Shown here: in pieces, positions 1 through 33,445 of the stretch
Position numbering within the stretch: the stretch's first letter is position 1
Layout: every line of letters begins with the position of its first letter
Assembly: GCA_013297775.1 (NCBI GenBank)
Contig: JAAFIL010000040.1
Location: 1 to 33,445, forward strand
Source of the DNA: Bacteroidota bacterium
Lineage (GTDB): Bacteria > Bacteroidota > Bacteroidia > B-17B0 > Aurantibacillaceae
Direction: 5' to 3'
Length of the DNA stretch: 33,445 nucleotides
Position numbers and translations under genes: made by a program
The notes under the pieces: generated by a model
The model's database searches: none
What the model saw: the letters and a program-made list of their open reading frames with translations, nothing else
Told to the model about the DNA's origin: nothing

Positions 1-1071
1 CGTGGCAACACCTTTGCTAACCTCGGTTCGATTGGGTTTAAAAGTTGGAATTATGGATTAAGTACCACCAAAGTAGATACTTTAAAATTTAATAACCAAT
101 TGATTGGTGTTGTTTACACATCGGCAAGTGTTAACAGCAAAGGGGTTTACGAGTTGTTTGTGAATATTGCGGCCGATAGTGCCTCTTACCGTTGGCGTAT
201 AGAGAGTAGGGGTAGTGGCAAACACGATGCGTGGAATTTTGATTTTAAAGACAGTGGTTTGCCAACAACAGCGCAGTATCCCAAGATGGTGCATTATGCT
301 ATGCCCGATACGCTTCAAACTATTGTGAGTAGTTTTCAATGCAGCGATCAGGTTATTGTGGTAGCTAATTATGAAAACCTAACTAATTATTCGGATGTAA
401 ACAATACGCTACAAAGCAGTGGGTCGGTGGCAGGAAAGATTTCGCCTACCAGCAGTTGGGGACCTACCCGCGATGGCCGTCAAAAGCCCGATGTTGCAGC
501 AACGGGTAATGGGGTGTTTAGTGCTTTTCCTGTAAGTTTATTGCCTTTAGCCATTATTAATCAACCAGCCGCCGTTTCGAGCGGAAGTATGCACTATTAT
601 GGTGGAGGTACCTCGGCAGCATCGCCTGTGGTAGCCGGTTTGGCAGCCCTTTATTTACAAAAAAGTCCAACGGCTACCAATCAACTAGTGAAACAGGCCA
701 TTACGAATTGCACGTATAGCGACGGATTTACGGGGGCTTTGCCTAATTACCGTTTTGGGTATGGAAAGTTGGATGGGAAAGCGGCTTTTTTATGTAATGT
801 GTTACTCACCAATTTGAATACTTATGAGCCAGATGAATCGGTGATGATTCAACCCAATCCAGCGACCGACGTTTTTAGTTTGCGTTTGCCACAAGGCGAA
901 GTATTTCAATGCCAAGTTTACGATGTTGCAGGCCGTTTAATTTATGAACAAGATGGTGTGATGAATGAAATGCCTATTTCGACGGCTTCCCTTTATAATA
1001 AGGGATTGTATGTGGTGAAAATCTCGAATAAAAAGGGTTGGCAAAAGCACGAACGTTTAATTCTTCATTAA
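1..1071 (+). CDS. Subtilisin-like (S8) serine protease with T9SS sorting domain, 5' end missing
   Basis: The reading frame is open from base 1, so the gene starts outside the window; an internal ATT at base 100 is not the start. Visible S8 features are KPDVAATG (family consensus KPDVAAPG) and GGGTSAASP, which holds the catalytic serine (TCG at 613-615). The Asp and His of the triad lie upstream, outside the window. After the catalytic domain comes an ~75-residue C-terminal type A sorting domain (IQPNPATD, YDVAGRLIYE, LYVVKISN), the signal by which the type IX secretion system exports proteins across the outer membrane and attaches or releases them. The product is therefore probably a cell-surface or secreted protease. 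It is followed after 9 bases by prmC. Family assignment is firm; substrate is unknown. Confidence 0.93.
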   Translation, partial: RGNTFANLGSIGFKSWNYGLSTTKVDTLKFNNQLIGVVYTSASVNSKGVYELFVNIAADSASYRWRIESRGSGKHDAWNFDFKDSGLPTTAQYPKMVHYAMPDTLQTIVSSFQCSDQVIVVANYENLTNYSDVNNTLQSSGSVAGKISPTSSWGPTRDGRQKPDVAATGNGVFSAFPVSLLPLAIINQPAAVSSGSMHYYGGGTSAASPVVAGLAALYLQKSPTATNQLVKQAITNCTYSDGFTGALPNYRFGYGKLDGKAAFLCNVLLTNLNTYEPDESVMIQPNPATDVFSLRLPQGEVFQCQVYDVAGRLIYEQDGVMNEMPISTASLYNKGLYVVKISNKKGWQKHERLILH

Positions 1072-1080
1072 AATCGAATT

Positions 1081-1950
1081 TTGAAAATAGCCAGCAATAA
1101 AGTAAAAGATGTGCTTCAATTTTTTAGACAAACATTGCCGCATTTATATGAGCCTGCGGAATTGGAAGAAGTTATTTTCTTGGTGTTTAATAAGTACGCT
1201 CAGTTTTCAAAAACCGATTTGTTGACAAGGCAAAACGAAAACTTAAACCAAAGTACATTATTATTTATTTACGATGCGTGTAAAGCACTTCAAGAAAATA
1301 CGCCCGTTCAATATGTGTTAAACGAAGCGTGGTTTTACGATCGTGTGTTTGAAGTGAATGCTTCTGTTTTAATTCCAAGACCCGAAACCGAAGAGTTGGT
1401 AGATTTGATTTTAAAAAGTGTGAGTGCACCGCATCAAGTTGTATTAGATGTGGGAACAGGAAGCGGCTGCATTGCAATTATACTGGCTGCTTTGGGCAAG
1501 CATTGGCAAGTAAGTTCGATAGATGTATCGAAAGCGGCGTTGTTGCTTGCTGCTAAAAATGCAGAACGGCATCATCAAAATATAGCTTGGTTGGAGATGG
1601 ATGTATTGGATACTAAGGCTACACCATCTTTAACAACGTTTGATGTGGTGGTTAGTAACCCGCCTTATATAAAAGAAACCGAGGCTAATGCCATGCACGA
1701 ACGCGTTAAAATGAAAGAACCGCATTTGGCTTTATTTGTTAACCATGCCGATGCTAGTATTTTTTATAAGTGTATAATTGATTTGTGTCGAACGAAATTA
1801 AATGCCAATGGTTTTTTATTTTTCGAATTAAATCCGTTAACGGCATTGGATGTGAAACGTTATGCGCAAGAAAGTCATCTTTTTAGAACCATTGAATTAT
1901 TAACTGATTTAAGCGGTCATTGCCGTTTTTTTAAAGCCCAACGTTTATGA
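1081..1950 (+). CDS. prmC: Peptide chain release factor N5-glutamine methyltransferase PrmC (HemK)
   Basis: SAM-dependent enzyme that methylates the glutamine of the GGQ motif in release factors RF1/RF2, improving translation termination in the cytoplasm. The N-terminal helical domain (about 1-90) is followed by the family hinge IPRPETEEL (98-106), the SAM-binding loop DVGTGSGC (123-130) and the catalytic NPPY (193-196). At 289 aa it has the usual length. The start is TTG at 1081; no in-frame ATG lies nearby and the N-terminus from this codon aligns with the helical domain expected of PrmC. It sits 9 bases after the protease gene and overlaps the next gene by 4 bases (ATGA), so the three are probably co-transcribed. 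Confidence 0.95.
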   Translation: MKIASNKVKDVLQFFRQTLPHLYEPAELEEVIFLVFNKYAQFSKTDLLTRQNENLNQSTLLFIYDACKALQENTPVQYVLNEAWFYDRVFEVNASVLIPRPETEELVDLILKSVSAPHQVVLDVGTGSGCIAIILAALGKHWQVSSIDVSKAALLLAAKNAERHHQNIAWLEMDVLDTKATPSLTTFDVVVSNPPYIKETEANAMHERVKMKEPHLALFVNHADASIFYKCIIDLCRTKLNANGFLFFELNPLTALDVKRYAQESHLFRTIELLTDLSGHCRFFKAQRL

Positions 1951-2765
1951 AATCAATAGTGTGTTTGTATTTAGTTTTGATGAGTGCTTTTGCAACGGCA
2001 CAGGTAACTTACGAAGAGTATGAAGTGATAGAGGAAAAGCAATATGCCATTCCTCGTGTTGCGGGTGGTAAACCGGTGGTTGACCAAGTTTTAAAAACGC
2101 AGTTTGAAATTCCGAAGAGTGTGTTAAGTAGCGATTATAAGCAAGAGCTTATTACTTATTTTACTATTACGAAAGAAGGAAAATTAACCAACTTAACGTT
2201 TGATAAGAAGTATAATAATTTTTTAGAAAATGAGGTGAAACGCTTTTTTAAATTTTTTACGTTTTTACCTCACGAAGAAAAGGGTAAAGGCTTTGTGGAC
2301 ATGGAGTGTGCCTTTCGTTTAAAATTATCGGCCGAGTCGAATAAAAAATTTCAGAAGTTTAAAGGGAAAACACCAGTAAAATCAAGTCTTCCGAAAGATA
2401 CGAGTTTTGTGGTGTATGAACGGGCAGATGTATCGCCTGAGTATTATAAAAATGGCGAAGAGGGTTTGAAGGCTTATATACTAAGCGAAATTTTATACCC
2501 CTCGGTGGCCGAGCGAAATAATATTGAAGGAACGGTTGTGTTAGAATTTATTGTAGAGGCGAATGGGTACCCCACTAATATTATTGTAAAAAAAGGGGTT
2601 AACGGTGGGTGTACCGAAGAAGCGGTGCGTTTGATAAGTGAAACCAAATGGCAACCAGCACAAAAAGATGGAAAGTTAGTACGCTATAAACTAACTTATC
2701 CTATTGGATTTAGTTTGCAAAATGTAAATCGCGATAATTCATCGGGAAACCAAGGGCAGCAATAA
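1947..2765 (+). CDS. Periplasmic protein with TonB C-terminal domain
   Basis: 272 aa. An N-terminal signal peptide (about 1-18, ending FATAQ) is followed by a weakly TonB_C-like segment (about 50-130) and a clear TonB C-terminal domain (about 170-255, with EGTVVLEFIVEANG and the WQPA segment). There is no N-terminal membrane anchor plus proline-rich linker as in true TonB, and no ExbB/ExbD next to it, so it is more likely a stand-alone periplasmic TonB_C protein than an energy transducer. This type is common in Bacteroidota with undefined roles. The start codon overlaps the prmC stop by 4 bases, indicating translational coupling. Function beyond the domain is not known. Confidence 0.8.
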   Translation: MKSIVCLYLVLMSAFATAQVTYEEYEVIEEKQYAIPRVAGGKPVVDQVLKTQFEIPKSVLSSDYKQELITYFTITKEGKLTNLTFDKKYNNFLENEVKRFFKFFTFLPHEEKGKGFVDMECAFRLKLSAESNKKFQKFKGKTPVKSSLPKDTSFVVYERADVSPEYYKNGEEGLKAYILSEILYPSVAERNNIEGTVVLEFIVEANGYPTNIIVKKGVNGGCTEEAVRLISETKWQPAQKDGKLVRYKLTYPIGFSLQNVNRDNSSGNQGQQ

Positions 2766-2809
2766 ATATGAGCCTAGTAAAAATTACGCTGAGTATTTTT
2801 AAATAAGTA

Positions 2810-2851
2810 GAGTTGTAAGTTTTTGTTTGCGATTAGATTAACTTACAACTC
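2810..2851. repeat. Perfect 12-bp inverted repeat (stem-loop)
   Basis: GAGTTGTAAGTT (2810-2821) pairs exactly with AACTTACAACTC (2840-2851) around an 18-base loop, 45 bases after the TonB_C gene. No T-tract follows on either strand, so a canonical intrinsic terminator is not supported, although RNA end protection or weak termination is possible. Confidence 0.6.
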
Positions 2852-2862
2852 AAGTTGCATAA

Positions 2863-3220
2863 CTAATTTAACGTGAATTATGGATTGTAATTTATTAATA
2901 GTTAACATCATAACTTGGACTTATTGATTTTATACCAACATCTTTTCTAAAAGATATGTTGACCCCGTTTCTTTTTCTCTTATACTTCCTCAAAAATTAT
3001 ACCCGTAGGCCTTGCTACGCCTATAATTTTTTCGTCGCCTAAAAGAAAAATAATTCTGGTTCAACTTGTATCTTTTAGAACCGATATTGGTATAAACGGG
3101 TGTTTGTAACGCCCACGCCATTACTTTATCTGCGTTACAAACGCAGTTCTCAAACGTCCTCGTTACGCTTCGCTAAACAAGGACGAGGTAAAGGGTCATT
3201 CATAATTCACATTAATTTAA
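2863..3220. repeat. Nested palindromic repeat element (MITE-like), ~350 bp
   Basis: This fills most of the 446-base gap between two genes. Outer ends carry GTGAATTATG (2873-2882) and its complement CATAATTCAC (3201-3210) within longer imperfect ~22-base arms. Inside lies a 164-base imperfect palindrome (2931-3094) whose ends both read TATACCAA... inward and which contains a further stem at AAAATTATA...TATAATTTT (about 2991-3028). The rest (3095-3196) holds GTTTGTAACG/CGTTACAAAC and CGTCCT/AGGACG hairpins and recurs in opposite orientation at 20968-21070. No protein is encoded. The right end overlaps the stop codon of the minus-strand barrel gene. Confidence 0.7.
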
Positions 3221-3883
3221 AATATCTTTTCGAACGCTAAAGAAGCGGTATTGAATCCCCAAATTTAAGCCAAAGCCTTGTCCTTTCCATTTGGCAATGA
3301 CATAGCTGTTAAAGATGTCGTTGTTGGTTGACATGTTGGGGTAATTAATAAACGGTGCATAAGCCGAGATGTGAAATCCGAAACGACGAATGTAGAGCCG
3401 TGTGGTGAGGTGCAAATCGAAATAAGAGCCTCGACCTTTTACAATAAGGTTGTTGACATCGTTGGCGTTATACGTTAAACCGCTATAACCAAAATGACTA
3501 CCTACCAATAAATTAAAGTGCTTGTGGTGCGTGAGGTGTAAATTTAAAGCACCTAAGGCTTCGAACGAATGGGCGGTGGGTGTTGTATTGGTGATGGGGT
3601 CTTTGGCAGTAAAGAACTGGTTGTATTTGCCGCGTAAACCAACGCTTATCCATTTGGCTAGACCAACTTCGGCACCAAACGAAAAGTTACTGTTGGCGGC
3701 TCCATCTTTGGTGGTCGTATCTTTTTCGATGCCTAAGTTTTTTAATTTGTAGCGGTATTCGGTACTCATTACTTCGATACCAGCATTGGCATCTATAACC
3801 AAAGCACCTAAATACATGGATTGCGCTTGAACGTTTGTGCCAAGTACTAGTAAGGTTAAAAGGATTACAATTTTTGTTTTCAT
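3212..3883 (-). CDS. Small outer-membrane beta-barrel-like protein
   Basis: 223 aa with a signal peptide (about 1-20, ending VQAQ). The mature part shows alternating hydrophobic/polar strands with aromatic residues (for example FSFGAEVGLAKWISVGLRGKYNQFF) and a C-terminal FGLNLGIQYRFF strand, typical of Bacteroidota outer-membrane barrels. The family cannot be named; it is too short for PorP/SprF (~300 aa), the usual partner of PorE-like proteins. Its start overlaps the stop of the OmpA/TPR gene by 4 bases, so the two are co-translated and may work together at the outer membrane. Its stop codon lies in the right end of the repeat element at 2863-3220. Confidence 0.7.
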   Translation of the reverse strand: MKTKIVILLTLLVLGTNVQAQSMYLGALVIDANAGIEVMSTEYRYKLKNLGIEKDTTTKDGAANSNFSFGAEVGLAKWISVGLRGKYNQFFTAKDPITNTTPTAHSFEALGALNLHLTHHKHFNLLVGSHFGYSGLTYNANDVNNLIVKGRGSYFDLHLTTRLYIRRFGFHISAYAPFINYPNMSTNNDIFNSYVIAKWKGQGFGLNLGIQYRFFSVRKDILN

Positions 3884-5865
3884 TTTCCAATAATTTTAAA
3901 TTCGGTTCTTCTATTTTTTGCTTTATTTTCGGGGGTATCGTTGGCTACTTTGGGTCGCGCATCGGCATAGCCTTTAAAGGTTAAACGCTCTGGTTCAATT
4001 TTTCCTTCTTTTACTAAAAAGTCAACCACGGCTTTGGCCCGATTGCTTGATAGGGTCGTGTTAAATTTTTTATCGCCGCTGTTATCGGTGTGCCCACCCA
4101 ATTCGATGCGCAAGGTGTTATGTTTGGTTAAAAACTGTGCGAGTTTAATTAATTCGGTTTTGCTTTCGGGTTTTAAATCCCATTTGTTAACATCGAAAAA
4201 AACATTTTTTAATTCTACGATACTACCGGTATCTAAAGGCTCTAAGGGTATATCTAATAAATAGGGTTTATCAAAATCGGCTGTTTTTTCTTTTAGCGAA
4301 AAGTTGTCGCTATAAAACAAAAAGCCTTCTTTGTTAACGTTTACTAAGTAGTTTTTATTGGCGGTGAGGGTAACTAAAAATTCGCCATTGCTAGCAGAGT
4401 AGGAGCGGGTTATGTTTTTACCTGTTTCTAAATCTACCAATTCAAAATTGGCTTCGAGTGGTTCTTTGGTGCGAGCATTGTATATTTTACCCTTGGTGTA
4501 GGTTATTTTTTCGGGACGTATGTCGTTTGGCAATTCAAATTGGTAAATATCAAGTCCACCAAAGCCACCCTCGCGGTTTTGGCTAGCGAAGTAAGCTAGT
4601 TTGCCTGCGGGATCAACTAATAAGCTGTTTTCGTCGTTGGCTGTATTAATCGGATAACCCAAGTTAACGGGAGGTCCCCACTCGCCATTGGCTTGCCGTT
4701 TACTCATAAATAAATCGGTGCCACCGAGTCCTAAATGGCCATCGCTTGCAAAATATAAAGTCATGTTATCGGGGTGAATAAAAACAGACTCTTCGTTACC
4801 TTTCGAGTTAACCACATCGCTCAGGCGCACAGCGGGTTGAAACTTACCATCATCGCCAATTACGCTGGTGTATATATCAATGTTTTTGCGTCCTCCGGCT
4901 CTGTCCACAACACCCTTAATAAAATAAAGGGTTTTGCCATCGCTGCTAAAACTTGGCTGAGTTTCCCAATTGGCGGTGTTGATGGCACTTCCTGCATTGC
5001 GTGCGCGACTCCAGCGGCCATTAATTTTTTGGGCATAAAAAATATCGCAACTGCCATAGCCTTTGCGGTCTTCGGCACCGTAATCGCCAAATTGCATCAT
5101 GCAAGAGGTGAAAAACATAATGTTACCATCGCCGCTTAGTGTTGGTGCGCCTTCGTTACCGCCTGTGTTTACTTGCGGTACGGGTTGTGCCGTTTGCCAA
5201 ACGTTATTTTCTTTTTTACTGAGGTATAAATCCTCTTGATGATCCATTGGTTTTTCGGTGTAGTAAATATCGCGGGTAAATAAAAGTTGTTTACCATCGC
5301 CATTAATGGCCGGAAAATACTCATCAAAAGCTGTATTAATGCCAGCCCCCACATTTACTAATTTGAAAGGCTTTGGGTTTTTAACTAAGTTGGATGCAAA
5401 ATCGCAATTTTTTATACGTTGTAGGGCTTCTTCTTTTAGGTTCGGGTTAATGCGTTCAAATTTTATAAAATTTTCAAACGCTAATTTGGCATTGTCGTAA
5501 TCGGCCAAGGCTAAATAGGTTTTTCCTAAATAGTAATGGTTGTCTACCATAAATTTTGGCGATAGTTCGATGGCTTTTTTGTACTGTGTGATGGCTTCTT
5601 TGTAACGGGTTTTATAGCCTAAAAAATCGGCGTATGCAGCATAGGCTTCTATAAAATTAGGATCTTCTTTTAATGCCGCCAGTATTTTTTTTTCGGCTTC
5701 GTCATCTTTTTTATAATTGAAAAGTGAACGGCTTTCCTCGAACAACTTAACCGCTTTTTTATTGGTGCTTGTGTATTGACCGGGGGGAAGGTTTTGCGCC
5801 CAAAGAACTTGAAGTTCTATACAGCACGAAATAATTAAAACAAAGTATTTGATAGTTTTACGCAT
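3880..5865 (-). CDS. OmpA-family protein with TPR, PD40 propeller and CRD-like domain (PorE-like architecture)
   Basis: 661 aa. Domain order: signal sequence (an IISC lipobox-like site at 11-14, or SPI cleavage near VLWAQ), TPR repeats (about 30-155), a WD40-like PD40 beta-propeller (about 165-450, repeated xGxxLYFxS blades), a carboxypeptidase-regulatory-like beta sandwich (about 455-535) and an OmpA C-terminal peptidoglycan-binding domain (about 550-661, GGHTDNSG and NRRTEF). TPR-propeller-CRD-OmpA is the order known for PorE, a periplasmic T9SS component tethered to peptidoglycan. Related paralogues serve other envelope functions, so a T9SS role is inference, though T9SS cargo is encoded in this window. 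It lies in an operon after M61 (8-base gap) and overlaps the barrel gene. Confidence 0.85.
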   Translation of the reverse strand: MRKTIKYFVLIISCCIELQVLWAQNLPPGQYTSTNKKAVKLFEESRSLFNYKKDDEAEKKILAALKEDPNFIEAYAAYADFLGYKTRYKEAITQYKKAIELSPKFMVDNHYYLGKTYLALADYDNAKLAFENFIKFERINPNLKEEALQRIKNCDFASNLVKNPKPFKLVNVGAGINTAFDEYFPAINGDGKQLLFTRDIYYTEKPMDHQEDLYLSKKENNVWQTAQPVPQVNTGGNEGAPTLSGDGNIMFFTSCMMQFGDYGAEDRKGYGSCDIFYAQKINGRWSRARNAGSAINTANWETQPSFSSDGKTLYFIKGVVDRAGGRKNIDIYTSVIGDDGKFQPAVRLSDVVNSKGNEESVFIHPDNMTLYFASDGHLGLGGTDLFMSKRQANGEWGPPVNLGYPINTANDENSLLVDPAGKLAYFASQNREGGFGGLDIYQFELPNDIRPEKITYTKGKIYNARTKEPLEANFELVDLETGKNITRSYSASNGEFLVTLTANKNYLVNVNKEGFLFYSDNFSLKEKTADFDKPYLLDIPLEPLDTGSIVELKNVFFDVNKWDLKPESKTELIKLAQFLTKHNTLRIELGGHTDNSGDKKFNTTLSSNRAKAVVDFLVKEGKIEPERLTFKGYADARPKVANDTPENKAKNRRTEFKIIGK

Positions 5866-5873
5866 TTACGAAA

Positions 5874-7736
5874 TTAAAGGTGGTAGCCAATCCAAGCATT
5901 AAGTGTTTGTTTTTGTTGTTCATCAATTCCTTTAACGAGCGAGATGAGGTTTTTTTCAACTACTTCTACTTTTTTGGCAAAGCCATTTAGTTTTTTTAAT
6001 TTATACTTGCCTTTGCGTTTGGGACGATACACCTCGTACCAAATTTCGTCTCCTTCTTTGATGCTTTTATAATAATTTGCAAAAATATTTTGTACTTGTT
6101 CTATTTCTACGAGTGTGCCATTTATTTTATACAGTTCATCGCCTTCTTTAAATTTGAATTGTTTTCCAAAGGCATCGCATTTAGATACGTTTAAAAATAC
6201 GAGACGTTTTGTGTTATCGTTAAATCCTACATCCATTCCGCCCAAGGTAAAACGCATTTCTTTATGTTCGCGTTCGAGGTTAATGCCCACTAATTTTAAA
6301 ACATCGCCCAGTGGTAAAGGGGTATTGCCTTCTACATGTTTTTTTAAGAAGACTCCAATTTCGGGATACGTTAATTTTTCTATATCGGTAAATAAATCAT
6401 CGTCGTTAAAGGCTTTTTCTTTGCCGTATTTTTTAGCTAAATCTTTCATTAATTGCTGCGTGCCATAATTACCTTGACTGTAATGTCGCAATAACACATC
6501 GAGGCATAAACTAATTAACGCTCCTTTTTCGTAAACGTTACCGTATTGAGGATATATCTTGGGGTTCAATACATTTTTACTCATGTAAGTAAAGCTCATG
6601 GTATCGTTGTATTGTGTTAAGCTGTTTTGATATTTTTCGATCATCACATTAAAGAATGCGTCTATTTCGATGAGGCCAGCCTTGGCTTGTGCGTGATGGG
6701 CAGCGTATTCGGTCATCCCTTCGTAGAGCCAAAGGTGCTTGCTCATCATGGGTTTATTAAAATCAAATTCACCAATTTCTTTTGAGTGAATGGTTAAGGG
6801 GGTTACAATGTGAAAAAACTCGTGTGCACATACATCGCGCAGGGTTTGGCGCAAAACAGCGGTATCGGGCATTTCGTATAATACATAAAATGATGAATAC
6901 GAATGTTCGAGTGCGCCTGTAGCGCCAGATAGAGAGGGTTTATCTATAAATGAGAATAAAAAAGCATATTTATCAACGGGGAGTTCTCCGCCTAAATAAT
7001 CGCGCTGGGCAAATAATAATTGTTTTAAAGTGGAAGCTATAAAAGCTGCTGAAATTTTTTTGTTGGGTGAGTAAGCGGAAACTAATACTTTGGTATTGGC
7101 TACTTCGATGGTGATGGTATCGGGTTGGCAATAGAGAATAGGGGAGTCCACTAAATCGAAATAATTGGGTGCTGTAATAACGTCTTTTTGTGTTTGAATT
7201 TTGATGTTGCTTAAACCTGTTGAGGGGTAAAATCCTTCGGGTTTGGTAAACTCTAATTCAAATTTTTGACGCAGGTGATTTTTAAAATAGCCAAAAAACC
7301 CGTGTGTGTTAATACCGAATACTTTGTTGCTTTCAATATTAGTGCCTCCTGGTTCAAATACGATGTTATCTTTACTACTCGTATCCCAAGTATCGTCCAC
7401 GTCGTAAGTTATTTTGGCCAGTTGTGTAGCGTTAGTAATGTTGTAGGTATTTACATCCGATTGGGTGGTAGCCAGTGGCTGTCCATTTTTATCGAATGCT
7501 TTTAGGTTACTGATAAAACGCCCGAAATCGTAAACCGAATAAGTGCCTGGCACCATAGACGGGAAACAAAACGTTATTTGTTGCTCGGTTAAATCGGGGG
7601 TAAATAAAGTAACTTGTAGTTTATCGTTCGTTACAGTGGTGAGGTTAACCGAATACCGATAAGTATCATTGGCTCTGAATGATAAATGGAAGAGTATAAA
7701 AAAAAGAGTGCAACATAATTGGATGCGCATAATCAT
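5874..7736 (-). CDS. M61-family metallopeptidase with PDZ domain
   Basis: About 620 aa. A signal peptide (MRIQLCCTLFFILFHLSFRA) precedes an N-terminal beta domain, a zinc-peptidase core with HEFFH (about 305-309) and the downstream WLYEGMTEY segment supplying the third zinc ligand, and a C-terminal PDZ domain (about 485-570). This is the M61 'glycyl aminopeptidase' arrangement, with usual length. It is exported, probably periplasmic. I place the start at ATG 7736 (a second ATG at 7730 gives the cleaner signal peptide); a TTG at 7742 is less likely. It lies 10 bases after the CPBP stop and 8 bases before the OmpA gene, so the four minus-strand genes form one operon of envelope and proteolysis functions. 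Confidence 0.9.
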   Translation of the reverse strand: MIMRIQLCCTLFFILFHLSFRANDTYRYSVNLTTVTNDKLQVTLFTPDLTEQQITFCFPSMVPGTYSVYDFGRFISNLKAFDKNGQPLATTQSDVNTYNITNATQLAKITYDVDDTWDTSSKDNIVFEPGGTNIESNKVFGINTHGFFGYFKNHLRQKFELEFTKPEGFYPSTGLSNIKIQTQKDVITAPNYFDLVDSPILYCQPDTITIEVANTKVLVSAYSPNKKISAAFIASTLKQLLFAQRDYLGGELPVDKYAFLFSFIDKPSLSGATGALEHSYSSFYVLYEMPDTAVLRQTLRDVCAHEFFHIVTPLTIHSKEIGEFDFNKPMMSKHLWLYEGMTEYAAHHAQAKAGLIEIDAFFNVMIEKYQNSLTQYNDTMSFTYMSKNVLNPKIYPQYGNVYEKGALISLCLDVLLRHYSQGNYGTQQLMKDLAKKYGKEKAFNDDDLFTDIEKLTYPEIGVFLKKHVEGNTPLPLGDVLKLVGINLEREHKEMRFTLGGMDVGFNDNTKRLVFLNVSKCDAFGKQFKFKEGDELYKINGTLVEIEQVQNIFANYYKSIKEGDEIWYEVYRPKRKGKYKLKKLNGFAKKVEVVEKNLISLVKGIDEQQKQTLNAWIGYHL

Positions 7737-7746
7737 AAACAAAAAA

Positions 7747-8718
7747 TTATTTAATCAGCAAGTTAGTATTTTTCCAACGATATTTAACCCAAAAAATAAT
7801 AAAAGTAACGGTACTCATGCAAATCCATAAACCCAATTCGGCGGCGGGATTTTCGGTGTTGGTATAAAAGATGGCATCGGTTCTGATAACCGAATTAGGT
7901 GAAGTAATTAATAACGACGATAAAAAGTTATTTGCAAAATGAATACCGTAAGCTAACTCTAGTCCCTCGTCAATCAGTGTTAGGATTCCTAAGAATAGGG
8001 CAAAGCCAGTATAGTAGCAACTCATAATAACCCAGCCATGTTTACTTACTTCGGGGTTACTCATGTGGGCCAAGGTAAAAAGTAGGGAAGTAAGAACAAC
8101 AGGCATCCACCCATTTTTAAACACTTGCGAAAGTCCTTGTAAGAGGTAACCTCTAAAAACCAACTCTTCGGTTAGGGTTTGAATGGGTAAAAATAAAATG
8201 CAAAGTAAAGTTAGCTTCAAAAAGCGAGAGGTGTTAAATTGAAGGATTAAAGATTCGGGTTCTACAAGATAACTAATCAACGTGGTGAGGCAAAGCAACG
8301 AACCCCAAATTAAAAAGGCGAAACCAAATTTGGAAAACCTAAATTTGTCGTAGCCTGTTATTACCGAAATAAATTTCTTCTTATGAATAAAACGTATGGC
8401 TATATAAATGCCCGCAAAAGCGAAAACAAAAATACTAAACTGCGCCAGTAGGATGTAAAAACGGTCTATCTTTAAAACATCGGCATCAAAAATTATAAAA
8501 TTATTTCTGTTTAGTTCTTCGAGTGTTACACCCATTTCTAAGGCTCGGTTCATTAGCGGAATGAAACTAATGCCTCCAACAACGAGGTAACCAAAAATTA
8601 AGCAAAAGATGCCAGCGAAATACATCCATGGTTTATTTTCGCCATTTACTAGGCCATTTAATAAAAATAAATTGTTAAACGGTAGCCGCTTCTTTACATT
8701 TTCTGTTCCCTCTTCCAT
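7747..8718 (-). CDS. CPBP-family intramembrane metalloprotease (CAAX/Abi type)
   Basis: 323 aa with about eight hydrophobic membrane segments. The family motifs are present: EELVFRG (184-190), a histidine in FTLAHMSN (H218) and HFANN (260-264). These glutamyl/histidyl residues form the intramembrane active site of CPBP/Rce1-like proteases. Bacterial members are of mostly unknown substrate; some are linked to peptide self-immunity. It is the first gene of the minus-strand operon running to 3212. No TAnnTTTG box is clear upstream; the region is occupied by the palindromic element at 8749-8911. Confidence 0.88.
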   Translation of the reverse strand: MEEGTENVKKRLPFNNLFLLNGLVNGENKPWMYFAGIFCLIFGYLVVGGISFIPLMNRALEMGVTLEELNRNNFIIFDADVLKIDRFYILLAQFSIFVFAFAGIYIAIRFIHKKKFISVITGYDKFRFSKFGFAFLIWGSLLCLTTLISYLVEPESLILQFNTSRFLKLTLLCILFLPIQTLTEELVFRGYLLQGLSQVFKNGWMPVVLTSLLFTLAHMSNPEVSKHGWVIMSCYYTGFALFLGILTLIDEGLELAYGIHFANNFLSSLLITSPNSVIRTDAIFYTNTENPAAELGLWICMSTVTFIIFWVKYRWKNTNLLIK

Positions 8719-8748
8719 AAAATAAACCTTTTATTAACTAAGCAATTA

Positions 8749-8911
8749 AGAGGTTGTTTAAATTTTATCTAATTATTTTGTTATGGGTCTTTTTGGCTAC
8801 AACTTCGTTAATTTTTTCGCCGAATATGCCCGATTTCGACTGCAAAAATTGCCTCGTTTCGCACAAAAATACTCTATAACAATTCTAAAACATAAAATTT
8901 AAACAGCTTCC
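8749..8911. repeat. MITE-like imperfect palindrome, ~163 bp
   Basis: The left end GAGGTTGTTTAAATTTTAT matches the reverse complement of the right end (GGAAGCTGTTTAAATTTTAT), and similarity continues inward for about 40 bases (TTGTTAT on both arms), with weaker pairing in the core. It carries no ORF and fills most of the 224-base gap between divergent genes, so it may form a long RNA or cruciform hairpin. No autonomous transposase is visible in the window. Confidence 0.6.
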
Positions 8912-8930
8912 AAGGGTAAAAATAAGTGTT

Positions 8931-8938
8931 TAACTTTG
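8931..8938 (+). promoter_or_regulatory. Bacteroidota -7 box (TAACTTTG) for the cytochrome c peroxidase gene
   Basis: TAACTTTG fits TAnnTTTG but ends only 4 bases before the ATG at 8943. Transcription from it would start at or just around the start codon, giving a leaderless message. The -33 TTG element is not clear; the upstream part falls in the end of the palindromic element. Confidence 0.45.
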
Positions 8939-8942
8939 AAGC

Positions 8943-9902
8943 ATGAAACTTAAATTGTTTTTCGGTTGCATTATTTTTTTAGTATTACAAGTAGCGTGCA
9001 GTAAACAACCCCAAGCCAATCTTATTTATACCGAAGTAGAATTAGGTAAAGCTTTATTTTTCGACACTTTGCTTTCGCGAGATAGCAGCCTATCGTGCAG
9101 TAGTTGTCATAATCCTGTATATGCGTTTAGCGACGCGCAGGCATTTAGTAAAGGGGTGTTTAATCAACGCACAGGGCGCAACACACCTAGTGCTATGAAT
9201 TTACGCGATCGCAATCATTATTTTTGGGATGGACGTGCTGCCACTTTAGCCGAGCAGGCTTTAGGTCCTATCGAAAACCCGATTGAGATGGATTTACCCA
9301 TTAGTATAGCGGTACGCCGTTTGAAGCAATCGGCATTTTATTCGGCAGCGTTTTATTCGATTTATGGGACAGCACCTAATGCCGAGTTATTAGGGCGTGC
9401 TTTGGAAGCCTACCAAAATACCCTCGAAACCAGTAATAGTGCCTTCGATAGGTACATGAACGACATAGATACACTTCATTTTAGCGAAGCTGCCGAGCGC
9501 GGGCATTCGATTTTTTTAAATAAAGGCAAATGTTTCGATTGCCATTTTGGTCCCGATTTTAATGGCAACGATCAATTTAAAAACATAGGGCTTTATAATG
9601 GAATAGATAAGCAGTGGAACGACGAGGGGCGGTATTTAATTAGTGGTCAGAAAAAAGACTTGGGTAAATTTAAAATACCGAGTTTGCGAAACGTGGCCAT
9701 AACGGCACCATATATGCACAATGGGCAATTTAGAACCCTTAGAGCGGTTATTGATTTTTATAATAATCCCGATGCGGTTGTTAAAAACGCAATTAATAGA
9801 GATACGTTGTTTCGGCAGCCACTTGGATTAAGCGAAACGGAGAAAAAAGATTTAGAAGCCTTTTTATTAAGTTTAACAGATGAACAATTTGTAAAAAAAT
9901 AG
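8943..9902 (+). CDS. Di-haem cytochrome c peroxidase (CcpA/MauG family) lipoprotein
   Basis: 319 aa. An N-terminal lipoprotein signal ends LQVAC, with the lipidated cysteine at residue 19. Two c-type haem sites are seen: CSSCH (52-56) and CFDCH (197-201). The APYMHNGQF segment near the C-terminus contains a possible methionine ligand. Family members reduce hydrogen peroxide with electrons from periplasmic carriers; MauG-like relatives carry out other oxidations. The length is that of short peroxidases. It probably acts anchored in the periplasm. It is followed by ridA with a separate promoter. Confidence 0.92.
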   Translation: MKLKLFFGCIIFLVLQVACSKQPQANLIYTEVELGKALFFDTLLSRDSSLSCSSCHNPVYAFSDAQAFSKGVFNQRTGRNTPSAMNLRDRNHYFWDGRAATLAEQALGPIENPIEMDLPISIAVRRLKQSAFYSAAFYSIYGTAPNAELLGRALEAYQNTLETSNSAFDRYMNDIDTLHFSEAAERGHSIFLNKGKCFDCHFGPDFNGNDQFKNIGLYNGIDKQWNDEGRYLISGQKKDLGKFKIPSLRNVAITAPYMHNGQFRTLRAVIDFYNNPDAVVKNAINRDTLFRQPLGLSETEKKDLEAFLLSLTDEQFVKK

Positions 9903-9944
9903 TTTATTATTTGAATGGGGTATTCGCATTAATTGAATTAACTT

Positions 9945-9952
9945 TACATTTG
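9945..9952 (+). promoter_or_regulatory. Bacteroidota -7 box (TACATTTG) for ridA
   Basis: TACATTTG matches TAnnTTTG and places the transcription start about 18 bases before the ATG at 9977. It also argues against a TTG start at 9911, because the promoter would then lie inside the gene. No convincing -33 TTG at the right distance. Confidence 0.5.
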
Positions 9953-9976
9953 CTGAACGATTTAAGAAAACCATTT

Positions 9977-10357
9977 ATGAAAAAAATAATTCAAACAAAC
10001 GAAGCACCTGCACCTATTGGGCCATACAATCAGGCGGTTGTTGTTGGCGATAGTATGTATATTAGTGGCACCATTGCGATGGATTTACAAAGTAAGCAAC
10101 TCGTTAAAACTACCATTAAAGAAGAAACCAAAATGGTGATGGATTATATTGGTGCCATTTTAAAAGCGGGTGGTTGCAATTTTGACAACGTTGTGAAATG
10201 TACTATTTTCTTGAATGATATGAATAACTTTGTTCATGTCAACGAAGTTTATGCTTCGTATTTTAAAAATGATTTTCCGGCCAGAGCCACCATACAAGCG
10301 GCACGTTTGCCCAAAGATGCCAATGTAGAAATTAGTGTTGAGGCCAAACTTTTTTAA
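9977..10357 (+). CDS. ridA: RidA family reactive intermediate deaminase
   Basis: 126 aa, the normal RidA length, starting MKKIIQTNEAPAPIGPYNQAV, which matches the conserved N-terminus (A.APIGPYSQA). The family hydrolyses reactive 2-aminoacrylate and related enamine/imine products of PLP enzymes in the cytoplasm, usually as a trimer. The catalytic-site region with the conserved arginine (FPARATIQAARLP) and the C-terminal VEISVEAKL are present. ATG 9977 is chosen over an upstream TTG (9911) because the extra 22 residues are unlike any RidA and contain the promoter box. Confidence 0.93.
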   Translation: MKKIIQTNEAPAPIGPYNQAVVVGDSMYISGTIAMDLQSKQLVKTTIKEETKMVMDYIGAILKAGGCNFDNVVKCTIFLNDMNNFVHVNEVYASYFKNDFPARATIQAARLPKDANVEISVEAKLF

Positions 10358-10463
10358 GATTTGCCCGTTTAAATTTCTAATTAAAATAATGGTAGCTTTT
10401 ACAGCTATTTGGTTAAAATGCGCTGTACTTTAGTTTAAATTAGGTTTTACCAAAACTTTAATG

Positions 10464-10471
10464 TACATTTG
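10464..10471 (+). promoter_or_regulatory. -7 box (TACATTTG) and long leader before the DEAD-box helicase gene
   Basis: TACATTTG at 10464-10471 predicts a start near 10478 and a leader of about 130 bases before the ATG at 10606, much longer than for other genes here. The leader begins with a small hairpin (TCTTC TTA GGAAGA, about 10475-10490). Long leaders are typical of cold-induced helicase and csp mRNAs, so post-transcriptional control is possible. The rest of the 248-base gap shows nothing else clear. Confidence 0.45.
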
Positions 10472-10605
10472 TATTCTTCTTAGGAAGATTGTACGTCCAT
10501 CAGTTTTGTAAGTATTACTTTTCAATCCGATTTATTCTACACTTTTCTTATTTAGAGTTTTGGGGTTACAAGTTGTAAATTTCCAAATAACAGAATAATG
10601 AATTA

Positions 10606-11742
10606 ATGACATTCTCAGATTTAAAATTGATTAAACCGCTTTCTGCGGCGCTTGATAAACTTGGTTACACAATTCCCACTCCTATTCAGCAACAAGCCAT
10701 CCCTTCTATATTATTAGGAAAAGATATTTTTGGTTGCGCCCAAACAGGCACGGGCAAAACGGCTGCATTTTCTTTACCCATTTTACAATTATTGGTTAGT
10801 AAAAAAACATCCGAATCTACTCGACGTATAAAAACGCTTATTTTAGCCCCCACTCGCGAGCTAGCCTTACAAATTAGTGAAAATATTAAAGGGTATAGTG
10901 CTCAATTGCCGCTTACCTACACCACTATTTTTGGAGGCGTATCGCAAGTTAATCAAGTAAAAGACTTAAAGCGTGGTGTAGATATACTTATAGCAACTCC
11001 TGGCCGTTTGTTAGATTTAATGAACCAAGGGTATATTGACTTGCGTAACGTTTCTTTTTTTGTATTAGATGAGGCAGATCGTATGTTAGACATGGGCTTT
11101 ATTAACGACATAAAAAAAGTCATTGCTAAATTACCGACTCAACGTCAAACCTTGTTTTTTTCAGCTACGGTTTCGCCCGAAATTATGAAATTGGCCAATA
11201 CTTTATTAAAAGACCCTGTAAAAGTTTCGGTAAATCCAGTATCTTCTACTTCCGATTTAGTGCAACAACATGTATATTATGTTGCCAAAGAAAATAAGCG
11301 TTCGTTGTTAAAACATTTATTAAACGATACGTCTGTTAAGATAGATCATGCTTTGGTATTTACCCGAACTAAACGGGGTGCCGACCGCGTAGCTAAAGAA
11401 TTAAATAAAAACGGAATTTCGGCAGAGGCCATTCATGGCGATAAATCGCAAGGCGCACGCGAACGGGCTTTAAAAGGCTTTAAAAACCGTACGCTGCGCA
11501 TATTAGTAGCTACCGATATTGCTTCGCGCGGTATAGATGTAGATAAGCTATCGCATGTTATTAATTACGAAATGCCCGAGCAAGCCGAAACGTATGTACA
11601 CCGCATTGGTAGAACCGGAAGAGCAGGAAGCCAAGGTATGGCTTTATCGCTTTGTACAGAGGATGAATTGCCTTATTTAAAAGACATTAACAAATTGATT
11701 AAGAAAAACATTGAGGTGATTTCATCTCATCCGTTTGCTTAA
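10606..11742 (+). CDS. rhlE: DEAD-box RNA helicase, RhlE-like
   Basis: 378 aa, a minimal two-RecA-domain helicase with almost no C-terminal extension. Motifs: Q motif (TPIQQQAIP, 25-33), Walker A AQTGTGKT (45-52), PTREL (82-86), TPGR (131-134), DEAD (155-158), SAT, and HRIGRTGRAG near the C-terminus. It unwinds RNA duplexes with ATP in the cytoplasm, in ribosome assembly or mRNA remodelling. It is followed by a cold-shock protein gene 70 bases on, suggesting a role at low temperature. The family is certain; the RhlE label is by overall resemblance and short tail. Confidence 0.93.
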   Translation: MTFSDLKLIKPLSAALDKLGYTIPTPIQQQAIPSILLGKDIFGCAQTGTGKTAAFSLPILQLLVSKKTSESTRRIKTLILAPTRELALQISENIKGYSAQLPLTYTTIFGGVSQVNQVKDLKRGVDILIATPGRLLDLMNQGYIDLRNVSFFVLDEADRMLDMGFINDIKKVIAKLPTQRQTLFFSATVSPEIMKLANTLLKDPVKVSVNPVSSTSDLVQQHVYYVAKENKRSLLKHLLNDTSVKIDHALVFTRTKRGADRVAKELNKNGISAEAIHGDKSQGARERALKGFKNRTLRILVATDIASRGIDVDKLSHVINYEMPEQAETYVHRIGRTGRAGSQGMALSLCTEDELPYLKDINKLIKKNIEVISSHPFA

Positions 11743-11812
11743 TGAATAAATAAAATAAATAGTAACCGCCCTTTAAAAAATAAAAACGGGGGCAAATTAA
11801 AAAAAAGTAAAA

Positions 11813-12004
11813 ATGAGAAAAGGAACAGTAAAATTCTTTAATGAAGCAAAAGGTTTTGGATTTATTAAAGCCGAAGATGGCGAAGAAATCTTTGTTCATG
11901 CTACAGGACTAAACAACGAAATTCGTGAAAATGACACCGTAACATTTGACACAGAAAAAGGTAAAAAAGGGATTAACGCCGTTAATGTAACCGTAACTTC
12001 TTAG
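11813..12004 (+). CDS. Cold-shock domain protein (CspA family)
   Basis: 63 aa, a single cold-shock OB-fold. RNP1 KGFGFI (13-18) and RNP2 EIFVH (25-29) are intact, together with the MRKGTVKFFNEAKGFGFI start typical of the family. It binds single-stranded RNA/DNA and prevents RNA secondary structure. It lies directly after the RNA helicase gene and before a sigma factor gene; the 70-base spacer contains an imperfect CCGCCC/GGGGGC pair that could fold in the leader. Annotation is secure; cold induction itself is inferred. Confidence 0.95.
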   Translation: MRKGTVKFFNEAKGFGFIKAEDGEEIFVHATGLNNEIRENDTVTFDTEKGKKGINAVNVTVTS

Positions 12005-12078
12005 TAGTATTCTAAACTTTACGCAGCCTCTAAATACCATGCTGTAGTACAAATAGAATACTAACATAAATAATTTAG

Positions 12079-12942
12079 ATGCGGCAACTCAAGATAAGTA
12101 AGTCGATAACCAACCGGGATGCGGCTTCATTAGATAAATATCTTCAAGATATATCACGGTTGCCAATGGTAACGGCCGAAGAAGAAACAATTCTGGCTCA
12201 GAAAATACGAAGCGGAGATCAGGAAGCCCTCGAAAAACTAACCTCTGCCAATTTGAGGTTTGTTGTGTCGGTGGCCAAGCAATACCAAAATCAAGGTATT
12301 AGCCTGTCCGATTTAATCAACGAAGGAAACGTTGGTTTGATTAAAGCCGCCTCGCGATTTGATGAAACCCGAGGATTTAAGTTTATTTCTTACGCCGTTT
12401 GGTGGATACGTCAATCCATCATGCAAGCCATATCGGAACAGTCTCGCGTTATCCGGTTGCCGCTCAATAAAATTGGTGCTTTAAACAAAATTAGAAAAGC
12501 CCAAGGTATTTTAGAACAACAACTCGAACGGGCACCCACCCAATCGGAAATTGCCACTTTGCTAGAAATAGATGAACAAGAGGTAATTATAACACAAAGT
12601 GCTTCCAATTGGCATGTTTCGACCGATGCGCATTTGGCAGGAAGCGAAGACACAACGGTATTAGATGTTTTATTTAATCCGGATGATGCCAAGCCCGATG
12701 ACCCACTAATGCTTTCGTCGTTACAAATCGAAATAACACGGGCGCTATCTACTTTAACAGAACGCGAACAAGAAGTGATTAAACTTTATTATGGAATTGG
12801 CATAACATCTGCTATTTCGTTAGAAGAAATTGGAGAACATTACGAACTAACACGCGAACGGGTCAGACAAATTAAAGAAAAAGCCATTCGCAAGTTAAAA
12901 AATGTTTCTCGAAACAAGAATTTGAAATCTTTTTTAGGCTAA
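12079..12942 (+). CDS. rpoD: RpoD/SigA-type RNA polymerase sigma factor
   Basis: 287 aa, as expected for Bacteroidota primary-type sigma factors, which lack the long region 1.1. It starts MRQLKISKSITNR as in that family. Region 1.2 (about 17-40), region 2 (about 55-118, including LINEGN.GLIKAA and FKFISYAVWWIRQSI), region 3 (about 125-200) and region 4 with HTH (about 245-282, LTRERVRQIKEKAIRKLK) are complete. It directs RNA polymerase to TTG/TAnnTTTG promoters. Several positions usually very conserved in the housekeeping factor differ (for example DISRLPMVTAEEE), so it could be the primary factor or a second RpoD paralogue. It follows csp by 74 bases. Confidence 0.85.
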   Translation: MRQLKISKSITNRDAASLDKYLQDISRLPMVTAEEETILAQKIRSGDQEALEKLTSANLRFVVSVAKQYQNQGISLSDLINEGNVGLIKAASRFDETRGFKFISYAVWWIRQSIMQAISEQSRVIRLPLNKIGALNKIRKAQGILEQQLERAPTQSEIATLLEIDEQEVIITQSASNWHVSTDAHLAGSEDTTVLDVLFNPDDAKPDDPLMLSSLQIEITRALSTLTEREQEVIKLYYGIGITSAISLEEIGEHYELTRERVRQIKEKAIRKLKNVSRNKNLKSFLG

Positions 12943-12966
12943 ATTTACAATTTAATTCTGCAATTT

Positions 12967-14064
12967 ATGCAAATACGATTCATTGACAAAGACAAGGACA
13001 AAGCACTTTTTTTTGCCACCTTACGCCAACGTGTAGATGGATATTTTAGAGAGAATAAATTATCGAAAAATTATAACCGAAGTATGGTTATAAAAACCAT
13101 TGTACTCTTAGCTGCTTATGTTCTGCCATTTGTAGCAGTGTTACTAGTTCAGATGCCTTTAGGTTTGAAAATAAGTTTATGGTCTTTAATGGGTTTAGCT
13201 ATGGCAGGTATAGGCATGAGTGTAATGCACGATGCCAACCATGGGTCCTATTCTAGTAACAGTAAGCAAAATTATTGGTTGGGGCATACCCTCAATTTAT
13301 TAGGAGGTTCTGTTTTTAACTGGAAATTACAACACAATCTTTTGCATCATACTTATACCAATGTGGTTCATTACGATGATGATATTGACGATAAACTTAT
13401 TTTACGTTTTTCGCCACATACCGAGGTTAAGTGGTATCACCGTTTTCAAGTGGTGTATGCGTTTTTGTTTTATGGCATCTTAACGCTGTATTGGGCTTTG
13501 TTAAAAGATTTTGTTCAATTTATTACCTACACCAAAGAAGGAGTTAATAAATCGAGTAAAGCCGAAAACAAGCAAATCCTTTTTAAGATCGTTATCAGTA
13601 AACTGGCTTATTTTGGAGTTCTTTTAGCATTACCAATTTTTGTTTTTAATCAACCCGCTTTACAAATTATTAGTGGATTTTTGATTATGCACTTTATTGC
13701 TGGATTTATTTTAACCGTTATTTTCCAATTAGCGCACACCGTGGAAGGAACAACTCATCCATTACCCGACGAAACAGGATTAATTGAAAATCAATGGGCC
13801 ATTCATCAATTGCAAACCACTGTTAATTTTTCGCGAAATAGTAAATTTTTATCGTGGTATTTAGGTGGATTAAACTTTCAGGTGGAACACCATTTGTTTC
13901 CTTCTATTTGTCATGTACATTATCCTAATTTGGCACCTATTGTGAAGCAAACCGCCGAAGAATTTGGAGTACCTTATTTAGAAAATAAAACATTTCTTGA
14001 TGCGCTTCGTTCACACGTTGGTGCGCTCAAACGCTTGGGTTATGCTACTGTATCGTTAGGGTAA
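12967..14064 (+). CDS. Acyl-lipid/acyl-CoA fatty acid desaturase
   Basis: 365 aa membrane di-iron desaturase. The three histidine boxes are HDANH (88-92), HNLLHH (123-128) and QVEHH (about 306-310), and hydrophobic segments fall at about 45-85, 155-180 and 200-250. The Q in the third box is typical of front-end (delta-5/delta-6-like) desaturases and of related bacterial enzymes. No cytochrome b5 domain is fused. It introduces a double bond into fatty acyl chains using O2, raising membrane fluidity. It begins 24 bases after the sigma factor stop, probably in one transcript. Regiospecificity cannot be told. Confidence 0.9.
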   Translation: MQIRFIDKDKDKALFFATLRQRVDGYFRENKLSKNYNRSMVIKTIVLLAAYVLPFVAVLLVQMPLGLKISLWSLMGLAMAGIGMSVMHDANHGSYSSNSKQNYWLGHTLNLLGGSVFNWKLQHNLLHHTYTNVVHYDDDIDDKLILRFSPHTEVKWYHRFQVVYAFLFYGILTLYWALLKDFVQFITYTKEGVNKSSKAENKQILFKIVISKLAYFGVLLALPIFVFNQPALQIISGFLIMHFIAGFILTVIFQLAHTVEGTTHPLPDETGLIENQWAIHQLQTTVNFSRNSKFLSWYLGGLNFQVEHHLFPSICHVHYPNLAPIVKQTAEEFGVPYLENKTFLDALRSHVGALKRLGYATVSLG

Positions 14065-14108
14065 ACGTGTTTGTGCTACAAGCATTCTTCGTACATTATT
14101 TTTTTGAA

Positions 14109-14124
14109 ATCAAAATATTTTGAT
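14109..14124. repeat. Perfect 16-bp palindrome
   Basis: ATCAAAATATTTTGAT is a perfect palindrome 45 bases after the desaturase stop. It could be a binding site for a dimeric protein or chance in AT-rich DNA; no gene start is close by. Confidence 0.35.
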
Positions 14125-14242
14125 AGTTATCTCAGAGCAATTCTATGCAATTAGGTCGAAAAAATAATTCACAAGAGAGGTAGCCCATATAATGTGTTGT
14201 AAATTTATTGATACTAAGTTTTCTTCTAATTCCAAATAACTT

Positions 14243-14530
14243 AACTTATGGTAGTTTGTAACGGTAGTGATTTGTTCTAAAATCCTTTTTCAAAATTTAA
14301 TCTTCACCTCTGCGAACTTTGCGAACTCAGCGTGCTATTTTTAATGTAATCTATTATTTAATCGCGTTATAAGCCTTATTCTATATAACTTATAGTAGTT
14401 CGTAACGGTAATGATTTATTCTAAAATCCTTTTTCAAAATTTAATTTCCCTCTTTGCGAACTTTGCGAACTCTGCGTGCTATTTTTAATGTAATCTATTA
14501 TTTAATCGCGTTATAACTCTTGTTCTAAAG
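14243..14530. repeat. Two tandem copies (~144 bp period) of an intergenic repeat
   Basis: Unit 1 begins AACTTATGGTAGTTTGTAAC at 14243, unit 2 AACTTATAGTAGTTCGTAAC at 14387. Both continue with GATTTNTTCTAAAATCC, TTTTTCAAAATTTAAT, a run of TGCGAAC/TTTGCGAAC heptads, TGCTATTTTTAATGTAATC and TTTAATCGCGTTATAA. Related single or tandem copies lie at 17872-18010 and 21177-21567. There is no ORF. This repeat occupies most of the 578-base gap 14065-14642; the remainder is AT-rich with no clear feature besides the palindrome at 14109. Confidence 0.75.
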
Positions 14531-14642
14531 TCCCTCTCTCCTCTAATAAAACTATTTTCTAAACAATTATTTAATTAGAATTTAACCTAAACAAATTTCT
14601 AACAGCATTGTCCTATTATAGAATAGTTTTATTTTTAGTTTC

Positions 14643-15884
14643 ATGAAATTTATCTTAACTTGTATTGCTTGTCTTCTCATCTCTCTTTCAATAGCTCAAG
14701 ACACCATTAGCGTGATGGCTTATAATTTATTGAAATACAATTCAACCAATAGTAACCAAGCTCGTTTCAATGATTTGAAAACTATTGTGCAATTTTCTAA
14801 ACCCGATGTGTTATTGGTTTGCGAGTTAGAAGACGGTGCAGCCTCATCGTATCTTTTAACCAACGCTTTAAATGCCGCAGGTGTTGGTACTTATACGCGC
14901 GCTATATTTTACGATGGTCCCGATACCGATAATGCTTTATTTTATAAAACAGCAAAAATTAAACTTAAATCTCAAAATCAAATTATTGCTTCGCCTCGGC
15001 ACATCAGTCAATACCAAATTGCGGTTGCTTCAGCACTGGGCGATACGGGTTTTATCTACCTACACATGGTACACTTAAAAGCAGGTAATTCATCGTTCGA
15101 CGAAAACGACCGCTTTTTAGGGGCTAGTGCTTTTTGTAATAACATTACTAATTTAACTCAAAATCAAAACGTTATTATTGCTGGCGATTTTAACGTGAAA
15201 AGCAGCAGCGAAGCCGCTTGGCAAAAATTAACGACCAACAGTTGCCCCCATGTGTTTTACGACCCTATTAACCAACCTGGTTTTTGGAACAACGATTTTA
15301 ATTTTAGTTCTATTCACACACAATCTACACGCGACAACGCATCGCCTGGTTGCTGTGGCGGTTCTACTGGTGGATTAGATGATCGGTTCGATTTTATTTT
15401 GACAAACGCTTCCATTTTAAATGGTACCAATAAAGTAAAATACGTTCCAGGCTCGTATAAGGCTTTTGGAAATGATGGGCAGCATTTTAATACATCTTTA
15501 TTGGCTTCTCCAACAAATACTAGCGTTCCAGCTAATGTTAATCAAGCCCTGTTTAACATGAGCGATCATTTACCCGTGTTATTAAAATTAGCAATTGGCA
15601 GTTCGGTTATTAGTGTTAAAGCGTACGAAAAAACCTTGCCGTTTCGATTTTATCATTACATGGAACAGCAAATCCCTTATTTGCGTTTGTTTTCGGAAGA
15701 AGAAACTAATTTTGATTTAACGATAACCTCTATCACAGGGCAAATAATTGGTACTCAAAAAGTAAATGCCTCACAAGGATTCCAAACCCTTTCTCTGAGT
15801 TCGTTTCAATTAAGCAACGGTACTTATATCGTTTGTTTAGAGTCGAATCATAAAAAGGCTTATCAGCTCATTAGCATTCGTTAA
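14643..15884 (+). CDS. Secreted endonuclease/exonuclease/phosphatase-family protein with T9SS sorting domain
   Basis: 413 aa. A signal peptide (1-19, ending SIAQ) precedes an EEP (DNase I-like) domain of about 20-315: MAYNLLKYN with the first Asn at 28, ELED (Glu61), HMVHLKAG (141-148), GDFNVKSS (181-188), DDRFDFI and the terminal SDHLP, i.e. all metal and catalytic elements. About 330-413 is a type A C-terminal sorting domain (FDLTITSITGQIIG, LSNGTYIVCLES). The product is probably exported by the type IX system as an extracellular nuclease or phosphodiesterase for DNA scavenging; the exact substrate is unknown. It ends one base before the convergent purF stop. Confidence 0.9.
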   Translation: MKFILTCIACLLISLSIAQDTISVMAYNLLKYNSTNSNQARFNDLKTIVQFSKPDVLLVCELEDGAASSYLLTNALNAAGVGTYTRAIFYDGPDTDNALFYKTAKIKLKSQNQIIASPRHISQYQIAVASALGDTGFIYLHMVHLKAGNSSFDENDRFLGASAFCNNITNLTQNQNVIIAGDFNVKSSSEAAWQKLTTNSCPHVFYDPINQPGFWNNDFNFSSIHTQSTRDNASPGCCGGSTGGLDDRFDFILTNASILNGTNKVKYVPGSYKAFGNDGQHFNTSLLASPTNTSVPANVNQALFNMSDHLPVLLKLAIGSSVISVKAYEKTLPFRFYHYMEQQIPYLRLFSEEETNFDLTITSITGQIIGTQKVNASQGFQTLSLSSFQLSNGTYIVCLESNHKKAYQLISIR

Positions 15885-15885
15885 A

Positions 15886-17787
15886 CTAATAGGCCCTCGA
15901 ATTTTTTCCTTCCATGTAATTAATAAACGCACGGTTACTTACTTTTATTCCGCCGGGCGTGGGGTAATTGCCAGTAAAATACCAGTCGCCTAAATGGTTG
16001 GGGCAAGCCAAATGCAAGCCTTCGATGCTTTGGTAGATAATTTCTAAGTCAGCTTTTAAATCGTTTGGTTTTAGCAACTCTGCAATTTTTTGCGAAATTT
16101 CTTCGGCGGTGAAGGTGCTGTATAATTCTTTCACAAGGTTAACTTGTTCTTCTTTGGGGCGTTCAATTTCTTCTAAAGCGCGCTGATATAAACGGGTTAA
16201 AAAACTTTCGCGCCCAGTTTCTTTTATTAATTGGATGCAGGCTTCGAAGGCAATAAACTTATTTAATACAGCCATATCTATTCCATAACAATCGGGGTAA
16301 CGAATTTGTGGCGCAGAAGAAATGACAATGATTTTTTTGGGTTCTAAGCGATCGAGTATGCGTAAAATACTTTGCTTTAAAGTTGTACCTCGCACTATGC
16401 TATCGTCGAGTACTACTAAATTATCAACTTGTTTTCTAACGGTGCCATAAGTAATATCGTAAACTAAATTAACCAAGCTATCGCGACTTTCATCGTCCGT
16501 TATAAAGGTGCGCTGTTTGGCATCTTTTAAAACAATTTTATGGATGCGTGGGTGCAAACTCAATAAATTACTGAGTTCGGGTTCGGTAACGTGTTCACCC
16601 ATTTTTAAAATTTCGGTTGCTTTTACTTTATTGAGGTATTCATCTATGCCTTCTACTAAGCCCCCAAAAGCTACTTCGGCGGTGTTGGGTATATAACTAA
16701 ATACAGTATTTTGTAAATCGAAATTGATAGCTTTTAATACCTGCGGCACGAGGTTACGCCCCAACGCATTGCGCTCGGTATAAATATCGGCATCGTTACC
16801 TCTACTAAAATAAATACGTTCAAAGGCACACGATTTTAAAGGCTGCGGTTCCATAATTTCGTGTTCGCTTAATTGACCGTTTTTCTTTATAACAATGGCA
16901 TGCCCTGGCTTCACCGATTTCACGGCATCGAGCGAAACATTAAATACGGTTTGAATAACAGGCCGCTCACTAGCCACCACCACTACTTCATCGTCGTGAT
17001 AATAAAATGCAGGCCGAATGCCATTAGGGTCGCGCAACACAAACGCATCGCCATGCCCAATGAGTCCACCAATAATATAACCGCCATCCCAACGTTTACT
17101 GCTTTCTCGTAAAATGGCGGCTACGTCAACATTTTCTTGAATGAGTTTACTAATGCTACGGTTATCTTCGCCTTGTTCTTTAAAGTATTTAAATAAACGG
17201 TCATTTTCTTTATCTAAAAAATGCCCAATCTTTTCCATTACGGTAACGGTATCGGCTTTTTCGCGCGGGTGTTGCCCTAATTCAACTAAATGCTCAAATA
17301 ATTCATCAACGTTGGTTAAGTTAAAATTACCTGCCACTACTAAATTCCGACTCATCCAATTATTTTGTCGCCTAAAAGGGTGACAACTGTGAATGGTATT
17401 TTGACCATAAGTACCGTAACGCAAATGTCCTAACAACAGTTCTCCCAAAAAGGGGATATTCTTTTTTTGCCATTGCGCATCTTTATAAGCATCTGGATTT
17501 TGACGTTGAGCGTTAACAAACAACTCGTTAATTTGACTAAAAATATCTTGCGAGGCTTTGCTCTCTATCGAACGCATGCGATCAATATAGGGTGTACCTG
17601 GATCCACATCCAACTTAATAGAGGCAACGCCAGCACCATCTTGGCCACGGTTAATCATTTTCTCCATTAACTGATACATCTTATGCAAACCGTACCTAGC
17701 CGAACCGTATTTTTCCTTGTAGTATTCTACTGGTTTTAAAAGTCGGATAAGTGCAATGCCACACTCGTGTTTTATCTGATCGCTCAT
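15886..17787 (-). CDS. purF: Amidophosphoribosyltransferase, Bacteroidota long form
   Basis: 633 aa from ATG 17787 (MSDQIKHECGIAL). The class II glutamine amidotransferase half begins with the nucleophile Cys9, which would need removal of the short leader, and includes NRGQDGAG and GHLRYGTYG. The phosphoribosyltransferase half has the PRPP loop VVLDDSIVRGTTL (around 461). It makes 5-phosphoribosylamine from PRPP and glutamine, the first step of purine synthesis. It is longer than the ~500-aa E. coli enzyme, as are many Bacteroidota proteins of this type, some annotated only as PurF-like. The frame continues open upstream to 17907, but that extension reads through repeat DNA (17872 onward) and is not family-like. 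Confidence 0.85.
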   Translation of the reverse strand: MSDQIKHECGIALIRLLKPVEYYKEKYGSARYGLHKMYQLMEKMINRGQDGAGVASIKLDVDPGTPYIDRMRSIESKASQDIFSQINELFVNAQRQNPDAYKDAQWQKKNIPFLGELLLGHLRYGTYGQNTIHSCHPFRRQNNWMSRNLVVAGNFNLTNVDELFEHLVELGQHPREKADTVTVMEKIGHFLDKENDRLFKYFKEQGEDNRSISKLIQENVDVAAILRESSKRWDGGYIIGGLIGHGDAFVLRDPNGIRPAFYYHDDEVVVVASERPVIQTVFNVSLDAVKSVKPGHAIVIKKNGQLSEHEIMEPQPLKSCAFERIYFSRGNDADIYTERNALGRNLVPQVLKAINFDLQNTVFSYIPNTAEVAFGGLVEGIDEYLNKVKATEILKMGEHVTEPELSNLLSLHPRIHKIVLKDAKQRTFITDDESRDSLVNLVYDITYGTVRKQVDNLVVLDDSIVRGTTLKQSILRILDRLEPKKIIVISSAPQIRYPDCYGIDMAVLNKFIAFEACIQLIKETGRESFLTRLYQRALEEIERPKEEQVNLVKELYSTFTAEEISQKIAELLKPNDLKADLEIIYQSIEGLHLACPNHLGDWYFTGNYPTPGGIKVSNRAFINYMEGKNSRAY

Positions 17788-17871
17788 AAATACAAAACGT
17801 AAAGTTACACTTTCTAAAGAACTATTTAACAAGAATGATTTAACAAAAAAATTAATGAAGCGAGCTATTTT

Positions 17872-18010
17872 ATCAAAAGATTGGATTAAAATAAATCTGT
17901 ATTCCATATAACTTTACTCATAATAGCTAATAACAGCCATGATTTATTCTAAAATCCTTTTTCAAATTGAATTTCCGCCTTTGTGAACTCTGCGCTTTGG
18001 CGTGCCATTT
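17872..18010. repeat. Diverged copy of the intergenic TGCGAAC-type repeat
   Basis: It starts ATCAAAAGATTGGATTAAAA, as does the copy near 21178 (ATCAAAAGATTGGACTAAAA). It continues through TTCCAT.TAACTT, GATTTATTCTAAAATCC, TTTTTCAAATTGAATTTCC and CTTTGTGAACTCTGCGCTTTGGCGTG. It separates the divergent purF and YdeI-family genes. Confidence 0.65.
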
Positions 18011-18136
18011 ACAACCCTTAGCACCAATTCAAATTCACACCCTCCTTTGCAAACCCTACACCTCTGCACCCACACCAAAAAGGGTTAAAGTATATTAAAA
18101 GTTAAAGCATACCTAAAACTAACGCTCACTAAAACG

Positions 18137-18144
18137 TAGCTTTG
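18137..18144 (+). promoter_or_regulatory. -7 box (TAGCTTTG) before the YdeI-family/SDR pair
   Basis: TAGCTTTG matches TAnnTTTG and gives a leader of about 26 bases to the ATG at 18177. The -33 element is not evident. Confidence 0.5.
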
Positions 18145-18176
18145 AACTTTAAAGTTTTAAGCGTGTTTACCTAAAA

Positions 18177-18668
18177 ATGAAAGGCACTATTGAAAAATAC
18201 GAAGGTTACAATGCTCACTTCGTAGCTTTAGATTCTAAAACAGTAAAGCGTGTTACCAAAAATGGAAACAAGCGCGTGGTATGTCGTTTCAATAATTCGG
18301 AGCCCCAACATTATGCTATAACCAACAGCAAAACCATGGGACCACATATTGGTATTAGCAATGCCCTTTGTAAATTACTTAAACTAAAAGCAGGGGATTC
18401 GGTTACCTTGAGTATTGAGATAGATACCAGTCCCTTTCAGTTTCACGTCTGCGAAGAATTTACTGAAGTGTTAAGTACCGACTCACTTGCCAATGCCATT
18501 TTCGAAAAATTAACGCCGGGTAATAAACGCAGTTTAATTCAACTCATCAATGCTAAGAAAAACAGCCAACAGCGCATCGAAAAGGCTTTGTTGTTGATGG
18601 AAGGATTAAAGCGTGGAATTACTTCGGGGCCACACATGTATAACTATATAAATACCCCTCACCAATGA
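18177..18668 (+). CDS. YdeI/OmpD-associated family protein with DUF1905-like domain
   Basis: 163 aa, cytoplasmic, no signal. Residues about 1-95 resemble the DUF1905 beta-barrel (KRVVCRFNN, HYAITNSK, GISNALCKLLKLKAGDSV). The C-terminal helical part (about 105-150, FEKLTPGNKRSLIQLINAKKNSQQ) matches the YdeI/OmdA ('bacteriocin-protection') helix pair, usually written as F..L....R....I..AK....R..R. Molecular function is not established for the family. Its stop overlaps the SDR start by 4 bases, implying coupled expression; a metabolic link is not obvious. Confidence 0.7.
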   Translation: MKGTIEKYEGYNAHFVALDSKTVKRVTKNGNKRVVCRFNNSEPQHYAITNSKTMGPHIGISNALCKLLKLKAGDSVTLSIEIDTSPFQFHVCEEFTEVLSTDSLANAIFEKLTPGNKRSLIQLINAKKNSQQRIEKALLLMEGLKRGITSGPHMYNYINTPHQ

Positions 18669-19435
18669 AAACAGTTTTAATAACAGGCAGCACCAGCGGC
18701 ATAGGCTTAGGCATTGCTCGCGAATTTGCGAAAACAAAATCGTATAATATTGTATTTAACGGATTAGAAGCCAATGGTGCCGAAATAGCCGACGGCATTG
18801 CCAAAGAGTTTGGTATTGCCACCTTATTTAGTAACGCCAATATGCTAAAACCCGAAGAATTGCGAGGTATGGTTGAAAAAGCGACATCCACTTTTGGCAG
18901 TGTAGATGTGTTGGTTAATAACGCGGGCATTCAACACGTATCGCCCATCGAAGATTTTCCCGATGAAAAATGGGCTGCCATTATTGGTATAAACCTTAGT
19001 TCGGCTTTTTATTTAAGCAAAGCCGTTTGGAAGGGCATGAAAGAAAAGGGATTTGGACGCATCATCAACATTGCCTCGGCACATGGCTTAGTAGCTAGCG
19101 AATTTAAAAGTGCTTATGTGGCCAGTAAACACGGCATTGTTGGGTTTACAAAAACCTTAGCATTAGAAGGCGCACCTTTCAACATAACGTGCAATGCCAT
19201 TTGCCCAGGGTATGTTAAAACCCCTTTGGTAGATAAACAAATTGCAGATCAAGCGAAGGCTCATCAAATGAGTGAAACCGATGTTGTTAACAAAGTGATG
19301 TTATACAAACAAGCGGTAAAAGATTTTGTACCAGTTGAAACCTTGGGGCAATTGGCTTTATTTTTAGCCAGCGACGGGGCTAAAACCTTAACGGGCACGG
19401 CATTGCCTGTAGATGGGGGTTGGAATGCACAATAG
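18665..19435 (+). CDS. 3-hydroxybutyrate dehydrogenase-like short-chain dehydrogenase
   Basis: 256 aa classical SDR with TGSTSGIG (7-14) for NAD(H) binding, NNAG (85-88) and the catalytic Ser138, Tyr151 and Lys155. The C-terminal half (CNAICPGYVKTPLV, then a lid segment with HQMSETDVV, and LTGTALPVDGGW) closely resembles D-3-hydroxybutyrate dehydrogenases, which interconvert 3-hydroxybutyrate and acetoacetate. SDR substrate calls by eye are not certain, but the lid and the ending favour this one. It overlaps the upstream YdeI-family gene by 4 bases. Confidence 0.85.
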   Translation: MKTVLITGSTSGIGLGIAREFAKTKSYNIVFNGLEANGAEIADGIAKEFGIATLFSNANMLKPEELRGMVEKATSTFGSVDVLVNNAGIQHVSPIEDFPDEKWAAIIGINLSSAFYLSKAVWKGMKEKGFGRIINIASAHGLVASEFKSAYVASKHGIVGFTKTLALEGAPFNITCNAICPGYVKTPLVDKQIADQAKAHQMSETDVVNKVMLYKQAVKDFVPVETLGQLALFLASDGAKTLTGTALPVDGGWNAQ

Positions 19436-19554
19436 AAATTAAGAAGTGCTCTATTAGGATTGAAAATAAACCTTAAAAATGGGGGTATTTATTTGATTTT
19501 CAGTTTTTTATTTACTTTTTTCGATATAAATTTTCCCATTTGGATTAAATACCT

Positions 19555-19562
19555 TATCTTTG
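19555..19562 (+). promoter_or_regulatory. -7 box (TATCTTTG) for the rpsF-rpsR-rplI operon
   Basis: TATCTTTG followed by GCAGC gives a start near 19568 and a short leader before rpsF at 19584. A TTTT at 19531-19534 stands 20 bases upstream in the position of the -33 element. Clear Bacteroidota housekeeping promoter. Confidence 0.65.
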
Positions 19563-19583
19563 CAGCCCTAATTAAAAATAATA

Positions 19584-19955
19584 ATGGAAAAACATTACGA
19601 GACGGTCTTCATTTTAACTCCCGTTTTGTCTGAAGATCAGGCAAAGGAGGCCGCAAAAAAATTTAAAAAAACCATTACCGACTTGGGAGGTAAGGTAGTA
19701 CACGAAGAAAACTGGGGTTTACGCAAGTTAGCGTATCCAATTCAAAAGAAAACCACTGGTTTTTATCATTTAATTGAGTTTAGCGGAAGTGGCGAAGACA
19801 TCATCAACACTTTAGAGGTAACTTATAAGCGTGATGAGCGTATTTTACGTTTCTTAACCCTAGCCTTAGATAAGCACGCCTTAGCGTATGCCGAAAAACG
19901 CAAAGGAAAAGTAGCTGAAGCAAAAACAAAAAAGAAAGAAAACGCCACGGCGTAA
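19584..19955 (+). CDS. rpsF: 30S ribosomal protein S6
   Basis: 123 aa. It begins [19 protein letters not shown], with the S6 hallmark [22 protein letters not shown] (written here with one gap) and a lysine-rich C-terminal tail. bS6 binds bS18 on the 30S platform near the 16S 3' end. First gene of the rpsF-rpsR-rplI operon, with its own promoter 22 bases upstream. Confidence 0.98.
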
Positions 19956-19981
19956 TGTTAAACCTTTAATTGCATCAAAAC

Positions 19982-20248
19982 ATGGCAAACCCATCAGATA
20001 TTCGCTATTTAAACCCTCAAACCAATGAGGTGAAAAAGAAAAAATACTGCCGTTTTAAGAAAAGCGGAATTAAGTATATTGATTACAAAGACCCTGATTT
20101 CTTATTGAAATTTGTAAACGAACAAGGTAAATTATTACCACGTCGTTTAACGGGTACTTCATTAAAATTTCAACGCAAAGTGGCTACAGCTGTTAAGCGT
20201 GCCCGTCATTTGGCTTTAATGCCTTACTTAGCTGACGGTTTAAAATAA
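19982..20248 (+). CDS. rpsR: 30S ribosomal protein S18
   Basis: 88 aa from ATG 19982 ([13 protein letters not shown]). The conserved core ([33 protein letters not shown] and [11 protein letters not shown]) is intact. A TTG 12 bases earlier is a less likely start. bS18 pairs with bS6 on the platform of the small subunit. It lies between rpsF and rplI, 26 bases after rpsF. Confidence 0.97.
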
Positions 20249-20253
20249 TATTT

Positions 20254-20259
20254 AGGAGG
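20254..20259 (+). promoter_or_regulatory. Strong Shine-Dalgarno (AGGAGG) before rplI
   Basis: AGGAGG lies 8 bases before the rplI ATG, an ideal spacing. Nearly all other genes in the window have A/T-rich leaders without such a site, as usual in Bacteroidota, so this one stands out and may be regulatory. Confidence 0.75.
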
Positions 20260-20267
20260 AAAGAACA

Positions 20268-20714
20268 ATGGAAGTTATTTTAAAACAAGATATTAAAGGA
20301 CTAGGTTACAAAAATGATATGGTAACTGTTCGTCCGGGCTACGGTCGCAATTTTTTAATACCCAAAGGTGTAGCGGTTTTAGCCACACCAAGTGCTAAAA
20401 AAATGCACACCGAATTATTAAAGCAAAGTGCCTTTAAAGAAGATAAATTACGCAAAGAAGCAACGGCTAGTGCCGAAAAGCTATCGAGTGTAAGCGTTAA
20501 AGTAGGAGCTAAAGCGGGTGAAAGCGGTAAAATTTTTGGTTCTGTAACCAATATTCAAATTGCTGAAGCCTTGCAAAAAGCGGGTTACAACGTAGAACGT
20601 AAAAACATCGAATTAAGCGAAGATACAATTAAACAACTGGGTGCTTATACTGCAAAAGTACGTTTGTTTAAAGAAATATCTGCTACTGTAAATTTTGAAG
20701 TTGTAGCTGAATAA
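20268..20714 (+). CDS. rplI: 50S ribosomal protein L9
   Basis: 148 aa, normal length. The N-terminal L9 domain (MEVILKQDIKGLGYKNDMVTV, broken here only by line; GYGRNFLIPKG at 24-34) is joined by a long helix (about 40-75) to the C-terminal domain (GKIFGSVTNIQIAEAL). bL9 binds 23S rRNA near the L1 stalk and helps reading-frame maintenance. Last gene of the operon, followed by a strong intrinsic terminator. Confidence 0.98.
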   Translation: MEVILKQDIKGLGYKNDMVTVRPGYGRNFLIPKGVAVLATPSAKKMHTELLKQSAFKEDKLRKEATASAEKLSSVSVKVGAKAGESGKIFGSVTNIQIAEALQKAGYNVERKNIELSEDTIKQLGAYTAKVRLFKEISATVNFEVVAE

Positions 20715-20747
20715 GCCAAACAATTCAATCACTTGCATATTAAAAAG

Positions 20748-20775
20748 AGCCATCTGTTTGCAGATGGCTTTTTTT
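20748..20775 (+). terminator. Intrinsic terminator of the rpsF-rpsR-rplI operon
   Basis: Perfect 9-bp stem AGCCATCTG / CAGATGGCT around a TTTG loop, followed by a T7 run. Preceded by an A-run, so it might also work for minus-strand transcription. Confidence 0.92.
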
Positions 20776-20854
20776 GTTAGACACTCAAATTTTAAGAATT
20801 TTTTTAGAGCGAAAGCCATAGACTAACACCAAATTTCAAGAAATCGAACAATTT

Positions 20855-20908
20855 AAAATAAAATAGCTAACTCTGTAAAACACTTAAAATCGGTATTTAA
20901 AAAATGAG
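20855..20908 (-). repeat. Dispersed ~54-bp repeat, copy 1 (inverted relative to 24505-24558)
   Basis: Read on the minus strand it gives CTCATTTTTTAAATACCGAT followed by TTTAAGTGTTTTACAGAGTT and AGCTATTTTATTTTA, which matches the plus strand at 24505-24558 with only a few changes. No coding potential. Confidence 0.7.
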
Positions 20909-20967
20909 AGATATAGAATAGACCATTGAAAACTATTACAAAACAAAACCCGCCACAGCTATTAGAA

Positions 20968-21070
20968 ATCCCCTTATCTCGTTCTTGTTTAGTGAAGCGT
21001 AACGAGAACGTTTGAGAACTGCATTTGTAACTTAGGTAAAGTGATGGTGTGGACGTTACAAACGACCGTT
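20968..21070 (-). repeat. Second copy of the 3095-3196 repeat, opposite orientation
   Basis: The plus strand here (TCTCGTTCTTGTTTAGTGAA, then GCGTAACGAGAACGTTTGAG and AACTGCATTTGTAAC) corresponds to the reverse complement of 3095-3196 over about 100 bases with roughly 15-20 substitutions. The hairpin-forming arms (CGTTCTTGTTTAG.GAAGCG) are retained. The large outer palindrome seen at 2863-3094 is not evident here. Confidence 0.72.
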
Positions 21071-21176
21071 TAGCACGTTCTTGTTTCCGCTAACGCTCAA
21101 ACAATGACGAGTTGGCTTAGATACACACTAGGTATTTACCCTATCGAAAATTAGCAACGAAAATAACACTAATTTT

Positions 21177-21567
21177 TATCAAAAGATTGGACTAAAATGT
21201 ATTTGTTTTCCATCTAACTTATTGAAGATTTGAAGTAATCAAATGTCTGGAAGAGAGTTATAACCTTTATTCTAAAGTTCTTCTTTCTTGAAATTCGATA
21301 TAAACCCTTTTCAAAATTTAATTTCCGCCTTTGCGAACTCTGCGCCTTTGCGTGCTATTTTTAATGCAGTCTATTATTTAATCGGGTTATAATCTTCATT
21401 CTAAAGTTCTTCTTTCTTGAAATTCGATATAAATCCTTTTCAAAATTTAATTTCCGCCTTTGCGAACTCTGCGCCTTTGCGTGCTATTTTTAGTGTAATC
21501 TATTATTTAATCGGGTTATAGATTTTATTCTAAAAAATTTCTTTTTTGAAATTACGGTTAAAGTATA
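21177..21567. repeat. Tandem intergenic repeats, 129-bp period
   Basis: After a lead-in shared with 17872 (ATCAAAAGATTGGACTAAAA), units start GTTATAA at 21257 and 21386, and a partial third at 21515. Each full unit carries TTTATTCTAAAGTTCTTCTT-like sequence, CTTTTCAAAATTTAATTTCC, GCCTTTGCGAACTCTGCGCC, TTTGCGTGCTATTTTTA and TCTATTATTTAATCGGG. The two full units are almost identical. Together with the terminator and the repeats at 20855 and 20968 they account for most of the 906-base gap 20715-21620; no gene is seen there. Confidence 0.8.
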
Positions 21568-21620
21568 GTTTCCTTACCCACACCTTTTTTTCGGGAGTAT
21601 CAGAAAATGCCCCTCAATGT

Positions 21621-22655
21621 TTACTCACTCGACTTTATAATTTCGCTAAATGTTTTTTTACCTTTCAAAAAATAATCGACTACAATATTACCTTTATAAA
21701 ACCCAAGCATATTTAGTTGTGCTCGATCTTTTTTTAATACACGGCGTTGCTTTAATAAGTAAGGTAACCAGGCATAATACGCAAAATGTGCACGTAGCAC
21801 TTGCCAAAAATGAGTCACTTGCCCGCTCGCTAAAAATTTTAATCCAGCCACACCATCTAAAATTAAACGGCATAAAACTATACCTATCCAAAAACGAGAA
21901 CTGTGATTTTTAGTAAGTGTACTTAAATTATTTCTGAAATTTAAAAATGTTTTTCGGGGATTGATTTTATTTAAAGTACCGCCTCCAACATGATACACCA
22001 AACTTTGAGGTACGGCCATTATTTGAAAGCCTTTGTTTTTTAAACGCCAGCACAAATCAATTTCTTCCATGTGGGCAAAATAACGTTCGTCAAATCCGCC
22101 CACCTGGTGAAAAGTTTTTGCCCTCACAAATAAGCAAGCCCCACTTGCCCAAGCAATTTCTTGCGTTGTATCATATTGTCCTGTATCCTCTTCTAAAGTA
22201 TCAAATACGCGTCCACGGCAAAACGGATAGCCATAAGTGTCTATATACCCGCCACAGCCGCCAGCATACTCGAACAACGTTTTCTTTTCATAGTCTAATA
22301 ACTTAGGTTGACAAGCTGCTATTTGCGGGTCTAGTTCCATCAGTTGAATGATAGGGTTTAACCAATGGGGAGTAACTTCGACATCACTATTTAAAAGCAC
22401 ATAGTAATCGGCGTCTATTTGCTTTAACGCCCAGTTGTAGCCGCCCGTATAACCTTCGTTGCGCGCATTTTGAACAAGGCTAACCGTTTTAAAATGCGTT
22501 TGCAGATAATGAACCGACTCGTCGGTGCTACAATTATCGGCCACTACAATCTTTGCCTGAGCGGACTGTGCTATTACTTGCGGTAAAAATTTCTTTAAAA
22601 AATGTAATCCATTGTAATTTAGAATAACGACGGCAATAGAAGGCATAGCAATCAT
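21621..22655 (-). CDS. Family 2 glycosyltransferase
   Basis: 344 aa GT-A enzyme. The nucleotide-sugar binding start VVILNYNG (9-16), Asp40 in VADNCSTDES, the metal-binding NSDVE (89-93) and an acceptor-side FDERYFAHMEEIDLCWRL segment (about 186-203) with the usual E-x-D-x-x-x-R pattern are present. It resembles rhamnosyltransferase-type (WbbL-like) enzymes of polysaccharide synthesis and probably acts at the inner face of the cytoplasmic membrane. A hydrophobic C-terminal stretch (around 255-295) may associate with membrane. ATG 22655 or ATG 22646 may start it. It follows the GWxTD gene by 6 bases, one operon. Donor and acceptor are unknown. Confidence 0.9.
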   Translation of the reverse strand: MIAMPSIAVVILNYNGLHFLKKFLPQVIAQSAQAKIVVADNCSTDESVHYLQTHFKTVSLVQNARNEGYTGGYNWALKQIDADYYVLLNSDVEVTPHWLNPIIQLMELDPQIAACQPKLLDYEKKTLFEYAGGCGGYIDTYGYPFCRGRVFDTLEEDTGQYDTTQEIAWASGACLFVRAKTFHQVGGFDERYFAHMEEIDLCWRLKNKGFQIMAVPQSLVYHVGGGTLNKINPRKTFLNFRNNLSTLTKNHSSRFWIGIVLCRLILDGVAGLKFLASGQVTHFWQVLRAHFAYYAWLPYLLKQRRVLKKDRAQLNMLGFYKGNIVVDYFLKGKKTFSEIIKSSE

Positions 22656-22661
22656 AAACGC

Positions 22662-24140
22662 TTAGCGAGGACTATTAAACATATCGTCGAATTGATAATT
22701 GGTATTTCCAGCAGGTAAATTTCCTTTTCCATTTTGGATGCCATCTGAATTGCGTTTGGTTAAATCAAACCGCCATTGTTCATTACTAATTTCGCCGCGC
22801 ATATCGCTGTGGATAAGCATGTAGCAATCATCGGCAATTTGTCGGTTAACAAATATAAAACGTTTATTGGTAAAAAATTGTCCCGTTGACTCGTCTTTAA
22901 TGCGGTAGTATTGCCATATTTCGTAAGGAAAAGTATTGGCATCATTAGGAACGGTACCTCGTTGATTGGGAGGGCCATATTGTAAAAACACTCGCCCTCT
23001 ATCGGTGTAATAACCTTTTTGTTTACCGCACTTAAATAGTTTTTGTACTTCTTTTACTTGCGTGTAATACTTCATCCACATTTGAAACGCATCAGCTGTA
23101 TCGGCAGCACGCCTACGCCAGTAATCTACAATGTAAAACTTCATTAACTCGGCATCGCGTTTAAGCACCTGATTAATTTGTCGGTCGCGTTCGGTCATGC
23201 CCGAAATGGGCCACAAACATTCCACAAATAATTTTAGGCTATCGGTATTATTAAAATCACCAAAAAAACGTTTCACATCGGCATCGGCTGTAGGCCCCGA
23301 AGGTAGGCTTATTTGACTATTCTGCCTTTGAAAAAACCATTTTTTTTCGAGTTGTAAAATTCCGTTTTCATCTTTTACACCAATCACTAAATTATAATTT
23401 CCAGAAGGTAATTGACCAATCTCAAATTGGCCTAAGAGCGGATTAACCTCGCTCGCACTTTGTTTTTTAAACGCACTAAATCCTTTGGGTTTATTGAGGT
23501 TTCCATTTTCTTCGATGTAATAACTATAAATCAGGGGTTTCCCTTTTCCCAAAACGGTATCGGCATTGTAGGTTTCAAAATAAAACGCTAGGGTAGTTTG
23601 TGTATCGTCGTAATAATTGATGTTGTAAGGAATTAAATCTAAACCACTTTTACTAATAGCAGTGGGCGTATTGGTTTTACTAAATTTTTCGAGTGGCTGA
23701 ACAGACGAGGCTTGCAAGCCTTGACGCGAATAATTTAATTGAATGGTTTCGGTAAATATAAACGGTTTTTTTGCAGGGTTGTTGGCATCGCTCAAACGAA
23801 TCTCGAAACGGTATTTCCCATTGGGTAAAGCGTAACGTTGGTTATCAATAAAATTAACGCTTTTAGAGGTATCGGTTAACAAAGGGCCTTTTAAATTGTA
23901 ACGCGCCGCCTTTACAATGGAATCGTTTTTATAAACGTTTAATTGAACAAGAACGGTGCTTTGATAACCATTTAAAACGCGCTTTAATTTAAAAGACGAG
24001 CCTATTAACGTAAAATAGGTTTCTAAAAATGGCTTTTGATTGGGAATGTGAAAAACTCCATAGTTGAGATAAGCCGAAATTTGAGCAGTAAAACCTAGGT
24101 TGAACCCCAATAAAACAATAATAAAGGCAATTTTTTTCAT
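22662..24140 (-). CDS. GWxTD domain-containing exported protein
   Basis: 492 aa with a signal peptide (about 1-19). The N-terminal two thirds are beta-rich (two to three Ig-like or transthyretin-like modules); the C-terminal ~180 residues match the Bacteroidota/Chlorobi 'GWxTD' domain, with DYWRRRAADTADAFQMWMKYY, a GYYTDRGRVFLQYGPP turn and PYEIWQYY. Function of this domain is not known. Upstream, TATCTTTA on the minus strand (about 24180-24190) is a near match to a -7 box. It is co-transcribed with the glycosyltransferase, which hints at a cell-envelope role. Confidence 0.82.
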   Translation of the reverse strand: MKKIAFIIVLLGFNLGFTAQISAYLNYGVFHIPNQKPFLETYFTLIGSSFKLKRVLNGYQSTVLVQLNVYKNDSIVKAARYNLKGPLLTDTSKSVNFIDNQRYALPNGKYRFEIRLSDANNPAKKPFIFTETIQLNYSRQGLQASSVQPLEKFSKTNTPTAISKSGLDLIPYNINYYDDTQTTLAFYFETYNADTVLGKGKPLIYSYYIEENGNLNKPKGFSAFKKQSASEVNPLLGQFEIGQLPSGNYNLVIGVKDENGILQLEKKWFFQRQNSQISLPSGPTADADVKRFFGDFNNTDSLKLFVECLWPISGMTERDRQINQVLKRDAELMKFYIVDYWRRRAADTADAFQMWMKYYTQVKEVQKLFKCGKQKGYYTDRGRVFLQYGPPNQRGTVPNDANTFPYEIWQYYRIKDESTGQFFTNKRFIFVNRQIADDCYMLIHSDMRGEISNEQWRFDLTKRNSDGIQNGKGNLPAGNTNYQFDDMFNSPR

Positions 24141-24208
24141 GATATAGAATAGTTTTAGGTAAACGGAGAGAATTTCACCTTAAAGATAAAAAAATAAAAC
24201 GGAAACGC

Positions 24209-24237
24209 TTGTAGATATGAAAAAAATAGTAATTTTG
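24209..24237 (+). promoter_or_regulatory. Promoter of tRNA-Ser (TTG-N18-TAATTTTG)
   Basis: TTG at 24209-24211 and TAATTTTG at 24230-24237 are separated by 18 bases, a full Bacteroidota promoter whose start point falls at the tRNA 5' end region. The box ends 4 bases before the mature tRNA begins. Confidence 0.7.
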
Positions 24238-24241
24238 CGGC

Positions 24242-24329
24242 GGAGAAATGGCAGAGTGGTCTAATGCGGCAGTCTTGAAAACTGTTGACTGTTACAGGTC
24301 CGGGGGTTCGAATCCCTCTTTCTCCGCCA
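24242..24329 (+). tRNA. tRNA-Ser (anticodon TGA)
   Basis: The acceptor stem GGAGAAA (24242-24248) pairs with TTTCTCC (24319-24325), followed by the discriminator G and an encoded CCA (24327-24329). The anticodon stem GCAGT/ACTGT encloses loop CTTGAAA, anticodon TGA, reading UCN serine codons. A long variable arm (class II) and the T loop GGTTCGAATCC are present. It sits at the border between core genes and the restriction/defence locus, and tRNA-Ser genes are frequent integration sites, but no second copy of the 3' end was found in the window. Confidence 0.97.
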
Positions 24330-24340
24330 AGTGAACTCCA

Positions 24341-24366
24341 AAGCCCCTGTATTTACAGGGGCTTTT
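24341..24366 (+). terminator. Intrinsic terminator after tRNA-Ser
   Basis: Perfect 9-bp stem AAGCCCCTG / CAGGGGCTT with a TATTTA loop and a short T tail, starting 12 bases after the tRNA. Confidence 0.85.
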
Positions 24367-24504
24367 CGTTTTCGGGCGCAACTTGGGGGGCAAAAAAAGT
24401 CAACGCCTTCCTTTTGCATTAGTAAAGTTAATTGCTGCTTTTTTTTAAATCAATTTTATAAAATTTAGTTTTAACCTAGATTCCTGTTGCATAATTCCAT
24501 CTAA

Positions 24505-24597
24505 CTCATTTTTTAAATATTGATTTTAAGCGTTTTACAGAGTTAGCCATTTTATTCTAAATAACTTCTTTCTTAAAATTTAGGTTAAAGTAAAAAT
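24505..24597 (+). repeat. Dispersed repeats in the tRNA-to-XRE gap
   Basis: 24505-24558 is the inverted partner of 20855-20908. Directly after it, 24545-24597 (TTTATTCTAAATAACTTCTT, then TCTTAAAATTTAGGTTAAAG) matches the partial unit at 21515-21567. The rest of the 24330-24819 gap is AT-rich apart from the terminator and a G6 run near 24385; no gene is seen. Confidence 0.65.
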
Positions 24598-24798
24598 GCT
24601 GTGTTGCACCAGTAGCAACAGTTTAGAGTAGAATGAAGTAATTTTTATAATCTGATGTTTGAAGCTCTAAAGGAAAACAGTATTATGCTTCAAATTTTTT
24701 AAAATCTTACTTTTCTCGCTCATTGACATAATCAATGAATGGTTTTATTTTTCTTTAATTTGATCTATTAAACTTCTGTAAAAAATAGCCCAATCGTT

Positions 24799-24806
24799 TA
24801 TATTTG
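24799..24806 (+). promoter_or_regulatory. Possible upstream -7 box (TATATTTG) of the XRE operon
   Basis: TATATTTG matches the consensus and would start RNA near 24813, just before an ATG at 24820 that is in frame with the XRE gene. No good -33 element. It may be a second promoter, or allow a longer N-terminus. Confidence 0.35.
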
Positions 24807-24858
24807 GCAGAATCTTTTTATGCTTTTAAATAATGGCAAAAGAAATAAAACGTGGCAA

Positions 24859-24886
24859 TTGACCAAAAAAATTAGTATTATATTTG
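24859..24886 (+). promoter_or_regulatory. Promoter of the XRE/defence operon (TTG-N17-TATATTTG)
   Basis: TTG (24859-24861) and TATATTTG (24879-24886) are 17 bases apart, with predicted start near 24893 and a leader of about 23 bases to ATG 24916. Its 3' part overlaps the palindromic operator candidate at 24884-24900. Confidence 0.65.
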
Positions 24887-24900
24887 ACAAGTACCGTCAA
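24884..24900. promoter_or_regulatory. Palindromic operator candidate (TTGAC-N7-GTCAA)
   Basis: TTGAC and GTCAA form a perfect inverted repeat with AAGTACC between (GTAC at the centre). It covers the end of the -7 box and the predicted start point, directly before the XRE gene. This is where an autorepressing regulator of the controller-protein type would bind; binding is inferred. Confidence 0.5.
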
Positions 24901-24915
24901 GACAATTCTTTTACA

Positions 24916-25209
24916 ATGATTACACAGTTTGGTGAACGAATACGAGAACTAAGAATAGAACGGGGTTTACTGCTGAGGCAATTGGCCTCTAAATTAGATG
25001 TGGACACGTCAATTATCAGCAAAGTCGAAAGAGGCAATAGGCAATTAAAAAGAACGGAAATTCCTTTATTGGCCAAAATATTACAAATTGATAAACTAGA
25101 ATTAGAAACGCTTTGGCTCGCCGACCAAGTAATGCAATTAGTAAAAGATGAACCTACCGCAAACCAAGTACTAAAAACCAAATCAAAAAAAATTAAGCAA
25201 TTTCAATAA
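24916..25209 (+). CDS. XRE-family regulator (controller-like) of the restriction locus
   Basis: 97 aa from ATG 24916 (MITQFGERIREL). The HTH occupies about 5-60 (LRQLASKLDVDTSIISKVERG); the C-terminus is a short helical and basic tail (KTKSKKIKQFQ). The size and place at the head of a restriction locus resemble C (controller) proteins of restriction-modification systems, which time nuclease against methylase expression. The start is chosen because a good promoter and a palindrome lie just upstream; an in-frame ATG at 24820 would place both inside the gene. Its TAA overlaps the helicase ATG by one base (TAATG), giving tight coupling. Confidence 0.85.
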   Translation: MITQFGERIRELRIERGLLLRQLASKLDVDTSIISKVERGNRQLKRTEIPLLAKILQIDKLELETLWLADQVMQLVKDEPTANQVLKTKSKKIKQFQ

Positions 25210-28200
25210 TGTCAACAAAATTTTTTACAAACGAAAATGAAAATACGCTTTTAAGTAAAATTGAAGGCATATTCAAGTATCGAAATATTCATTTCTTTGA
25301 TGCTCTGGTAGGATATTTTAGAGCATCTGGTTACTTCCGCATTCGTCCTTTTGTTGAAAAGGCCAAGGAGATTAGAGTTTTAGTGGGAATTAATATTGAT
25401 AATCTAATTTACGAAGCGAATAAGAAAGGTTTACTTTTTATAGAAGACCCAGACAGATGCAGAGATGATTTTTTTGAGGAGATTAAAAAAAATATTCAAG
25501 AGGCAGAATATGATAAAGAGGTGGAAGATGGAATGTTGCAATTAATAAAAGATCTAGTTAACGAAAAAATTAGAATAAAAGTTCATCCCAAACAAAATTT
25601 ACATGCTAAAATTTATATTTTCAGAGAAGAGGAAAAACATAATCACGGCTACGGCTCCGTTATCACAGGCTCAAGCAATTTAACAGATAATGGTTTAGAA
25701 TTAAATTTTGAATTTAATGTAGAGTTGCGAGACAATACGGATATTGATTTTGCCAACGAAACGTTTAATAGACTATGGAGCGAAAGTATTGAAATAGGAA
25801 AAGAATTTGTTGATAAATTAAAAAAGGAAACCTACCTCAACGACGAATTTACACCCTTTGAAGTGTACATGAAATTCCTGATTGAATATTTCGGACGAAG
25901 TATAGACTTTGACCCTAATTCAATTCAAGATTTACCACAAGGGTTAAAAAAACTTTCTTATCAAGTAGATGCTGTTGCCGATGGATTTAATAAAATGATG
26001 AAGCATCATGGTTTCTTTTTATCAGATGTAGTTGGTTTGGGTAAAACAATAGTAGCAACACTTATTGCCAAAAAGTTTTTTTATACAAATGGTTTTCCTT
26101 CCTATTTATCAAAAACGCTTATTATTTGCCCACCTGCAATAAAAGAAAATTGGGAAGATACACTTTCAAAATTTGGGTTAAACAATTACAAAATAGTTAC
26201 TTCAGGTAGTTTGCATAAAATACAAAAGCATCACGATTATGATTTAATAATTGTAGATGAAGCTCACAAGTTTAGAAGTGATAGTGCTGAAATGTATTTC
26301 CATCTACAAAATATATGCAAGTCGCCAACACGTAAAAAATTAACCAACGATACCTACGAACAAAAAAGAGTCATGCTAATTTCGGCAACGCCGTTAAATA
26401 ATAAGCCCGAAGATATCGCAAACCTTGTTTACTTATTTCAAGATGCCAAAAACTCTTCTTTAGAAGTGGGTAATTTACAACACTTCTTTAGAGGACAGAT
26501 TGATGCCTACAAAAAGCTAAAAGCAGAATCGGATATAAAAAAAGTTACTGCTGGTGTAAAAGCTATTTACGAAAAAATAAGAGTAAAAGTAATAGAACCT
26601 TTAACGGTTCGCAGAACCAGAACCGACCTTTCCGAAAATGAGGAATACGCTAAAGACTTAAAAGAACAAGGCGTTATTTTTCCTGCGGTAAACAAGCCCG
26701 AAAAAATATTTTATCAATTAGATGAAAATTTAGATGCCATTTATGATAAAACCATTTTGTATTTAAGTGATCCAACTAAAGGACTAACCTACAATCGCTA
26801 TCAAGCTATTAAATATTTAAAGCAACATAAAAAGAATAAATACCAAAAGGCAGATTTGATTTCTGTTCAACTGGCTTTTATAATGAAAACCATGTTGGTA
26901 AAGCGTATAGACAGTAGTTTTTACGCATTTAAACAATCCTTGAGTCGTTTTTCGGTAGCCACCAACACAATGATAAAGATGTTTGAAAATGGTAGAATTT
27001 ATATTGCTCCTAACTTAGGTGTAAATGATTACATCAATGAAGGCCGAGAAGAAGAGTTAATAGCATTGCTAACCGATTTAGCCAGCACAGACCCAACCAT
27101 CGAAATTTGTGAGGTAGATGATTTTGAACCAGGCTTTATTACTGGCTTAAAAAATGATAAAGTTTTATTGGATGAATTGGTAAGAGAATGGGCAAACATA
27201 ACGCAAGACCCCAAACTGGATATTTTTAAAAACTATTTAGCAACCAAGCTATTCGATAAAACGATTAACAAAGAAGAAAAGTTAGTTATATTTTCCGAAT
27301 CAAAAGAAACAACAACTTATTTATATGAAGAATTAAAGAAAGCAAACTTTGATAAAATTTTAGTTGTAGATAGTAAAAATCGGAAAGATAAATTCCCTTT
27401 TGTAAAAGCCAACTTCGACGCCAACATTCCTTTAACAGAACAAAAAGACGATTATAATCTAGTTATTAGCACAGAGGTACTGGCAGAGGGTGTAAATATG
27501 CACCGTGCCAATATTATTGTAAATTACGATACCCCTTGGAACAGTACCAAATTGATGCAACGAATTGGTAGAGTTAACCGCATTGGTTCAAAAGCAAACA
27601 ACATATACATCTTCAATTTTTTTCCGACCACCAAAGTAAACAGCGATATAGAACTAGAGAAAAAAGCCATTATGAAACTACAGGCTTTTCATAGTGCAAT
27701 GGGCGAGGATAGCCAAATATACTCGCAAGACGAGGTTACCGAAAGTTTTGGTTTGTTTGATAAAACGGTAAGCGAAGAGAAAGATGAGAAGCTAAAGATA
27801 CTTTTAGAATTACGTAAATTCAAAAGAGATAATCCTGACCTATTTAAACAAATTAAAAATATGCCAACAAGGTCAAGGGTAGGGCGTAAAAGCCCAGTTT
27901 TGAAAGGAGCTACCATTACATTTATTCGTAACCAAAAACGAGATGCTTTTTTACTGATAAAAGAAAATGGAGAAATTGAAGAACTTACTTTTCTACAAGC
28001 GGAAAAAGAATATTTTGCAAAAGTTACCGAAAAATCAATACCACTTAATGAACAGCACCACACACAAGTTAAAAGCGCAGTTAATTTATTTGCTAACAAA
28101 TTAGAAGAAGAAAAAAGTAAAGAACGAAAAATTGATACCACACAAGGGCCTAACGAAAAAAGGGCTTTATCATTTTTAGATGCTTTAACCAACATTCAAA

Positions 28201-28478
28201 TTGCAAACTCAAAAGAAAAGGAAACACTACTAAATGCAAAGACTGCCATTCGATTAGGAAAGTTCCAGCACTTACAGCGTGATATAAATAAATTGGCTAA
28301 GGCTGTAAAAGCGTCTCCATTAAAGCCAGCTATACTTTTAGAAGAAACAATGAAAATTTTAAATAAATATCCTCTACAAACAATTGAAGATGACGGAGCG
28401 CAAACTATGCAGCCCGTTTTTAACATCAAAGAATTTAAACCCGAAATTATAATCAGCGAAAGCTTTGATAATTATTAA
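25209..28478 (+). CDS. PLD-nuclease/SNF2-type helicase fusion (restriction subunit)
   Basis: 1089 aa. The N-terminal phospholipase D-like nuclease domain (about 15-200) has the H-x-K pair (His132, Lys134) and GSSN (154-157). A superfamily 2 SNF2/RapA-like motor follows: GLGKT Walker A (276-280), DEAH (350-353), SAT in ISATPLNNKP, and the second RecA domain (about 690-830) ending in motif VI QRIGRVNRIG (784-793). The last ~250 residues are helical and unassigned. PLD folds act as nucleases in restriction enzymes such as BfiI and NgoAVII/CglI; in the latter, PLD nuclease and helicase are separate proteins. Here they are fused, so this is the probable ATP-dependent restriction enzyme, paired with the methyltransferase at 30267. 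A DISARM assignment is not supported because the other genes are absent. Confidence 0.88.
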   Translation: MSTKFFTNENENTLLSKIEGIFKYRNIHFFDALVGYFRASGYFRIRPFVEKAKEIRVLVGINIDNLIYEANKKGLLFIEDPDRCRDDFFEEIKKNIQEAEYDKEVEDGMLQLIKDLVNEKIRIKVHPKQNLHAKIYIFREEEKHNHGYGSVITGSSNLTDNGLELNFEFNVELRDNTDIDFANETFNRLWSESIEIGKEFVDKLKKETYLNDEFTPFEVYMKFLIEYFGRSIDFDPNSIQDLPQGLKKLSYQVDAVADGFNKMMKHHGFFLSDVVGLGKTIVATLIAKKFFYTNGFPSYLSKTLIICPPAIKENWEDTLSKFGLNNYKIVTSGSLHKIQKHHDYDLIIVDEAHKFRSDSAEMYFHLQNICKSPTRKKLTNDTYEQKRVMLISATPLNNKPEDIANLVYLFQDAKNSSLEVGNLQHFFRGQIDAYKKLKAESDIKKVTAGVKAIYEKIRVKVIEPLTVRRTRTDLSENEEYAKDLKEQGVIFPAVNKPEKIFYQLDENLDAIYDKTILYLSDPTKGLTYNRYQAIKYLKQHKKNKYQKADLISVQLAFIMKTMLVKRIDSSFYAFKQSLSRFSVATNTMIKMFENGRIYIAPNLGVNDYINEGREEELIALLTDLASTDPTIEICEVDDFEPGFITGLKNDKVLLDELVREWANITQDPKLDIFKNYLATKLFDKTINKEEKLVIFSESKETTTYLYEELKKANFDKILVVDSKNRKDKFPFVKANFDANIPLTEQKDDYNLVISTEVLAEGVNMHRANIIVNYDTPWNSTKLMQRIGRVNRIGSKANNIYIFNFFPTTKVNSDIELEKKAIMKLQAFHSAMGEDSQIYSQDEVTESFGLFDKTVSEEKDEKLKILLELRKFKRDNPDLFKQIKNMPTRSRVGRKSPVLKGATITFIRNQKRDAFLLIKENGEIEELTFLQAEKEYFAKVTEKSIPLNEQHHTQVKSAVNLFANKLEEEKSKERKIDTTQGPNEKRALSFLDALTNIQIANSKEKETLLNAKTAIRLGKFQHLQRDINKLAKAVKASPLKPAILLEETMKILNKYPLQTIEDDGAQTMQPVFNIKEFKPEIIISESFDNY

Positions 28479-28500
28479 TGGTTAATCGTAAATTATCAAT
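28471..28500 (+). repeat. AT-rich junction repeat, left of first four-helix-bundle gene
   Basis: ATTATTAATGGTTAATCGTA continuing AATTATCAAT. It contains the helicase stop codon. It is the reverse-complement type of the repeat at 28851-28880, so the gene between them is bounded by an inverted pair. Confidence 0.65.
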
Positions 28501-28503
28501 GAA

Positions 28504-28863
28504 ATGAAAGAGAATGTAATTAAAAATAAAAGTTTTGAGTTTGCAATTAGAATTGTGAAGCTGTATCAATTTTTAATTTCAGAGAAAAAGGAATTTGTAT
28601 TGAGTAAGCAACTTTTAAGAAGTGGAACAAGTGTTGGTGCAATGGTGAGAGAAGCCGAGCATAGCGAAAGCAAAGCTGACTTTATACATAAACTTGCAAT
28701 AGCTCAAAAAGAAATGAATGAAACTATCTATTGGTTGGAGCTACTTAACGCAACAGACTATTTAACACAAAAGGAATTTGAAAGTATTAATACTGATGCA
28801 ACTGCAATCATTAAATTAATTACATCAATAATTAAAGCAACAAAATCAAACATTAACAATTAA
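28504..28863 (+). CDS. Four-helix-bundle protein (bS23/IVS type), copy 1
   Basis: 119 aa. The pattern (KNKSFEFAIRIVKLY, QLLRSGTSVGAMVREAEHSES, FIHKLAIAQKEMNETIYWLELL) is that of the 'four helix bundle protein' family. Members are encoded in intervening sequences of 23S rRNA genes and are structurally related to Avd of diversity-generating retroelements; they form pentamers and bind nucleic acid. The job in this locus is unknown. It is about 80% identical to the product at 29882 (23 differences in 119 by hand count). It begins 25 bases after the helicase stop and ends inside the repeat at 28851. Confidence 0.88.
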   Translation: MKENVIKNKSFEFAIRIVKLYQFLISEKKEFVLSKQLLRSGTSVGAMVREAEHSESKADFIHKLAIAQKEMNETIYWLELLNATDYLTQKEFESINTDATAIIKLITSIIKATKSNINN

Positions 28864-28880
28864 TAATTAACCATTGATAG
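28851..28880 (-). repeat. AT-rich junction repeat, right of first four-helix-bundle gene
   Basis: CATTAACAATTAATAATTAA followed by CCATTGATAG. It supplies the last codons and stop of the four-helix gene and the TTG start region of the YhcG gene. Confidence 0.65.
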
Positions 28881-29863
28881 TTAAAAAGGAACTCATACAG
28901 CAAATACAATCCATCATTACCACGGCAAAAGATAGAGCAATCCGTTCAGTTGACAACGAAAGGGTGCTGATGTATTGGCAAATAGGTAAAGTAATATTTG
29001 AAGAAGAGCAACAAGGCAAAGACAGAGCAGCGTATGGAAAATATCTAATCAAATCTATTTCCGAAACCTTTCAGCCTCAATTTGGAACTGGGTTCTCTAT
29101 TCGTCAATTAGAACGTAATCGCCAGTTTTATCGAACATTCCCAATTGCGACTGCACTGCGGACGCAATTCAGTTGGACACATTATAAAACTCTTATAAGC
29201 ATTGATAATCAGGATAAAAGAGAATTTTACATAGCCGAAGCCAGCAAAAACAATTGGAATGCAAGGCAATTAGAACGCCAAGTAAACAGCCAGTTGTTTG
29301 AACGCCTTTTATTAAGTAATGATGTACAAAGTGTATTGGCAGTAGCCCGAGAAGAAAAACTACCTACCGATGCCAAAGAAATTATTAAAGACCCAATGGT
29401 ATTGGAGTTTTTGGGGCTAAAAAGAGAGGCCGCCTATTATGAAAAAGATTTGGAAGCCGCCATCATTACCCACTTACAAGATTTTATATTAGAGTTGGGC
29501 AATGGCTTTGCTTTTGTAGCAAGGCAAAAACGTATATACATTGATGGCGATGAGTTTTTCACAGACCTTGTATTCTTTAACCGATTATTACAATGCTTTG
29601 TAATCATCGAAATAAAAACCACCAAGCTCACCCATCAAGACATTGGGCAATTGCAGATGTATGTAAACTATTACGACCGCTACGAAAAGCAGGAATTTGA
29701 AAACCCAACCATTGGTATTTTATTATGTACCGATAAAAACGATGCAGTTGTAAAAATTACTTTGCCCGAAAACAATAATACCATTGTAGCCAGTAAATAC
29801 CAATTATATTTGCCTACCGAGCAGCAATTGATAGAAGAAGTGAAAATAATTATTAATGGTTAA
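28874..29863 (+). CDS. DUF1016/YhcG-family PD-(D/E)XK nuclease
   Basis: 329 aa. The N-terminal DUF1016 region (about 1-160: VDNERVLMYWQIGKVIFEEE, TGFSIRQLERNRQFY, FSWTHYKTLI, EFYIAEASKNNWNARQLERQ) is followed by a PD-(D/E)XK nuclease domain with Asp231 (FFTDLVFF), Glu246-Ile-Lys248 and a QLQMYVNYYD helix. Active-site residues are intact. YhcG-type proteins are common in defence islands and beside restriction genes, with unclear role. The start is TTG at 28874, within repeat DNA; the next in-frame Met is at residue 33 and would cut into the conserved domain. The last residues (IIING) and the stop also come from repeat DNA. Confidence 0.9.
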   Translation: MIVKKELIQQIQSIITTAKDRAIRSVDNERVLMYWQIGKVIFEEEQQGKDRAAYGKYLIKSISETFQPQFGTGFSIRQLERNRQFYRTFPIATALRTQFSWTHYKTLISIDNQDKREFYIAEASKNNWNARQLERQVNSQLFERLLLSNDVQSVLAVAREEKLPTDAKEIIKDPMVLEFLGLKREAAYYEKDLEAAIITHLQDFILELGNGFAFVARQKRIYIDGDEFFTDLVFFNRLLQCFVIIEIKTTKLTHQDIGQLQMYVNYYDRYEKQEFENPTIGILLCTDKNDAVVKITLPENNNTIVASKYQLYLPTEQQLIEEVKIIING

Positions 29864-29880
29864 TTGTAAATGATTAATTA
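29849..29880 (+). repeat. AT-rich junction repeat, left of second four-helix-bundle gene
   Basis: ATTATTAATGGTTAATTGTA followed by AATGATTAATTA, nearly the same as 28471-28500. It holds the YhcG stop codon. Confidence 0.65.
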
Positions 29881-29881
29881 A

Positions 29882-30241
29882 ATGAAAGACAATGGAATAA
29901 AAAATAAGAGTTTTGATTTTGCAATAGGAGTTGTAGAACGATACCCATTTTTAGGTAATGATAAAAAGGAGTTTGTATTAAGTAAGCAACTTTTAAGAAG
30001 TGGAACAAGTGTTGGTGCATTGTTTAGGGAAGCCGAACATAGCGAGAGCAAAGCTGATTTTATTCATAAGTTGGCAATTGCCCAAAAAGAAATAAACGAA
30101 ACTATCTATTGGTTGGATCTACTAAATGCAACACACTTTTTAACACAAAAGGAATTTGATAGTATTCATACGGATGCAATTACAATCATTAAATTAATTA
30201 CATTGATAATAAAAACAACCAAATCGAACATTAACAATTAA
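29882..30241 (+). CDS. Four-helix-bundle protein (bS23/IVS type), copy 2
   Basis: 119 aa paralogue of the protein at 28504, same length, about 80% identical; the central QLLRSGTSVGA and EAEHSESKADFIHKLAIAQK segments are identical, while residues 15-27 vary most. The DNA is also strongly conserved, so the two genes are direct repeats of ~360 bp that flank the YhcG gene. It starts 18 bases after the YhcG stop and ends in the repeat at 30229. Function is unknown; see copy 1 for the family. Confidence 0.88.
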   Translation: MKDNGIKNKSFDFAIGVVERYPFLGNDKKEFVLSKQLLRSGTSVGALFREAEHSESKADFIHKLAIAQKEINETIYWLDLLNATHFLTQKEFDSIHTDAITIIKLITLIIKTTKSNINN

Positions 30242-30263
30242 TAATTTACAATTAACAATTATA
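30229..30263 (-). repeat. AT-rich junction repeat, right of second four-helix-bundle gene
   Basis: CATTAACAATTAATAATTTA followed by CAATTAACAATTATA, the inverted counterpart of 29849-29880. It ends 3 bases before the GTG start of the methyltransferase gene. Confidence 0.65.
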
Positions 30264-30266
30264 AAA

Positions 30267-33200
30267 GTGGATTTTAACACATTACGATATAATCTTCAAC
30301 TGCCCTACCAACGTAACAATTGGAAGGAATGGTTACTGCAATTATTTGGGCAACAAATAAGCATTGAAACGTTAGCCGAAAAAATTATCGTTCAAAAGGG
30401 TAATGCTAAATCAATAGAACGCTTTGCATCTATTACTTTGAGCGATGATAAAAATATTGCGGTGTTAGATATTAAAACCAACGCCGATATTCAAATTGCA
30501 CGAAACAGAGTTGCATTAAGAGATATTGCGTTCAACCTCATTGACCAAGATAAATACCACGGTCTGTTGGTCTTTTATCACAGTGAGGATGACACACAGT
30601 TAGACTATCGTTTATCGTTTATCAGCAGACAAACTACCATTGATGAAGATGGTAATTTTATTCAGCAAAGTACCAATGCCAAGCGGTACTCTTTTATTTT
30701 AGGAGTCAATGAAAGCTGCACCACCGCTACTTTACGCTTATTAGAATTAAAAAGTAAAGTACCTTCATTCAAAGCTTTTGAAATACAAAAGGGTATAAGT
30801 TTAAAAGACTTAACCGATACGTTTTCGGTGGAGGCTTTAAACAATGAGTTTTTCAAAAAGTATAAAGATATTCATTACAAACGGTTTTGGGAATACATTG
30901 CCAACAAACCCGAATACGCCACATTACTCTTAAATACCGAAGAAACAGAGTTAACCAAACAACAAAAACCTATTCGCGATTTTGTAAAGAAAATGTTGGG
31001 GCGAATTGTGTTCCTACATTTTTTGCAAAAGAAGGGTTGGATGGGTGTTCCATTTGTAAATGATAAATTGTTAATGGGTAATGAAAGAAGCAATTGGAAT
31101 GGAGGCGATAAACATTTTATGCAAAACTTATTTGCCCGTTTTCCACAACAAGAAAATTTTTACAGCCAATGCCTCACCGTTCTCTTCTTCCAAACCCTAA
31201 ATACCGACCGAAGAAAACAAAATGATATAGCACCAAAACAATTAACAATTAACCATTTACAATTAACCATTAAGATCCCTTTTTTAAACGGTGGTTTATT
31301 CGATGATGAATTGCCTCAAACCAATGCCTTTGATTTTCCGATAGATTATTTTAAAGATCTGTTTGATTTTTTTAGCCAATACAATTTTACCATTGATGAA
31401 AATAGCCCGGAGGAACAAGAGGTTGGTATTGACCCCGAAATGTTAGGGCATATTTTTGAAAACTTGTTGGAAGAAAATAAAGACAAAGGTGCATTTTATA
31501 CTCCAAAGGAAATTGTACATTATATGTGTCAGGAAAGCTTGATACAGTACCTGCTTACTCAGTTGTTAATGGTTAATGATAAATTATTAATGACAGAACA
31601 GGAGCGAGAGCAATTAACAACTAACCATTTACCATTAACAATTATTTCTGCCATCGAAACCTTTATTCGTAAAGACGATATTGGCAGCCGCACCGATAAA
31701 AAGAATTTTATAGTAGCCAATGCCAAACGCATTGAAGCCATTTTGGATAAAGTCAAAATTTGCGACCCTGCCATAGGATCCGGTGCTTTCCCGATGGGGA
31801 TGTTACAAGAAATTTTTAAAGCCAAAACTACACTCGACCTTACCTTGGATAAAGCCCAAGTAAAAAAAGACATTATCCGTAATAACATTTATGGGGTAGA
31901 TTTGGAAAAAGGTGCTGTGGACATAGCCCGTTTGCGCTTTTGGTTAAGTTTGGTAGTAGATGAAGAGGAGCCACAACCTTTGCCAAACTTGGATTATAAA
32001 ATTATGCAAGGCAATAGTTTACTAGAAAGTTTTGAGGAAATTGATTTAAGTAATTTATTGGATTATGAAACTGACGAGCCTATTATTTATGCAGAGAAAG
32101 AGCAAATAAAACTATTTGAAGAGGAACAACAATCCTTACTAATTTTTGATAAGGTTACTAAGGATGAATTGCAGGCACTAATAAGCTTATATTTTGACTT
32201 TGAAGAACATACCAATGTAACTAAATTTAAAACCAAGCAGGCAGTAAAACAAGCTATTAATAAGATAATAGAAGGCAAATTAAAAGCACACTTTTATTTA
32301 CAAAAGATTAAAATAGAGTCCGTGAAAGACGAAGTGGAACTAAGTATAACGGCTAACGCCATAAAGCCAACCGACTCTAAAGGTGTAGCCGATAAAAAAA
32401 CAAAAAACCTTATACTACTTACTAAAAAATTAAAAGCTTTTGATGATAAAATAAACCACCTAACCGAACTATTAAACAAACTAAACAAATGGGAAACAGA
32501 AGATAAAGAACGCCCTTACTTTTTATGGCATACTTATTTTAAAGATGTATTTGATAAGGGTGGCTTTGATATTGTAATTGGTAATCCGCCGTATTTAGAT
32601 TACAGACTTATTGACAAATCTGTAACTCACAATGAAAAATTTAAAAATACAAATAGTAATTCTCAAAGACCAAATTTATATTTATATTTTATTGATCATT
32701 CAGACCAAATAATTAGATCGAATGGTATTTTAACATTCATTAATCCTAACCAGTTTTTATCTACAGATTCAGGCTTAGGTATTAGAAAACATTTAGTTGA
32801 TGAAAGAACTTTAATTTCTTTTGATGATGTTTCTTATGTTGATGTTTTTAAAGAAGCAGCAACCTACACTACTGTATTTTTTTACAAGAAAATCAAGAGT
32901 AGTAAAGGAGCTTTAATAAAAATAAATAGATGTAAGGACTTAGCTAAACTCGGAGAAGCAAGTTTTTATTTATTTCAAAATGATATTAAAAACGACTCTA
33001 AAAAAATGATTTCGATAAGTGGTGAGAATAGTATTATTAAGAAAATAGAAGGTTTTGGTTTTGCAACTTTAAAAGAAATTAGTAAGATGCTATGGGGAAC
33101 ATCTGCAACAGGTTATGGAAAAAAGAAGATAAAGTTGGAAAATTATAATAATTTAAAAAGTGAAGTTAAATCTAAATATGAGCCTATCATTCAAACAGCA

Positions 33201-33347
33201 GATATAAAAAGTCATTATATACTTTGGAAACAAGAATATATCCCCAAGGATATTTTTTCAAAAAATGTAACCTTAGAATTTATAAAAGAAAAAATAGTAA
33301 TAGGACGACTTACAAAAAAAATCACTACTAACCGACTAATTTTTTAA
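30267..33347 (+). CDS. Eco57I-type DNA adenine-N6 methyltransferase with short specificity region
   Basis: 1026 aa from a GTG start. The N-terminal domain (about 1-230) contains IAVLDIKTN (64-72). The methylase core has GAFYTP (408-413), SAM motif I DPAIGSGAF (500-508) and catalytic NPPY (774-777 region, N at 773), the gamma-class order, with a long helical insert between them (about 590-740). From ~860 on is a TaqI-like target-recognition region, which seems short: it ends about where the second half of this domain normally starts. Three stretches (264-272, 325-336, 432-460) are translated copies of the AT-rich repeat seen between genes. It methylates adenine in a specific site and so protects host DNA from the PLD-helicase; Eco57I relatives may also cut. 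The TRD part is visibly more AT-rich than the core. Confidence 0.87.
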   Translation: MDFNTLRYNLQLPYQRNNWKEWLLQLFGQQISIETLAEKIIVQKGNAKSIERFASITLSDDKNIAVLDIKTNADIQIARNRVALRDIAFNLIDQDKYHGLLVFYHSEDDTQLDYRLSFISRQTTIDEDGNFIQQSTNAKRYSFILGVNESCTTATLRLLELKSKVPSFKAFEIQKGISLKDLTDTFSVEALNNEFFKKYKDIHYKRFWEYIANKPEYATLLLNTEETELTKQQKPIRDFVKKMLGRIVFLHFLQKKGWMGVPFVNDKLLMGNERSNWNGGDKHFMQNLFARFPQQENFYSQCLTVLFFQTLNTDRRKQNDIAPKQLTINHLQLTIKIPFLNGGLFDDELPQTNAFDFPIDYFKDLFDFFSQYNFTIDENSPEEQEVGIDPEMLGHIFENLLEENKDKGAFYTPKEIVHYMCQESLIQYLLTQLLMVNDKLLMTEQEREQLTTNHLPLTIISAIETFIRKDDIGSRTDKKNFIVANAKRIEAILDKVKICDPAIGSGAFPMGMLQEIFKAKTTLDLTLDKAQVKKDIIRNNIYGVDLEKGAVDIARLRFWLSLVVDEEEPQPLPNLDYKIMQGNSLLESFEEIDLSNLLDYETDEPIIYAEKEQIKLFEEEQQSLLIFDKVTKDELQALISLYFDFEEHTNVTKFKTKQAVKQAINKIIEGKLKAHFYLQKIKIESVKDEVELSITANAIKPTDSKGVADKKTKNLILLTKKLKAFDDKINHLTELLNKLNKWETEDKERPYFLWHTYFKDVFDKGGFDIVIGNPPYLDYRLIDKSVTHNEKFKNTNSNSQRPNLYLYFIDHSDQIIRSNGILTFINPNQFLSTDSGLGIRKHLVDERTLISFDDVSYVDVFKEAATYTTVFFYKKIKSSKGALIKINRCKDLAKLGEASFYLFQNDIKNDSKKMISISGENSIIKKIEGFGFATLKEISKMLWGTSATGYGKKKIKLENYNNLKSEVKSKYEPIIQTADIKSHYILWKQEYIPKDIFSKNVTLEFIKEKIVIGRLTKKITTNRLIF
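31056..31082 (-). repeat. In-frame AT-rich repeat 1 in the methyltransferase gene
   Basis: GTAAATGATAAATTGTTAAT followed by GGGTAAT, read as VNDKLLMGN (residues 264-272). Same sequence type as the intergenic junction repeats; VNDKLLM is repeated at 31573-31593. Confidence 0.55.
31239..31274 (+). repeat. In-frame AT-rich repeat 2 in the methyltransferase gene
   Basis: CAATTAACAATTAACCATTT followed by ACAATTAACCATTAAG, translated QLTINHLQLTIK (residues 325-336). Confidence 0.65.
31560..31646. repeat. In-frame inverted pair of AT-rich repeats in the methyltransferase gene
   Basis: The left arm (TTGTTAATGGTTAATGATAA, 31563-31582) and the right arm (AACCATTTACCATTAACAAT, about 31623-31642) are inverse copies about 40 bases apart, translated as residues 432-460 (LLMVNDKLLM ... 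QLTTNHLPLTI). The frame stays open across both arms. Confidence 0.65.
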
Positions 33348-33349
33348 TT

Positions 33350-33377
33350 AAAAGGGTAACTGATGTTACCCTTTTTT
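33350..33377 (+). terminator. Intrinsic terminator of the defence operon
   Basis: AAAGGGTAAC (33351-33360) pairs with GTTACCCTTT (33365-33374) around TGAT, followed by more T. It begins 4 bases after the methyltransferase stop. Confidence 0.88.
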
Positions 33378-33384
33378 AATAATG

Positions 33385-33392
33385 TAAATTTG
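33385..33392 (+). promoter_or_regulatory. -7 box (TAAATTTG) for the gene running off the window
   Basis: TAAATTTG matches TAnnTTTG and predicts a start near 33399, 20 bases before ATG 33419. Confidence 0.55.
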
Positions 33393-33418
33393 TGTTTACT
33401 AAGACATAAAAAAACATT

Positions 33419-33445
33419 ATGAGTAAAAATACAGAAATAAAATTA
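33419..33445 (+). CDS. Start of a further gene, cut by the window end
   Basis: ATG followed by codons for SKNTEIKL, open to the last base. It has its own promoter after the terminator of the defence operon. Nine residues are too few for a family call; the opening is reminiscent of BRO-family/antirepressor-like proteins often found in Bacteroidota restriction loci, which is a guess only. Confidence 0.5.

Follow-up and report, generated by a model that had tools for sequence, protein, structure and literature searches.

Among the closest described systems are the intervening sequences (IVS) of rRNA genes and the REPIN/RAYT systems. In the 23S rRNA of Coxiella, an S23 ORF is enclosed by complementary ends forming a 28-bp stem, according to a passage of PMC4990558. 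REPIN/RAYT systems, as outlined in part of PMC3116915, consist of a gene with its own repeat family, which forms inverted doublets and has extragenic copies in the same genome, and different repeat groups accompany different genes. The locus analyzed here resembles the former in its protein family name (ribosomal S23/PF05635) and in an ORF placed within complementary ends, and the latter in pairing a gene with a repeat family. It differs from the rRNA IVS in that its units are flanked by protein genes rather than lying inside a 23S rRNA helix, its arms consist of tandem 7-mers, with a unit that depends on the lineage of the gene and with no wobble signature, and gene-free copies of the repeat occur elsewhere in some genomes with bS23. 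Unlike RAYTs, bS23 is not a tyrosine (Y1/HUH) transposase but a bundle of helices for which no catalytic function is known, and it goes with tandem 7-mers rather than short palindromes.

The STRRs of cyanobacteria are bacterial heptamer repeats. Further heptamers are described as GGGAATC in Xanthomonas and GGGGATT in Nostoc in a section of PMC4692102, and as TAACTGA in Beggiatoaceae in a section of PMC4679880. As here, these are 7-nt tandem arrays close to gene ends, but the repeats of the present locus are linked to a bS23 gene. The terms S23 and four helix have no match in the main text of PMC4692102 and PMC4679880, and the open-access literature matches listed include no published link between bS23/four-helix-bundle genes and heptamer repeats.

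The window, that is, the whole stretch of DNA analyzed (33,445 nt from a Bacteroidota bacterium, GCA_013297775.1, contig JAAFIL010000040.1, positions 1-33,445, forward strand), contains two bS23-like genes in an operon with a helicase, a nuclease, and a methyltransferase gene (Table 1). A first-pass annotation had assigned both genes the same layout of repeat, gene, and inverted repeat. This layout is borne out by the arrays mapped at both genes and by the membership of both proteins in PF05635 (96.6 and 84.1 bits for a and b; curated cut-off 33.8) and TIGR02436 (NCBIfam; 105.3 and 91.9 bits; cut-off 24). The repeats, described there as AT-rich and inverted, are real, and are more exactly inverted tandem arrays of 7-nt period (TRF period 7) with units of the TTAATGG/TTAATTG/TAAATGG type; four further arrays lie inside the methyltransferase ORF. 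The elements, ~420 nt each, align at 28468-28888 and 29846-30267 with 86% identity (360/420 aligned positions). Similarity drops abruptly beyond the outer repeat edges, with the homology ending at 28888 on the right side of element a, and the shared stretch is exactly the arm-to-arm unit. A 19-nt core pattern has 12 matches in the window at ≤3 mismatches, against 0.35 expected, a count reached by 0 of 100 shuffles. The genome-wide search for copies of the protein that the annotation had proposed returned two PF05635 genes in all, both in this island, where 12 of the 13 listed three-unit array matches also fall (14 counted; 5 for a reversed-pattern control). In this genome, bS23 genes and arrays are restricted to the island and show no spread, which counts against the element explanation given below.

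Table 1. Coordinates of the two bS23 elements, the genes around them, and the gene-free arrays in the window.
Feature	Position	Strand	Remarks
PLD + SNF2 helicase (DrmD-like)	25209..28478	+	host operon gene 5' of element a
Left arm, element a	28468..28502	+	tandem 7-nt array, 5 units, TTAATGG type; overlaps helicase gene stop codon
bS23-like gene a	28504..28863	+	119 aa; PF05635/TIGR02436
Right arm, element a	28843..28884	-	inverted 7-nt array; overlaps 3' end of bS23 gene a
YhcG/DUF1016 PDDEXK nuclease	28874..29863	+	between both elements; host operon or cargo
Left arm, element b	29846..29880	+	7-nt array, 5 units; overlaps 3' end of YhcG gene
bS23-like gene b	29882..30241	+	119 aa; 81% identical to gene a
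Right arm, element b	30221..30262	-	inverted 7-nt array; stops directly 5' of methyltransferase start (30267)
Eco57I/DrmMI-type DNA methyltransferase	30267..33347	+	host operon
Array in methyltransferase ORF	31057..31084	+	TTAATGG type; no bS23 gene
Inverted array in methyltransferase ORF	31239..31273	-	read as TINHLQLTI; extra residues vs most of 13 aligned homologues
In-frame hairpin in methyltransferase ORF, left half	31559..31593	+	loop 17 nt; length-variable region
In-frame hairpin in methyltransferase ORF, right half	31611..31645	-	

The AlphaFold model of bS23 a consists of four helices (pLDDT 92) and is a four-helix bundle. Its best PDB matches by Foldseek are 2rld and 2gsc, solved relatives with five chains each. 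The families and folds found for the window bS23 proteins are of PF05635/TIGR02436-type and bS23/Avd-type only; no known nuclease or transposase fold was found in bS23, which counts against a mobile element. The Avd protein of diversity-generating retroelements has a similar fold (4dwl, 8ub7; Foldseek probability 0.97-1.00, TM 0.66-0.76 by query length), but identity is 14-17% and Foldseek E-values are only 0.09-0.5. In a further difference from such retroelements, there is no reverse transcriptase among the six proteins scanned in the island, which is cut by the contig end. The bS23 protein is under purifying selection: dN/dS is 0.05-0.18 for eight of the 12 pairs compared, while among the other four, three are saturated and one has a dN of 0. 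Between genes a and b, dN is 0.10 and dS 0.56.

The cassette-like arrangement is far more general than the two window copies: across distantly related bacteria, bS23 genes are usually so enclosed. Matches to bS23 occur in 232 of 296 genomes of a phylum sample and in 57 of 274 genomes of a Gammaproteobacteria sample (29 loci scored); a plasmid sample (16 of 25 records fetched) and the best-scoring Pfam members (60 regions fetched, 58 bS23 genes scored, 46 at a stricter cut, some starts misplaced) were also analyzed. In all, 239 distinct PF05635 genes of several phyla were scored for two signals, complementary arms and a period-7 array. At least one signal is present in 213 of them, compared with 30 of 229 outward-shifted controls, and both are present in 145/239 genes versus 2/229 controls. 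Copies of the gene without such flanks, named in the first-pass annotation as evidence against a cassette, are thus a minority; the 26 of 239 genes with neither signal count against the element explanation. These counts leave out eight rows that were entered twice or identical in the 3' core (L255/L086, two L268 copies, L180/L179, and L421, L423, L425, L429, and L433 against earlier loci). With them, the numbers are 227/247 for either and 152/247 for both signals, with 29/237 and 3/237 in controls. Repeat runs vary by a few genes owing to random shuffles, as in the close relatives, where either signal was found in 81/81 versus 78/81.

Of the 158 left arms that show a clear period, 143 fit a period of seven best. 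The units are direct tandem 7-mers that vary by bS23 lineage (e.g., TTAATGG, AATTCGT, and CCAAGGG), and array length varies, four to five units being commonest. Strict heptad scoring of 79 homologous loci found arrays in 41 left and 65 right flanks and in both flanks of 38, over a background of 0.13 per kb; this rule missed arrays overlapping the start codon, and visual inspection of the flanks followed, then motif-free tests. At some of these loci, the first array 3' of the stop codon is in + orientation, with the inverted array farther out. A search with TWAATKD, which gave 1 of 46 best-scoring Pfam members, had suggested that the arrays are limited to one subfamily; that reading was dropped because the motif-free arm test showed other units in other lineages. 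Stop codons are 1.31- to 1.55-fold more frequent in arms than in shuffles on either strand, and 80 of 153 left arms have stops in three frames (duplicates included in both). All-frame stops were rejected as a universal function of the arms; they characterize certain units, TTAATGG among them.

The two arms of an element fit each other beyond family resemblance. Specifically, the summed match of each left arm to its own right arm is 8065, compared with a permuted mean of 4191 (sd 91, z ~42) and a maximum of 4556 in 2000 permutations (n=238); one locus, L062, was omitted for its very long arms. In the 81 close relatives, with L062 included, the own-arm sum is 3010, against a permuted mean of 2390 and a maximum of 2676. 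Arm sequence, in turn, tracks the protein lineage and not the host genome. Across genomes, arm similarity correlates with protein identity (Spearman 0.57, n=172, proteins <90 residues excluded; maximum 0.11 in 300 permutations), and divergent paralogues of one genome have an arm similarity near background.

Complementary arms could also act in RNA, pairing in the operon transcript as an IVS-like stem on which RNase III or bS23 acts, and serving as a module of mRNA processing or regulation. The layout is that of the rRNA IVS, and this part of the analogy drawn in the first-pass annotation stands. Strand bias is likewise consistent with a stem: at 73 of the 79 homologous loci, both neighbouring genes are no more than 600 nt away, and of these units 53 run in the same direction as both neighbours and one runs against both; moreover, in close relatives C is scarce in the left arm and G in the right arm. 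Nevertheless, mismatches between arms show no excess of G-U-preserving transitions (236 versus 255 non-wobble transitions, p 0.42; 60 versus 65 counted by elements; 251 versus 273 by mismatches with duplicates), a result that speaks against selection for an RNA stem. Neither an Rfam family at the elements nor an rRNA match was found in nine sources, the window included. We consider an RNA-stem function, which the wobble test does not support, unlikely.

A gene and its two inverted arrays are better described as one unit that is inherited at the DNA level and has its cognate family of repeats, a conclusion that sequence comparison supports well because the arms match each other and follow their gene lineage, cognate arrays are confined, and mismatches show no wobble preference. 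The confinement is seen in 12 genomes, where GGGARTA arrays occur only in G464 and G635, and CCAAGGG arrays in G543 (256 overlapping matches) with one match in G553; it is in G464, G635, and G543 that bS23 arms contain GGGARTA or CCAAGGG units. A reversed control pattern matched only in G472 (49 matches), probably another heptamer family. Cognate arrays are dispersed, as in REPIN/RAYT systems, in G635 and G543 but neither in the window's genome nor in G464, where all 40 matches lie on one contig near the bS23 gene and count against the element explanation. A 398-kb portion of G543, selected around known arrays, has 29 arrays, mostly single, with four inverted pairs, one of which is the bS23 element, a pattern that also counts against the element explanation; 18 of the 29 lie inside ORFs by crude ORF calls. 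Arrays are also in excess in G162, G170, and G160.

Alternatively, arrays might grow by replication slippage, with bS23 an ordinary horizontally moving gene and local inversion or gene conversion keeping the arrays alike. Slippage is the explanation offered so far for bacterial heptameric repeats, which are over-represented, in a section of PMC4692102. Such passive growth would suit the variable array length and the many TTAATKR arrays of G011 and G016, which have no close bS23 and count against the element explanation. However, it leaves unexplained why arms occur at bS23 but in only 19 of 572 neighbouring control genes, why arms match the protein lineage, and why units and genomes correspond in the 12-genome comparison. 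We regard hitch-hiking as quite improbable.

Evidence on movement comes from one recent copy and from orthologous junctions. In G298, a within-genome copy identical at 428 of 444 positions begins 5 nt 5' of the start codon and extends through the right array. It places the gene and right array at a nearby unrelated site; the left flanks are unrelated and the left arm is missing (z 0.9), which counts against the element explanation. At a Flavobacterium junction, DUF5522-like/cobU (gene names by eye from sequence), the gene is absent from 19 of 25 orthologous junctions, and all six gene-bearing ones have arms by eye (26 loci, of which L320 was left out because its upstream gene was not found). 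Genes in fixed places without repeats, which had been named as contrary evidence, were thus not seen at this one locus. The divergence of bS23 and cobU is roughly parallel, and the locus therefore fits an old element with losses better than a recent gain. Neither a target-site duplication nor a precise empty site corresponding to a recent insertion was found, which counts against the element explanation; by eye, the outer ends of the two window copies show no such duplication, a difference from insertion sequences and MITEs. Of the proposal that the unit moved as a cassette, the unit itself is strongly upheld by its homology edges and the link of arms to lineage, whereas a target-site duplication is missing. 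The comparison with TnpA-REP gains weight from the cognate arrays elsewhere in some genomes and the G298 copy but fails for the tyrosine transposase.

The surroundings of the window elements raise a further possibility, namely that bS23 is a functional accessory of defence operons and its arms are promoter/terminator or autoregulatory sites. A bS23 gene lies between a DrmD-like/SNF2-type helicase and a methyltransferase in the window, at locus L015, and on Planktothrix and Chlorohelix plasmids, and a Dolichospermum plasmid has the order helicase-bS23-methyltransferase with one further gene between. Purifying selection on bS23 would agree with such a role, as it does with the element explanation, and PF05635 genes are often beside diversity-generating retroelements with immunity genes, according to part of PMC10053308. 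Yet the gene is absent from 13 of 13 homologues of the window operon (two cut by contig ends), it also occupies non-defence junctions, DUF5522-like/cobU and, in a passage of PMC5524665, gmk/nadD of F. columnare, and no PADLOC model matches bS23 at E 0.001. A defence accessory is in our judgment very unlikely. The YhcG stretch (28852-29846) shares 84% DNA identity with L015 (831/994), in an alignment that continues to 30166 of the window, and YhcG is at a different operon position in L015.

In distant bacteria, bS23 and the gene-specific mirrored arrays around it together look like one self-contained, spreading unit. In this heptad-armed bS23 element, the protein would bind its own array with one subunit per 7-nt unit, as the five chains of the solved relatives and the commonest array lengths suggest. 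It may assist host replication and recombination in copying or annealing arrays into new sites, acting like a RAYT for REPs without a nuclease of its own, and may itself drive movement. The insertions that persist would mostly lie at gene ends and in the direction of transcription, since arrays like TTAATGG, which have stops in every frame, would do little harm there. Units are found at a wide variety of gene junctions, and orthologous junctions lack them. In the window, a defence operon with helicase and methyltransferase genes would have received two units with YhcG between them, and its methyltransferase gene would have taken up shorter, gene-free arrays in frame. Taken as a whole, including protein-driven spread of arrays, we find this explanation somewhat probable.

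A broader proposal, which we consider less likely than not, is that ring-pentamer bS23 proteins read five-unit 7-nt arrays in a lineage-specific manner and build and spread them. The heptameric repeats of many bacteria (those of Xanthomonas, Nostoc, and Beggiatoaceae and the cyanobacterial STRRs) would be their footprints, and the rRNA IVS the most visible special case. If so, XCC0516, the Xanthomonas gene behind 2gsc, would be or have been flanked by GGGAATC arrays. One answer may then serve two puzzles, the role of the widespread multi-copy bS23/IVS proteins and the origin of bacterial heptameric repeats. Should every bS23 gene have a 7-nt repeat family of its own, many natural protein-repeat pairs would be available for tests of recognition and spread. 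The repeat class would gain a genetic cause, in a repeat-spreading system without a recognizable transposase, and the gene-repeat unit may explain the source of many puzzling 7-base repeats of bacteria.

Inverted arrays of a 7-nt repeat accompany bS23 genes (PF05635/TIGR02436 family) across several lineages. After removal of duplicates, the sample comprised 239 genes: 79 close homologues plus the two window genes (81), their paralogues within the same genomes (42), genes drawn from the top PF05635 scorers in the phylum sample (57), and genes from plasmids (16), Gammaproteobacteria (29), and five MAG genomes (14). In a motif-free comparison, the 120 nt preceding each start codon were set against the 120 nt following the stop codon; complementary arms at z > 4 were present at 166 genes, one or both arms held a period-7 array at 192, and both signals coincided at 145. 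Outward-shifted controls (n = 229) gave 6, 26, and 2, respectively, and complementary arms were found at 19/572 neighboring genes of the same loci and 1/105 random positions. Either signal was present at 213/239 genes versus 30/229 controls, which confirms, and generalizes, the repeat–gene–inverted repeat unit associated with bS23 in the first-pass annotation. Where a left arm showed clear periodicity (158 arms), period 7 was the best of periods 4 to 12 in 143; arrays most often contained five or four units (83 and 77 of 310).

The heptamer varies between bS23 lineages: TTAATGG in the window, TTAGTGG, GTATTGA, AGCTATG, and GTACTAT at other loci of the phylum, AATTCGT, AATTCGC, GAAGTCG, and GGTCACT on cyanobacterial plasmids, and GGGAATA, CCAAGGG, and AGTTCTG in Gammaproteobacteria. 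Complementarity between own left and right arms summed to 8065 over 238 elements, against an average of 4191 for permuted pairs (sd 91, maximum 4556; 2000 permutations), and the own partner arm ranked within the top 5% for 155 elements. Arm similarity correlated with protein identity (Spearman 0.57, maximum 0.11 in 300 permutations; n = 172), with median arm scores of 32–39 between different genomes at 60–80% protein identity and scores of 17–19 for same-genome paralogues <50% identical (background 16). Because arms match their own partner and their similarity tracks protein identity, arms and gene are inherited as one unit.

Features of the window
Feature	Position	Description
Tandem array	14242-14527	Intergenic; unit ~144 nt (TRF)
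Tandem array	21257-21553	Intergenic; unit ~129 nt (TRF)
tRNA gene	24242-24326	Just upstream of AT-richer defence island (24820-33445)
Defence-type operon	from 24820	HTH regulator, PLD+SNF2 helicase (DrmD-like), bS23 a, YhcG/DUF1016 nuclease, bS23 b, Eco57I/DrmMI-type methyltransferase
bS23 a	28504-28863 (+)	
bS23 b	29882-30241 (+)	

The window is an entire contig (C64 of genome G000). Its defence-type operon has a G+C content of 0.32–0.34 versus 0.35–0.40 upstream; the right end of the island lies beyond the contig, and tRNA genes are usual integration sites. Each bS23 gene is bounded by inverted TTAATGG-type arrays. The two elements are identical at 360/420 aligned positions from outer left-arm edge to outer right-arm edge, beyond which identity drops on either side. 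Arrays of the same type, free of bS23, also run in frame within the methyltransferase ORF, where they occupy length-variable regions and add residues absent from most of 13 aligned homologues. The two intergenic tandem arrays have stretches such as CTTTGCGAACTC in common and probably represent one long repeat family.

Similar operons recur in other organisms. In a MAG locus (L015), one bS23 unit separates a distant helicase (41% identity) from a methyltransferase; farther along lies an arm–YhcG–bS23 stretch alignable to window 28852-30166, with 84% DNA identity (831/994) over 28852-29846; this common block starts at the arm edge. The helicase–bS23–methyltransferase order is found on Planktothrix (L409) and Chlorohelix (L411) plasmids, and one gene separates bS23 from the methyltransferase on a Dolichospermum plasmid (L403). 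The gene 5' of bS23 in these three is DrmD-like or helicase-related, a window-like arrangement in other phyla. On Anabaena and Pseudanabaena plasmids (L404, L416), bS23 with period-7 flanks lies between CRISPR-associated genes.

Occupied and empty sites were compared at a Flavobacterium junction between a cobU-like gene and its upstream neighbor, present in 25/61 genomes (genes were named by visual inspection of the sequence). A bS23 unit occupies six of these junctions, in one case with a disrupted frame, and is missing from 19; six empty junctions span only 21–40 nt, and in several others gene-free arrays built from different units, or the remnant of an arm, are visible by eye. Since bS23 and cobU divergence are roughly parallel, this locus is consistent with an old element and subsequent losses. 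The same junction harbors another intergenic repeat (GCGTTAGGGATA-like) in several species (L298, L303, L308). No bS23 gene was found in 13 homologues of the window helicase–methyltransferase operon, of which two are truncated at a contig end. Genome G298 has a pair of bS23 genes, separated by 1.7 kb, that match at 428/444 positions over a stretch running from 5 nt upstream of the start codon to the right array end; the left flanks show no relationship, and a left arm is present in just one. This is a recent within-genome copy, but of an incomplete unit.

Arrays also occur apart from bS23 genes. TTAATKR exceeded its reversed-pattern control in 8/296 genomes of the phylum, including the window's own (cut-off at least nine matches over control, chosen after inspection of the table), and six of these eight have a gene closely related to the window bS23, compared with 42/296 overall (hypergeometric p = 1.3e-4). 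The remaining two, G011 and G016, have 65 matches (control 1) and 83 matches (control 0), and six and seven PF05635 genes, respectively. In TTAATKR-rich genomes, a bS23 gene was present in only 1/20 sampled array regions, and several arrays lay directly at gene ends by eye. A cleaner test used two heptamers from bS23 arms in 12 gammaproteobacterial genomes. GGGARTA was confined to two genomes: G464, where all 40 overlapping matches fall on a single contig, and G635, with 75 matches at many places. CCAAGGG had 256 matches in G543 and a single one in G553. The bS23 arms bearing these heptamers belong to G464, G635, and G543. Regions of G543 picked around known arrays (398 kb) contain 29 arrays with four inverted pairs, bS23 element included, all oriented as in that element. 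These data support cognate repeat families for bS23 genes in the genomes tested. G472, with four PF05635 genes, has 49 matches to the reversed GGGARTA control, hinting at another dispersed, GGGATRA-type family.

Selection on an RNA stem predicts more G-U-preserving arm mismatches than mirror-image transitions; no such excess was found (236 versus 255, p = 0.42). Units nearly always run in the sense of the flanking genes: both neighbors were near in 73/79 homologous loci, and there 53 units share the direction of both while one runs against both; counterselection of harmful insertions or reliance on host transcription would give this co-orientation. Among judgeable pairs, the protein shows purifying selection. 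It is confidently predicted as a four-helix bundle (pLDDT 92), closest to 2rld and Xcc0516 (2gsc), with five chains each, and more distantly to Avd of diversity-generating retroelements; no catalytic family was recognized. From the array lengths we infer that a pentamer may read five 7-nt units.

Gene and layout are common to bS23 elements and rRNA intervening sequences (PMC4990558). PMC4692102 describes heptamer repeats in the Xanthomonas species that yielded 2gsc, and PMC4679880 reports that TAACTGA arrays precede start codons in Beggiatoaceae and occur in Cyanobacteria and Bacteroidetes as well, their spread having no evident mechanism. The terms S23 and four helix are absent from both main texts, and among the top-ranked results from open-access PMC literature we found no paper linking bS23 genes with heptamer repeats. 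The first-pass annotation suggested that the protein possibly aids movement, as TnpA-REP proteins do; spread driven by the protein would be plausible.
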